DNA of 64,000 nt from Eucommia ulmoides (taxonomy: Eukaryota; Streptophyta; Magnoliopsida; Garryales; Eucommiaceae), in assembly GCA_016647705.1 (NCBI GenBank), contig CM028335.1, positions 14,777,905 through 14,841,904 of the forward strand. Direction: 5' to 3'. Both the position numbers and the translations under genes were made by a program. Positions 1 through 64,000 of the stretch are shown in pieces (positions within the stretch are counted from its first letter, which is position 1; every line of letters begins with the position of its first letter). Under the pieces are notes generated by a model. It ran no database searches, was not told the DNA's origin, and was given only the letters and a program-made list of their open reading frames with translations.

Positions 1-1865
1 CCATCACTAATATCTGAACTGGCATAAACTCATAAAAAAGATAAAACTTCACGTTTGTTACCAAATAAGCAAACATGATCACTTCGTGTGTAATATTTTA
101 ATTAGTCACATAATAAGTAGAACTTAGTGCCTTTTTTTTTTCTTTTTAAATTCCGCTACTCGAATATCAATATATTTATTTTAATTATTGAAGTCTGATT
201 GTTGGATCCAACTATGAATACGATTAAAAAACATTAACAATAATTTATTATGTTGTAGAATTATTTAATTTAAAATAGTGTCTTTGCTAACATGGTTAAT
301 CATAAAATTTGGTCGAAAGATTATAAAAGAAAATTGATGATAAAAATGGCATTTTTTTTGTTGTGAAGTTATATTTTGGTTTTTAGAGATTTTTTTTATC
401 CTATTTATTAAAAAAAAAAATCTTCCTAATTTACTTTTTAATTCTTTGTAGTATTTTAATTAATGTTAATTATGATATTGTATACAAATTCAATAATAGT
501 TAATATCAAGTAGATAGATTTAATTGAATTAATATTAATTAAAAGACTAAAAAATAAAAAATAAAAAAGATAAAATATTGATGCAATACTACAAATGCAT
601 AATGATGGATGGCATCTCCCACAACTCTTCTATCTCATATGCCAAAACAAATAATAATGATTTTTTTCATTTTTTTAAGTAAAATTAGGAATCCAACATG
701 TGTGACATTTGTTGTGACAAAATGAGACACCTTATCTGTTTCTTTCATTTTTTTATCTAATCCCACGTTCATGGAAAAATTTAAGGGTTGACCGTTGGAG
801 CTAGTCGTTGCTCCAATAGTCATCAAACCAAAATAAATAAATAAATAAGTAAATAAATGATTGACCCCATAAAAAATAAAAAAAAATAGTGAATGAAAAA
901 AGACACCTTGAAGCTCAGATGTTCTTCTTCTTCAAAATCGGTTTGGTTCTATCATCGTCGCTCCGATGATCCTCTCTCTCTCTTTGGTTTCATTTCACCT
1001 TTTAATTGTGTTTCAAATAACCTGATTTAGTTTAATTGGGTTTGGGTTGGATTGGATTAGATAATTTGTTTTTTTTTTCTTTTTTGGTTGAGTTAATTAG
1101 TGTTCATTTGTTGGGTTTTGGGATTTTGGCTTGGTGATTATAGTTTTAATTTATTTATTAATTTAGGTTATTGTTATAATTTAATTTGAGTTATTTTTTA
1201 GTTTAATTTAGAAAGTTAGTTTGATTTATTTATTTTACTTTGATACATGCAGATCGATCCGAAATTAATTATTATTTTACTAATCTTCTCTTGCGTATTT
1301 TTTTTTTTTTTTTAAATTGTCAAGAATCAACTTATTACAATGTTGAATCAATCTCCAAGAATCCAAATATAATGAGATCAGCGACTACAAAGTCAAAAAG
1401 AGCGGAAAAATAAAAAAATACCCCCAATGAGGATATTCTTGTTGTTTCCGATTGGTTAAACACAAGCAAATATCAATCACCTGATTGTGCTTAATAACAC
1501 AAGTTATTCTGGAAGAGTATATGAATACTTTAACTCGAATAGGAGAGTTGATTCTAGGAGCAGTGAAGTATCTATTATGAGCCGATGACAAAAAAATAAT
1601 TCGAAATTTGCTAAGTTTGTTGGATTTCAGAGCTTGATTGAGAGAATACATCAAAATGGTCATACTAACCAAAGAAGGGTAATAAATTTTATATAAAAAG
1701 TTTAGCTTTACAAGTTTATGTTTTTAGATATTAATGTTACCTTGGTGACTTTTCACTTTCTTAAAGCTAGAGAACTACATGTTACGGAAGTCAATAAACC
1801 ATTTTTTGCTGGAGCATTGTTGGAAAATATTGAAGATCGAGCATAATCGAACTGACAATATATCA
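1..1865. other. AT-rich intergenic DNA, no supported gene
   Basis: This stretch is very AT-rich with many homopolymer runs (T and A tracts near 128-140, 350-400 and 1300-1312). Only short chance ORFs occur, none with family-like sequence. A pyrimidine-rich patch at about 920-990 followed by AT-rich sequence up to a CAG near 1250 could be an untranslated leader plus intron, but no coding exon follows, so no gene is called. Confidence 0.6.
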
Positions 1866-2019
1866 TGTTAATATATGTATATGGACTTGATCTATTAGAT
1901 TAAAACCCTTTCCCTAGTCTCCTATAAATATGCCAATTGTGAAGCTTTATTATTATATTTTTCTTAATATCAATACGGTTGCTTTATGTTCTCCATTCCA
2001 CCTCTCAATTATTCTAACA
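1866..2019 (+). repeat. 5' LTR of Copia element (154 bp)
   Basis: It starts TGTTAATATATG and ends TTCTAACA. It aligns with 7642-7805 over its whole length, with a short indel in the CCCTAG region and scattered substitutions. A TATA box (TATAAATA) lies at 1923-1930. Confidence 0.92.
1923..1930 (+). promoter_or_regulatory. LTR TATA box
   Basis: TATAAATA sits in the sequence CTCCTATAAATATGC and is conserved in the 3' LTR at 7710-7717, as expected for the U3/R promoter of a Copia LTR. Confidence 0.6.
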
Positions 2020-2031
2020 TGGTATCAAGAC
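2020..2031 (+). other. Primer-binding site (initiator tRNA-Met type)
   Basis: TGGTATCAAGAC directly follows the 5' LTR. It differs slightly from the usual plant TGGTATCAGAGC motif complementary to initiator methionine tRNA. Confidence 0.8.
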
Positions 2032-2590
2032 CAAGGGCAAATTCTTCTTGGTGTTATTCCTACTAAATTTTTTCTAACCCTAATCGTTTCAAGTCTTCCG
2101 TCGCACAGTTGTCCATCTCGTTTTCATCTTTCAACACCCCAACATTGTATTTATCATCACCATTAGACTCGTTTCGTCAAAACAAGTTCAACAACACCAA
2201 AATCACTGCCATCGGGGTTCTCATGCGTCTCTACGTGCCGCCTCAGGCCACCATAGGTCTGCGTCATCTGTTGACTGTTATAGGCCTCACCGTCGCTCTT
2301 GATGTCAACTTTCATCATATCATCATCTTCTTCTTCACGAGACAATTCCAAAACAAAAAACAAAAGCCCCATTCGACCACTCACATACCCGCACGCGTGG
2401 GAAACAGTAGCTACAGCGTTGTGCGTCATATCCACGCGACTACCTACTGCCCACTACCTCGTCAATTGTCAGCTCGTCGCCACGTCAATGACACATCAGC
2501 GTTGGCTTCCATCATGTCTTCGTTGACCATTTTCCACGTCAACGCCATGTCATCCATTGACCATGCCATGTCATTAGTTGAACATGCCAC

Positions 2591-3859
2591 TGATCGCTCA
2601 AATTTAATACCCTATTTAAGCGTAAAATATCATAGTATAATGTACTTAAGTACGGGTGTCGAACCACAAGGATTAGTCTTATAACTATCAATTTTCGATT
2701 ATTTTTATTCCTTTAACAAGAATGAGATTTGATTTTTGATTTTTGATAAAAAAAAAAAAAAAAAAAAAAATCGGGTTAGGGGTTAGGGGTTTAGTATTTT
2801 GAGTATTATATTGTTCTTGTATTTTCTATTCAAATCGGATTTGTGTAAACGAGTGTTCCCAACTAGAAGTTGGAACTACTCACAAATATATGAATTATTA
2901 TTCTCTGCTTTATCTATCTGCAGTATTGAATTCTTACACTACACTAATCTAACCAATCTAAGGTGAATTAAAATCTAGGCATAAACTATCCAGATCATTA
3001 ATCAATTCCCAAGAAAATTATTGCGTGACCATTAGATCTAGGCCACAAGTACAAGAACTAATGTTCTACTAGTAATTGGATTTACACTAAAATCTCTACA
3101 AGAACATTTTAACAATAAATCCAATCACAATAATACCAAGGTAAGAATGAGATTCTTATCATACAATTGTTTACACAATATCCAAAAATGAAATTAAAAA
3201 TACAATATTACATAAACCCAAAAATAAATTACCACAATCCTAACTCGGTTGAAGGAAGTTAGCCGCTTATTATAGTGAAAAATAGCATTTGTTCGGATAC
3301 AATCCTCAAAACCGCTGTCACCACTTTTGCCTTCGAGAACCTTAGCTTCTCCTTTAATAGGGTAAGGAAGAACATGGTGGAAGAAGGAAAATGAAAACCT
3401 GAATAGAAAATCTATCTACAAAACCTCATCCTAACACCCTCTCTTGGTCCGATTTTCATCCAATAAATAGCCCTCCTCATGACCCATTAATTAATGATGA
3501 CAAAATGCCAAAATCCCAATAAAATGTCAAAGATGGTTGCAACCAAGGAAAATGAGCTAGGAACAAAGTAGTCAAATGGAACAAGCACTGTTATTGTTCA
3601 TGAAGCATGTGGGTACTATTCATCCATGCAGGGTTACTGTTCATTTTGCATGCAGATACTATTCATGTATTGAAAATATATTAACACCTATGCTTGTTTG
3701 TTTTTCATCTGTTTTGCTCCAATTTAACGCGCTTTTGTCCTATTTTCTGAAACCTATAAAAATAAATAAAATAACTTAATTTTTAATAATTTAATTTATT
3801 CAAAAGATTAACAAAACTTAGTTTAGCGGTACTAGATCGCACAAAATACGGTGCGATCA
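2591..3859. mobile_element. Unclassified insertion inside the Copia leader
   Basis: The segment starts TGATCGC and ends GCGATCA (short terminal inverted repeat), and it separates two blocks of CCATGTCA-rich leader that look continuous. The adjoining ten bases (2581-2590 and 3860-3869) agree at 7 of 10 positions, compatible with a decayed Mutator-size TSD but also with the repetitive leader. Near its left end is the phrase GTGTCGAACCACAAGGATT, which resembles the left end of the repeat at 25757-27455. No coding sequence is seen; the class is unknown. Confidence 0.5.
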
Positions 3860-4439
3860 ACCACGTCACTTGCCATCACAGCGCTGTATCATTGCCATGA
3901 TAATGCATATTCAGAACCATGTCAGCTCTTATTCAGCTCCTAGTCAATTGCCACGTCCCCGGTTCATTAAGAGAAATTTCCATAGACCAGTTCAGGATCG
4001 TTTTGAACGATTTTTTGCAAAATTGGATTGGTTTCAAGGGTTTTCGGACATTTTGATCCAGTTTTGGCCTCTATTTTGTGATTTGAAATTCACATGATAT
4101 ACTTCTCTTTATATTCGTGTGGTTTCTACGTCGGTTCACCCATCTTTGGACCGCTTCTTAAAGATATAATACTGGTTCTTGGCTAATTTCGGCGTTCCGG
4201 GTCCATCTGTGGCCTCTGTTTAATCAGATTCATATCATACAAGTTCTATTTATATTGTCACTTCAATTTATCACGAATATTTGATTGGTTCAAGGGTTCA
4301 TCAATCGATTCTTCATGATTATAAACCGATTTCTAGATAATTTCAGTTTTCTGAATCCATCCGTGGTCTCGGTTTCTCTAGATTCATATCATACTGTATA
4401 CTTTGTTGTATAAGTTGATACGTTGATCAGGTTCAGCAA

Positions 4440-7400
4440 TAATGTCTAGGGGTTGCATTTCTTCGATCATTCTCAATGCCAAAGAGGGTTCAAATCCTAC
4501 CTCTACTACTGTAATTACCATCTCTATTGTGGATATGACTTCACTCTTCCAACAAATTTTCTCCAAGAATGGTACAAAAAAATTTCCTGCTATTTCACTT
4601 GCCACAGGTAAATCTTTTTTATTCTACCTATTGTAATCATATAATATCTGATCCCAACATCTTCTTATCTAAATTATCCGCTATGAATACTCTTAGTATT
4701 CATATCACTGATGGTTCTCAAATGCGTGTTACTTATACCGGTCAGATTTCTACTTCACATTTTTCTATTCCTGACATGTATTTAATTATGAAACTCACCT
4801 TAAATCTTTTATCTATTGGACAACTCTGTGAATTGAGATTTGAAGTCATATATTCTAATAATGATTGTCGTGTGTAGAATCCTCGGACAAGAGAAACCCT
4901 TAGGACTGGTCGTAAAGTTGGACGTCTATTTAAACTCAGCAGTTTGCACCTTCTACCTCAAACCCTACCACTACCACCCAATGTCCCTTTACCAACCTCT
5001 GCAACCTTACCACCATCCTCCTCCTCATCATCATCATCATCCTTATCTCCACCGCCACCGTTGCCGCTATCACCATCCTATATTTGGAATTTTCGATTAG
5101 GCTTCATCTAGTCTACTCAAATCGCTTATCCATAGCAGTTAGTTAGGTTCAGTTTAGCATGAATCCTTCAACTGTATCCATTGCTAACTTGTAAAACAAC
5201 TAACTCTACCTTTCAATAAGAGTCAATCTATTTCTCTTATACTCTTTGATCTAGTTTATTCTTATGTTTGGGGGCTTTATCCTCATGCCACAATAGGTGA
5301 TTCTCGTTATTTTGTTATTTTTGTGGATAACTACTCTTGATATACATGGTTATTTCTTTAAAAAAAATCGATCCAAATTATTTCAAATATATTATGAGTT
5401 TTTTTTCTATGGTTCAAACCCAACTTTCTCGAAATATCAAAGTTTTTCATTCAGATAATGTAATGGAATACAAGGATCGTACTTTTCTCAACCTATTTCA
5501 CGAAAATGGCACGCTCTCGGCCCACCACTCGTGTCTTGATACATCCTAACAAAATAGATGAGCCGAATGCAAATATAAACACATTCTTGGTATAATTCGT
5601 GCTCTCCTCATTTCTTTCTCATGCCCTGAGCATTTTTAGGGTAAGGCTGCCTTAACCGCAGTACACACCGTAAATCGTATCGCTCCACAACAATTCAACA
5701 TCAATCTCTATTTGAGCGTCTTTTTGGTAAACCTCCCGATTACTTTGAACTCAAAGTCTTTGGTTACACTTGTTTTGTTATTCTCAAACTACACAAACAC
5801 AACAAGTTGGAACCAAGGGCCCATTTATGTTACCTTCTAAGATATGGTATTGAATATAAAGGGCATCGGTGTTAGGATCCCATATCTGAAACTCGTGTCT
5901 CTCATCACGTTCTTTTTCGGGAACATCAAAATGTTTTATTCCTTACGGTCCTTTGATATATCAACCCTTACTAACTCCATATTCTTTACTGATTCATCTC
6001 TTGAGATTCACCCTCCAGATCACCACCACCGCTCTAACAAGGTAACTCATCATCTCCCCTATCTAACTGATTATCATTTCTTTTCTACCATACTTAATCT
6101 GCATGAGCTTCAATTCTATAAGGAGGCTAGTACTAATCCTTTTTGATAGAAAGTAATGAATGAAGAACTTCAAGCCCTAGCCAAAACTCACATCTGGGAT
6201 CTTGTTGACTTCTTCCCTAGGAAAACTCTTATTGGATGCAATTGATATTTAATATCAAAACACTTTTTGATGGTTCTGTTTGAACATTATAAATCTCAAC
6301 TTGTTGCCAAGAGATTTGCTCATGAATATGACATTGACTACGAAGAAACATTTGCTCTAGTGGCGAGACTCAAATATGTCCGTACTCTTCTTGCCGTCGT
6401 CGTCATTCGAAAATGGAGTCTCTTTTAGATGGATGTCAAATGCATTTCTCAATAAAGATCTTCTCGAACAAGTTTACATGTATATTTCTCCTGAACTAGT
6501 TTCTCTTCGACATAAAGTTTGTCGCCTTCGTTGTGTCTTATATGGTTTGAAATAAGCTCCACTTGTCTAGTTCGCAAAATTCAACAGTATCATTCGTTAG
6601 TTTAGGTTCACATCCAGTGCTCATGGTTTTGCCTTGTTTATTCTCCATACTGACAATGAAATTATCCTTCTTTTATTACACGTGGATGACATGATTATTA
6701 TTGGGGATGATTTACCCAGTATCTCTAAACTCAAAAAGTTTCTCAGTGGACAGTTTGAGATGAAAGATCTTGACGTGCTCATCTATTTTCTTGGCCTTGA
6801 AGTCTCATCTGGTTCAAATGGATATTATTTTTATTAGGTCAAATATGTCTCTGAACTTCTATCCAAAGCTGGCATCACTGACTCCAACACTATTACTACT
6901 CTTCTGGAGCCGAATATACTTACTCCACTAGATGGTTCACCTCTTCCGGATGCCATTCTATATCGCCAACTGGTTGGAAGTGTGGTATACCTCACATCAC
7001 TCTCCCAAACATCACCTATATTGTCCATCAAGTCAGTCAGTTTTTATCTGCTCTTCGGACCACTCATTATTCATCCGTTCTTCGCATTCTTTGGTATGTC
7101 AAGGGTACCTTATTTCACGAACTTTGTTTCTCAGCTCAATCAGCTCCTACCTTACAGGCTTATTCTGATGCCGATTAGGCCGTAGATTCCACCGACAGAT
7201 GTTTAACCAATGGTTATTATTTTTTCTTGGGCAATTGTCTCATTTCCTAGAGCAATAAAAAACAAACTGTGGTTACTCGCTCCAGTACTGAAGCTGAATA
7301 CTGTGACATCGCTAATTCCACACAAGAACTACTTTAGTTTTACTGGATCCTCGCTGACATGAGAGCCTTATCTCCTACTGCTATTGTTCTAAATTGTGAC

Positions 7401-7625
7401 AATAGGAGTGTTATTCAAATCGCCCACAATGATGTCTTCCACAAACGTACAAAACACATCGAGACTGATTGTCACTTAATTCGTCACCACATTCTTTAGA
7501 ATACTGGTTGTCTACAATCTTTCAGTTCAGCCGATCAGATAGAAGATATTTTCACCAAGCCTTTTCCACCTGGACGCTTTCACACTCTGGTTTCTAAAAT
7601 CAAGTTCATATCTCATTTACCATCT
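4440..7625 (+). pseudogene. Copia pol remnant (protease, integrase, RT, RNase H)
   Basis: Broken reading frames give recognisable Copia pieces in order. At about 4680-4875 is the pre-integrase region (ITDGSQM...NLLSIGQL). At 5330-5550 is part of the integrase core (IKVFHSDNVMEYKDRTF, then HENGT). Reverse transcriptase pieces run at 6150-6840 (ALAKTHIWDLVDFFP, and LLHVDDMIIIGDD, which holds the YVDD-box equivalent as HVDD). RNase H runs at 7200-7620 (TRSSTEAEYCDIANSTQELL and HNDVFHKRTKHIETDCH). Many in-frame stops and frameshifts break every domain, so no product is expected. A proline-rich low-complexity patch at 4960-5080 interrupts the pre-integrase to integrase region. Confidence 0.88.
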
Positions 7626-7629
7626 TGAG

Positions 7630-7641
7630 TTTAAGGGGAGA
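7630..7641 (+). other. Polypurine tract of Copia element
   Basis: TTTAAGGGGAGA lies immediately before the 3' LTR, as expected for the plus-strand primer. Confidence 0.75.
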
Positions 7642-7805
7642 TGTTAATATATGTATATGAGTTTGGCCCATTAGGTTAAAACCTTAACCCTAGGGTTTCC
7701 CCAATCTCCTATAAATATGCTCATTGTAAAGCTTTATTATTGTATTTTTTCTAAATCAATATGATTGTTTTATGTTCTCCATTCCATCTTTCAATTATTC
7801 TAATA
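7642..7805 (+). repeat. 3' LTR of Copia element (164 bp)
   Basis: It starts TGTTAATATATG, contains TATAAATA at 7710-7717, and ends TTCTAATA directly before the TATCA target duplication. It is about 10 bp longer than the 5' LTR because of an indel around the CCCTAGGG sequence. Confidence 0.92.
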
Positions 7806-7810
7806 TATCA

Positions 7811-8215
7811 AATAATAGTAAAAAATAAAATCAATCGATTGCAATTCTTGCTTCATCTTCCGTTGCAAGTCCTGATTATATTAATTGAGGAAATGATAGT
7901 GAAATCTATACAAGGCAAGAAAAGCCTTCTTGCAAATAAGCCTCTAGGCAAAAAAGTCTCAAACAAATAACTTAAAGATAAAAAAATCCATGGGCAATGA
8001 CACGTCCTCCGAGAAAGTTTTAAGTAAATTCTTGAGAGATAAGTTGAAATTTGAAGAAATTAGAGCTGAATGGAATCAAGATGCATTAGATCAACATGCT
8101 CACCAGTTACAAATTGAAGTCGACAAATTGAAATTTGATTCAAATCTTTACGAGGATCGAATAATGTAAATGGACACTAGTAATATAGATCTCATTTTTA
8201 CTGAGTATTATAATG
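7811..8215 (+). pseudogene. Remnant of NAM-associated / Harbinger accessory-type protein
   Basis: Two broken frames give ANKPLGKKVSNK (to 7970) and, from the ATG near 7992, a lysine- and glutamate-rich helix ending YEDRIM, then stop, then MDTSNIDLIFTEYYNDL. This order (basic PxGxK stretch, charged helix, ERIMxMDTS, ExYY) is typical of the C-terminal part of the plant GSTT3-like / NAM-associated proteins that accompany PIF/Harbinger transposases. The in-frame stop and missing N-terminus mark it as dead. The Copia element lies directly upstream and may have split it. Confidence 0.5.
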
Positions 8216-8496
8216 ATTTAAAAGTAAAAATACAGAAGGCTATTTTTTATTTTTAATTATAGAGTAGTAGTCTATATTTGTCAGGTACCAATACCATTAT
8301 ATTACTAATGTTAGCTATTGAATTTTAAAATATTCAAAAATGCATTTTTCAAATTCAAATTGTATGAAAAAATTAAATACATAATACAAAATATATTTAA
8401 AGAAATAATATACTATTTTTATCTTTCAAAATACTCATTTTAAATCATATGCATCACGCGTTGACACACCAAATTTTTCATAATTGTTATCCGACG

Positions 8497-11400
8497 ATGG
8501 CCGGTCTCATCGCCTATTTCTTGTTCTTCACATTTTCTATTGAATCATTTCAAATTTTCTCAACATGGGCTCTGGAGACCCGTTTGGATCCCGGTACGGC
8601 CCAATCGTTGCTGGACACGGCGAGGCAGCCGGAGTTCTTCGACTGGGTTAGAACCCTCCGCCGGCAAATCCACCAGTACCCTGAACTCGGCTTCGAGGAG
8701 CACCGTACAAGTCAACTCATCCGGTCCGAGCTCGACTCACTGGGCATCCCGTACAAATGGCCAGTGGCCAAGACCGGCGTCATCGCCTCTATCGGCTCCG
8801 GCGACGAACCCTATTTCGCTCTCCGCGCCGACATGGATGCTCTTCCCCTCCAGGTTCCCCCCCCCCCCCTTTCTCTATCTCTAAGATTCCGATTAGGCGG
8901 ACCCACAAAAATCGAAATTAAAATCTATGCTGAAAAACATTATTTGGGGTTTATTGATCCCCCAAATCAAGTGGGTTTTTTCAGTATAGAGCCATAGGAC
9001 TACAAATCAATTGATGTTCGTTAAAAGTTTTTCTAACAATCATCGTTGTTCCTCGTACTCATCGAAAACTGTCCGAATTCGATGTTCTTTCGACCTCAGG
9101 AACTCGTTGACTGGGAGTACCGGAGCAAGGTAGACGGCAAAATGCATGCCTGTGGCCATGACTCTCATGTAGCTATGCTTCTCGGTGCCGCCAAATTATT
9201 ACAAGCACTGAGACACAAATTTAAGGTAAATAAACCTGGTTTTTTCCGAATATTGTTTTTTTAAAGAAAAATATTGAATCCATGATCGTTGTCTTTCTCT
9301 CTCTCTCTTTGAATCCCTCAATCAGGGGACGGTGAAGTTGGTTTTTCAGCCCGGCGAAGAGGGTTATGCCGGAGCTTACCACATGTTGGAGGAGGGTGCT
9401 CTTGACAAGGTTAAGGCCGTGTTTGGATTACACGTTATGCCGACGTTGAAAACGGGTACGATCGCTTCCAGGCCGGGTCCGATTCTCGCCGGCGCCGGGC
9501 TGTTCACGGCTGTGATCAGAGGCAAAGGAGGCCACGCCGCCACTCCACACAAAGCTAGAGATCCGATTCTGGCTGCTTCGTTAGCTGTAGCTGCGCTACA
9601 GCAGATTATTTCTCGGGAGACTGATCCTCTTGAATCTGGAGTAATGTTTCTCATCCCACTTGTTCTCTTATATTTTTTGGGAACATTGTTTGGATGTTTC
9701 AAAAACCCTGTTATGGAGGCTTCAAATCAGTTGATTTGGCTTTTGAAACTGCGGATTTGACATCTCTTAAGAGTCCACCATAATGGTTTTTTGTTCCAAA
9801 ATTTTTAGAACAAATTTATGAGAGCAGAACAAAATGGTTTTCAAATTTTTGTTTTTTGTTTTGTTTTGATAAATTTTGATAGGTACCCAGTTTGGAAAAC
9901 CCAAAAAAAGATTTATTGAAAGTTTATACGCATGGTAGCTTTGCGGCACTAGTTTTTAACCAAGCACGATGAACAATTGTGCAAATCAGTAGTTTCTTTC
10001 GTACAAGATTGAATTACTATTGGGCAAGTGTCGTTAACAGGGTAAAACTGAAAAAAATATATGGGATGATCTAATAGTGCTTTTTTGCTACTATACTGAA
10101 AAAGAAAAAATTATTAAAAATTATTAAAAAATGAAAAAATGTAAAAGGATAATTTTGCCCTAAAAAATCTGTTAGTTTGGATGGATTTTTTGATAGAAAG
10201 ACCAAATAAAAACGTACTGATATATAGAGGGTTTAAAATGAAACACTTAAACGGAGAGGGACCATTTAAAAATGTATTAATAGTTAGAGGGAATAGTTAG
10301 AGGGTTTAAAATGTACTTTTCTCTTCTTTAAATTGAAAAAAAGAAAATTTATAGGCCCAAGCTTGGGCTTGATATTTTTGGTAGGGCCGAACTTGAGAAT
10401 GAAAGTAGAGTCCGATCATATGGGCGGGGCGAGCTAGGTCCTTGTATTTTTTTGTAATACCTTAGCTAAAGCCTGGCCCGAGCCCTGCCCGGCTCGGTCC
10501 ATGACCACCCCTAGCCTTTAGTGTTTATGTTTTCATATTTCTATTATATTTTAAAATTTAAAAAAAAAAAAAAAAAGCCAAAAAATTAGGAATAATTTTA
10601 TATTTTTTTTAACAAAATTTACTCTAAAATCTGAGAGCAGAACATAAACATGTTTTTTTTGGGGTTCATATTTCTACCTGGAGAGCAAAAACAAATATCT
10701 AGAATAGAAACACAAAGGAGGCAAAATTTGTTCTATGCCACATTACAACTTTGCCCCTCCATAGATGCATTAAAAATGTATGCAGGATAAATTGTCTTTT
10801 ACTTCTCTCCTTTGGCCATTATCATTTTTCCCTTCTACTATACTTTGCCTACTTCTATTTTAAAATTAATATTTTTTAATTTTTTTCATTCAATTTTTTT
10901 ATAAAATAGACGAAATTGTCCTTTTATATTAATTTTAATTTTTAATTTTTTATAAAAATGACACAGGTAGTTACAGTTGGCTACATAGAGGGCGGCAGAG
11001 CTCCAAATGTTATCCCGGATAGTGTTAAATTCGGGGGAACATTCAGAAGCCTCAGTTCTCAAGGATTAGCATTCATCCAACACAGGATCAAAGAGGTACT
11101 ATTATTATAGCCAACCCTATTTTTATTTTTGCTAATTTTAGACCTGCCGATCTAGAAAAAAATATATCATTATATTTTTTTAATATGAATATTTCGATAT
11201 TATAATTTTGATTCTTGATCTATATATTACAGAAAACATAGAGCATTCTTTAAAGGATAACATTTTTTTTAAGAGATTTACTTAAAATTTATATAAATTA
11301 GAAGAAGAGTATATAAAATTTTAAAGATTTTAATTGATTTTTCCTAAAAATAAAAAGGTGAAAATGTATATTTTCAAAAAATTAGGAGTATTAGTTCATA

Positions 11401-12160
11401 GAAGATCTAGGGTAAGAATATTAATAGTGAAAAATGAGATTTTATTTATTGATTTGATAGGAATAAAGAGAGTGAAGAGATGTTTTATTTTGATTTGTGG
11501 TTCATTCGGCTTCCAATTTTAATATATAATATATGATATGATTATTATAGCTAATCCTTATTTTTATTTTTTATTATTTCAAAGAAAATAATATTTATTG
11601 AATTTATCGGATTAGTCTTGAAATTTTTGTTCATAATTAATAAATAAATTATTCGTAATAATTAAAAAATAAATTGTAAATAAATTAATAAAGATTTTTA
11701 TTTTGGGTTTGTTCTTCCACATATTTACAGTAATAGCTTCAAATTCCAAATTCTCTCCTACCAGATCATAGAGATGCAAGCGGCGGTTCACCAGTGCACC
11801 GCCGAAGTAAGCTTCATGGCGGAGATGCCGCTGCCTTTTCCTGTGACGATCAACGACGAAGCTCTTTACGAACATGGGAAGAGAGTAGCGGAGGTCTTGG
11901 TCGGGGAGTCCAACGTGGGGCTTTTCGAGGTGACCATGGGATCGGAGGATTTCAGCTTCTTTTCTCAGAGGATGCCGGCGGCAATGTTTGTGATCGGAAC
12001 AAAGAACGATACCTTCAAATCCGATGAACCGTTGCACTCCCCGTACTTCTTTATCGATGAGGAGGCTCTTCCGGTGGGGGCGGCGTTCCATGCCGCTGTG
12101 GCGGTGTCTTATTTAGGTGCCGGAGGTGAGTATGGGTATGTTGATGATAAGGAACTTTGA
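8497..12160 (+). CDS. ILR1: IAA-amino acid hydrolase ILR1-like (M20 amidohydrolase), five exons
   Basis: Exons 8497-8853, 9100-9225, 9326-9640, 10967-11095 and 11765-12160 join in phase with GT-AG introns into 440 residues, the usual family length. The enzyme releases free auxin from IAA-amino acid conjugates, in this family inside the endoplasmic reticulum. Residues 1-25 form a hydrophobic signal peptide; LRADMDALP lies near 109-117. The metal ligands expected for the family are all visible: Cys137 and His139 in HACGHDSH, Glu173 in GEEG, His197 in GLHVMP and His400 in PLHSPYF. The C-terminus ends DDKEL, a KDEL-like retrieval signal. Blocks such as [20 protein letters not shown] and [11 protein letters not shown] fit the ILR1 subgroup better than IAR3. 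The in-frame ATG at 8449 would add 16 polar residues before the signal peptide, so 8497 is preferred. The gene looks intact; intron 3 (1326 bp) holds repeat debris. Confidence 0.93.
10360..10516. repeat. Transposon fragment in intron 3 of the hydrolase gene
   Basis: A GC-rich island with alternating GGCCCGAGCC / GGGCTTGG-like words ends in CCATGACCACCCCTAG. Sequence of this kind is common at ends of short plant hAT-like elements (TAGGGGTGG in reverse complement). The opposite end and a TSD were not found, so it is probably a truncated copy. Confidence 0.4.
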
Positions 12161-12738
12161 GACTGTTTCATATAAATTGTACAAGCAATCGCTGGGAGGG
12201 TGTTGACTGGAAGAACTTATTGGAGATAATGCAACTGTGGTTGTACTAGCCTTTTTTGCGTAACCTGGTTCGGATAAATTTTATCATAAAAATAAAAATA
12301 AATAAATAATAAAAATCTAAATTAGTGTAATATACATTAAAATCTTGATTATAATGTCTACAAATATATTCACAACAATTAGGGATCTAAGTTGGTCGGT
12401 TGGGTCGGGGTGGTGATAACTAAACCTGCCCTTATATATGTCTTTGTTTTTGGGTTGGGTTGGGTCGGATTGACTTGCATTTTTTTTTAAAGGAACTAAG
12501 ACCAATTTCTTTTAATTTTTTTTTTTTATTATATATAAATTATATTATTTTGTTTTAATTAAATTATTATTTATAATTATTGTGATTAAGCTATAAAACT
12601 TATGAAAAGACTTTGTAAATTTTATTATATATATATATATATGTGTGTGTGTGTTACAATGTGATTATTATTAATATTTATGTATATAATTAGTAATTTT
12701 ATTAACTATAAAATAAAAGTAATTAATTTTATATATAC
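12161..12738. other. 3' flank of the hydrolase gene, no gene
   Basis: AATAAA-rich sequence at 12289-12312 could supply the polyadenylation signal of the hydrolase transcript. Beyond it the sequence is AT-rich with a short TA/TG microsatellite at about 12630-12653. No coding sequence is seen. Confidence 0.5.
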
Positions 12739-12741
12739 TAA

Positions 12742-13414
12742 CGGTTCGTTTGGTTGAATGGAATCGGAGTGGAATGAAATCGTTATTTCAACTTTAATTT
12801 CGATTCTCTTGTTTGGTTATCCAATAGAATAAAAAAAATGTTTCCATTGTAATTAAATTTGATGGAATTGAATTGCATATCTCATAGGCTGTAATCAGTC
12901 CAACCCATTGGATTGAAAAAATAGAATTCCAAAAATGGTCATTCCTTATATCTAAAAAGTTAATTCCATTTGAGTTAAATTTGATAGATTTTTTATCCTG
13001 TAAATATAGACTAATATTTTGAGATGTAAATATGAAATCGCATTTTGTTTAGTATTTGAACTTACTTTTTATTATTATTTTTTAATCTTTGGGTTATTCA
13101 TTTTATAAGTTTTTGATGTGCCATTTTATTTATTTGTTGGCAAATTTTGAATAATATTTAAATGAGATATTACTCATGTTTTGTGGTTGTTTTTTTTTCA
13201 AATAATTAATTATTATTGTGAATGAGTTTAATCTCAAAATTAATATGTGAAAAAATATTATGAGAATTTTATTATATTTTATTATTTTATTTCTTTAAGC
13301 ATACAATAACAACCAAATAAGAAAATTAAATAGTGATTCCATTGATAAATCAATATCATTCATTTTTTCATTTCATTCATTCACTTATTCTATTTCATCC
13401 AACCAAACGAGCCG
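12742..13414. mobile_element. MITE, PIF/Harbinger type (TAA target duplication)
   Basis: The left end CGGTTCGTTTGGTTG is matched by CAACCAAACGAGCCG (inverted, one mismatch in the outer part) at the right end. The inverted repeat continues imperfectly inwards for about 35 bp. Both sides are flanked by TAA (12739-12741 and 13415-13417), the 3-bp duplication typical of Tourist/Harbinger elements. The 673-bp interior is AT-rich and non-coding. Confidence 0.85.
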
Positions 13415-13716
13415 TAAGAATTACATAATTTATACATTATATATAAGTGTTTGAAGATGAAAGAATATATAGAGATAAAGAAAAATATAGAGAAAAATAA
13501 AGAAATGGGAATGATACTATATCTTGATACATATAAAATAGTGAGTATGATTTTATTGAGATAAAAAAAATAGAGAAAATTGATACTTTGTTATATTATA
13601 CCTATATTATTTAGTTGATCATTTTATACGAACAATAGAGTTCACGATTTATTCAATATAGGGATGCCCTGCTTGCATTTTGACTATTTGAATCGTTGTA
13701 TATTAGAAAGAGTTCG

Positions 13717-14223
13717 TGTAATACTCCGAAAATTTATATTTTGAAAATATTATTTTAATAAGTTTAATATTTTTTGGATTATTTCGCAAATTTATGGTAT
13801 AAATAATATTTGATAATTTTAAGAATTGAATGTTAATTTTAAATTGATTTTAAAATTTTTGGAACTATTATGTTATCTAAAATAATCTTTTAAAAGTTTT
13901 GAGATATAATTAATATTTTCTTTATTCCAAAAAAGAATTATGTAAATAAGTACATAAATAAATAAGTTAACGACTGAAATTCGTTTCCTTCTCAAAGAAG
14001 GAAAGTAATCTCAACCTTATATATTTGTATATAAGGAAAAAGTTGACAAGTGTACGCGAATAGATAATAATAATAATATTATATTTAAGAGTTGGATTCT
14101 TATTATAAGAGCTGATATTATGATCTTATACATGGAAAAAGAGCTCGACTCTTATTATATTATGATCAGAGATATTGGAGCCGCATGCATAATAGGAATT
14201 AGAAATAGAATCGAACAAACATA

Positions 14224-14254
<31 letters not shown>

Positions 14255-14774
14255 TTGTGTGTGTGTGTGTTGAATGTTTACTGAGTATTCCAGTTCGGAT
14301 TTTTTACTTGGATTTCAAGTAAAATTTCTAACTATTTAATATATGTATTTAATTTCCCCATGTATTGTGTGCTTTATTATATTATTGTTATAATTATTGT
14401 TTTTCATGAAATATTTATGAGTACGTATTATGTGAAAATTATGTGAGATACACGTTTATGTGATTTGATTAAATGCACGTATTAGAGAGGTTGAAATTCT
14501 ACTGAGTCTTGACTTACAATTCCACAGTTTTGATTGTAGGGTCGGTGAGAATGAAACGGTACAGAAAATTTTAATTTGTATTTAACTTGTAATAATTGTA
14601 TTTATTATCCACTGTTGTCAAATCGATTCGACAATTCGATAATTATAATTATCGCCATCATATATAAAATTTCTCGGATTAAAAAAATAATAAATTTATG
14701 GCTCGCTCGATGTTAGTTTTTAATTCTCCAAGGAGAGAAACTGCGCGGCGGCCCTAGGACACCAGGTCAATACA
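13717..14774 (+). repeat. 5' LTR of Gypsy element
   Basis: It starts TGTAATACTCCG and ends CAATACA. It aligns with 17447-18544 throughout with scattered substitutions and differing microsatellite length. A (TA)n-(TG)n tract at 14219-14270 is the counterpart of the much longer tract at 17950-18034. Confidence 0.87.
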
Positions 14775-14777
14775 TAG

Positions 14778-14789
14778 TGGTATCAGAGC
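14778..14789 (+). other. Primer-binding site, initiator tRNA-Met type
   Basis: A perfect TGGTATCAGAGC three bases after the LTR end. A second, imperfect LTR-end plus primer-site copy (GGCCCTGGGAAATCGGGTCA, then TTGTATCAGAGC) follows at about 14868-14902, a short duplication of the LTR/PBS junction. Confidence 0.85.
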
Positions 14790-16559
14790 CGAATTAATAG
14801 TAATACTAATTTATTTATAAATGGTGAAATATTTGAAGTAGAATTCTCTATAGGAAAAACCAAGTGGTGGCCCTGGGAAATCGGGTCATGAGTTGTATCA
14901 GAGCGGTTTGCGACTACCCTAGAACTGGGTTATGGTACCCGTTACTTATAATAAGTGAAGTAATATTTAAAAATAATAATTTTCATATAATTCATCAATT
15001 CAAAATATATATATATATATAAAAAAACAAAACAAAACAAGAGAATTGGGTAAGATAAATTTTAGAACGACAACAATTTGACTCCGTATGCTTTATTACG
15101 TTATGTTGAAAAATACAGGCTTCAATTATGCAAGAAGTTCACTTTTAGAATGTTCAATCTCCCAAAAAGGTATTCATCTCTTAAAGACATCATGGCACCG
15201 AATGTCACATCTACTATGAGATACTACTAATATGTAAACAACGGTTCTTGACCTTGTTCACTTTTCATTCGAATCAATAATAAAGGATTAAGCCTCACTA
15301 GCCATGACTGTTTTAAAAATGAAAGAAGTGGTTAACACTTTGTACTCCTAAATGCTCAGGTTATCTCAATATCATCCATAACATAAATATCCTATTTTGA
15401 AATAGTCTTATTGGTGGAACCTGACTTAATTTTTTTTTTTTTTTTACTTTAATATATTTTAAGAACTTCTTGTTTCAGTGAGTTAGTTCTAAACTTAGTA
15501 GGTGTTTTCATTAGTCTTGCACCTTTAGTTTGAAGTCAATTTCTTTTGAATACTCCTTCTGTGTTATTTAAATTATATAGCATCCCACCGACCACAGTAT
15601 GTGGTTGTGAACTATTGGATTTTTAATAGTTTGTCCATGTGATGGAAATTGGTTTTATCCTACATAAATAAATAACTTTCTATTTGTTGTATTGATAAGT
15701 TTTGGCTTGGTGAATACTGTGGACCATAAGATAAATTTTGAAAAGATAGGTTTAAAGATGTTTACTATCTTTTATATAAATTATCAAATTATATTTTCGT
15801 ATTAAATTAATAAAAAAAAAGTGTTACTTAAAATGAACAGTTTTATGATGTTAAATTGATCAAATAGAATTTTAAAGGTAGAAAATAATTTTATTATCCT
15901 ACTATGCCATAATCGTCTCATAAAGAGGGCATTCCTGCGAGATGTGGTTGGTCCTTACTGGAGGACATATCATGTAGGACGTTGTTATTGTGACCAGACA
16001 GGAGGGCAAGTCCTATATGTGGTTAATTATGTTGTTGATATGTTAAGACTTAACAAGATGACAAGTTTTGCAGGTGGTTGATATTTGTTGTTGTTGTTGT
16101 TGTTATTGTTGACAATGATGATTATCATCATATGGTGGTTTATACCACGTATTGGCTCCTACCATTGGAGATATTAAATGGCTCTGACACTGATTGCAAA
16201 CTTAGATTGCACAGATGGACATGTTACAGTACTGTTATAACTCCCGATCGTGAGAAAAACGATCATATGGCTGGCAATGAAATATGCTATTTTATTACAT
16301 AAAAGTGAGTTGATATGTCGATTTCAATTAAATTGTTCTATTATGATAATATTTTTGTTGGGATTCGGATATTGCCCAATGTGGTTATATTTTATTGGAG
16401 AGTGGATTTTGATAAAAATACTTGATCCACAAAATATTTTTATATTATGAAAACAGTACACCAGTAAAATAATTCAGATAGATATTGGCCCACTACTAAT
16501 AATAGGTGGAGTCGGAGTGTGTGGCTAATTGTTGAAAGTTTTAGGGGTTATGTGTAATA

Positions 16560-16965
16560 TTTTTATATACATGTTACGTGAGTATTGACAATATGTGACG
16601 TATCTGATTTTTGTAATTTAACACGTATTTATGAGTTTCGGGATGTATTTATGTGGTCTGTATATATTTATATGTTTTGAGATGTATTTATATAATCGAG
16701 AGGTATTTGGGTGTTTTTATAGTTTGACATGTATTTATGTATTCTGAGGTGTATTTATGTGGTTGACCCGTGTTTATGTGTTTCGAGACGGATTTATATG
16801 ATTAATACATACTTCTGTGTTTTGAGATGAATTTATGTGGTTAAGACACATTTATGTGTTTTGAGATGTATTTATGTGGTTAAGACGTACTAACGTGTTT
16901 TGGGACATACTTATGTATTTGAGGGATATTTATGTGTTTTTAAATGTATTTCAGAAAATTCGTTA
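16560..16965 (+). repeat. Degenerate minisatellite, about 39-bp period
   Basis: About ten diverged units built on GTGTTTTGAGATGTATTTAT, followed by GTGGTTAAGAC and a short spacer, run head to tail inside the Gypsy interior. The clearest pair lies near 16810-16890. Confidence 0.7.
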
Positions 16966-17430
16966 TTAGAAATTTGGATTGTGTTGATATTTATGGAAAA
17001 AGTTTATGAGATTATTGAAATTTTAATGTGGATATTAAAATTGATATTAGTCTCACGAGACAGTCTACAAGGAATTGGGCTATCTACTGCTTATCATGTT
17101 GGTTGTGAATGTGTTGACTTGAAATGTTAGATGAAATTGATCAATGCCGATTATGAGATATGGCAATGGACTTGAAAAATTGTGCCAAGTGAGAAAAATT
17201 ATTGAGGTCGTGAACCTATTGAAATTGAGATAGACCCAATTCAAGTGAGACTATCGTGATATTTAATATATATATTCATTGGTTGTAATATAGGCATTAT
17301 TACTATTTTTATCAGAATAGCACAACGGGAGTGTGGTGGTAACTTTCGGTTATTATTTAATCGAGAGTGACTAATACGGTGCAATTTTAAATTATTATTA
17401 TTTTGAACGAAATTTCGAGGACGAAATTTA

Positions 17431-17446
17431 TTTAAGGGGGGTAGAT
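17431..17446 (+). other. Polypurine tract of Gypsy element
   Basis: TTTAAGGGGGGTAGAT directly precedes the 3' LTR. Confidence 0.75.
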
Positions 17447-17945
17447 TATAATACCCCCAAAATTTATATTTTTAAAAATATTATTTTAATAAGTTTAATA
17501 TTTTTAGGATTATTTTACAAATTTATGGTATAAATAATATTTAATAATTTTGGGGATTGAATGTTAATTTTAAATTGATTTTAAAAGTTTTGAGATTATT
17601 ATGTTATCTAAAATATACTTTTAAGAGTTTTGATATATAATTAATATTTTCTTTATTTCAAGGAGATATTATATAAATAAGTAAGTAAATAAATAAGTTA
17701 ATGGCTGAAATTAGTTTCCTTCTTAAAGAAGGAAACTAATCTCAACCTTATATATATGTATATAAGGAGTAAGTGGACAAGTGTACGTGAATGAATAATA
17801 ATAATAATATATTAAGAGTTGGATTCTTACTATGAGAGCAAATATTATGATCTTATACATGGAAAAAAAGCTTGACTCTTATTATATTATGATTAGAGAG
17901 ATTGGAGTTGCATGCATAATAAGAATTAGAAATAGAATCGAACAA

Positions 17946-18036
<91 letters not shown>

Positions 18037-18544
18037 GAATGTTTACTGAGTATTCCGGTTCGGATTTCAGGTAGAATTTCAATCTCTTTAATATAGGTAT
18101 TTAATTTTTTCATGTATTGTGTGGTTTAATCTATTACTGTTATAATTGTTATTTTTCATGCAATATTTATGAGTACGTATTATATGAAAATTATGTGAGA
18201 TACACATATATGTATTTATTTGTGTTTTGATTAAATGCACGTATTAGAGAGGTAGAGAGGTTGAAATTATATTGAGTCCTGGCTTACAAACCCATAGTTC
18301 TGATTGTAAGGCCGGTGAGAATGAAACAACGCTGAAAATTTTAATTCCTATTTAACTTGTAATAATTGTATTTATTATCCACTATTGTAAAATCGACTCG
18401 ACAATTCAATATTTATAATTATTGCCGTCGTATGTAAAATTTCTTGGATTAAAAAAATAATAAATTTATTGGTCGCTCGATGTTATTTTTTAATTCTCCA
18501 AGGGAAGAAACCGCGTGGTGGCCTTGGGAAACTGGGTCGTTAGA
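17447..18544 (+). repeat. 3' LTR of Gypsy element
   Basis: It begins TATAATACCCCC (the expected TG start mutated to TA) and ends GGGTCGTTAGA. It includes an expanded TA/TG microsatellite at 17950-18034. Confidence 0.85.
17950..18034. repeat. (TA)n-(TG)n microsatellite in Gypsy 3' LTR
   Basis: About 22 TA units followed by about 20 TG units. The homologous tract in the 5' LTR (14219-14270) is much shorter, so the tract expanded or contracted after insertion. Confidence 0.95.
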
Positions 18545-19314
18545 GCTCGCCATTTAACCATGTATATAGAGAGAGCATACTCTTCTTAAGATAGTATCTA
18601 TAAACATCGATCCACTAGATATGTATTTTTTTTTTTATCATCTATTTTATATTTTATTTTATTTATTCAATTGTTGTTTTTCTTAATTATTTAAATGGAT
18701 TGAAATTGCATATGATATTTATTTATTATTTATTTTGTATTTACATAATTATGTGAACTTTCCCCAACAATCTAAGAAGATATATAATTTTGTAAAAGCT
18801 AAATTTTACTTGAATTTGTTTCTAATATAAATTTAGTGCATTTAATGAATGGAAATTTTTTGTTTTAATTTTAAATTTATGAAAGACGCTAGAGAAATTA
18901 AATTTATGTTTTTGTTATGATCAGTATTCTATCTTATATCTTGTATTTAATCTTATTTAATTTTTCCTATTAAAATAATTCTAAGAAATATTATTTTATA
19001 AATATTTGTTTGTTATATAAATTTTGCATGCGTTGATCTATATTTGATTGTGATATTTTATATGCAAATTTATTTTAGCATTCTAAGAGTATTTGTTGCT
19101 AATGACATTAATGTTATTTTTTTTTTGTTTTCGAAATAGAGATAATTTTAACAATGTGTGGATTATATATGAATATATATGTTAGGAAAATTGGTTAAAA
19201 AATTAATTAAATAATTGATTATTTAATCAATTATAAAGAAGAAATTTGAGAAAAAAAAAAAACAAATAAAAATAATTGGTTACAAAAACATTGCAAATTA
19301 AGAAATTACAATAT
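18545..19314. other. AT-rich DNA, no gene seen
   Basis: AT-rich sequence with runs of A and T. It has no ORF of note and no recognisable repeat ends. AATAT at 19310-19314 is the left target duplication of the next element. Confidence 0.5.
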
Positions 19315-22300
19315 TGGTGATCCTAAGATTTTGATGAACAATTAAGTATTGATGTTTTGGTGTAACTAATGTTTTAATTGAGTGTTTCAGTGATTTAAAG
19401 TTCCAAATGATGAAGATGACAAATTAAATGGATACTAAATGATGAAATTGAAGATATTGAAGATTTAAGAGTTTGAAGAAATTAGAAAAAATAACCCAGA
19501 TAAATTTCAACTCTTAATATCCCATTTAGGAGCATACACATGACATAAAATGTATTTTCTCATTTATGTGTGTATTAATTAAGTTAAATTATTTGCTCCT
19601 ATATGAATTGAGAAGAAATAATTTTGAATGACTAAAATGAAATATAAGAATATTAGTAGAGCTTATTTAAGAGAGAAAATGGGTAAAAGGGCGAAAACGT
19701 AAAAGAAAATGAGTTAAAAACGTATTCAAGACAGCAGTCGATTGGTGAGTCGACCAGACCAAGTAGCTGTAACATCCTGTATCTCTAAGTCGACCGACTG
19801 GTCGACCGGCCAAAAAAGGCTGAACTTTTTGAATCAACAAGTCGACTGATAAGTTGACCGGTGAAAGAAAGACCAACTCTCTGAATCTACAAGTCGATCG
19901 GGCGGTCGACCGATGAACTGCATTGGCTACATCCTGAATCTCCCAGTCGACTGAATGCGCTGTTTCAGGATATTGTTTTATCCGAGATTAAATCCAATAG
20001 TAGCCGTTTTTTGTTAGGATTTGAGAGAGATTTTGGGAATATTATCTATATTTAAGATATGGTTCATATATTAATTAAATTCTATTAATATGGTTCATCA
20101 AATATTAATGTTTCTCAATTTAGTACTTGAAATAGATTCTATTCTTATTAATTAAGATTGAAAAATACTTTGGGGGTTTAATTGAGAGATTTGAAAGTTG
20201 TTTTTAAGTGGAAATTGAACCAAAATGAAGTCCTTATTATATAAGGGGTCTATAAGAGTTTTTAATTGTCATGACATATGTAAACTAGCCGTTAGAAGGC
20301 TGATTTCATATTTCTATATATAGACCTGCGAATTTCTGATATAATTAATCATTCATTGAGAGAGTTAAAATATTTTATATCATTTGTGAGCTTTTATAAG
20401 AGTTATCATTTTATGATATTGTGAGCTTTTCTAAGAGTGATTTTGAGAATCAATTACGATCAATTTTTGCTGATAGAGGATTTGAAACTACATTGTTCTA
20501 GTAATTATTTCTATGGATTCCGGGTGAGATCTTTTCATATTGCTTATTATTCGTTTTTTATTCTATATTTGGAAATTGATCTTAGAAATTATTTCTGATT
20601 TTGAAAGAAAATATTTTTTTCAAAAAATTTCTTGAGTCTGATTGCGTGCTCCAATTTGCTACCCATATTCTTGTTAAAATCAATTTTTTGTATCTCACGT
20701 TTTTCTATCACTAGTTGAGATATTAATTGAGTTATTATTTATCTGGGATGGTAGAAGCTCCGAGTGAGATGTACTTCTTATCAATTTTTGTATTGGTGAG
20801 TTGTGACAGGTTAAATACCGTTGGGGGTATTTAATCAAAGGTAGCTGGGTTTTAGTCTCTTCCTGTAAAGAGATTGAGATAGTGATTCTTCCTGGATAAG
20901 AATTGCGTTGTGAGTGATTTGTAAAGGTTCTATCCTTACCTGTGAAAATGATAGTTAGAATTGTTGATCCTAAGATTTTGATGAACAATTAAGTATTGAT
21001 GTTTTGATGGAACTAATGTTTAATTGAGTGTTTCAGTGATTTAAAGTTCCAGTGATTAAGACGTCAAATTAAATGGATGAGAAATGAAGATATCAAGATG
21101 ATAAAAAAGAATTAAGAGTTTGAAGAAATTAGGAAAAACAACTTAGGTGAATCTTAACTCTTAATATCCCATTTAGGAACAAACATATGTCACAAAATAT
21201 ATTTTATCTTTTATGTGTGTTTTGATTTAGTTAAATTATTTGCTCCTATGTGAATTGAGAAGAAATGATTTTGAATGACTAAAATGAAATATAAAAATAT
21301 TAGTGGAGCTAATTTAGAGAAGAAAATGTATTAAAATGAATTGGAGAGAAGTGTTCAACAAAGAGGAATTAACTGATAAGTTGACAAATGGATATAAGAC
21401 AAACATGCTGAATTGATCAGTTGACTGATAAGTCGACCGATGAGAAAAAAGTGAAGTCTCTGAATCTAGCAGTTGACAGATAAGTCGATCGATAAACGTC
21501 CTTGGTTACATCCTGAATTGGGCAGTCAACTGACCAGTCGACCGATGGAGCTGTTTCAGGATCTTATGCATTCCAAAATCATATCTAAAAGTAACAGTTT
21601 TTGGTTAAGATTTGAGAGAGATTTCGGGAATATTATCTATATTTAAGATATGGTTCATATATTAATTAAATCCTTTTAATATGGTTCATTAAAAGGCTGA
21701 TTACATTTTCCTTTAAATAGACCTGCGAATTTCATTAACAAAATTAAGCAGTAAATAAGAGAGAAATCATATCATATCATAAGAGTTAGCTTTTTTAAGA
21801 GATACCTTTCTGAAAGTTTGTGAGTTATTCTAAGAGTGATCTTGAAAATCAATTGTGATTAATCTTTGTCGCTACCGGATCTGAAGTTACATTACTTATC
21901 TAATTATTTTGTGGATTCCGGGTGAGATCTTTCCAATTATATTATTTTATTGCATTATTTGTTTATTCTTTGAAAATTGTTTTTAGAAATTGTTTCTGAT
22001 TTTTTAAGAACATATTTTTATAAACAATTTCTTAAATATGATTACATGCTCCAATTTACTATCCATATTCTTGTTAAAATCAGATTTTTGTATCTCATAT
22101 ATTTCTTTCACTAGTTGGGATATTAATTGAGTTATTGTTTATCTGGGATGGTAGAAGCTCCGAGTGAGATTTACTTCTTATTAATTTTTGTATTGGTGAG
22201 TTGGGACGGATTAAATACTGCTGGGGATATTTAATCAAGGGATAGCTAGGTTTCAGTCTCTTCTTGTAAAGAGATTGAGGTAGTGATTCTTCCTAGATAA

Positions 22301-23268
22301 GAATTGCATTGTGAGTGATTTGTAAAGGTTCCATCCTTATCTATGAAAATGATAGTTGAAGTGTTTTGAGAGGTTTTGATTCTTGAGCCTAAAGTATAAA
22401 AAGAGTTAGGTTAATCTTTAGCCTGTAAAAAGATAGGTTATTTTTGAGCCTGTAAAAAGTAGAGGTTGTTCTTGAGTCTTGGAAAAAGAAATTGTAAAGG
22501 TTGATTTTGAGCCTGTAAAAGAATCGGTGTGTAGGTTTGGTTCCTACCTTTAAAGGGATCTTGGTTTTAGTGGGTACGACCTCCGTGGAGCTCGGGGGAC
22601 TGAATTAGTCAAGAATAGCTTGGTGAATCAGTATAAATCTTTTGTGTGCTGCATTACTATTTTGTTATTTTTGGTGTTTGGGTGTGTATTTAAATTGATA
22701 ATATTATTCCGCTGTGTTATAAAGATAATAATTAATTTAGGTATAAAATTAATTATTTAATTTTATTCTGATTATTTTTTTAATTACCCAATTCACCCCC
22801 CCTCTTGGATATTCTACTGGGTCAACATGAGTGTTTTGATTCTTGTGGCTTAGTATTAAAAAGAATTAAGTTATTCTTTAGACTGTAAAAAGTTGAGGTT
22901 CTTCCTTAGCCTAGGAAAATAATATTGTAAAGGTTGATTCTGAGCCTGTAAAAGAATCGGTGTGCGGGTTTGGTTCCTACCTTTAAAGGGATCTTGGTTA
23001 TAGTGGGTGAGACCTCCGTGGAGCTCGGGGGACTAGATTAGCTAAGAGTAGCTTAGTGAACCAATATAAATCTTTTGTGTGCTGCATTACTACTTTGCTT
23101 TTTTTGTTGTTTGGGTGTGCACTTAAATTGATAATATTATTCCGCTGTGTTATAAAGATAATAATTAATTTAGGTATAAAATTAATTATTTGATTTATTT
23201 AATTTTATTCTGATTATTTTTTTAAATACCCAATTCACCTCCCTCTTAAGTATTCTACTGGGCCAACA
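19315..23268 (+). mobile_element. Copia-type solo LTR (about 2.1 kb) with a nested LTR
   Basis: The sequence starts TGGTGATCCTAAGATTTTGA and ends TTCTACTGGGCCAACA. It is flanked by AATAT on both sides (19310-19314 and 23269-23273), a perfect 5-bp TSD. It is split at 20961/22828 by a related LTR, so its own length is 1647 + 441 bp. No primer site or internal region is present, so it is a solo LTR from recombination. It carries repeated GTCGACC-like words (19738-19950) and the ending AATTCACC...CCTCTT found in the other Copia LTRs of the window. Confidence 0.85.
20962..22827 (+). mobile_element. Second Copia-type LTR nested in the first (1866 bp)
   Basis: It starts TGTTGATCCTAAG and ends TACTGGGTCAACA, closely matching the surrounding LTR along its whole length. 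The outer LTR resumes at 22828 at the equivalent position. Adjacent 5-bp flanks (AGAAT and TGAGT) do not match, so either the TSD has decayed or the structure arose by recombination between related LTRs. Confidence 0.75.
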
Positions 23269-23952
23269 AATATAAAATAATAGAATTGGAATTAAAATTT
23301 GAAAATAAAGTTTTTGATTCAAACAGTCTGTCGCCCCATAGATCGATTGACCAAATGATACATAGAAGTCTTTGGTTGGGTCTTTAAGTAAAATGGTCGA
23401 CTGCATATGCAGATCAGTCGACTAGTTAGTTCAGAGGGTTGGAGTTTTTGAAAAAGTGTTCAATTTGGTTGACCATATTGACAGATCAGTTGACCGATTA
23501 ATTTAGGTTGTTGGATTATTTTGAGAAATGATCAGTTTGATTGACCTGATGCTTTGATCAATCAACATAATCATTCTAATTTTGAATTTTTGTTAAAGTT
23601 TTTGATTTTTTTTTTTGCATAGTTCTTGACGAAAAAAAAAAATTCTAATTTTTTTTTTTAATATTCATTATATATATTTTATCAGAAACCCTTTTGAAAG
23701 AATTTTTCTGGATTAAATTTTTGAATTTAATGGCTTTATAGAATTTTTATTTTGGTCCCTATATATTCAGATATTATAAAATGTTCGGTAAAACATTTTG
23801 ACTCAATTTGTAGTGTAGTCATTATTTCTAGCTTTTGACTTGTTCAAGGCTGATTTACATCTTCAGTCTTTGGTTAAAAGTCATATTTACATGGGTTAAT
23901 TTTAAGGGTCAAAAGTCTACAATCAAAATCCATTAAATTTAACAAAAAAATC
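23269..23952. other. No gene; possible old LTR remnant
   Basis: After the AATAT duplication the sequence again contains GTTGACC / GTCGAC words (23340-23580), suggesting an older LTR of the same broad type into which the solo LTR inserted. No ends could be defined. Confidence 0.35.
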
Positions 23953-23955
23953 TAA

Positions 23956-24958
23956 GGTTATGTTTGGGTAAAGGATTTTGGGGAGTGATTTCATTTGGGG
24001 TAAGGGATTTCAGAATCCCTTTTTGACAAATACTTTATTTGGGTATTTATGAAAAAGAATTTGTAAAATCTTTTCAATTAAAAAATACTAGTGAAAGAGG
24101 GATTTGGAAATCCATTTGATCTAGATGTTGTTTACCAAATCCATCAAGGAGATGATTTGTAAAATTGAGCCCTCGTCTTCTTTGTGACTGAGACACTCTT
24201 CTTTGCACCTCTTCTTCGCGATTGAGCTATCTTCTTCCTCAACCTTTCTCATATCATCGATCGTCTCGCAGCTGCAGCTGCCATCACCATCGCCATCTAT
24301 CGCAACTTCTTCCTTTGCAGTTTCGTTATTGATCATCATCCATCGGTTGCGAATCGGTAGCAATGGTGATTAGGGTTTCGATTGGGGTTGCGAATGTGCT
24401 TAGGGTTGCAATTAGGTTGGGATCTGGATGGGAGAAGAAAAAACTGAGGTGATGAGTGTTCTCGTGGCTATTAGGGTTTGGTTGGAGGAGAAGGACGACG
24501 ACGAAGATTTCGCATAAATTGTGATGGCTTGTGATTGGGGTTGTGATAATGCTTAGGGTTACGATTACGCTGGAATCTGGACGGGAGAGGAGAAGACTGA
24601 GGTGATAGCGACTTATTCGTTCATTGTTTGTCAATTTGTGCATTTTGCGAATTTGGAAATGTAGTGATTTTACTATATAGATCTAGGATTATTTGTTATT
24701 TTGTGAATTTTGTGAATTTTTGTGTATTTTGAGCTTTTTGTACAAAGTATGAAATTCACAATGGATTTAAAAATTCCATTTAGAAATACTTCACCTATCC
24801 AAATAAGAAAATTGTAAAATTACACTATCAAATACTTCAGTTAAAATAGTTATCCAAATAAGGGATTTGGAAATGATGGAATTTCAAAATCCAAGATTTT
24901 GAAATCCCATAATTTACAAAGCCCTTGTATTTGTCAAAAACCTTACCCAAATGCAACC
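23956..24958. mobile_element. Long MITE, PIF/Harbinger type (TAA target duplication)
   Basis: The left end GGTTATGTTTGGGTAA is matched by TTACCCAAATGCAACC at the right end, both flanked by TAA (23953-23955 and 24959-24961). The 1003-bp interior includes a GC-richer core (24150-24620) with an imperfect internal duplication: the block around GCTTAGGGTT near 24399 recurs near 24551, offset about 150 bp. Minus-strand ORFs in the core resemble no known family. Confidence 0.8.
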
Positions 24959-24961
24959 TAA

Positions 24962-25756
24962 TGTTTGTGATTGTTGGTATGTTCTAAAAATTGGGTTTCC
25001 AAAAAAAAAAAAAAAAATCATTTTAAAAATATCAAGGGAGTGATCAAGAAGAGAAAGAACACATTGGAGAAATTTATGCACTATTATCTTCTTGGAAAAC
25101 CTAACCAAATATTGAAATTCTGTGGGGGAAAAAAAAAAAAAACTCTATTTGGTTGAGCTTATTTATGTTTCAAGACTGAATTCCTTTGGTTGGTAATTGA
25201 CATTTTGAAATCCCGGTTAGATCTATACTTGTTTAGATCTAGCTAAGTATATCTGTATTTATCTATTGATCTAATACGTGCTATATCTGTGATTAATTAT
25301 TTGATTAGAACTTTGTGTTCTAAATACTCAAATTGAATTTGAAACTCTTGATCTATAAGTATTTTTTATAATTGAAAAATCATTTTCCAAAACTTGTGTG
25401 CTTTGAACTTGAATTCTGTATCAATCAAAACAAGTTAAACAATTTGATTATTTTTTGTCAGAATTATCTGTTTGTTACTTAATTGATTAAACCAGATAAA
25501 TTAACATGAAATTGAAATTGTCTATCTATTAATCGTGTTCACTTATATCTCACTTAGATCGAGCTGAAATTATATTTTATATTTATAAGTGTTGGTAGAA
25601 GATCTAAGTTTATTTTTTGTATTTTGTGACTTCTAGCTTGGACTTAAGTGATTTGTCTAAGTGAGAATACGTTTGAATGTAAAGAGAATTTACTCATATT
25701 GGGCATAAGAGTTTGATTCTCACTTAGGAAGGGGATATGAATTTCGTAGATTACTC
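24962..25756. other. AT-rich DNA, no gene seen
   Basis: No ORF or repeat end could be supported. The sequence has the look of old LTR or leader DNA, with several TAGATCTA-like words at 25216-25275. Confidence 0.4.
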
Positions 25757-27455
25757 GTATTTGAAATACATTCAAATACTTGGCAGCAAATTATTTCACC
25801 GCTACGATACTGCAAGTGTACGGGTCAAGTTTTAATAGAATATGGAAAGTAAGGGTTGTCGTATCCACAGAGATTAGTTTAGATTGTCGCTAAGTACCAC
25901 GATTGTCGTCATTTAACTTTATCTAGGCAATCAAATTTTGGGTTTTTAAAACTAAAATAAATATAAATATAAAAATAAAATAAAATATGGATTATCCATA
26001 TGTAAATGTTCTAGGGGCTTGAATTCATATCGTTATTCCCGTGTTTTTCTATTTAGTAATTATTAGTTAATTTCGTTCATTCAATAATCAAGGTCCTCGT
26101 GCTATTGCTCTCTCACTACTTCTCCCGAGCGTCAAGTAAGAGAATATGTAACCACTTCAATATCGATATCCCTATCCCGTATTTCGGTGAAAACATTTGC
26201 TATACCCGACCTTATAGATTATACAAGCTTTAAATATCTCCCGATTTATTAAAGTTTACGTTGTGTTTAACCTAAGTCCGAACCCGAGATTACCTCTCCC
26301 GAGTGTCAATTCCCAAGTTCTCAATTCAACCAAAATACCATATGTGAGCATATAATGGAAGCACGAAAAAGCCAAACACAATTGAATGGAAAACCCAGTT
26401 GGTAAATCTAGAACTTGATCACCTCCCGATTTCACAAATCCTAAATTCCCAATTAGATTAATTAGGTGTTGATTTCCTCCTGGACGCACAATAACCTAAA
26501 CTATGCACTCCCAATTCCAGTTACGAATTCAACCTCTCTCGAATATAGAATTCGCAACCTAAACTCGTTTAACTCATTGGCTTCATGAATCAAACACATT
26601 AGGCCTAGGAGCTGCATAAAATAGAATTAAATCTAACAATTAACAAAATATTTACAACACGATTCAAACGAGACTACATCAAGCCCAAGATCTAGATATT
26701 AACTCAACATAGACAAATCCATAACCTTTCTTTTCAATAAATTCATAATTGTAAACATGTTCAACACACTATAACAAATACAAAGTTAAATCAAGATTAG
26801 GGAGAAAGAAGGGAAGAGAAAATGCTTATTGTGGGTTTGGGCTCCAAATTTTCAATCCCATATGCCACCAATGATGTTTTATTCGTCGATCTCGCATCAA
26901 AATGCCATCATTCAGTGTTTTTTCTCGCCCAAAATCGCCTCTTCTTGCTCCCAAAATTACCTCATCTCTGTTCTTCCTTCGTTTTTTTTTAAGGTCAAAA
27001 GAAGCTTAAATACCCTAAAATAGGGTTCAAATGCGATAGACAACGTTGCAACGTGTGTTTTAGCGCGCTGCAACATGCTAAGGCCAAAAACCCTCTAATG
27101 GGAGGGGGTTCTAGCACGCTCAATTTCGCCTGTAGCGTGCTTTGGATAGGGCTGGTGCTTGATTTGTATTTTTGCCGTAACGTTCTCTTCCGAATGTCGA
27201 TTGAGGTAGTTCAAAAACTTATGAAAAACTAAAAGTCTACAACTTCCATGTTTTGAGATTTTCCAAAATCGAATTGAATCATGGTCAAAATGGGCCTTGA
27301 AGTTACAACACTTGCACGTATTTTGCACCATTTCTCCCATTTATTTGTAATCCTACAAAACACAACAAAAACACATTAAACTAACAAAAATACTTGAAAA
27401 CACACAAATATTTGAATCTAAAAGTACTTAATTTATTGTTAAATAAACTACTCAT
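25757..27455. repeat. Unclassified dispersed repeat
   Basis: The left end contains GCAAGTGTACGGGTCAAG and then GTCGTATCCACAGAGATTAG. The right end is AATAAACTACTCATCA. This opening, followed by repeated CTCCCGA words, belongs to a common plant repeat type, and a diverged relative appears at 2591-3859. No protein is encoded. Boundaries are approximate, and no TSD was found. It abuts, and probably truncated, the LTR starting at 27456. Confidence 0.5.
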
Positions 27456-28228
27456 CAATACCCTAAATACTACTCTTCGAATCATAAAAATCGGATATTT
27501 TTTTACTAAGAGACCAAATTAGCCAAATTGCTAACTGAAGTAGTCGGTTGACCGACCTTGCCCAGTTGGTTGACCTAATTGATCAGTGAGCTTCCAATTT
27601 TCTCCATTTCATTTACAGACTCATTCGACTGACCAACCCTCTTCATTTATTTGATCGATTGGATCAGTGCGCTCACTTCCTTACCCATTTCAACTACTAT
27701 TTCAAACGGTTGATCGATTACTTTTCTTAGTTAACTGATTGGATTAGTAGGACTCCATTTTAACTCCCAAAATTTATTTTTTTAATAAGTCGACCTATTG
27801 CTTTTCTCAGTTAACCGAATTAACCAAAAAACATAATATTTTATACTTTAAAACATATTTTTCAATTAGGCCAATTATCAAAATTATTTTACATAAGGAG
27901 TATATAAATTATCTTATTTTAGAATCTTAAACTTATCATTTCTTATTGTGACACAGATAAAATTAATTCATTTTAAGTGTCGTGTGTGATTCTAATTCAG
28001 GTTACATTAAGAGTATATAAGTAAATAGTTGTTTTCACCTATTTTTCTTCAGCGTCTTCAAAACTCTTCATATCTTTGTTATGTCCATCTTGCATCCTTT
28101 ATATTTTCTTCATTAAATCTTATTCTTAATCAAATGTATAGAATTATAAATTTGAAACACTTGATAAAACAATTAGTCTTACTAAAAATATCAATACTTA
28201 ATTACTTATCAAAACCTTGGATTTGACA
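27456..28228 (-). repeat. Truncated 3' LTR of minus-strand Copia-type element
   Basis: Read on the minus strand it begins TGTCAAATCCAAGGTTTTGA at 28228 and matches the 5' LTR (48993 downwards) until about 27456, where the repeat at 25757-27455 takes over. The expected GGGCCAACA end is missing. The polypurine side lies at 28229-28250. Confidence 0.75.
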
Positions 28229-28798
28229 ATCTCTTATTTTTTGATGATGACAATTAATTTTGATATGTTCTTCATAATATAATGTAACCACACTCCCCCT
28301 AAATCCAAGAACATGTATTTAGACTCACTTAAGCACAATAATGAAAACATAATTAAATCATAATAAAGATATTCAACACAAGCTCTTAATTACTTCACCC
28401 TTTAATCAATGCAATGTTTAGGCAAACAAATTCCCAAACACCAACTACTCATAAACATCAACTTCTCCCCCTTTGTCATCTCAAAAAGTGGGGACGGAAT
28501 GAAGTTGTTCTTTACTCCCGTTTGATAAAAAATTATTATGAGAACTCCTCTTTAAAAGATCGTCAAAATTGATTTTCAACAATAAGAATTTGAAAAACAT
28601 TTTCACATAAAAGTGATTTAAGATATGTTTAGAACCAAATTTAAGATTTATGTGGATCATCATGAGAAATAAACATTAAAGCATGAAAGGTCATTACTCA
28701 ATTAGCATAATAATCTAACATACTAGGTTAATACCAATTAAGTCTCTTAAGTCTAGATCAAGTACCATAAATCCTAAATTAACTATTACAAATCCTAG
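28229..28798 (-). other. 3' internal end of minus-strand element
   Basis: On the minus strand this carries two AAGGGGGAGA-like purine tracts (near 28288 and 28468) and GTCATCATCAAAAAAT directly before the LTR start, the typical 3' end of SIRE-like Copia elements. Its continuation on the other side of the plus-strand insertion is at 42886 and above. No coding sequence is evident. Confidence 0.65.
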
Positions 28799-29205
28799 TG
28801 TTAGCCCAAGCGGTTTCAATCATAGGATCCCCAAATAAATGTGATTTTGACGATAACACCACATTTGACATTTTAAATAAACTAACAATATTTTTGAAGT
28901 ATAGATCATCCGAGTATCACTGAAACATATCATAAAGATGAATTTAGGTCGAAATGTATGATTTAAATTAAAACAATTTTTCACTTCGATAATATTCGCA
29001 AGATATTGAATTCGGAACTCAATCTCTCTAACTCTACTCTTTATATTTTCGTTTATATTTGTGTTTGCAATTATTGCTTTGAATGAATATCCGCTGTGCA
29101 TTTTACACAATCACAGAAACACTTAGTTTATATTGAGTAAAATTAATTAACAAAAATTTGCCAAACCCTATTCACCCCTCCTCTTGGGTAATTCTTGGGC
29201 CATCA
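28799..29205 (+). repeat. 5' LTR with large internal deletion (407 bp left)
   Basis: It starts TGTTAGCCCAAGCGG and ends TTGGGCCATCA. Compared with the 2116-bp 3' LTR it lacks about 1.7 kb. The left 215 bp match 40765-40999 and the right part matches 42690-42880. The junction is near 29013, at AACTC/AATCTCTC. Confidence 0.85.
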
Positions 29206-29207
29206 AC

Positions 29208-29219
29208 TAGCATCAAAGC
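29208..29219 (+). other. Primer-binding site of SIRE-like element
   Basis: TAGCATCAAAGC follows the LTR after the dinucleotide AC. It is a variant of the initiator tRNA-Met site typical of this Copia lineage. Confidence 0.65.
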
Positions 29220-29259
29220 TACATTTACTTAATAGGCTTAAAATCCTAGAAAATCGATC

Positions 29260-30034
29260 ATGATAAATTTCGTTGCAACTACCCTTTCCGAAGGTCAATC
29301 CATACATAGACCTCCGTTGTTTAATAGTAACAATTATGTGTGTTGGAAGGCTAGAATGACAACGTTTTTACAAGCTACAAATTATGAAGCTCGGAAAGTT
29401 ATTAAAAATGGTCCACATTTTCCTACCAAAACTAATCTTGATGGATCTACAACTCTTAAGATAGAATCAGAATTTGATGATAGGAACACCAAGTTAATTT
29501 CTATAAATGCTCAAGCTATTAACCTTCTTTATTGTGGTTTAGATGTTCATGAATATAATAGAATTTTTGGATGCTCTTCGGCTAAGGATGTAAGACCCCG
29601 ATTTCTTAGAGATAAATAGTTTTGGTGACATTTTTAAAATATTTCAAAAATAGCAGGGAGGATTTTGAAATCAAAAATGTAATTTAAAAGTTTAGGGGAC
29701 CAAATGGTAAACTTTCAAAAAAAAAAAATATTAAAATAAAATTTGTTTTAATTCATAAACTTAACTAAAATGAAGGGGGTTTAAGTGCAATTATGTATAC
29801 ATACTATAATTAAAGAAAATAGGGGTGGAGAGGAGGATCGGGCCCTTAAGATCCTAACTTTCGCTCATGTATATTTATTAGCCGCATTTTAACATTTAGG
29901 AAAAATGGGGTAGGATGTGTTTTTTTTTTCAATTTGAAATAAAGGGGTGAATTTATGATTTTAAGAAAAATAAAAAACTTGGGTGAGGATTTAAATAAAA
30001 AACTTAAAGAAAATAGGGGTGGTTAATGTAAATA

Positions 30035-30077
<43 letters not shown>

Positions 30078-33000
30078 CACACAGGGACGGACAGCCGGTG
30101 AACGCAGAGGATCAGAGGGAGATTTTGACGTGGTGAGCTAGGATCAAACGCAACCACTAAATTCATGCGTATTTAAGCGATTCAACCATGTACGAAGGAT
30201 CGAGAGGAAATCAGGAAAAAAAAATAATAAAAGAAAAGGGGAGAGAGAGAGGAGGCATCGTTGTTCGTCGGCGGCGAAGTGGGCGATTGTTCCGGTGGTA
30301 GGTGATCGTTGTCGATCGGTCGATCGGTCATTGTGTATGTGTTCGTCGTTTAGCTGGTGTGCGCGTGTGGGTGGGTGATCGCCGTTGTCCCTCCGGCGAG
30401 TGTGCGTGGGTGTCCTGTTCCTCCGGCGAGTCTGTGTGTGTGTGTCCTGTTCATCCGACAGTGTGTGCGTGTCTATGTGTGTGAATTCTGCCTTGCTGTT
30501 GCGGGTATGTGTGCGTTTCGAAGTGGGTTTTTAGAGGCCGCCGGATGTTCGCCGGCGGTGAGTTTAGAGAGAGAAAGTAGCGTGTGTAACTGTGTGTGTG
30601 TCGTGTGAGTGGTTGATGGGTGGACATGGTGGTGTAGGGGTTTGGTTGTCCGGCAGTGCATGTGTCCAGCTGGTGGGACGGCGAGGCGTGTTCAACGGCA
30701 AGATCTCGTCGTCGGCGGCGTGACGGGGGAAAAGCAGAAAAACCGTAGCGCAAAATAGAAAAGGAAAAAAAAGGGAGAAGAAGAAAAAAAAAAAAAAAAG
30801 GAAAAAAAAAGAGGAAAATTTGTACAAACCACCCCAGCATAAATAAAAATCCAATTTCACGGCCATTGGAAAAATCCGGGAAAGGTAAAACTTCGAACTT
30901 CTTTAATATATGTATTTAATTGTTTAAATTGAAATAGTAATAGGAAGTAGTGGGACCGTTCACATAAATAAATTCGATATAATAAACGGTAGCAGAATAA
31001 CATTAGTTGAATAACAATATTTCATAATAAAATATGGGGAAATAAAATATCATGGAAATTAGGGCTTGTATTTCATGGTTAGATATTATTTTATACATAA
31101 CAATATTAATTTAAGCCCCATCACTATTAGGTTCGCAGGCATCGGGGTCCCGGTAGAGAATAGGTGGCTAAAGTCTTCGGAAGCAGATAAGCAGGTGAGT
31201 GTACGGTCTTCTTGCCAAACTATTTTTTTATGTATATATATGATGGAATATTCATTTACTTAGACTGTATGAATTTATAACTGATATGGATCAAGCAGAA
31301 TTTGGGTGAGTTGGTAAACTGAATTTTCGGAAGACTTCAGTGGTTTTCGAAATGAAGTGGAAAATGATTTTTTGTTGGAATTGGTGAAATCAGACAGTGT
31401 TTTAAAAAGAGAATAAAAACATTTGTTTTTCTAAAAATGCCTGGTTTCTAAAAATAAAGGATGGAAAAGTGGTTTTGATGGAAATCAGACGTTTTCTTTA
31501 AAAGAAGATGCAAAATATGATTTTTAAATTTAAAAGTTGGTTTTGAGAGAAAAGAGATAGACGTGGTACTTAGACGATATTTGTTGAGTTGTGATTCGAT
31601 GATGTTGTATCTGATTTTGACGATGCTATAGTTGTTTCTCCCCGTAAGGGGTGTGGATTATGTTTCTCCCCGTAAGGGGTGTGGATTATATTTCTCCCCA
31701 AAAAGGGGTATGTATATTTCATAGGAAGGCATTTCTACGGATGTTACGGTACTGTTGCAACTCCCGATCGTGAGGTTAAAACGATCACTAGGACTGGCCA
31801 GTGTGTGTATGTGTTGGAGGTGTGTGTTTGAGATTGGTGCTTGAAATGTGGTGTCTTACGCATATGGGTAGATTTGATATTATCTATTATGATGATTGGT
31901 ATGGTTTTTATAAAAAAATGGATTTGGATGGAACTTATCTATATCACTTTATTTTCATTGCTTATATACTCGTGTTTGATTCATACTAAATTGTGGAAAT
32001 ATTTAGAACGTATTAATATTTTAAAAATATTTTACTAAGAAGGCAGTACACTCGTAGGTACAACAGCTAGGAGTAGGTCCCCTACTGGCACTAGGTAGAG
32101 CTACGTGATGGAGTCATATAGACGACCGAGAGAGGCTGTCAAAGGGAATGAAAATAAAAGGTTCATGTATAACTACTTTTAGCCAGTATAATTCCGGGAC
32201 GGGTGTATCCTTCATAGTAGATGTTTGTATTCTAAATGTGGGTGTATATTGTCATTCTTTTCCGAATATTGAATTGGTGATATCATGTTGTAGTCACGCC
32301 AGCCTCGGGATGACGGGTGTCCGGGACGGGCTGTAACAAAAGAGATTTGGGATACTCTTACGATTACTCATGAGGGTACAAACCAAGTCAAGGAATCCAA
32401 GATCGACATCCTCCTCCACCAATATGAACTCTTCAAAATGGAAGATAGAGAATTAATCATGGAGATGTATACTTGCCTTACAAATATTTGTAATAGCTTG
32501 AATGCATTTGGAAAGCCATACTCAATGCCCGACCGAGTATGAAAGATCCTTAGAGCTCTTCCCAAGGCGTGGGAACCAAAAGTGACGCCCATCTCGAAAT
32601 TCAAAGATCTAAACAAATACACCGTTGATGAACTCATTGGTAACTTGACCACACATGAGCCTTCACTCAAAAGATTTGAAGATGAAGTTAGAATGAACCG
32701 AAAGAAGGGAATAGCCATAAAAACTATTCAAGATGATGATGGTGATGATGAAAGCATTGGAAGTGATGCTGAGATCGAAATGGCTCTCTTTTTTAGACTA
32801 ATGGATCGGCTCAACCGAAGATTCTTAAAAAAAAAAAGATTCAACAAAACTGACACAAGCAAGGTTGAATGCTACAAATGTCACAAGTTTGGTCACTACA
32901 AAACCGAGTGTCCTCAACTCAAGGAGGATCGTAGAAAATCAAGGAAACATCATCACAAGAGCAAGAAGAGAGCTTTCAAGGCAACTTAGGATGACACAGA

Positions 33001-33625
33001 CTCAAGTAGCTTGGAAAGTGAAAATAGTAGCGAAGAAGCCAACCTACTTGCACTCATGGCAAAAGAAAATGAGGTAATTCCTATTTGTAAAACTTGTTCA
33101 ATTGATGAATATGATGAGTTACTTAATGCATATGAGGATTTAAAAGAAGAGCTTAAAAATTATTTTTAAAAAATGATAAATCTTAACAAAACAATAACTA
33201 CTCTTTCAAAAGATTTAGAAAAATCAAAATATGAAATATTTCATTAAAACAAGAAAATGATTCTTTAAAGAAACATGATCTTGAAAAAGAAGACGCTTCT
33301 TTGAAAAATCAAGTTGATGATTTAACCAAAAAAGTCCACAAGTTTACTAAATGTGAAAATATCTTCAAGCTTCTCTTGAGAAGTCAAAACGGTATTTTCA
33401 GCAAAGCCGGTTTGGATTTTCATGAACATAAGAAACAAAAGAAATTTCAAAAAAAATTCTCAAGGACCAAAAAGTTTATAAAATGCTTTTATTTTAACAA
33501 AGTTGGTCATACTGTTGATGTTTGTAATGAAAGAAAACTGAAAAATGTTAATATTAAGGAAAGAAAAATTTGGGTGCCAAATGGAACATTGGTTCCAAAA
33601 TTTAACCCTCCTAGACCCAAGTAAA
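29260..33625 (+). pseudogene. Copia gag (interrupted by a 2.75-kb solo LTR)
   Basis: The first part (29260-29588) encodes MINFVATTLSEG, then RPPLFNSNNYVCWKARM, the usual N-terminal Copia gag block (UBN2-like). It stops at SAKD, where the solo LTR 29589-32338 begins. From 32344 it resumes as IWDTLTITHEGTNQVKESKI and runs to a CCHC zinc knuckle CYKCHKFGHYKTECP at 32868-32912, then a coiled-coil-rich part with a second knuckle-like motif CFYFNKVGHTVDVC (about 33484-33525). A stop in the middle (about 32540) and frame changes near 32990-33300 show decay. Confidence 0.88.
29589..32338 (+). mobile_element. Solo LTR of Gypsy type (2.75 kb) inside gag
   Basis: It starts TGTAAGACCCCG, ends GGGCTGTAACA, and is flanked by AAGGA (29584-29588) and AAAGA (32339-32343), a TSD with one mismatch. 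The start does not recur inside and there is no primer site or gag/pol, so it is read as a solo LTR. Inside are a (TA)n tract at 30040-30074, a GC-rich segment (30230-30730), and a triplicated TTTCTCCCC...GGGGTGTGGATTAT phrase (31635-31710). A block near 31737-31800 resembles 16218-16280 in the Gypsy element. Confidence 0.78.
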
Positions 33626-33699
33626 ATGGGTACCGTTTATGAATCATTTGAGGTGTTCCTTGTAGGTTAGTTTTGAAACAAATATAAATAAGGACAAAT

Positions 33700-35519
33700 A
33701 GATCCTAGATAGCAGTTGCTCACGGCAGATGACGGACGATAAAGATAAATTCATATATTTGACACCTAAAGATGGCAAATATGTGACGTTCGGAGACAAT
33801 TCTAAGGGTAAAATAATTTGTATTGATAGTGTTGGTTAAGATGCATTTATCATTGAAAATATTTTACCTGTTGAAAGTTTAAAATATATTTTCTTAAGCA
33901 TAAGTCAACTATATGATAACGGTTTTAAAGTAACATTTCTTGAAAATCAATGTGTCGTCAAAGAAAATGATGATCACAAAGTTTTATTCGTTGCATCATG
34001 TTTTAAAAATATTTATACATGTTCATTTGATGACTTATCTTCTCAAAAATTTTCATGCCTTAATGTATTTACCGAAAATAGTTGGTTGTGACATAGACGA
34101 TTAAGACATGCTAGTATGGAACTCATTTTAAACCTATCTAAGAATAATCTTGAACGTGGATTACCAAATGCTAAGTTTTCTAAAAACAAGATATGTGATG
34201 CATGACAACTTAGTAAACAAGTTAAAAAGTTCATTTAAGAAGAATAAGTTTATTTCTACTATCAAACCATTAGAACTTTTGCATCTAGACTTATTCGGTC
34301 CAAATCTTGTTGCTAGTTTAGGTAGCAAACACTATGCATTTATTATTCTTGATGATTATTCTAGATATACATGAGTTCTATTTCTTGCTAAGAAAAGTGA
34401 TATCTCTTACGTGTTTGTTAAGTTTTGAAAACGTGTTGAAAATAAGAAAGGTACTAGCAATGACAATATCCGAAGCGATAGAGGAAGAGAATTATGAAAT
34501 GATTTGATTGAAAAATTGTGTGACGAACAAGGTTATGGACATAATTTTCAACCCCCTAGAACTCCTCAACAAAACGGTGTTGTAGAGAGAAAAAATCGCT
34601 CTTTACAAGAAATAGACTATGCTAAACGAGCATTCTTCACCGCAATACTTTTGGGCGGAAGTCGTAAGTACGACTTGTTATGTATTGAACCATGTTTCAA
34701 TTCGTAGACGTTTAAATAAAACCTCATATGAGTTATGGAATGATAAAACCTCCTTTATCTCCTATTTAAAAATTTTCGGTTGCAAATGTTTCATTTTAAA
34801 TGAAAAAGAAAATCTTTCAAAATTTGATGTTAAATCTGATAAAGATATTTTTTCTTGGTTATTCAACTAATAGCAAAGTTTATAGAGTATATAACAAACG
34901 TACACTTGTAATTGAAGAATCGAAGCATGTTATTTTTATCAAGTAAGGATTTAGATGAAGAAAATTCAGATTTGGTAGAAAAATCAACAGTATAACTTGA
35001 AAACGCTGATTTGAGGCTCGTTGATGATGATTCAATGGAAGTACAACCATCTAAGAACAAGTTACCTAAGGCGTGAAAAAAGGTTAATATTCATCCATCC
35101 GACCAAATTATTGGTGACATTGAATATGGTGTAAGTACTAGATCTTCTTTGAGAAACGATGTTAACAATTTTGCTTTCTTATCTCAAATTGAACCTAAAA
35201 ATGTAAATGAAGCTATTGACGATGAATCTTGGATCCTTGCGATACAAGAAGAGTTAAATTAATTTGAGAGGAATAATGTTTGGACTCTAGTACCAAGACC
35301 TAATGACCATCTTGTAATTGGAACAAAATGGGTTTTTCAAAATAAAAAATGATGATTCGGGTGTTGTTATTAGAAATAAAACAAGATTTGTAGAACAAGA
35401 ATTTAATCAAGAAGAAGGGATAGACTATGATGAAACATATGCCCCCTAGTTACACTAGAAGCTATACGAATGTTACTTGCTTTCGCTTGTGCGAATGATT
35501 TTAAACTTTTTCAAATGGA
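33700..35519 (+). pseudogene. Copia pol part 1: protease, integrase, start of RT
   Basis: Translated remnants in order: a protease-region block DKDKFIYLTPKDGKYVTFGD (33740); the GAG-pre-integrase block with HRRLRHAS (34095); integrase core LLHLDLFGPN (34276), IILDDYSRYT (34345), then RSDRGREL, then FQPPRTPQQNGVVERKNRSL (34550), which covers the catalytic Glu region; and the RT entry ILAIQEELNQFERNNVWTLV-like text (35230-35290), KTRFVEQEF and YDETYAP. Several stops (for example TGA for Trp near 34373 and 34428) are present. RT stops at FKLFQMDV where a reversed solo LTR begins. Confidence 0.88.
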
Positions 35520-35523
35520 TGTT

Positions 35524-37704
35524 TGTTGGCCCAGTGAGCTACCCAAGAGGGGGGTTGAATTGGTTAGTATTAGAAAATTAATCCAAATAATAAATTTTAA
35601 TCCTAAATTAATTTTTATTTTTATAGTAGCAGATAAGTGTAATAAGCTCTAGGTGTACACCCAAACAACACAAGATAAAATATAGGAAATAAACAATGCA
35701 GTACACACCTATACATCCTGGTTCACCAAGCAACTCTTGACTAATCCAGTCCTCCGAGCCCCACGGAGATTCGCACCCACTAAACTCAAGATTCCTTTAA
35801 AGGTAGGAACCAAACTCTCACAATTTTTTTTTTCACAGGCTCAGAATCAATATTTACAAATTCTTTTTCACATGCTCAGGAATAACCTTTACTTTTTTCA
35901 GGCTCAAGAATAATCTAATTCTTTTTATACCTTAGGCTAAAGAATCAAAACATCACAAACACTCCAAATATCATTTTACTCGGTAAAGATTGAACCGTTA
36001 CAAAATTCCTTACAAATCAATTTAATCAAGGAAGAATTAACACCTAATATTTTTATACTCTTAGAGAAAGATCAAAACCTCAATCTTTTTACTAGAAGAG
36101 ATTAAAACTAACTATCCCTGATTAGACACTCCCAATAGTATCTAATCCGCATAGAACTCACCAATTACAAAAATTGATAATTCTTCCCACTCGGAGCTTC
36201 TACCACCTCAGATTAATTAATACTCAATTAATGTCTCGATATTAGTGATAGAAATAAAGTGAGGAAACAAAATCTAATTATAATAAAGAATGCGGATAGC
36301 ACAATTAAGCACGTAATCAAATTAACACACAAATCGTTTTAAAAGATTTTTATGCTTTTAAAGTTCAAAAACGATTTCTCAAAAAGATTAATTCACCAAG
36401 CAAATAATAATAATGAAATACTCAATTAAAGAATAAACTTGGAATGATCTCACCAGGAAAAGACCAATGGATTGCAAAACAAATCGCTAGACAACTTAAA
36501 TTGGTGACGCCAAATAAATTAGCACTTTAACTCAAGAACTTTAACTCTAGAATAATCTTACAATATTTTTCAGTATAATATCAGAATGATAACTCTTAGA
36601 AAAGCTTAGGAACTGAATAGTTCTTGATATTGTGTCTTTGTTATGTGAAATCCGCAGGTTTATATATAGGGAATTGAAACAAGCCCTCAAATGGCTAATT
36701 TTTAAATGATAAGTATTTAAAAAGCACATATAGACCCCATTTATTGATTCCTTTCATTTTAGGTATATTTGACTTAATTATAGCTTTCAAAACATTCCAA
36801 TTAGTCCCTCAAATATTTCTCAAACTAAAATCGATATGATAGAAAGAATTTTATGAATCAATTTGAGAAATAACCAAAATATATGAACCATATCTATAGG
36901 GATGACAAAATATCAATTATATATCTTTAATACTATCATATCCCCAAAATTTCTCTCATATCTTAACCATAAACGGCTAGTAACGGTTACTATTTGATCA
37001 GAATCCTCGAAATCCTCTAAACCTGAAACAGACTAATCAGTCGATCGACCAACACCCATAAGTCAACCGCTTGATTCAGGATACTAGCCAAGTCAAAATT
37101 CTTTCGCCCATCGGTCCACCGCCCATCCATCATCTGTCGACCGGACGATTAAGAGAGTTCATCTTTTAAGCATAGGTTGACCTACCTATCGATTGGGAGA
37201 TTGAAAGACTTCTTTTTCTATGCTCCAGTCGACTTACCTGTCGACTTGTCAATGCTGGGAACCTCTTCTAAATTTGTTGTTAATTCATTTTTTTCAACGT
37301 TTTTGCATATTTAATTGATTTCTTTTCTCAATTAACTCCACTAAATTCTTAAACTTAATTTTAATTAATTATCAATATTTCTTTTTCAATTACACATAGG
37401 AGTAGATAATTTCACTAATTAGGATCCTATCAAAACACACATAAATTTAATTTTTTTTTGTGTCGTGTGTGATCCTAATCGGAATACATTAAGAGTAAAA
37501 ATTAATCTGAGTTGTTTTTCCTTAAATTCTTTAAAATTTTCAGTCTCTTAATGTTCATCATCTTTGTCAGTCTTTTTTGCATACATTCATTACTTGTCAT
37601 CATATTTTCATAATTGGAACTAATAAATTGAAACACTTAATCAAACCGTTAGTTTCATAAAAAACATCAATCTTTAATTGCTCATCAAAATCTTAGGATC
37701 AACA
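35524..37704 (-). mobile_element. Reversed Copia-type solo LTR inside reverse transcriptase
   Basis: Read on the minus strand it starts TGTTGATCCTAAGATTTTGA and ends CACTGGGCCAACA, the same family as the LTRs at 19315-23268. Flanks are ATGTT on both sides (35519-35523 and 37705-37709), a perfect 5-bp TSD. Removing 35524-37709 restores continuity between QMDV and KSAFLNGF of reverse transcriptase. Length is 2181 bp, with GTCGACC-like word clusters at about 37030-37250. Confidence 0.92.
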
Positions 37705-38750
37705 ATGTTAAAAGTGCGTTTTTAAATGGTTTTATATCCATAGAAGTTTATGTTGAACAACCTCCTGGTTTTGAAGATGAAAAATTTTCAAATCATGTTT
37801 TTAAACTTTCTAAAGCACTTTACGGTTTCAAACAAATGCCTAGAGCTTGATATGAGAGGTTAAGTGGATTTCTTCTAGAAAAGGGTTTTAAATGTGGTTT
37901 AAGCGATATAACTCTATTTATTAAACAAGCTGAAAATAACATCTTATTAGTGCAAATCTATGTTGCCAACATTATTTTTGATGCTACTAATGAGATCTTG
38001 TGCCAAGAGTTTGCTAAGCTTATGCAAGAAGAATTCGAGATGAGTATGATGGGAGAACTAATATTCTTTCTCGAATTGTTAATTAAGCAAACAAAAGACA
38101 GAATATTTATAAATCAAATAAAGCATACCAATGACCTAATAAAAAAATACGAAATGGAAAACTCAAAGATATACAATACACCGAAGAGCACTTCAACCAA
38201 ATTGGATGCCACTAAAATGGTAAGAAGGTAAATGAGAGAGAATATTGAGATATGATTGGTAGTATTCTTTATCTTACGACAAGAAGACCCGATATCATGT
38301 TTGATGTTTGTCTATGTGCTCGTTTTGAATCTTGTCCTAAGGAATCACAGTTAATTGCCGTTAAATATATATTTCGATATTTGCTTGGTACATGTGATTT
38401 AGGTTTATGGTATCCTAAGAAAGAATGTTTTGATATGCTTAGCTATTCTGACGCTGATTTTGCCGGTTGCAAAGTCGAGCGTAGAAGCACAAGTGGTACT
38501 TGTCATTTTTTAGGACACACGTTCGTTTTTAGGTCAAGCGAGAAACAAAATTCGGTTACATTATCCATTGCTGAAGCCAAAAGGGCGATATCACATTGGA
38601 ATTTATTGACACTAATAATCAACTAGCCGATATCTTCACTAAACCTCTTAGGGAAGAAATTTTTTCAAAAATATTATGTGGTTTAGGATTTCAAAACCAT
38701 ATTCTTCAAAGTGATAAAAAATCTAATTTTGATAACTTGAATCCTTAAGG
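37705..38750 (+). pseudogene. Copia pol part 2: rest of RT and RNase H
   Basis: The frame resumes as KSAFLNGFISIEVYVEQPPG, then FKLSKALYGFKQMPRAxYERL with a stop for Trp, then a degenerate catalytic box (QIYVANIIF where YVDD is expected), then GELIFFLELLIKQ. At 38252-38626 is the RNase H part: MIGSILYLTTRRPDIMFDVC, SYSDADFAGCKVERRSTSGT and NSVTLSIAEAKRAIS. The loss of the DD pair and the scattered stops make it inactive. Confidence 0.88.
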
Positions 38751-40750
38751 CAACAACAAAATTTGGTTATGGGTAATGTTGAACAATTATAAATTATATG
38801 GGATTGATATATTCACCAACAAACCATACAACGACTAAAAATTATGCAAAACCATCAAAACAGGGCACGGAATGAGAAACAGACCAGGCCGACTATCTGC
38901 TGAAAATATTACAGTATAAGTAGTCGACTACTTATTCTAGTGGTTGAGTGTCCGGGTGGTTACGGATTAAATGCATTCTTAATGGTTTTTAGGGTTAGAC
39001 ACACAATTTCTAGGCCTATGAAATCACATATTTTCACCATATTTTCACCATATTTCATTCACATCACATTGAGAGAAGGCTTACCTTGAGAGCTATTGAA
39101 AAATTCCAAACCCTAACTTTTGTTCTTGGGAAATTCTAGCCATGGCACCAAGGAGATCAAGGGAAAAGCAAAAAGTGGATGCTTTCATTCCAACAATTAG
39201 ATCATTATCATTTCTCCCATCCCAAACATGAGGAACAATTTTGCTTTGATTTCCCTCACCGCAAGGTAATTTTCGGTTGTCTGGTTGATTTTGATTCGCT
39301 CTCAAATCACAACCTTCATACCTATGCTTAAATAAATCATGCCGGTTGGCATTATTTCGTTGCAATATCTTCACTTCTATATATCGTTCTTGTCTAAATA
39401 GTATATGCTAATCTTGTGTATGAACATGGGGTTTACACTTTTTAAGTAAACGGTGTTGAAGTTTTTTTTTATTACCGAACTCCTACTAATATCCTTCATT
39501 TACCCAGAGGCACCATTGAACCAAAAATCAATAACAATTAGTTGTCAACAAACTTGAACTTTAATCAATAGAATGTATTGGCTACTCTTGTTGGATCATC
39601 CTTTCGTTCTGGTCACCGTAACTCCGTAGCCGACATACCCCTTGAATTTTGTTTGATTCACTCTATAATAAACTATTCTATTGTGCCAAGAGTAGGAAGT
39701 TGAGCTCTTATTAGCTTCTTTGATCTTTTCATTCTTAAGAGCTTTCTTGACAATACTTATATTGATCTTGCATTTGTGATTGAAAAATACATGTTGGCTT
39801 CAAAACACAAAACGAAAGGTTCTTTACCTTATGGTATCGCTCTCACCGCAATGTTCACTCATTTTCAAGTCCCACTCAACAATGAAAATCCATCTTCTAT
39901 CATTTCTATACATGAAATCCTTGATTCGTCTACCGGTTTAAATATGGGATATAGCTTTGTAAATGGTCGTTGGCGAAAACGAGTAGACAAGACGACAATT
40001 ACCAAGTCGTCGATTTTGCACTTACCAATGTTTTGGTAGAACTAAGGCGTACTGATGCTTACCAAGGAGATACAAAAAATATTAAAGAAGAACAAGAAGA
40101 AGATGAGGAAGGAGATGACAAAATGGAAGATTGTACCACCTCAAACCGGTGGAACCTCAACTTTCGAAGTCGAGGAAGGTTTCAATGCTCCAAATTATAA
40201 TTATAATGATCTTGTCTCTCAAATGGACAATATGGGCATGCGGTTTGAAGGATGAATGGATAAAATGTCCATACGATTTGAAGGAATGATGGATAATCTC
40301 TCAGACTGTTTCGATGCCCATGCACATAACGTGGATGAGGGTGGTTTCATACTCTAATAGGATTCTTCAATCAATTCACCAAAATTTTTTACACATACTT
40401 TCTGCCTCCATCACCTCAAAACTAAGTCTCAATTCATTTTTGACGTGACAAAGGAGGATAAATACCTAAACTTGATGTTAGACACTCATCTTAGTTGTTA
40501 ATGTTTGCATTTTCATTATGGTGTGTCGTTTATTATTATGTATGCTTGAACTATTATCTTTGACTATTAATCCATGTGATATTATGTGTGATTGTTAAAT
40601 ATGATCTTAATTGTATTATGTTTTGAAAATGACAAAAACTTTACTAACTTGAAGAGAATGAAAATAAAAATATTTCAAAAACCGATCTCATTCTCAGGGG
40701 GGCTAGTAAAGTGTTTATTACTAGTAAAACATCAAATAAGTTGTCATCAT
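38751..40750 (+). pseudogene. ORF3 region between pol and the 3' LTR
   Basis: This 2-kb region lies where SIRE-like Copia elements carry a third ORF. The best piece (39776-40039) reads LASKHKTKGSLPYGIALTAM then FTHFQVPLNNENP, resembling the conserved LPYGxxLTxIFxxF block of the ORF3-like / plant transposon proteins. It is followed by an acidic, lysine-rich stretch and a coiled-coil-like MDNMGMRFEG repeat (40230-40310). Frames are broken. A purine-rich TCAGGGGGGC occurs at 40692 and AAAAAATGGAGAGA directly precedes the LTR. Confidence 0.55.
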
Positions 40751-40764
40751 AAAAAATGGAGAGA

Positions 40765-42880
40765 TTTTAGTTTAAGCGATTTCAATTATAGGATCCCCGG
40801 ATAAATGTGATTTTAACGATAATACCACATTTGACGTTTTAAATGAACTTACAATGTTTTTGAAGTATAAATCATCCGAGTATCACCAAAACATATCATA
40901 AAGATGAATTCAAGTCGAAATGTATGATTTAACTTAAAGCAATTTTTCATCAATTTTTCATTTTAACAATGTTCATGAGATATTGAACTCGAAACTCTAT
41001 AGGATACACACACACACAGAGTGTACGAAATTATGATATATAAATGTAACATATTCAATGTGTCTAAATATCACAATGTGAATTATGTATTTAATCATTA
41101 CATGCAAAATTAGAAAAATCACCTCTTGACCATAATTATGTGAAATTGAAAAATCACGTTCTTAACATGATCATACGATACATTGTATTTTTGGATCATC
41201 CAAACATAACGAATATCATTGTCACATGCTTTAAAAGTGTTTAGAATGATAAACGGTCATAAATCGAGATCAAAAATCCAAAACGGATGAAAACAAAAAG
41301 TCACAAGAATTACAGCACAAGTAGTCAACTACTTGTGCCAAATGTAGTCGACTACATTGCAGCAAAATATTTTGTCTCTTCTACTCTATTTTTGGCTTAA
41401 CGATTTAGCGACGTTTGTTTGTTCTAATTATTATATGATGATTCCTACACCTTATAATTATTGTTTAATATCGTATCATCATTCAATTTGATCCAAACAA
41501 CATTGAATTAAAGAAGAATTGGTCAAAACACTTTGAATCTATTAAGAACTCAATTTGTAGATTTTTGTCATGAACCGAAAATTGGATTTACATATTAAAT
41601 CTACTTCAGAATGTTCAAATCATGTTATGATGTGTTAATTTAATATGTCTACATAATATATGCATGATCAATAGATATGTTTATCATTATATCCAATATT
41701 AATTGACAAAATTGCTCAAAGACTCTGAAATTTCAGTTTTCTTCATGTGAAATGTGTTCTAAGTGTTCAACCTCTTGAAATGCTTGTATATACTCAAATG
41801 GATTGTATACATGCACAAAATATATTATATATGATGTATTTGGATGCCCAATTTCGTAATCATGTATGTATGCAAGTATGAGGTAGTATTTGTTAAAACT
41901 ACTAAGTGCGAACATCTTTAATTAAACAATGATTTATTTTATAAGTAGGGTAAACTATTTTAAATGCTCAACCATTTCGTTGTCTCCCAATTAATTGCTC
42001 ACGTACCTTCTCCTTAAATTAATGAGCATGTCTTGAGATGAGTCTAAACAACTTTCACTACACATTTATTGAGTATTGAATCCACCACACCATGTTCACA
42101 TATTTTCTTCATGGAATCAAGGGAATATGTCAACATTCAAATTTGAATACATGTGATTAATTGTAAAACCACTATTGTATTCATTACATCCATGAATTGT
42201 GCAACTTCTTAAGATTGTGGTGTAATTAATTATTATGTAAAGTTGTTTGAATCAAGACTATCCTAGAGTTAATGGAGAGTAGACCCATATTTGTGTCTTG
42301 ACAACTTGAAGAGAAGCTCCCAACAGTCATATCCTCTCAAGCTTTTCATTCGTGATATCCTCCATACATTTTTTACAAATATATATAAGGAAGAAGATTG
42401 TTGGAAGATAAAGGAATAATTTTTTTTTTTTTTTTTTTTTATCTTATGAGTGTTGAAGCTCCATTTTGTGAGACGATAAGAATTTTGATTGTAAAATTTG
42501 AGTAAGGGTTTTGTTCAAGAGAAGAGATTTGTGAGTGAAACATATTCACTCTAGATTATAAGTCTTAGGATATGAACTTCTCAAGCGCGATGATAGATAG
42601 TTTGGTCTTTACCCGTAAGAAGATTAAAGATAGTAAAATCATCGAAGGAGCTCAAAGGGTTTTTGCCCAACTACTATAAATATCGGTGTCAATCTCTCTA
42701 ACTCTACTCTTCATATTTCTGTTTATATTTATATTTGTGTTTGTGATTATTGTTTTTATTGAATATCTGCTGTTACTTTACATAATCACATAAACACTTA
42801 GTTTATATTGAGTATAATTAATTAACAAAAATTTACCCAACCCAATTCACCCACCCTCTTGGGTAATTCTTGGGCCATTA
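40765..42880 (+). repeat. 3' LTR of SIRE-like element (2.1 kb)
   Basis: It begins TTTTAGTTTAAGCG (counterpart of TGTTAGCCCAAGCG in the 5' LTR) and ends TTGGGCCATTA. It contains palindromic AGTCAACT / TGTAGTCGACTACA words at about 41320-41360 and a T-tract at 42421-42440. Confidence 0.83.
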
Positions 42881-42885
42881 CATAG

Positions 42886-44350
42886 TAATGTGTTGGGACT
42901 TGTTCAAATTCATAGCCAAAATATAAGATTTCATAAATTCTAATGGAGACCCTGACTTATAAACGGGTCATACGGGCCCAGTGGACTAGTGGTTGACTGT
43001 TGTGGGTATTGACCTCCTAGTTGTATGCCTGATCTAGAAGGCATCTACTGAGCATACGACGTGGATGGTCCTGCCCCTGAAGGTCCTGCTACTGAAGGTC
43101 CTCCAAAGAACTATTGTCCCCCAAAAGATCTCTGCCCGCTGTACTACTGCTGACCACTATACTGTTGGTTTTGCATAAATAAGAACATTTGTATTATGTT
43201 ACTTGTAACTTCCGAACCTTGCTTTCATCGTATTTGTCAGCCTCCCATATCCTTTTTCCATTAATACCCTCATTTTAGCTATATCATCCTTTATCCTAGA
43301 CACTCTAGAATCAATCGCCTCAGTGTATTGTTGGAAGTCATCAAATTGACTCTGAAGTAGATTGATTTTCTAATCAGTGCTCAACTCCTTATCTTCCTCA
43401 ATCATTCTCTTTATCTCCTCACATCTTTTCTTTACCCATTTATTTTTCTTATACTCATATTCCATTAAAATTACATTGTTCACATTTAACCATCCTGGAC
43501 TCATCATGACAAGTGCCTTATCTTCAGGGTAACTCTCAATTTTAAAGTGATTAAAAATTCTTTGAAGCGCATGACTATAGGGTAATACTTTTCATGGATT
43601 TTTCAATTTATATTCCGTATACTCAAATATGATATGAGCCAAATCAAGATTTCTACCCTCAACAATCTAAATCAACAAATACAAATCAAATTATTTGCAT
43701 TCGCATGACTATCACCTCTAGGGACGATAGAGTGGGTAATTATGGTATAACTGAGACGATGTTCAAGAATTAATGACCTGACTCTTCCTCCAATCAAATT
43801 AAGTTTGCTACGAACTCCACTTTCTTTTAGATTTCCGACAAGCCACAAGGTGTTGTTATAAAGGAAGTACATTTCCCTTCTTAAACTTCAAAATTCTTCT
43901 AAGATCATCCATATCTAACTTAATTTTGACACCTTTAACAAAAAATTCCAACTCCCTTTCACCAAATGTGAGATTATTATAAAATATTTTTACCCAATGT
44001 GGTATTCAAGGATTACTTTGAGTAAGAAAATCAGTGTACCCATCTTTTTGATAAATTTTTCAACATCAACATTTTTCTTTTTAAGGTTAACAAAATCAAC
44101 TGGCTTAGAGAACACGACCTTTCGATTCACAGTTTCATTTCCATATTTTTTTTCTCATCTTCTTTACTTAAAAAATGTATGGTATCAAACTTAGCTTTTC
44201 CCAGGCATGGTTGCTTTACTCTTACCTTAGGCATTTTTTTTTCCCAACAAAGATATTCATTAAGCGATTCAAAACCCAAAAACTCAAGAAGATCAAGCCT
44301 AAATAGTTGATCTAATGAAACCCTAAAGGAGAGAAAGAAAACCAACATTT
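42886..44350 (-). pseudogene. ORF3 / plant transposon protein-like remnant of the minus-strand element
   Basis: Minus-strand pieces include KKMPKVRVKQPCLGKAKFDT (near 44230), RKVVFSKPVDFVNLKKKNVD (near 44100), and at 43672-43872 a stretch ending SYTIITHSIVPRGDSHANAN. The IxPRGxS block followed by a hydrophobic helix recalls the putative plant transposon protein domain found in ORF3 or gag-like parts of LTR elements. Below it come glutamine-, proline- and glycine-rich repeats (42990-43160). Several stops and frame changes occur. Confidence 0.5.
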
Positions 44351-45039
44351 TTTATGAAGATCCTTTGAAATTTTTAGAAATGAATTCTCTTTAGATCTTG
44401 AAGGGTTTCTAAATAGAGAAGGGAAGAAATTGAAATGGGAGATAAATGGGGACACAAAGGGGTATTAACCCACAACAGTTGGTTGACCGATAGATTTGTC
44501 CCCTGTTGGTTGAGCAACAAGACAGTTTCATTCTATTCGACAAATTTGTTCCATTTGGCCTATTTGCTCCACTTTTATCCCTTATTTTTTGTTTACACAA
44601 AGAATAAGTTTAAAATCATTTTTGTCCTATAAAATATTTTCACACACACACATACACACACACAAATAAACTAATTTGAAAAATGCAAAACATCGATCTC
44701 CCTAACAAAATTAACATATTTAAATTTCAAAAAAATTGACATACCTGGTTCATCCTTGGGAGCAGTTTGTGTGTGTACCTTTGGTAGAATTTCAACTTCA
44801 AGCTTGTTATCCTTTGAATTTGCCATTTTTCCTTTTGCTTGATTTACCTTTTCGATTTCTTCCTTACGCACAACGACTTTCTTCTAAATTGGTTCAGTGA
44901 TGATCTTCTTACCTTTATAAGGTGCTCTGGGCTCTTTTCCCTCGTTGTGATTTTCCGCCACCTTATACGCTGTCTTTTTGTGATATTGATTTATACCCAT
45001 TTTTTGAGGATAAGCATCAATTGATCCCCTATACTGAGC
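44351..45039 (-). other. Decayed linker between gag-like ORF and ORF3
   Basis: A short lysine/glutamate-rich frame is seen at 44671-44871 (KEEIEKVNQAKGKMANSKDN). A (CA)n tract sits at 44641-44665. No protease, integrase or RT can be found between the gag-like ORF and ORF3, so pol has been lost or was never present. Confidence 0.5.
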
Positions 45040-46064
45040 TCACTGCTTTCTGAACTTTCTGTTTTGCATATTTTGATTCATCCTCATTAGCGCATTGAAT
45101 CTGGTGTCCCTTATTGGCATGTAATATTCATTGTACGTTCTTGATTGAGCAAATCTATCATTTGTACCAGCATAAAATTTTGCTTTCCTTTGTATCCAGT
45201 TATTTCTAGATCCAACTAGGTAACCATGCAACAGATAAGACATTTTCTCAAAATGACTATGCTTCCCATAATAAAAATATCTAGCATTATTTGCATGTTT
45301 CTTAGGATAATCATTATTCCGTATGGGAGCACGATATTCATGGTGATATTGAGGAGTTGGTTTAGTAACTATTGGTTTTTCAATAAGTTTAGTTCTCTTA
45401 ATATCCTTGAATTTATTCACTGAATCGTTAAACTCCTTTTGAGTCTTTTCAAGTGATTGCTCCAACGAATTGACGTTCACCTGTAGGCCAAATTTTTTCT
45501 TATGCATAAATTTAAGATCATTCTTAAGAATTCGATAATCTTTTTCAATAGAATGAATTTTTAAACGAGCTCTATCAAACTTACACCATACATTGTCCAA
45601 CTCAATGTTCAAGTCCTCATTTAAGGTTTCAAAAAATTTTCTTTTCAAATCACTTTGTTGAAAATCATAAATGCTATTTTTCAAAACTTCGTTCTCTTCT
45701 TCAAGAGAATCGATTTTTTCAAGAAACTTACCAATTTAAGATAAAGCATTTAAAAATTCAACAGTTTCAAAACACTTGTCCAAACTCTTCTTTTAAGAGA
45801 TTTAGTGGTATTAAACTTTTTATTTTCAAGAATCGCAATCTTTTACCCGAGTTTCAAATTTTATTTTCCAAAAATATAAGTAAGGGTAATCAGTATCTCA
45901 ATAACTTTATCTGCAGCCTCATTATCACAATTTTTTTTTTTTTTTTTTTTTTTTTTATCATTCTCATCAACGGAACCCTGATTATTAGAGCAAACAAGAG
46001 ATTCACTAATAGCATCAAGACATGCAGAAGATTCACATACAACATTATTATCAGTACAATCCAT
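45040..46064 (-). pseudogene. Gag-like coiled-coil ORF of the minus-strand element
   Basis: The longest open part (45684 down to 45040, 214 residues) is a lysine/glutamate/asparagine-rich coiled coil (ERxLKIHSIEKDYRIL-like, then SLEQSLEKTQKEFNDSVNKF) followed by YFYYGKHSHFEKMS, a CCHC knuckle that lost its first and last cysteines, and a basic tail. Upstream, just after the primer site, is MDCTDNNVVCESSACLDAIS (46064), which leads into a poly-lysine stretch from a T25 tract (45931-45957) and several stops. This is the C-terminal gag style of SIRE-like Copia relatives; the N-terminal gag domain is absent. Confidence 0.65.
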
Positions 46065-46105
46065 ACGATCATGTTTAGCTAGGATATTAAGCCTAATCGA
46101 GCTAA

Positions 46106-46122
46106 AGTTAGTTCTGATATCA
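46106..46122 (-). other. Primer-binding site of minus-strand element
   Basis: On the minus strand TTGATATCAGAACTAAC follows the LTR end after two bases. It is a degenerate initiator-tRNA-type site containing ATCAGA. Confidence 0.55.
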
Positions 46123-46124
46123 AT

Positions 46125-48993
46125 TGTTGGCCCAAAGAGCTACTTAAGAGGGGGTGAATTGCGTAGTTATAAAAATTTAATCAATTAAATCCTTTAAAAA
46201 TAAATAATTAATTTTTCTAAATCAATTATTATCTTGATATGCAGCGGATATGTGTTTAATATTAAGTGCACACCTAAACACAATATAGATAATAAATCAA
46301 TGCAACACACATGAATTTATCCTGGTTCGGTTAAGCTAATCTTGCCTAGGTCCAGTCCCCTGAGCTCTACGAAGATTCACAATCCACTAACCCCTTAATT
46401 CATTTACCAGGTAGAAACTAAACCCTTACAACTCACGATTCTTATACAGGCACAGAATCAACCTTTACAATTTACTATTTTCATAGGCTAATGATGAACC
46501 CTATCTTTTTACTAGGCTAAAAACTAACCTAACACTCTTTCACTTATCATTTCATAAGGAATGATGAACCTTTACAATTCACTCAAAATAATTCAATTGC
46601 AGGATGAATCAAAATCTAATTCTTTTCAAGGGAAAAGAATAACCTAATCTTTTTACCAGAACAAAAATCAAACCCTAATATTTTTCACAAGGAAAACATT
46701 AAAACCTAACTACCCTGACTAGACACCATTCCAAACATGTCTAATCTACCCAAACTTACAAATACAAAAAAAATATGAGTTTTTTACCGCAAGAAACTTC
46801 TATCACCTCAATATGAATATACTCGATTAATATCCTGAATAATTACTACGTGATAAATACAATGTAAGATAATTAAAATTTGATTAATAAATAAAGTGGG
46901 TAGCACAAATTAAGCACGTAATTAGATAATCAAGTAAAAAAACATTTAAAAAGATTTTCAAGCTTTTCAATTCAAAACGATTTTCTAACAATCCTAAACC
47001 AAACAATCAATATCAATATAACTTTAAAAAGCAAGTAATAAAAACTTGGATGGATTTTACTGGAAAAACACTGAAGATAATAGTAATATAGAAAGTAGAA
47101 CTCAAATCGGTGACGCCAAACAGTAAGCGCTTTAGATCAAGAACTTATAAAGAATCACTCGTAGAAATCTCAACAAAAATCTCACTCTTATAATAGCTCA
47201 AACTGATATTCTTGATGTGCTTCATTCAATTCGCGTAGATATCTTTTAATAGACTAATAACTAATCTTTCAACGACTAGTTTTTTAAAGATATGTCATTA
47301 AATGACACTCTAAGACCCCATATAACATATCCTACCAATATAGGTATGTTCTACTTAAAAATAACTTTTAAATCTTACTTTTAAGTTCATAAAACTATTC
47401 CCAATTTAAAACCACAAGAATAGGAAGTATTAAATAATTTAAATTAAAGGAATCTCAAAATATATGGATCATATCAATAGGGATTACTAAATAGGTTGTT
47501 CATAGTTTAAATAGATTCAAATCCCTCTCTTGGAATCATAAAAAATGAATAGTTTTTTACCAAGAGACCAAATTAGTCAAATTCTTATTTGAAGCAGTCG
47601 GTTAACCCACCTATTCCAATCGATTGATCAACCTGTGCCAAGGCTAACTTAGCCATTTGTATTGTACCCAACTAACCTTGCCCAGTCGGTTGACCGAATT
47701 GATTAATGAGCTTCCAATTTTCTCTATTTCATCTACTGACTTATTCGGTTGATCGACCCACTTTATTCGTTTAACCGATTGGATCAATGTGCTCACTTCT
47801 TTACCTATTTCAGCTATTGTTTCAAATAGTTGACCGATTATTTTTCTCGGTTGACTAATTGGATCAGTAGGATTCCATTTTAACTCCCAAAACTCATTGT
47901 TTTAATAAGTCGACCGATTGCTTTTCGTGGTTGACCAAATTGACTCGAAAACACAACATTTTATACTTTAAAACACATTTTTTAAGTAGGTCGATTATCA
48001 AAATTATTTCACATAAGGAACACATAAATTATCTCAGTTTAGGATCTTAAACTTATCACTTCTTATCGTGACATACATAGAACTAACTCATTTTAAGTGT
48101 CGTGTGTGATCCTAATTCGGGTTGCATTAAGAGTATATAAGTTGATGAGTGTAAAAATGGTTACTTCAACGCAACCAATCGAAGACTGTCACGCATCCAC
48201 AACTCCCTACAAAGCTTAAAGCACGATAAGGGCTAAGTGTGGGGGATGTACCAAGAAGAGAAGCATCTCCGACTGCACTAGTCGTCCCCGAAGGACTTAG
48301 CATTCTCCAGGATGGCCAGCAAGTCACTGCCGGGATAGGCGACCACTCTCCATCTCAATGTTCCCCGTCACAGCGATACTCTCATCGTAAATCGACTTTA
48401 AATAGCTCTTCAGGTAAAGCCCCCCCTCATCGTCTCCGATTATCCGAAAAGGGCAGAGTAGAGAAGCTTCATGTCCTCTTCTTCCCGTTGTTGGCTATCT
48501 GCGAAGGGCAAGGGTCAAGCTTCTCATCCCGGCCACAGCAGGGTTGTGTCTTCCTCAGTTTATAAGATTGGCTTAGTTCCCCATCTCCAAAATATCGCAA
48601 AATATCTCCAAAATGTCCTAAATATCCCAAATCATCATTGTGGCTCCCTTCCCTTCCCGGCTAGAGGCCTCTCCACGGACAAGAAGCTACACGGACTGAA
48701 GATCTCCATTTTAGAGCCCTCCAACATCCTTCAAGGCTGACCGGACCATATCGCTGGTGTCGACCAAAATTCGACATCAACATAAGTAAATAGTTGTTTT
48801 CACCTATTTTTCTTCAGTATCTTCAAAACTTTTCATAAATTCGTTATGTCCATCTTGCACCTTTTACATTTTTTTCATCAAATCTTTTTCTTAATCAAAT
48901 ACATGGAACTATAAATCTGAAACACTCGATAAAATCATTAGTTCCACAAAAAATATCAATACTTAATTGCTTATCAAAACCTTGGATTCATCA
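46125..48993 (-). repeat. 5' LTR of the minus-strand Copia-type element
   Basis: On the minus strand it starts TGATGAATCCAAGGTTTTGA at 48993 and ends CTTTGGGCCAACA at 46125. Without the nested insert it is about 2.2 kb, the same size and layout as the 35524-37704 LTR but clearly diverged. Its first 190 bp match 28040-28228 closely. It holds repeated GTTGACC/GGTTGACCGA words (47590-47960). Confidence 0.82.
48143..48782. mobile_element. Gypsy-type solo LTR (640 bp) nested in the Copia LTR
   Basis: It starts TGATGAGTGT and ends TCGACATCAACA, with TAAGT on both sides (48138-48142 and 48783-48787), a perfect 5-bp TSD. The matching LTR copy at 28010-28045 lacks it, giving a clean empty site. Composition is much richer in GC than its surroundings. 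The ACATCAACA ending is typical of Gypsy LTRs that are followed by a GGCGCC primer site. Confidence 0.85.
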
Positions 48994-49430
48994 GTTTAGT
49001 TATAAATGAATATAACAGGATGTCATCTTGTTAATTTGCTAAAGAGATGTGGGACACTCTACAAGTCACACACGAGGGAACTAGTCAGGTCAAAGAGTCC
49101 GAAATTAGCGCATTTGTTTATTTGTTTGGGCTCTTTAAGATGGGAGACTTTGAAACAATTTACAATATATGCACAAGATTCACAAATATCTACAACAATC
49201 TTAGTGCCAGAAAAACCTTATTCCATGACCAAAAAAGTCCGAAAGATCTTGAGATATTTGTCTAAAGCAAGGGATATAAAAGTGATAGCCATTCAAGAAG
49301 CGAATGATCTCAACACCTATACCATTGACGAACTCATTTAAAAATCTGATAACTCACAAGCCCTCAATAAAGAGGATACGAAGAGAAGTCAAGCACCGGT
49401 TGACGGAAATCAATGGCATTGAAAGCTTCC
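48994..49430 (+). pseudogene. Isolated Copia gag fragment
   Basis: The frame LVINEYNRMSSC, stop, FAKEMWDTLQVTHEGTSQVK, SEISAFVYLFGLFKMGDFET and later NDLNTYTIDELI is the middle of a Copia gag. It is homologous to 29530-29588 plus 32344-32650 but diverged. It starts exactly where the minus-strand LTR begins, so that element probably inserted in this older gag. The left half is not found in the window. Confidence 0.8.
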
Positions 49431-50061
49431 ATTTTGTTGTGGAGCACCGGGAATCGTTTATTGTCTAATAAACGTTCACTTAAAATTCTTTTTTTTTTTT
49501 TGTAAATCCCTCTTGATTTTTATAAATGTTGTATTATAGTTTTGATAATTTTATTGAATTTTAAGTAAATATAGGGGTAAAAAGATTTGTTCTAAATACT
49601 TATGAGAGTGTGAGTGCAAGAACAAATTTGGTAAAAAGTAGCTTCTTATAGCTACAAAAAGAGGAATAAGAGTAGAAAATGATGAAAATTAATGGAATCA
49701 AAATTTTTTATTGGACCAAATTTAAGCCGAATTAGAACACAAAGGATCAAATGTGCCACCTCTAAAAAATTTCAATGACTATTTAGAAATCCACCCAAAT
49801 TTAAAGAAAAAAATGACTAAAATACCCTTGTACCAACGGAATTCATCCAATTTCTTTAACAAAAAATTCAGTTAGACTAGATTGAAACATAAATGGTACT
49901 TGAAGGACCTAATGTGCAACTTTCCAAATCTTATGGACCACATAAACACCACTCCAAACTTTAGGGGCATAAAAAGCAATTTCCCCTTCTATTTATCTTA
50001 TCTTTTACAAACAAAAGTTAACTTTTGTAAACAAGTGTTTTCCATTTCTTCTGGTTAATTA
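49431..50061. other. Intergenic DNA, no gene seen
   Basis: AT-rich sequence with phrases such as ACTTTAGGGGCATAAAAAGC (49960-49980) that resemble ends of small plant DNA transposons. No boundaries could be set. Confidence 0.4.
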
Positions 50062-50633
50062 GGGGTTTTGACACTTTATACCCCTAAAGTTTGACCAAAT
50101 TTTGACTGGTCCCATGACCTAAATTTGAACATATAATACCTTTAACTTTACTAATTATCCCCATTACAATCCATATCATTATTTCCATTACATTTTTGGA
50201 TGAAAACCCCCTGTGCATGCAACTATTTAAAAAAAAAAAACAATTTATGGGCGTTTACAACCTCCTTTTTCCTACCCTCCCATTCCTATTCCCATCCAAA
50301 TACTAGAAATATACATAAACATATAAACATACCATAGTTTTAATTTGAGCATATGACACCTTGAATTTCTTCAACTTTTGTATCTTAAAAATAGTTAGGT
50401 ACATGGGATGTGACTGTTTGCACTCAGTCTAGTCGAATTTTAGATTTCTTTCTTATTGACTTCCAATTCTTTCTCATTGCCTATCTAAAAATTGTAATAG
50501 GCTGATTGATTTGAACGAGATTTGGCTGATTACAAAACTTGAAGAAATTCAGGGTGTGATGTGCTCAATTAAAACAATGGGGAGCAAAGGGAAATAATGG
50601 TTAAACTTTAGTGGTCTAAAATGTCAAAATTCC
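50062..50633. mobile_element. Probable Mutator-like MITE
   Basis: The left end GGGGTTTTGACACTTTA, then CCCCTAAAGTTTGACC, is matched in inverted form by GGTTAAACTTTAGTGG, then TGTCAAAATTCC, at the right end. Flanking 9-mers GGTTAATTA and TATTAATTA agree at 7 of 9 positions. No coding sequence lies inside. Confidence 0.55.
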
Positions 50634-50979
50634 TATTAATTAAGCCTCTTCACCCTAGAAAGTTTACCTCTAAGGTCACATAATTTAACTGAAACAAGTA
50701 TTTGGATGAAAATCAGTATTATTTAACAGCTAAGATTGGCACAAACACTATTTATACATGTAGAAAAGTTAATGATGGGCTTAATTGGGAACAATTAATG
50801 TATGGGGATCAATTTAAAATATGTTTTAGATATTGAGGGTATTTAATGTAATTTTCCTTTTGTCAGGGTCTAGACTCACATTTCTGTTGATGAAATTAGA
50901 CAAACCCTTTTCCGCTTGGCTTAATCTTTCCTTCCCCAGTACGAGAGAGAGAGAGAGAGAGAGAGAGCTGAGGAGGGAG

Positions 50980-51168
50980 ATGTTTTTGTGGTCTTACCCT
51001 CCGACGCGGAAGCAAGTGGCCGTAACGGTAGGCGGTTTTGTCACCGGCGCAACACTATTCGCCGTCGGCGCGCACCTTTCCTTCGCCAACATTGCCCCTC
51101 AGCAGGCTCGCACCAAAGCTCGCAGCGACCTCATCAGAGAACGCCTCCGGAAGCTTCTCGGTGATTGA
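50980..51168 (+). CDS. Small single-pass membrane protein, unknown function (62 residues)
   Basis: The start codon follows a (GA)n leader at 50944-50967. The product begins MFLWSYPPTRKQVAVTVGG. A hydrophobic segment at about residues 13-34 (VAVTVGG to AHLSF) forms one predicted membrane span, followed by a basic tail (RTKARSDLIRERLRKLLGD). The short aromatic start, YPPTRKQ, single span and arginine-rich end are a pattern I associate with small conserved plant proteins of unknown function. Composition is GC-rich (many GCC/CGC codons) against an AT-rich background, which supports real coding. An upstream in-frame extension to 50833 runs through the GA repeat as Glu-Arg repeats and is judged untranslated leader. 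Confidence 0.7.
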   Translation: MFLWSYPPTRKQVAVTVGGFVTGATLFAVGAHLSFANIAPQQARTKARSDLIRERLRKLLGD

Positions 51169-52390
51169 CGCACCGTTGACCGGAATTTATACTAATACTT
51201 CTCTCATTTTACTAGGTACGAACACTTATACTTCATCTAATTACTTCAATTGCATCTACAAATTGTTACGAGTTTGCAAATTGAAGCCCATCTTTGGGGC
51301 TGTTAATGTGATTTCTGTCTTCATCAATCGCTCAAATTAGGGTTTTGTTTGTGGAATTTTGTCAATTTTCATTCGCTTTTTTCCAGTTCATTATTTAAGA
51401 AGTAATTCATTGTTCTGCATTTTTATGTTATCATATCTAGGATGATCAACGTATAGATGTTAATGAGATCAACAAAGCTAACCGATCCGTTACTCTGCTA
51501 GCAGCAGTGGCGGACGCAGGATAACTCAAGGTGGGCGAACATAAATGTAGGGGTAGAAATTGAATTTTTTTAAAGACCAGGGGGGAGAATATATATAAAT
51601 TTCACTCAACTATATGTAATATACCCAACCCTCCCATTTAGATGATTCGTGGATGATCGCATCCTGATTACGCCAAATTTTCGTGTTCGACAAAAGTTTT
51701 TTTTTTAGAAGAAGTGCAACAAGAAAGAAAACAAATTTCTTTTCCGTAACCCCCGGGGAAAATTTCGCACTATTACGGATATGAAAATAATGGGAAAACC
51801 GGATTCAATTGTCATCTGCCCCTATCTAAAATAGGTTAATCGAATTCTGGCAACTTTATGCAAGGCAAAGTTTGATTTTTTGGGGGCGATAGTGGAAAAG
51901 TTAACATGGTAGAATGGAAAGAATTAGGGGTAGGGAGGACGGGGAATGAATGGAAATATCAAAAAGTTGGAAGAAGAAGGGACTCTATGGGTTGTATTGA
52001 TAGAAAAAACTTTTCATCGAAACTTCAGAACGAATGAAGGATAAACATATTTACGTACATCCCATAGGGGCTATAAGTGGAGATACCGTTGTTTTGGGTA
52101 CAAAAGTTTAAAAGTGGAAAATGCCCTACCTTTGTGTGTGCTTGGTAATTTTTTTTTTTTTTGGGGGGGGGGGGGGTTCTTCCCCGGTCTACATAGTTTT
52201 GCGAAGTTAGACTACGTGTATAACCTTGGCAAATAACTTGCTTCCCAATCATCTAACGAACCTGCATAACTTTTAGTCTTTTCATCCACGAGTTTACCTA
52301 ACCAACTGCTAATATAACCTCATAGGCTTACATCTTTTTGCCCTTGAGAATTTTTTTTCTTCACCTAACTCCTAGGGTTTTTTTCCTATT
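51169..52390. other. 3' flank and transposon fragments, no gene seen
   Basis: At 51506-51525 the phrase CAGTGGCGGACGCAGGA resembles the end of a widespread plant DNA element; no partner end was found. At 52150-52176 a T run is followed directly by about 14 G residues, a strong homopolymer junction. No coding sequence is supported. Confidence 0.45.
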
Positions 52391-52940
52391 CAATCTTACA
52401 CTAATATAACAAAGTGAATCGTCTCTTCCAAAGGCCATTGTAAAAACCAACAATAAGAAAACAAATGATAAACAAAATAGAGGGAGAACCAAATTCTTTC
52501 CATTCGACCATGTTAACTTTTCTCTTCAATTTACTTCTTCTATTTCTCTCTCAACTCTCCCAGTCTCTCTGTCTCTCTCTCTTTATTAACTGTATGGGCA
52601 ACGCCTGTAACAACCGTTACACCTCTCTGTAATGGAAGTAACGGCCGTTACAAGCCCGTATCAATCTTACACCAATATAACAAAGTGAATCGTCTCTTCC
52701 AAAGGCCATTGTAAAAACCAACAATAAGAAAACAAATGATAAACAAAATAGAGGGAGAACCAAATTCTTTCCATTCAACCATGTTAACTTTTCTCTCCAA
52801 TTTACTTCTTCTATTTCTCTCTCTTAGCTCTCCTAGTCTCTCTGTCTCTCTCTCTCTATTAGCTGTATGGGCAACGCCTGTAACAACCGTTACACCTCTC
52901 TGTAATGGCAGTAACAGCCGTTACAAGCCCGTATCAGTCC
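52391..52940. repeat. Tandem duplication, 271-bp period, two copies
   Basis: The block starting CAATCTTACACTAATATAAC at 52391 recurs almost unchanged at 52662. Each copy includes a CT-rich microsatellite and ends with GTAACAACCGTTAC and GTAACGGCCGTTAC-type palindromes. Confidence 0.88.
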
Positions 52941-53518
52941 GATACAATGTGAATCGTCCCCAGACTTGAGTATCGGCCTTGTAACGGTATTGGGGGGCCA
53001 ATATCCGGTACGTTTCGGCCGTTACGTAACGTAACGGCCGATACTTTGAACTATGTAACTGAGTCAAATATGAGAAAATGATCTGATGATCTGCCACGTG
53101 AAAGCCAAATCAGATTCGTGGTCATCGTGGATGTTAAGATCATTGAATAACATAGAATTAAAAGTAAGAGAAAAGGAGACTAAGATTTATTATTGTAAAT
53201 AATGAATGCAAAGTTACAAAAGAAAAACTTAGGAAATATAACCGGTATATGCATATAATGAAAAGCCGTAATAGAGAGTAAAAGAATACTACATAAATAT
53301 TATAACTCCTAACACTCAAAAGATAACGAGCCAGTCTGATCTTTCAATTTATTTTGGGAGAGGCCCTCATTTTTCGTGGATTGAGCATGGTGTATGAGAT
53401 TAATAGGAAAAGAGTTAAATGGCGTTTGGATTCAGGTAATTGGAAACAACCTAAAAATCTAAAACTTTACATACATTTCCAACTCGAAGGTTTATATTCC
53501 ATGATACGAAACACCTAT
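52941..53518. other. Palindrome-rich tail and intergenic DNA
   Basis: At 52975-53050 are dense GTAACGG / CCGTTAC inverted words, including CGGCCGTTACGTAACGTAACGGCCG (given here as words CGGCCGTTAC and GTAACGGCCG around an ACGT centre). This resembles the subterminal part of a DNA transposon. No gene is seen up to 53518. Confidence 0.45.
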
Positions 53519-53528
53519 TAACGTTCTA

Positions 53529-55151
53529 GGGTTTATACATCTCACCTCCTATATCATTTTTCACTAAACTAGATACTCCCCCTGTCATTTTGGTCAATGA
53601 CCACTTACCTCTATTATGACATAAATGTCCTTCTGCTATTTTAAAAAATTATATTTTTATTTTTATAAAAATTCATTAACACCCCCTTATTTTTAAACTT
53701 ATAATTTTTACTCTTAATTTTTTAAATAATTATATTTACCTCCTACCCTACCGCACCTTCTCACTGCCACCGCCCACTGTCACTGCCCACCACCCTAACT
53801 TGTTGAATGACATTTATACCCTTTAAATATTTTATTAAAGGCTATTTTAACACTACTAGAAACTTAGAGGGCCATAAGTGTATTTTCAATCTTTTCGCAT
53901 CATCTTCTTCCTTTATTTATTTATTTATTTTTTGTTCAAGTCCCACTCCCAGTTCACTCGATTTAGTTAAAGCAAATCAATGGAGTGCCAGTCCAAAATC
54001 GCCAACTCGGGCGTTATAATTTCGGTCGATTAAGACGTTTTTCGATTTGATATCGCGGTGAATCACCGGTGGGACCAAGGAATGGAGGGTATCGATGGCC
54101 TTCGCCGCTTGAAGGGCGAGTCGTATCCTTGGGCCCCAATTGGGAGGCCGAGAAATAGAGTGGAAAACGTCGAAGAGTGTGCCGTGCTCATGAACTCCAC
54201 GACCAGGAGGCAATTGAAAGGGTCGTTGGTGAAGCCGACGAGATTGACCAGCCAGGGACTGTGGAGCTTGGACAATACGTCGATCTCGTTACTTCGTTGA
54301 GGCTCTCGGGCGTGAAGGAGAAGGCCGATCTCGTTACTTCGTTGAGGCTGTCGGGCGTGAAGGAGAAGGCGACGGCTGCAGCAGGGGGGGACGCCAAGGG
54401 AAGAGCGGGAGTTGCGAGATGACCTCTTCACGGCGACCAAACATCCCCTGCGGAGGACGCCCTTGTAGACGACGTTGTGGCTTCCTTTGCATAGGAGCTT
54501 CTAGTCGGAAAAGCCATTGGTGGCGGCTTCGAGGTCACTGTACTGAAATTCCTGAATTTTGATGGGTTTTTCCTTATCGTTTTCGGGTCTGTAAGGAGTT
54601 CTAGCAGAGGACGACGATTGGGAAATTGAATTGGAGATCGAAACGGCGGATTTAGCTTTACATGACAGATAACCCATTAAATTTGGAAAGAAATTGTAAA
54701 AGGAAATCAAGATATAAAAGGGAAGGAGCTTTTGAGAGGATTGCAGTTTCGCGAAGAAGATGATGTGAAAAGATAGAAAATACACTTATGGCCCTCTAAG
54801 TTTCTAATAGTGTTAAAATAGCCTGTAATAAAATATTTAAAGAGTATAAATGTCATTCAACAAGTTAGGGTGGTGGGCAATGGCCTGGGTGGCGGCGGCG
54901 AGAGTGTTTGGTAAGGTAGAAGGTAAATATAATTATTTAAAAAATTAAGAGTAAAAATTATAAGTTTAAAAATAAGGGGGTGTTAATGAATTTTTATAAA
55001 AAAAAAAAATATAGTAGAAGGGCATTTATGTTATAATGGAGGTAAGTGGTCATTGACCAAAATGACAAGGGGGCTGACTGGTATTTATAAAATGACAGGG
55101 GAGGTATTTGGTTTAGTGCAAAATGACAGAGGAGGTGAGTAGTATGAACCC
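53529..55151. mobile_element. Pack-MULE: Mutator-like element carrying a kinase gene fragment
   Basis: Ends GGGTTTATAC and GTATGAACCC are inverted. Inverted repeats of about 360-376 bp (53529-53887 and 54776-55151) enclose an 890-bp centre derived from a kinase gene. Perfect 10-bp direct repeats TAACGTTCTA flank it (53519-53528 and 55152-55161), the size range of Mutator-like insertions. The right arm carries one extra internal unit (two AAAATGACAGGGGAGG-like copies). No transposase is encoded, so it is non-autonomous. Confidence 0.92.
53960..54785 (-). pseudogene. Captured receptor-like cytoplasmic kinase fragment
   Basis: On the minus strand the pieces read MGYLSCKAKSAVSISNSISQ (from about 54685), then IQEFQYSDLEAATNGFSD (54550), then VYKGVLRRG, LVAVKRSSRNS with the ATP-anchoring lysine of VAVK (about 54440), then NEIDVLSKLHSPWLVNLVGF (54270), and finally AKAIDTLHSLVPPVIHRDIK, with the catalytic HRD and then DFGLAL (54070-53980). 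This resembles the plant serine/threonine-protein kinase-like family around At1g28390. The order follows a normal kinase N-lobe to DFG, but it stops after DFG, has a 46-bp tandem duplication near 54290-54370, a stop after GFSD and frameshifts. It lies wholly between the inverted repeats of the Mutator-like element. Confidence 0.85.
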
Positions 55152-55269
55152 TAACGTTCTAATTCATTGCCTAGATGAGATTCCTGCGACTTTACAACCT
55201 CCAATTTTGTATCAATTTTGCATCCTCCAGCAATTAGATAGAGTCTTAAAAGCTTGAATTATTCTTTTT

Positions 55270-55449
55270 CAGATTTATTTGATTGCTCGTTCGATTGGAA
55301 TTTGGATTTTTTTTCAGATTTATTTGATTGCTCGTTCGATTGGAATTTGGATTTTTTTTCAGATTTATTTGATTGCTCGTTCTATTGGAATTTGGATTTT
55401 TTTTCAGATTTATTTGATTGCTCGTTCTATTGGAATTTGGATGCCCAAT
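55270..55449. repeat. 45-bp tandem repeat, four copies
   Basis: Units of 45 bp starting CAGATTTATTTGATTGCTCG repeat four times with a C/T difference separating copies 1-2 from 3-4. The array ends within a few bases of the ATG used for the UPF0496 gene. Each unit contains a T-rich tract followed by CAG, as in a 3' splice site. Confidence 0.92.
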
Positions 55450-56724
55450 GGTGCAACCCGCATCAAACCTTTCTCCGGAATTGAACAATAACATCAAATG
55501 CTTCAATCTTTTAAGTTTTTCTTCATCAACAGCAGCCCCAAATCGTTACACTTCCCCACAACAATCTGAAGGTGAAATTTTGATCCCACTGCTACATTTT
55601 GTATGTTATTTTATTTTTATTTTCCTTGTTTTTCAACGATTTTGTACAATCGTGCAGGAATTGGTGGTACTTCAACCGATGGTACTACGCCCAAGTCAAG
55701 TGCTCAACCGTCTCCAAACATCAATCCAACTCTCGAATACGACCGTGAACTTCTAGGAAATTCATACACCGAGGTATGGAACAAGATTCATCACCCAAAT
55801 GGATCTATTTCACACGTAATTGACCCAAACGGGCCAAACCCAGAAGAGCATCAATTGCTCGATGAGGTTCTTCAACCAAACCGAGAAAGTGTTAAAATAG
55901 CACTCGAATATGCCAAGCCCAGCACCTTGATCCGACTTGTTTCGAAATACTTTGACCATAGTCAACACACCTCCGAGCTATGCCTCTCCCTCCAATCGAC
56001 CGTCCGCCAAGCCCGCTTAATCTACGCCCCCCTCCACGACCTCCTTGATATCCTCCCCTCTGACACCGACACCCTCACCCAATCCCAGTGCGACCGGGCC
56101 TTTGATCTCTTCCTTGAATTTGATGGCCTTGAGAACCCCTTCCCCTCCCCTGATTCTGGATTCCATGACATTCGCCAGTGTTTCTCCCAGCTTAGGCAGC
56201 AGCTCGATTGCCGCATCTCCCAATCCCAATCGAGGATCCGGATCATTCATGGGGCCACTGTTGGGTGTGCCGGTTGTCTGGTGGGGACCACCATCGCCGT
56301 GGCGATTTCCGCCGTTGCGATTGCGAGCCACGCCCTTGCAGCACTTGTCGCGGGCCCGTTTGTTCCCCTTTTTTTCGTTAGGCCTGCAAAGATTGTTAAG
56401 AGAGAGGAGGCCCATCGGGCCCAACTCAATGCCACTAAGAGGAGCGCCTATGTTGTACATAAGCACCTTGACACGATCAATAGTCTGGTGGACCGTTTGT
56501 GTACAGAGGTGGAGGGTGATAAGAGGTTGGTTCGGCTCGGGCTGGAGTGGGGTCGGGATCGGCACCATATACAGGAGGTTTTGAAGAGGCTTCGTAAGAA
56601 TCAGCCGAATTTTGTGAAGCAGCTCGTGGATCTTGAAGAACATTTGTGCTTGTGTTTTACGGCAATTAATCGAGCTAGATCAGATCTCCTCCGAGAGATT
56701 AATCTTCATCGAACTCATTCTTAG
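55448..56724 (+). CDS. UPF0496 protein (At3g19330-like), two exons
   Basis: Exons 55448-55571 and 55658-56724 join in phase through a GT-AG intron of 86 bp to give 396 residues. Residues 42-90 are a serine/proline-rich lead-in (GIGGTSTDG...NINPTLEYDRELLGNSY). A helical region follows with SVKIALEYAKPSTLIRLVSK and a conserved GLENPFPSPDSGFHDIRQCF. A long hydrophobic stretch at about 240-278 (ATVGCAGCLVGTTIAVAISA onward) gives one or two membrane spans, and the C-terminal half is a charged helix ending LLREINLHRTHS. This layout matches the plant UPF0496 family of unknown biochemical role. Exon 1 is the less certain part: it is short, starts right after the 45-bp array, and has weaker conservation. 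Codon use is GC-richer than flanks. Confidence 0.85.
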
Positions 56725-57576
56725 CGGGTACAACTCTGTCTCTCTGTTCTTGTTTCTTTTCAATTCGCTGCTTGTTCGTACATTGTTTAGGCGGTTCTTG
56801 CCATCTTTTTGGTGGCATTGATTGGGCACCGGCTTTTAAGTACTTTTGAATTAAAAAAAAAAAAATTGACCCCAAAATACTTCTAATTGAAGACAAAAAA
56901 TGTGTTTGTAATGTAAGCCATATAAACAATTTCTTAATCCAAATTTCATAAAGGGTTGAGAGTCCAAGTTCATCCATCTCTAAAATTATAAACATCTAAG
57001 AATTAGAAAAAAACGACTATTTTCACCCCTCAAAAATGTACGTTTACTCTCTTAATTTTTTTTAAAACGAAGAACACATGCTACTTTTTGTTTCTATTTT
57101 TTTTTTATTTAAAAACAAAATCAAACAGTGCCGAATCTGTTCCCAGAAAACTGTTTTTTATGTTCTGTTATGATATTTAAAAAATGAATTTCTGAGATGG
57201 AAGTGTTTGTTTTTGTTATTTGTATTTTTGGTTTCCGTCTGTTGCTGATCTGTCTTTTTTTTTTTTTTTTTTGTTTCAAGTTCGGTGATAACAGAAGCAG
57301 GATTGCAGGAATACTAACCTTAAGTATCAGTGAAAATCTGAGCAGTGGTCGTTCTCTTGATATATTCTCTCTCTCTCTCTCTAAAAGGATCTGTTTTATT
57401 CGGTGAATTCACAGTGGATATAAATAATGTCAAGAATTTTTGTTGTGCTGATTCAACTCTGTATAGTAATATTGATACTTTATACAAAAAAGATGATGAA
57501 AGCTAAATATACTTAAAAAAACTCATGTAAATAAGTACTTCGTTAATCAAACCTTCTTGGAGATGTTCACGCGCCT
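56725..57576. other. 3' flank of UPF0496 gene, no further gene
   Basis: AT-rich, with A and T runs (56852-56866, 57258-57272) and a (TC)n tract at 57366-57381. A leader-like stretch at 57190-57410 has no coding exon after it. Confidence 0.4.
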
Positions 57577-57843
57577 TCATTTGAAACTCGTGTCGATGAA
57601 TTCGAAGTTGCATTCGATTATTTTCTTCGCGGTAGCATGCAACACCATTCGAAGATCATGTGGTGTGTTTATTGACATTGTTCTGGTAAATTGACGAACT
57701 GTTGGAATTTTGTATTGCTTGTGTTCATTCACGATAATTTCTGTTTGGTTCACATGATGATTGTATTCTTCTCGCATCCTTGCAATCCACCGTAGAGTGT
57801 AACAAACTTTTGGATCTAAAGAGTATAAGAATTCATCTTCCAA
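57577..57843 (-). CDS. Hypothetical ORF, unrecognised (88 residues)
   Basis: An open minus-strand frame begins MEDEFLYSLDPKVCYTLRWI and ends ECNFEFIDTSFK. It is mildly charged, with no signal peptide, no membrane span and no known motif. Amino-acid composition looks protein-like (few low-complexity runs), and it continues in frame a few residues upstream, so it may be an exon or the remnant of a larger protein. No partner exon was found. Confidence 0.25.
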   Translation of the reverse strand: MEDEFLYSLDPKVCYTLRWIARMREEYNHHVNQTEIIVNEHKQYKIPTVRQFTRTMSINTPHDLRMVLHATAKKIIECNFEFIDTSFK

Positions 57844-58454
57844 ATGCCAATGACGTCCTATTGAATGTTACAGAACTCTAACTGTGTACATTTTATTTTT
57901 TATTTTTTACGAAACTGGATATGAAAATTTCAAACTTTGATTTAAGGTGTGTTTAGAGTTATCGCAATGGACATAAAATCTCTTGTATATACATACATAT
58001 GTGGAAATAAATGTGTTTGTGGATGTATGTGTGTGTGTGTGTGAATGTATGTATTTATTAATGCTAACTTGAATGGTCTAATCAATTGTAATAAAGTTAA
58101 CTTGTCAATCAGTACTGACAACGCTGAGTTGATTTATCAATTCAGCACTGATAAAAGTTGAACAGATTTGTCAAATCAGTTATGATAATAGTTGTACCGA
58201 TGACATATTTTATCATTTTATTTGGGTTGATAAAGGTTGACAAAGACTAAGTTGATATGTATGTATCATTTTATTATCCATAACGATAATAGTTTGACAA
58301 AAGTTGAAGAAGGCTGACGTCGCTTCATGTTGATGTAACAATTTGATGACACATTTTATCATTATTAAAAATAAATTTTTTGACACAAGTTAAAAAATAA
58401 TTTGTTAAAATAAATATTTTTTTTTTGGTTCAAAATCAGCCATTAAAAAACTCT

Positions 58455-58496
<42 letters not shown>

Positions 58497-59385
58497 ATTA
58501 AACTTACTTTAATCCTGAAAAGAAAAAAGTACCAGAACAATAAATGAACGTAAACATACTCTTCCTCATTCTACTACCGACATGAAAATGCATGCCTCGA
58601 AAAGTCAATCAGCATTGAAAAAAGGTTGTAAAAAAAAGGTTGTAAAGCATCTCTAAACAAGTATGTTCAAAAATGTTAGTCTACATTGAAAAGCTTGCCA
58701 CAAATGACGTCCTGCTTACCCCTAAAAAAACTTGTTCTTAAATGTCAACCAACCATCACGAAAGATTGAGATTTATCAATCATCCATCATACATGCCAAT
58801 ATAAAAATTAAGTTTTGTATAGAAACTCTTCATTCTATAATTTTCGTGATATGTATTCCAATAGTAATTTAAGTGAGGAAAACTCATATAGTATTTCAAG
58901 TAAAGAAAACTTATATGGTGTTTGACGTTGGCCTGGAACTTGAGATCACTATATACATTGGGTTCTATAACCATATTATGATGACTATTGCAGCGATCAA
59001 GACACAAATATGATAGAGTATCGTGTTGATCTTCAACAAGAGTAGGAATATATGGTCAAAGAGTTTGACAACCTTGTATCTTTGTTGAGAGCTCTTAATA
59101 CACTAGTCTCGCATCGTTTATCCCTACAGAAGCCTCGAAGATGTCAAATTAATGACGCAACTGAGATTAAAGATTCTATTACACAAATTCAGTTGGAAAA
59201 CAATCGTATGTTGTTGCGAAGAAGTTGATATTATATACTCCAATTAGCCACTAAAATGACTACAGGAAGTAAGAGAGCACTCTCTCCGAATGAATACCAT
59301 AATATGTTGACCAACGATGATTATCTGTTTGAGGGATACATGTTTAACGAAGAATAAATATATTTTACCGATTGTGTTGTATTAG
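57844..59385. other. No gene seen; low-complexity and repeat-like DNA
   Basis: Contains repeated TTGACAAA / TTGATAAA-like words at 58060-58340 and a (CA)n(TA)n microsatellite at 58457-58495. Short frames at 58780-59007 (minus) and around 59050-59340 match nothing I recognise. Confidence 0.4.
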
Positions 59386-59983
59386 TAGAGATGTCACCGG
59401 TTTGGGTTCAGCTTGGTTTTATACAAAACCAAAATCAAAATCACCGGTTTTTTTTAAACGGTTTTAAAATCGAATCATTTAATTTTAATCAAAGCCAAAT
59501 CAAAATCGCGAAAATGCGAAACCGTTTAAGGTTTTAAAATTTTATAAAAAATCAAAATCGCAGACTATTATTTTTTATATATGAATAAAAACATAATTAA
59601 AATATAAAATATAAATTCACAAAACAAAAACCTAACCACAAAACTATTAATTGTAAATATTTCTAATGATAAATAAAATATAACAATAAAATCATAGATA
59701 ATAGTTACAAATAATATAAACAGTCTTCAAATATTCTCATACATGAATCGAGGCAGCAAATTGATGAGCGATTGATGGTCGAGAGATGAGAGAAAGAGAA
59801 GAGGAAGATGAAGAGAAGAGCTGAAGAGTGAAGAGAAAATCTGAGAACAGATGAAGTGAATGAAATAAACACCAACAATCGCTCACCTATAAGCATATAT
59901 ACATATTAGGGTTAGAGTGTAAAAGGGTTAAAAATGTAAATAAAATAAAAAGGGACTAAACTATAAATACTAGATAAATAAAA

Positions 59984-60048
<65 letters not shown>

Positions 60049-60245
60049 TTGGTTACACAATTCGGCTCACGGTTCGATCACGTGGTTCAGTTATACGATT
60101 CGGTTATGCAGTTACTATCTCAAAACCGATTCGGTTGCTAAATTTAAAACCAAAACCAAAATCATTTACTTGTTTTCAACCCGGACCATTCGGTTTAGTT
60201 TCTCTCGATTACTCGTTCGTTCGTTTTTTTTTTTTGCCATCCCTA
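59386..60245. mobile_element. Non-autonomous hAT element with perfect 8-bp TSD
   Basis: It starts TAGAGATGTCACCGG and ends TTTTTGCCATCCCTA. The terminal inverted repeat is short and imperfect (TAGAGATG against TAGGGATG), and subterminal AACCGGTTT / CGGTTTTA-like words occur at both ends. TGTATTAG flanks both sides (59378-59385 and 60246-60253). It holds a (TA)n-(GA)n tract at 59987-60048 and no transposase. Confidence 0.88.
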
Positions 60246-60300
60246 TGTATTAGTTATGTATTTTGAAATGACTAGCTTAGCGATGTTATGTATACTAGTC

Positions 60301-60595
60301 TTTTATGTTTCTTAATCATTTAGTGATCCGTTTTTAGTTTTGTAAGTTCTGTAGTAGAGCCTTATGATCAGAGTTTACGTAAAAAAAATCAGGCACTTTT
60401 GGACATGGATGGGCTACCATTTCGGCCTTCAAAGTTGCTGAAAAATCATTGTTGAAAATTGAAACAGCCCATCAGGGTATCTTTTATGTTTCTTAAAAAT
60501 CATTCAGTGATTCGTTTTTAGTTTTGTAAGTTCTGTTGTAGAGCCTTATGATTATAGTTTACGTAAAAAAAAAAAAAAAAATCAATTTTGGACAC
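60301..60595. repeat. Direct duplication, 181-bp offset
   Basis: The block from TTTTATGTTTCTTAA, through GTTTTTAGTTTTGTAAGTTC, to GTTTACGTAAAAAAA at 60301-60405 is repeated at 60482-60577 with small changes. Confidence 0.8.
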
Positions 60596-61300
60596 AAATG
60601 GACTGTTACAATACCATGCACGGGTTGGTATTGAGCGATTTTTTTGCGGTGCGAGTTTGGCCGTTTGGGCGGATTTGGCAGGTTGACTCGATCCATTGCA
60701 CACCCCTACATTTGATGGATTAAATGTTAAAAAAAGGAAACTTAGATCTGGCATTATCTCATGACAACATATTCAAATTTCAATGTTTACCTCACTGAGA
60801 TCTACTGTTGATGGAATATTAAATTAGGAATTTAGATATACAAACAGTAAAGTTTAAATGACAAATATTAGGTTTGATATTTGATACAGGAGGTCTCTTT
60901 ACTGGACTGAAACAGCTAACAACAAGTCGAATTATGATCTATTAGGAAAAGGTTACTAATTTAATAAAGTTGGGGTGATAATGGTGTCCCATAACCTCGA
61001 ATGCTAGGGTTTTGGGACGGTACCTGGAGAGTGCCTAGGCAAATGGAGAAGATGGGTCCAATATTTGTTAGCCATTTTTGCTAAGGTTATGTGAGGAAGT
61101 TGAGGCCCTCCTAACCGAAGGACGGCGGTCGGCCTCTTGCTTCTGGTGCTACCCTGAGTTTGGCCTTGTCCCCATAAGAGCTTTTTGAATAGAAGACAAA
61201 TAGAAACAGAGCAAATATGGTACAACATTATATACATACCTACAAATAAAAATACATATGTAAACCTACAAATCAAGTACTATGTGCCACATCCCCTACG
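60596..61300. other. Transposon end and intergenic DNA
   Basis: At 60600-60712 a GC-richer stretch ending TTGCACACCCCTA looks like the end of a small DNA transposon (TAGGGGTGT in reverse); no second end was found. A GC-richer minus-strand frame at 61004-61276 has no known motif. Confidence 0.35.
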
Positions 61301-61707
61301 TTTTAATATTCCTCCGCTGCCGGCGTAGAGAAAGGGAAAGTTCCTCCAACTCATCTACACCCGCATGATCGACCTGCGTCATGTGGCCCAAATCTATTGT
61401 AGAAGCAACGGTTGCTCCTCCATTGTCGGGTTTAGAACCTCATCATTCCCAGACCACGACACCGATGACACATGTCTCTCCGATCTAGTGGGTACGACAC
61501 GTGTCACAACTGGAATCACGACAAAGCTAAACAATAGTTGCTTTATCATCGGAGTGACAAATGTGTCACCCACTGACGGTTGTCAACCTACACTCAGTTG
61601 GTCGCCGTACTGTGAATAAAAATCACTTATGGCATAAAGAGTGGATGGATCAACACACTAGCATCCCCAATGACAAGCTCTCATGGGAGTTCTTTACCTA
61701 ATAAATA

Positions 61708-61744
<37 letters not shown>

Positions 61745-64000
61745 ACTGACACCACAATTGTTTAAAGTTAATTACAAAAAACAGGTATTTCGGGGTTGGT
61801 AACCCCGGGAACTGAAATCCTGGGCATGCCAACCCCGGGATATATGGAGATAATTTTTTATTTTTTATTTTTTATTTTTATATGAGGGATGGTCCCGGGG
61901 TTACCAACCTCGGGACCTTTTGGTCCCAGCAGCTGCTTGAAGCAGCAGCAACTGCTTCAACCAGACGTGTAGCTGCTGCTCGAAGCAGCAGCTGCACATG
62001 GAGCTGCAGCTGTAGCTCCATCCCGGTGATACCATCACCGGGACCCCAACCTTCATCTCTCTTATTTCATGCATGCAACCCACTTATTTCATCCATGCCA
62101 TTCCTCTATCTTATTTCATGCATGCAACCCTCTTATTTTATGCATGCAACTCTTTGCTCTCTCTCGGCCTTTTCCAACCGATTCCTCCTTAGAACTCCTT
62201 CATCTCTCGGATCTTCAAGTAATTTTAATATATTTGTTAATTTGATTATTATATTTTTTACTTATTTAATCAATTAGTTTACTTAATTTATAATTAATTT
62301 GTTAATTTAGTTAATTTATTTTTTAAGTTATTTTACTAGTTTAATTTGTTAATTTAGTTATTTAATTAAAAATTAGGCACTTTAACAAACTAACTAAGAA
62401 ATTAAACAAGTAATCTAACAAATTAAATTAACTAACTACTTAACAAATTAAATAAGTAAAGTAAATAACAAACAGATTAACTAAATAATAATTTATTCAA
62501 ATTTTGAGATGTTAAAGTGCCTAATTTTTAATTAAATAAATAAATTAACAAATTAATTATAAATTAAGTAAACTAATTGATTAAATAAGTAAAAAATATA
62601 ATAATTAAATTAACAAATATATTAAAATTACCTGAAGATCCGAGAGATAAAGGAGTTGTAAGGAGGGGTCGGTTGGGGAAGGCCGAGAGGGAGCAAAGAG
62701 TTGTATGCATGAAATAAAAGGGTTACATGCATGAAATAAGAGAGAGGAATGGCATGGATGGAATAAGTGGGTTGCATGCATGAAATAAGAGGGATGAAGG
62801 TTGGGGTCCTGGTGATGGTATCACCGGGATGGAGCTACAGCAGCAGCAGCAGCTGCAGCTCCACGTCTGCTTGAAGCAGCTGCTTGTGCAGCTGGGACCA
62901 AAAGGTCCCAGGGTTGGTAACCCCGGAACTATCCCTCATATATATATATATATATATAAAATTATCTCCATATATCTCGGGGTTGGCATGCCAAGGATGT
63001 CAGTTCCCGGGGTTACCAACCCCGAAATACCTGCTTTCTGTAATTAACTTTAAACAATTGTGGTGTCAGTAATTTTTTTTTTTTTAATTAGGTAAAGAAC
63101 TCGCTCTCATGGCCAGTAAACGTCATCATCCGTGAAAGGTGCATTAGTCTCGATAATTGGATTTGGAGTGTGCCGAGGAGAAGGAAGAACGTGAGCTGAT
63201 ATCTCTTGCTGTGGACAAATGAACAATGCCCACTCACATGTGTCCTGGACCACAGTTAAAGCATCGTTCGCATCGTCACGATTTTTCGACTGCAAAGCAA
63301 GGGTATTGAGACGCCACAATTGCGATACATCCTGCTCCTACAAAGCAATGTGTTCGTCAATTAAATAGATGAATAACAACAGTAATTACAAAGTAGCAAA
63401 CAATGAATTAAAGTTACGTACCTCTATTCTTAGTCCTAATCCTGATGTTGAGTACCCGACCGTAGGTCAGTAAGACGGGTTAACTATGACTCTTAGAGTG
63501 ACCTCCTATACCAAGAACATGTATTGCTTGTCGACCCCTACCCCTACCTGGAGGGTGTTCACATCCGTAGGTCCCTGTCTATCCTACGCTTAAATATGAT
63601 GCGTGTACTCCACAATCTAGTCAATACCAAAATGTCCTTTCTGGCTAATCTTATGCAATTCTCTGTCCGTGTCACACTACTCTAGTATCCCTTGATGATA
63701 CCCGAACAGTCATAGCACTCGCTTGGGATAATGAAACTCAACGATTTCGTAGCACATGAGGGGCACCGATGCCATCCATATCTCCTGTCTATCTCTACAG
63801 TATGTAGGGAAATTCGCCAGAACAGAAACTGGATAAGGCATCTATACGACCTGCTCAAATAATGTATATATAAATAAATAAATAGATAAATAAGTTATGT
63901 AATTAGCATAAATAAAAATCTGACCTCGTCATCTTGCAAATGATCTAATTGATCCCGATATACGACCAACACGTGTGTGGGCACGATATCTAAAATAAAT
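61301..64000 (-). pseudogene. Plant mobile domain (MAIN-like) pseudogene, cut by a foldback element
   Basis: Minus-strand exons: one runs in from the window edge and ends at 63925 with VPTHVLVVYRDQLDHLQDDE. After an intron, 63850 down to about 63548 reads MPYPVSVLANFPTYC, then WMASVPLMCYEIVEFHYPKR and QKGHFGID. Another open piece at 63340-63107 reads EQDVSQLWRLNTLALQSKNR. The VPLxCxEIVExHxPxRVLxQFG block is the signature of the plant mobile domain (MAIN/MAIL proteins and related transposon proteins). At least six stops break the main exon, several at expected Trp or Gln/Arg codons (TAG for TGG, TAA for CAA, TGA for CGA). The part at 61301-61686 lies beyond the inserted element and its coding is uncertain. 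Confidence 0.65.
61687..63102. mobile_element. Foldback Mutator-like element with perfect 10-bp TSD
   Basis: The ends GAGTTCTTTACCTAAT and ATTAGGTAAAGAACTC are inverted. The inverted repeat continues for about 650 bp on each arm with small differences, leaving a short AT-rich centre near 62340-62510, so nearly the whole 1416 bp can fold into one hairpin. GCTCTCATGG flanks both sides (61677-61686 and 63103-63112), the size expected for Mutator-like transposition. Each arm carries CCCCGGGGTTACCAAC-type words, a CAGCAGCAGCTGCAGCT cluster and repeated GCATGCATGAAATAAG. No protein is encoded. Confidence 0.92.

Follow-up and report, generated by a model that had tools for sequence, protein, structure and literature searches.

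A Multicopy Mutator-like Element of Eucommia ulmoides Carrying a Fragment of a Single-Exon Kinase Gene

A piece of kinase coding sequence lies between two long inverted arms in the genome of Eucommia ulmoides, and the locus raises the question of where this piece came from, how it reached its present position, and whether it still has a function. The window (the whole stretch of DNA that was analyzed, 64,000 nucleotides) contains the unit at positions 53519–55161. The account that is very strongly favored here is that of an ordinary multicopy Pack-MULE, in which a fragment was captured from a single-exon kinase gene, the reading frame was lost, the element spread in a burst that reached no fewer than 11 loci, and the copies have decayed as noncoding DNA. 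The genome searches used the assembly from which the window comes (947 Mb in 391 contigs). The features of the locus are presented in Table 1.

Table 1. Positions of the element, its internal features, and the adjacent gene in the window
Feature	Position	Strand	Remarks
Target-site duplication, left copy	53519..53528		TAACGTTCTA
Terminal inverted repeat, left arm	53529..53911	+	outer end GGGTTTATAC
Nonkinase edge sequence between capture and arm	53912..53981	-	about 53916-53968 also in same-arm elements of C7 and C381
Captured kinase fragment, At3g51990-like (leader, ATG, and N-terminal part as far as DFGLAL)	53982..54756	-	from alignment to donor
Site of 1-base deletion relative to donor, in FMSNGT	54185..54186	-	9/9 aligned copies
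45-bp tandem duplication	54281..54370	-	absent from other 8 aligned copies (C9b itself rearranged at the matching site)
Site of 4-base deletion relative to donor	54290..54291	-	9/9 aligned copies
TAG stop codon (CAG in donor)	54501..54503	-	absent from other 8 aligned copies
Former kinase start codon, ATG (MGYLSCK...)	54675..54677	-	from donor alignment
CTTC shared by arm end and donor, a microhomology of 4 bp	54753..54756		5' capture edge
Terminal inverted repeat, right arm	54757..55151	+	outer end ATGAACCC; arm-like from about 54753
Target-site duplication, right copy	55152..55161		TAACGTTCTA
UPF0496/DUF677 gene, outside the element	55448..56724	+	predicted; exon limits by eye

Structure of the Element and Its Insertion Site

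The two arms were compared by global alignment, which gave 340 matches, 31 mismatches, and 43 gap columns, or about 92% identity where aligned. A preliminary description of this DNA had proposed inverted arms of about 360 bp; the inverted arms are present and are slightly longer than proposed, at about 383 and 400 bp. The perfect 10-bp target-site duplication that it reported was recovered with 10 of 10 bases identical between the two copies. Target duplications of 9–11 bp and arms that are usually 100–500 bp long are given for Mutator-like elements (MULEs) in the relevant passages of PMC3310237, and both the duplication and the long arms of the window copy fall within these ranges. The G+C content of the captured stretch is 51%, compared with 33% for the window and 32–34% for the arms.

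The inner part from 53982 to 54756 aligns with the donor kinase, and the remainder amounts to only about 70 bp. No transposase coding sequence was detected by Pfam in three of the 32 listed inner frames, where the matches at E < 0.001 were to kinases only and were accompanied by weak kinase-like fold matches. The kinase domain scored above the curated cutoff in one of the three frames and weakly in the second, and nothing was detected in the third. A search of the plasmid collection gave no match.

The predicted start of the UPF0496/DUF677 gene is located about 290 bp from the element, which lies upstream of it. One paralogue of this gene was detected in a DNA search that is blind to more diverged relatives (both candidates were scored); it is 82% identical and lies on the same strand at a distance of 103 kb. 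The target occurs once, as TAATGTTCTA, in the paralogous segment at C11:14.936 Mb. The joined flanks of the window element align with this segment without a break over the join, at 86.7% identity in 555 columns. The paralogous segment is thus a true empty site, and the element was therefore inserted after the segment had been duplicated; the alternative of a precise loss on the side of the paralogue is less likely.

The local segmental duplication pairs window positions 49613–57382 with segment L075 (G000:C11:14928500-14938400) at about 80–86% in the longer pieces. The stretch that separates the element from the DUF677 gene contains four repeats of a 45-bp unit (window 55261–55442, 98% identity), and one such unit is present in the region upstream of the paralogue. 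Elsewhere in the window, a reverse transcriptase fragment, presumably of the Copia type, is found at 37851–38231 (PF07727, E 4.5e-13). Frames of an M20-peptidase gene are located at 8401–12160, with PF01546 in the 9281–9757 frame; this gene is taken to resemble the IAA-amino-acid hydrolases.

The stretch 53519–55161 is confirmed as a nonautonomous Mutator-like element, the mobility of which is seen from its copies, their target duplications, and the empty site. The earlier assignment to the Pack-MULEs, with a kinase fragment as the captured part, is likewise supported by the donor gene, the empty site, and the sibling copies. A chance origin is excluded by the 10 further capture loci, the target-site duplications of the siblings themselves, and the empty paralogous site.

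The Captured Fragment and Its Donor Gene

The fragment in the window copy begins with a leader of about 80 bp ahead of the former start codon. The kinase pieces that had been assigned to the minus strand are all present (54756 to 53982), including the VAVKR, HRDIK, and DFGLAL motifs. The fragment finishes just past DFGLAL and its kinase domain is incomplete, in agreement with the proposed end after DFG. The domain is thus not intact, given this early end, the TAG codon, and the deletions shared with other copies. The tested similarity of the fragment is to At3g51990-like proteins only, and it is presumed to belong to the receptor-like cytoplasmic kinase class.

The duplication inside the fragment had been described as 46 bp in length; the duplication is real and its size is 45 bp, with two units (54281–54325 and 54326–54370) that are 98% identical. 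Both units bear the scar of the 4-base deletion. One extra C near the duplication is found in the window copy alone and may be the source of the earlier figure.

The inner 840 bases of the element were used as the query in the assembly, and 21 matches were obtained from 19 candidates, all of which were scored. The arm-free locus on C9 among these matches is the donor, and the search for a parental locus that had been recommended earlier thus led to one intact single-exon kinase gene. The donor (G000:C9:23567921-23569327, minus strand) consists of one uninterrupted frame of 469 amino acids that starts with MGYLSCKAES and contains no intron. Its Pfam kinase domains have E values of 3.1e-37 (PF00069) and 1.1e-34. 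The donor and the window fragment are 85% identical by blastn over 787 columns. The best relatives of the donor are At3g51990-like kinases, with a protein of Cornus florida at the top of the best 120 of 3513 matches (77% over 99%). When the best 150 of 1194 candidates from a protein search of the assembly are considered, the C9 donor ranks first with 300.6 bits and 73% identity to the Telopea relative (P0004), and the runner-up nonelement locus scores 189.1 bits at 53% identity.

No arms were found in the 6 kb around the donor, where just two short and weak matches to arm regions were obtained (E 0.002 and 0.008). The similarity between donor and element extends from about 90 bp 5' of the donor ATG to CTCC just past DFGLAL and ends there on both sides. 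The edge sequence between the capture and the left arm was also considered as a part of the donor, and this was ruled out since the donor continues differently past CTCC.

The absence of introns from the fragment, as first described, is correct, but since the donor is likewise free of introns, it gives no clue as to whether the origin was genomic or processed. This bears on the alternative that the fragment is a genomic pseudogene or a processed copy that came to lie between inverted repeats by chance, for which the missing introns, the stop, and the frame breaks would speak. The intron-less donor removes the first of these points, the same arms and the same edges surround captures at other loci, and the whole arm-to-arm unit is missing from the empty site. 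A processed copy is further contradicted by the end of the capture, which lies inside the coding sequence and not at a poly-A tail. An origin as a processed pseudogene is ruled out by the single-exon donor together with the arms and edges common to the copies, and the chance reading as a whole is almost certainly wrong.

Sibling Copies, Their Spread, and Their Decay

Further copies with the same arms had been suggested as a means of checking the element. The left arm gave at least 47 matches in the genome from 40 scored candidates of 2080 first-look candidates, and the arms therefore belong to a large repeat family. The kinase capture itself is present at 11 loci, the window and 10 others. Most of the capture is retained at nine of these, and C3 and C9c are remnants. 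Seven of the 11 are full length (the window, C4, C6a, C6b, C15, C17a, and C17b). The C9a locus appears as two match rows because of a hAT-like insert, which has an 8-bp repeat, and its arms are truncated; C9b appears as three match rows split by inserts. Both capture edges were aligned in eight further loci and the 3' edge only in the two remnants. The capture thus lies within an element, as first proposed, but it is not a one-off event at the window locus, since the copies form a multicopy family from one capture.

The insert in the C9a copy (L041, G000:C9:309600-313400) is roughly 560 bp long, is flanked by TCTACAAG, and was judged hAT-like by eye. Other contents were also observed between the same arms. 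The same-arm element at about 522–2276 of L012 (G000:C14:7771900-7774700) contains a different capture with an open frame of 231 amino acids that matches subtilase (PF00082, E 2e-6) and PA domains. The same-arm elements L015 (C16) and L016 (C28) share a further inner sequence in opposite orientation. Pfam was applied to one frame each of L012, L015, and L014, and only L012 gave a match (subtilase).

Target-site duplications were found for most of the full-length copies. The window, C6b, and C15 copies have perfect 10-bp duplications, the one at C15 being a low-complexity T run. The duplication of C4 matches at 9 of 9 positions (9 of 10 depending on the element end) and that of C17b at 9 of 10. 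The match for C17a lies in a TA repeat and is uninformative, and none was found for C6a, one of the seven full-length copies. Four of the six full-length copies outside the window therefore have target duplications of their own of 9–10 bp.

The surroundings of the copies bear on a possible role of the window insertion as a promoter or 5' modifier of the DUF677 gene, by a route other than the kinase. The short distance to the predicted start and the existence of an insertion-free paralogue would fit such a role, and insertion at the 5' ends of genes is known from rice, as cited in a passage of PMC4858842. Upstream placement is not general, however, in three sibling neighborhoods: a glycosyltransferase-like frame has its 3' end just before the C15 copy, and a transporter-like frame lies upstream of the C4 copy (both frames labeled by eye). 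An effect of this kind on the DUF677 gene is rather unlikely.

The donor was aligned with nine copies, the pieces of C9a and C9b having been joined beforehand; both remnants stop short of the deletion sites. All nine copies differ from the donor by the 4-base deletion near NEID, the 1-base deletion in FMSNGT, and a leader gap of 11 bp. Past the capture, all nine copies and both remnants continue into one common edge sequence. The common deletions and common capture edges lead to a single capture, the frame of which was already broken when the element spread, and multiple independent captures are ruled out by the same observations. The deletions may already have been present in a duplicate gene ahead of the capture and not have arisen in the element.

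Six match rows in C7 and C381 are limited to the edge sequence, of which they cover about 53 bases. They belong to rearranged same-arm pieces, namely L045 and L046 (C7 near 1.20 and 1.235 Mb, two pieces per site) and L047 and L048 (C381). No kinase match was detected at E 1e-6 in these elements. They may be ancestors from before the capture or, equally, deletion derivatives.

The Kimura two-parameter (K2P) distances between copies (0.084–0.162) are similar to those between copies and donor (0.083–0.143). Internal branches account for 3.6% of the length of the tree, with support of 29–76 at six nodes and 99 at one. The tree is nearly a star, which indicates that the copies spread in a burst. 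The two arms of one copy differ by 0.116 on average (range 0.087–0.140, seven copies). Arms of different copies among the same seven differ by means of 0.109, 0.116, and 0.112, with 0.109 and 0.116 for like arms, and this agreement also favors a burst. A molecular clock is unreliable here, since mutation is presumably driven by methylation, and the own-arm and between-copy distances are alike.

The substitutions found in single copies (151 in total, 20 in the leader and 131 in codons) were sorted by codon position. The coding singletons are distributed 42/39/50 (p = 0.49), and no coding constraint on the copies is detected from these counts. The 20 fixed coding differences between the donor and all copies are distributed 6/2/12 (p = 0.02), a skew that is expected if constraint acts on the donor only. 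A coding Pack-MULE that produces a truncated kinase-like protein under selection could draw on the window copy, which is open for 58 codons from the start codon, and on C6a, which matches the first 93 residues of the protein query without a stop. Both frame-breaking deletions are nevertheless found in each of the nine aligned copies, several copies have more stops, the first glycine of the glycine loop is lost, and the singletons have no codon-position bias. Conserved coding function is ruled out by the common frame damage and the flat codon-position counts, and a selected protein product is highly improbable.

The singleton transitions of the copies were also sorted by sequence context. They number 45/118 at CG, 17/53 at CHG, 37/193 at CHH, and 9/326 at A/T sites, and the excess at CG and CHG over CHH is significant (Fisher p = 0.0004). 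The corresponding values for the donor, which is an imperfect mutation control since it is under coding constraint, are 0/118, 0/53, 4/193, and 9/326. The A/T rate of the donor is above that of the copies; its nine A/T changes are probably C-to-T changes in the ancestor of the copies, in an alignment that has no outgroup to orient them. The CG and CHG excess is the pattern of methylated, silenced DNA, and methylation of the copies is suggested by it.

The same excess would fit a family that serves as a source of small RNA regulating the donor in trans, where transcripts started in an arm or reading through from outside would fold on their arms and be diced, and the kinase part would silence the C9 gene. 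The preliminary description had raised sense or antisense RNA directed at the parent kinase; such an action is possible, and the sequences are compatible with it. The window fragment is identical to the donor in 84 of 755 21-mers and in 59 of 752 24-mers, and the fold of a full-length transcript contains 349 (plus strand) or 343 (minus strand) arm-to-arm base pairs. Captures in maize are described in part of PMC13317346 as siRNA reservoirs that are able to silence their donors. The donor, however, has 0 of 171 CG/CHG singleton transitions compared with about 6.9 expected at the rate of the copies (P about 0.001, or 0.004 when scaled by branch length). It is therefore probably not methylated in the same lasting way, with the qualification that coding constraint also lowers this count. 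The divergence of 8–13% from the donor further erodes the matches, and regulation in trans is unlikely. It is very doubtful that the capture, amplified when it was still similar to its donor, was kept as a dispersed silencing template, where hairpin copies would supply small RNA to the only close At3g51990-like gene that was found in this plant and the expression of this gene would track copy number or activity.

Proposed Mechanism and Relation to Known Pack-MULEs

For the ordinary Pack-MULE, the 5' portion of an At3g51990-like kinase gene with a single exon would have been copied at the DNA level between the arms of a Mutator-like element. The capture may have occurred by a template switch, for which a microhomology of about 4 bp is present at one edge. 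The kinase frame was lost ahead of amplification, as the common deletions show. Transposase supplied in trans would then have driven the burst, which reached 11 or more loci, including the one 5' of the DUF677 gene of the window. Since the burst, the copies have decayed; no coding constraint is detectable in them, and their mutation pattern is that of putatively methylated DNA. The window insertion yields no kinase and, if transcribed, would at most feed small RNA.

Template switching at the DNA level is a model of capture put forward for animal Pack-TIRs in PMC8277862, and it is likewise a model there. The Pack-TIRs resemble the present family in their multicopy capture, the microhomology at one breakpoint, and the inserted sequence at the other, and differ in being animal elements. 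Joint mobilization of neighboring insertions is the alternative DNA-level model, presented in passages of PMC8903248. The Pack-TYPE elements formed in this manner also have host DNA flanked by arms that belong to one family. Because arms next to the donor are required by that model and none were found in the 6 kb around it, the model is less favored, although an excised precursor is possible.

The family is similar to the Pack-MULEs of rice, maize, Arabidopsis, and tomato in its long inverted arms, target-site duplications of 9–10 bp, multiple copies, and GC-rich host gene fragment that is mostly noncoding, and no difference in kind is seen. The amplification of one captured fragment is also found in the PM-ZIBP family of tomato, for which the relevant passages of PMC3310237 give 14 copies (13 with tandem arms and 1 with single arms) and outer-arm identities of 87–94% in four table rows. 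The present family has a single arm pair, unlike the mostly tandem arms of PM-ZIBP, and contains another captured gene.

What is unusual relative to the plant Pack-MULEs is the occurrence together, in a eudicot, of the donor, an empty paralogous site, and frame damage that predates amplification. The existing picture of gene capture is left unaltered by this case. Captured fragments of this type may be miscounted as kinase genes by gene annotators. The family provides a clean eudicot example of a Pack-MULE in which the donor, the capture edges, the damage before amplification, the burst, the empty site, and the decay can be read from one genome.
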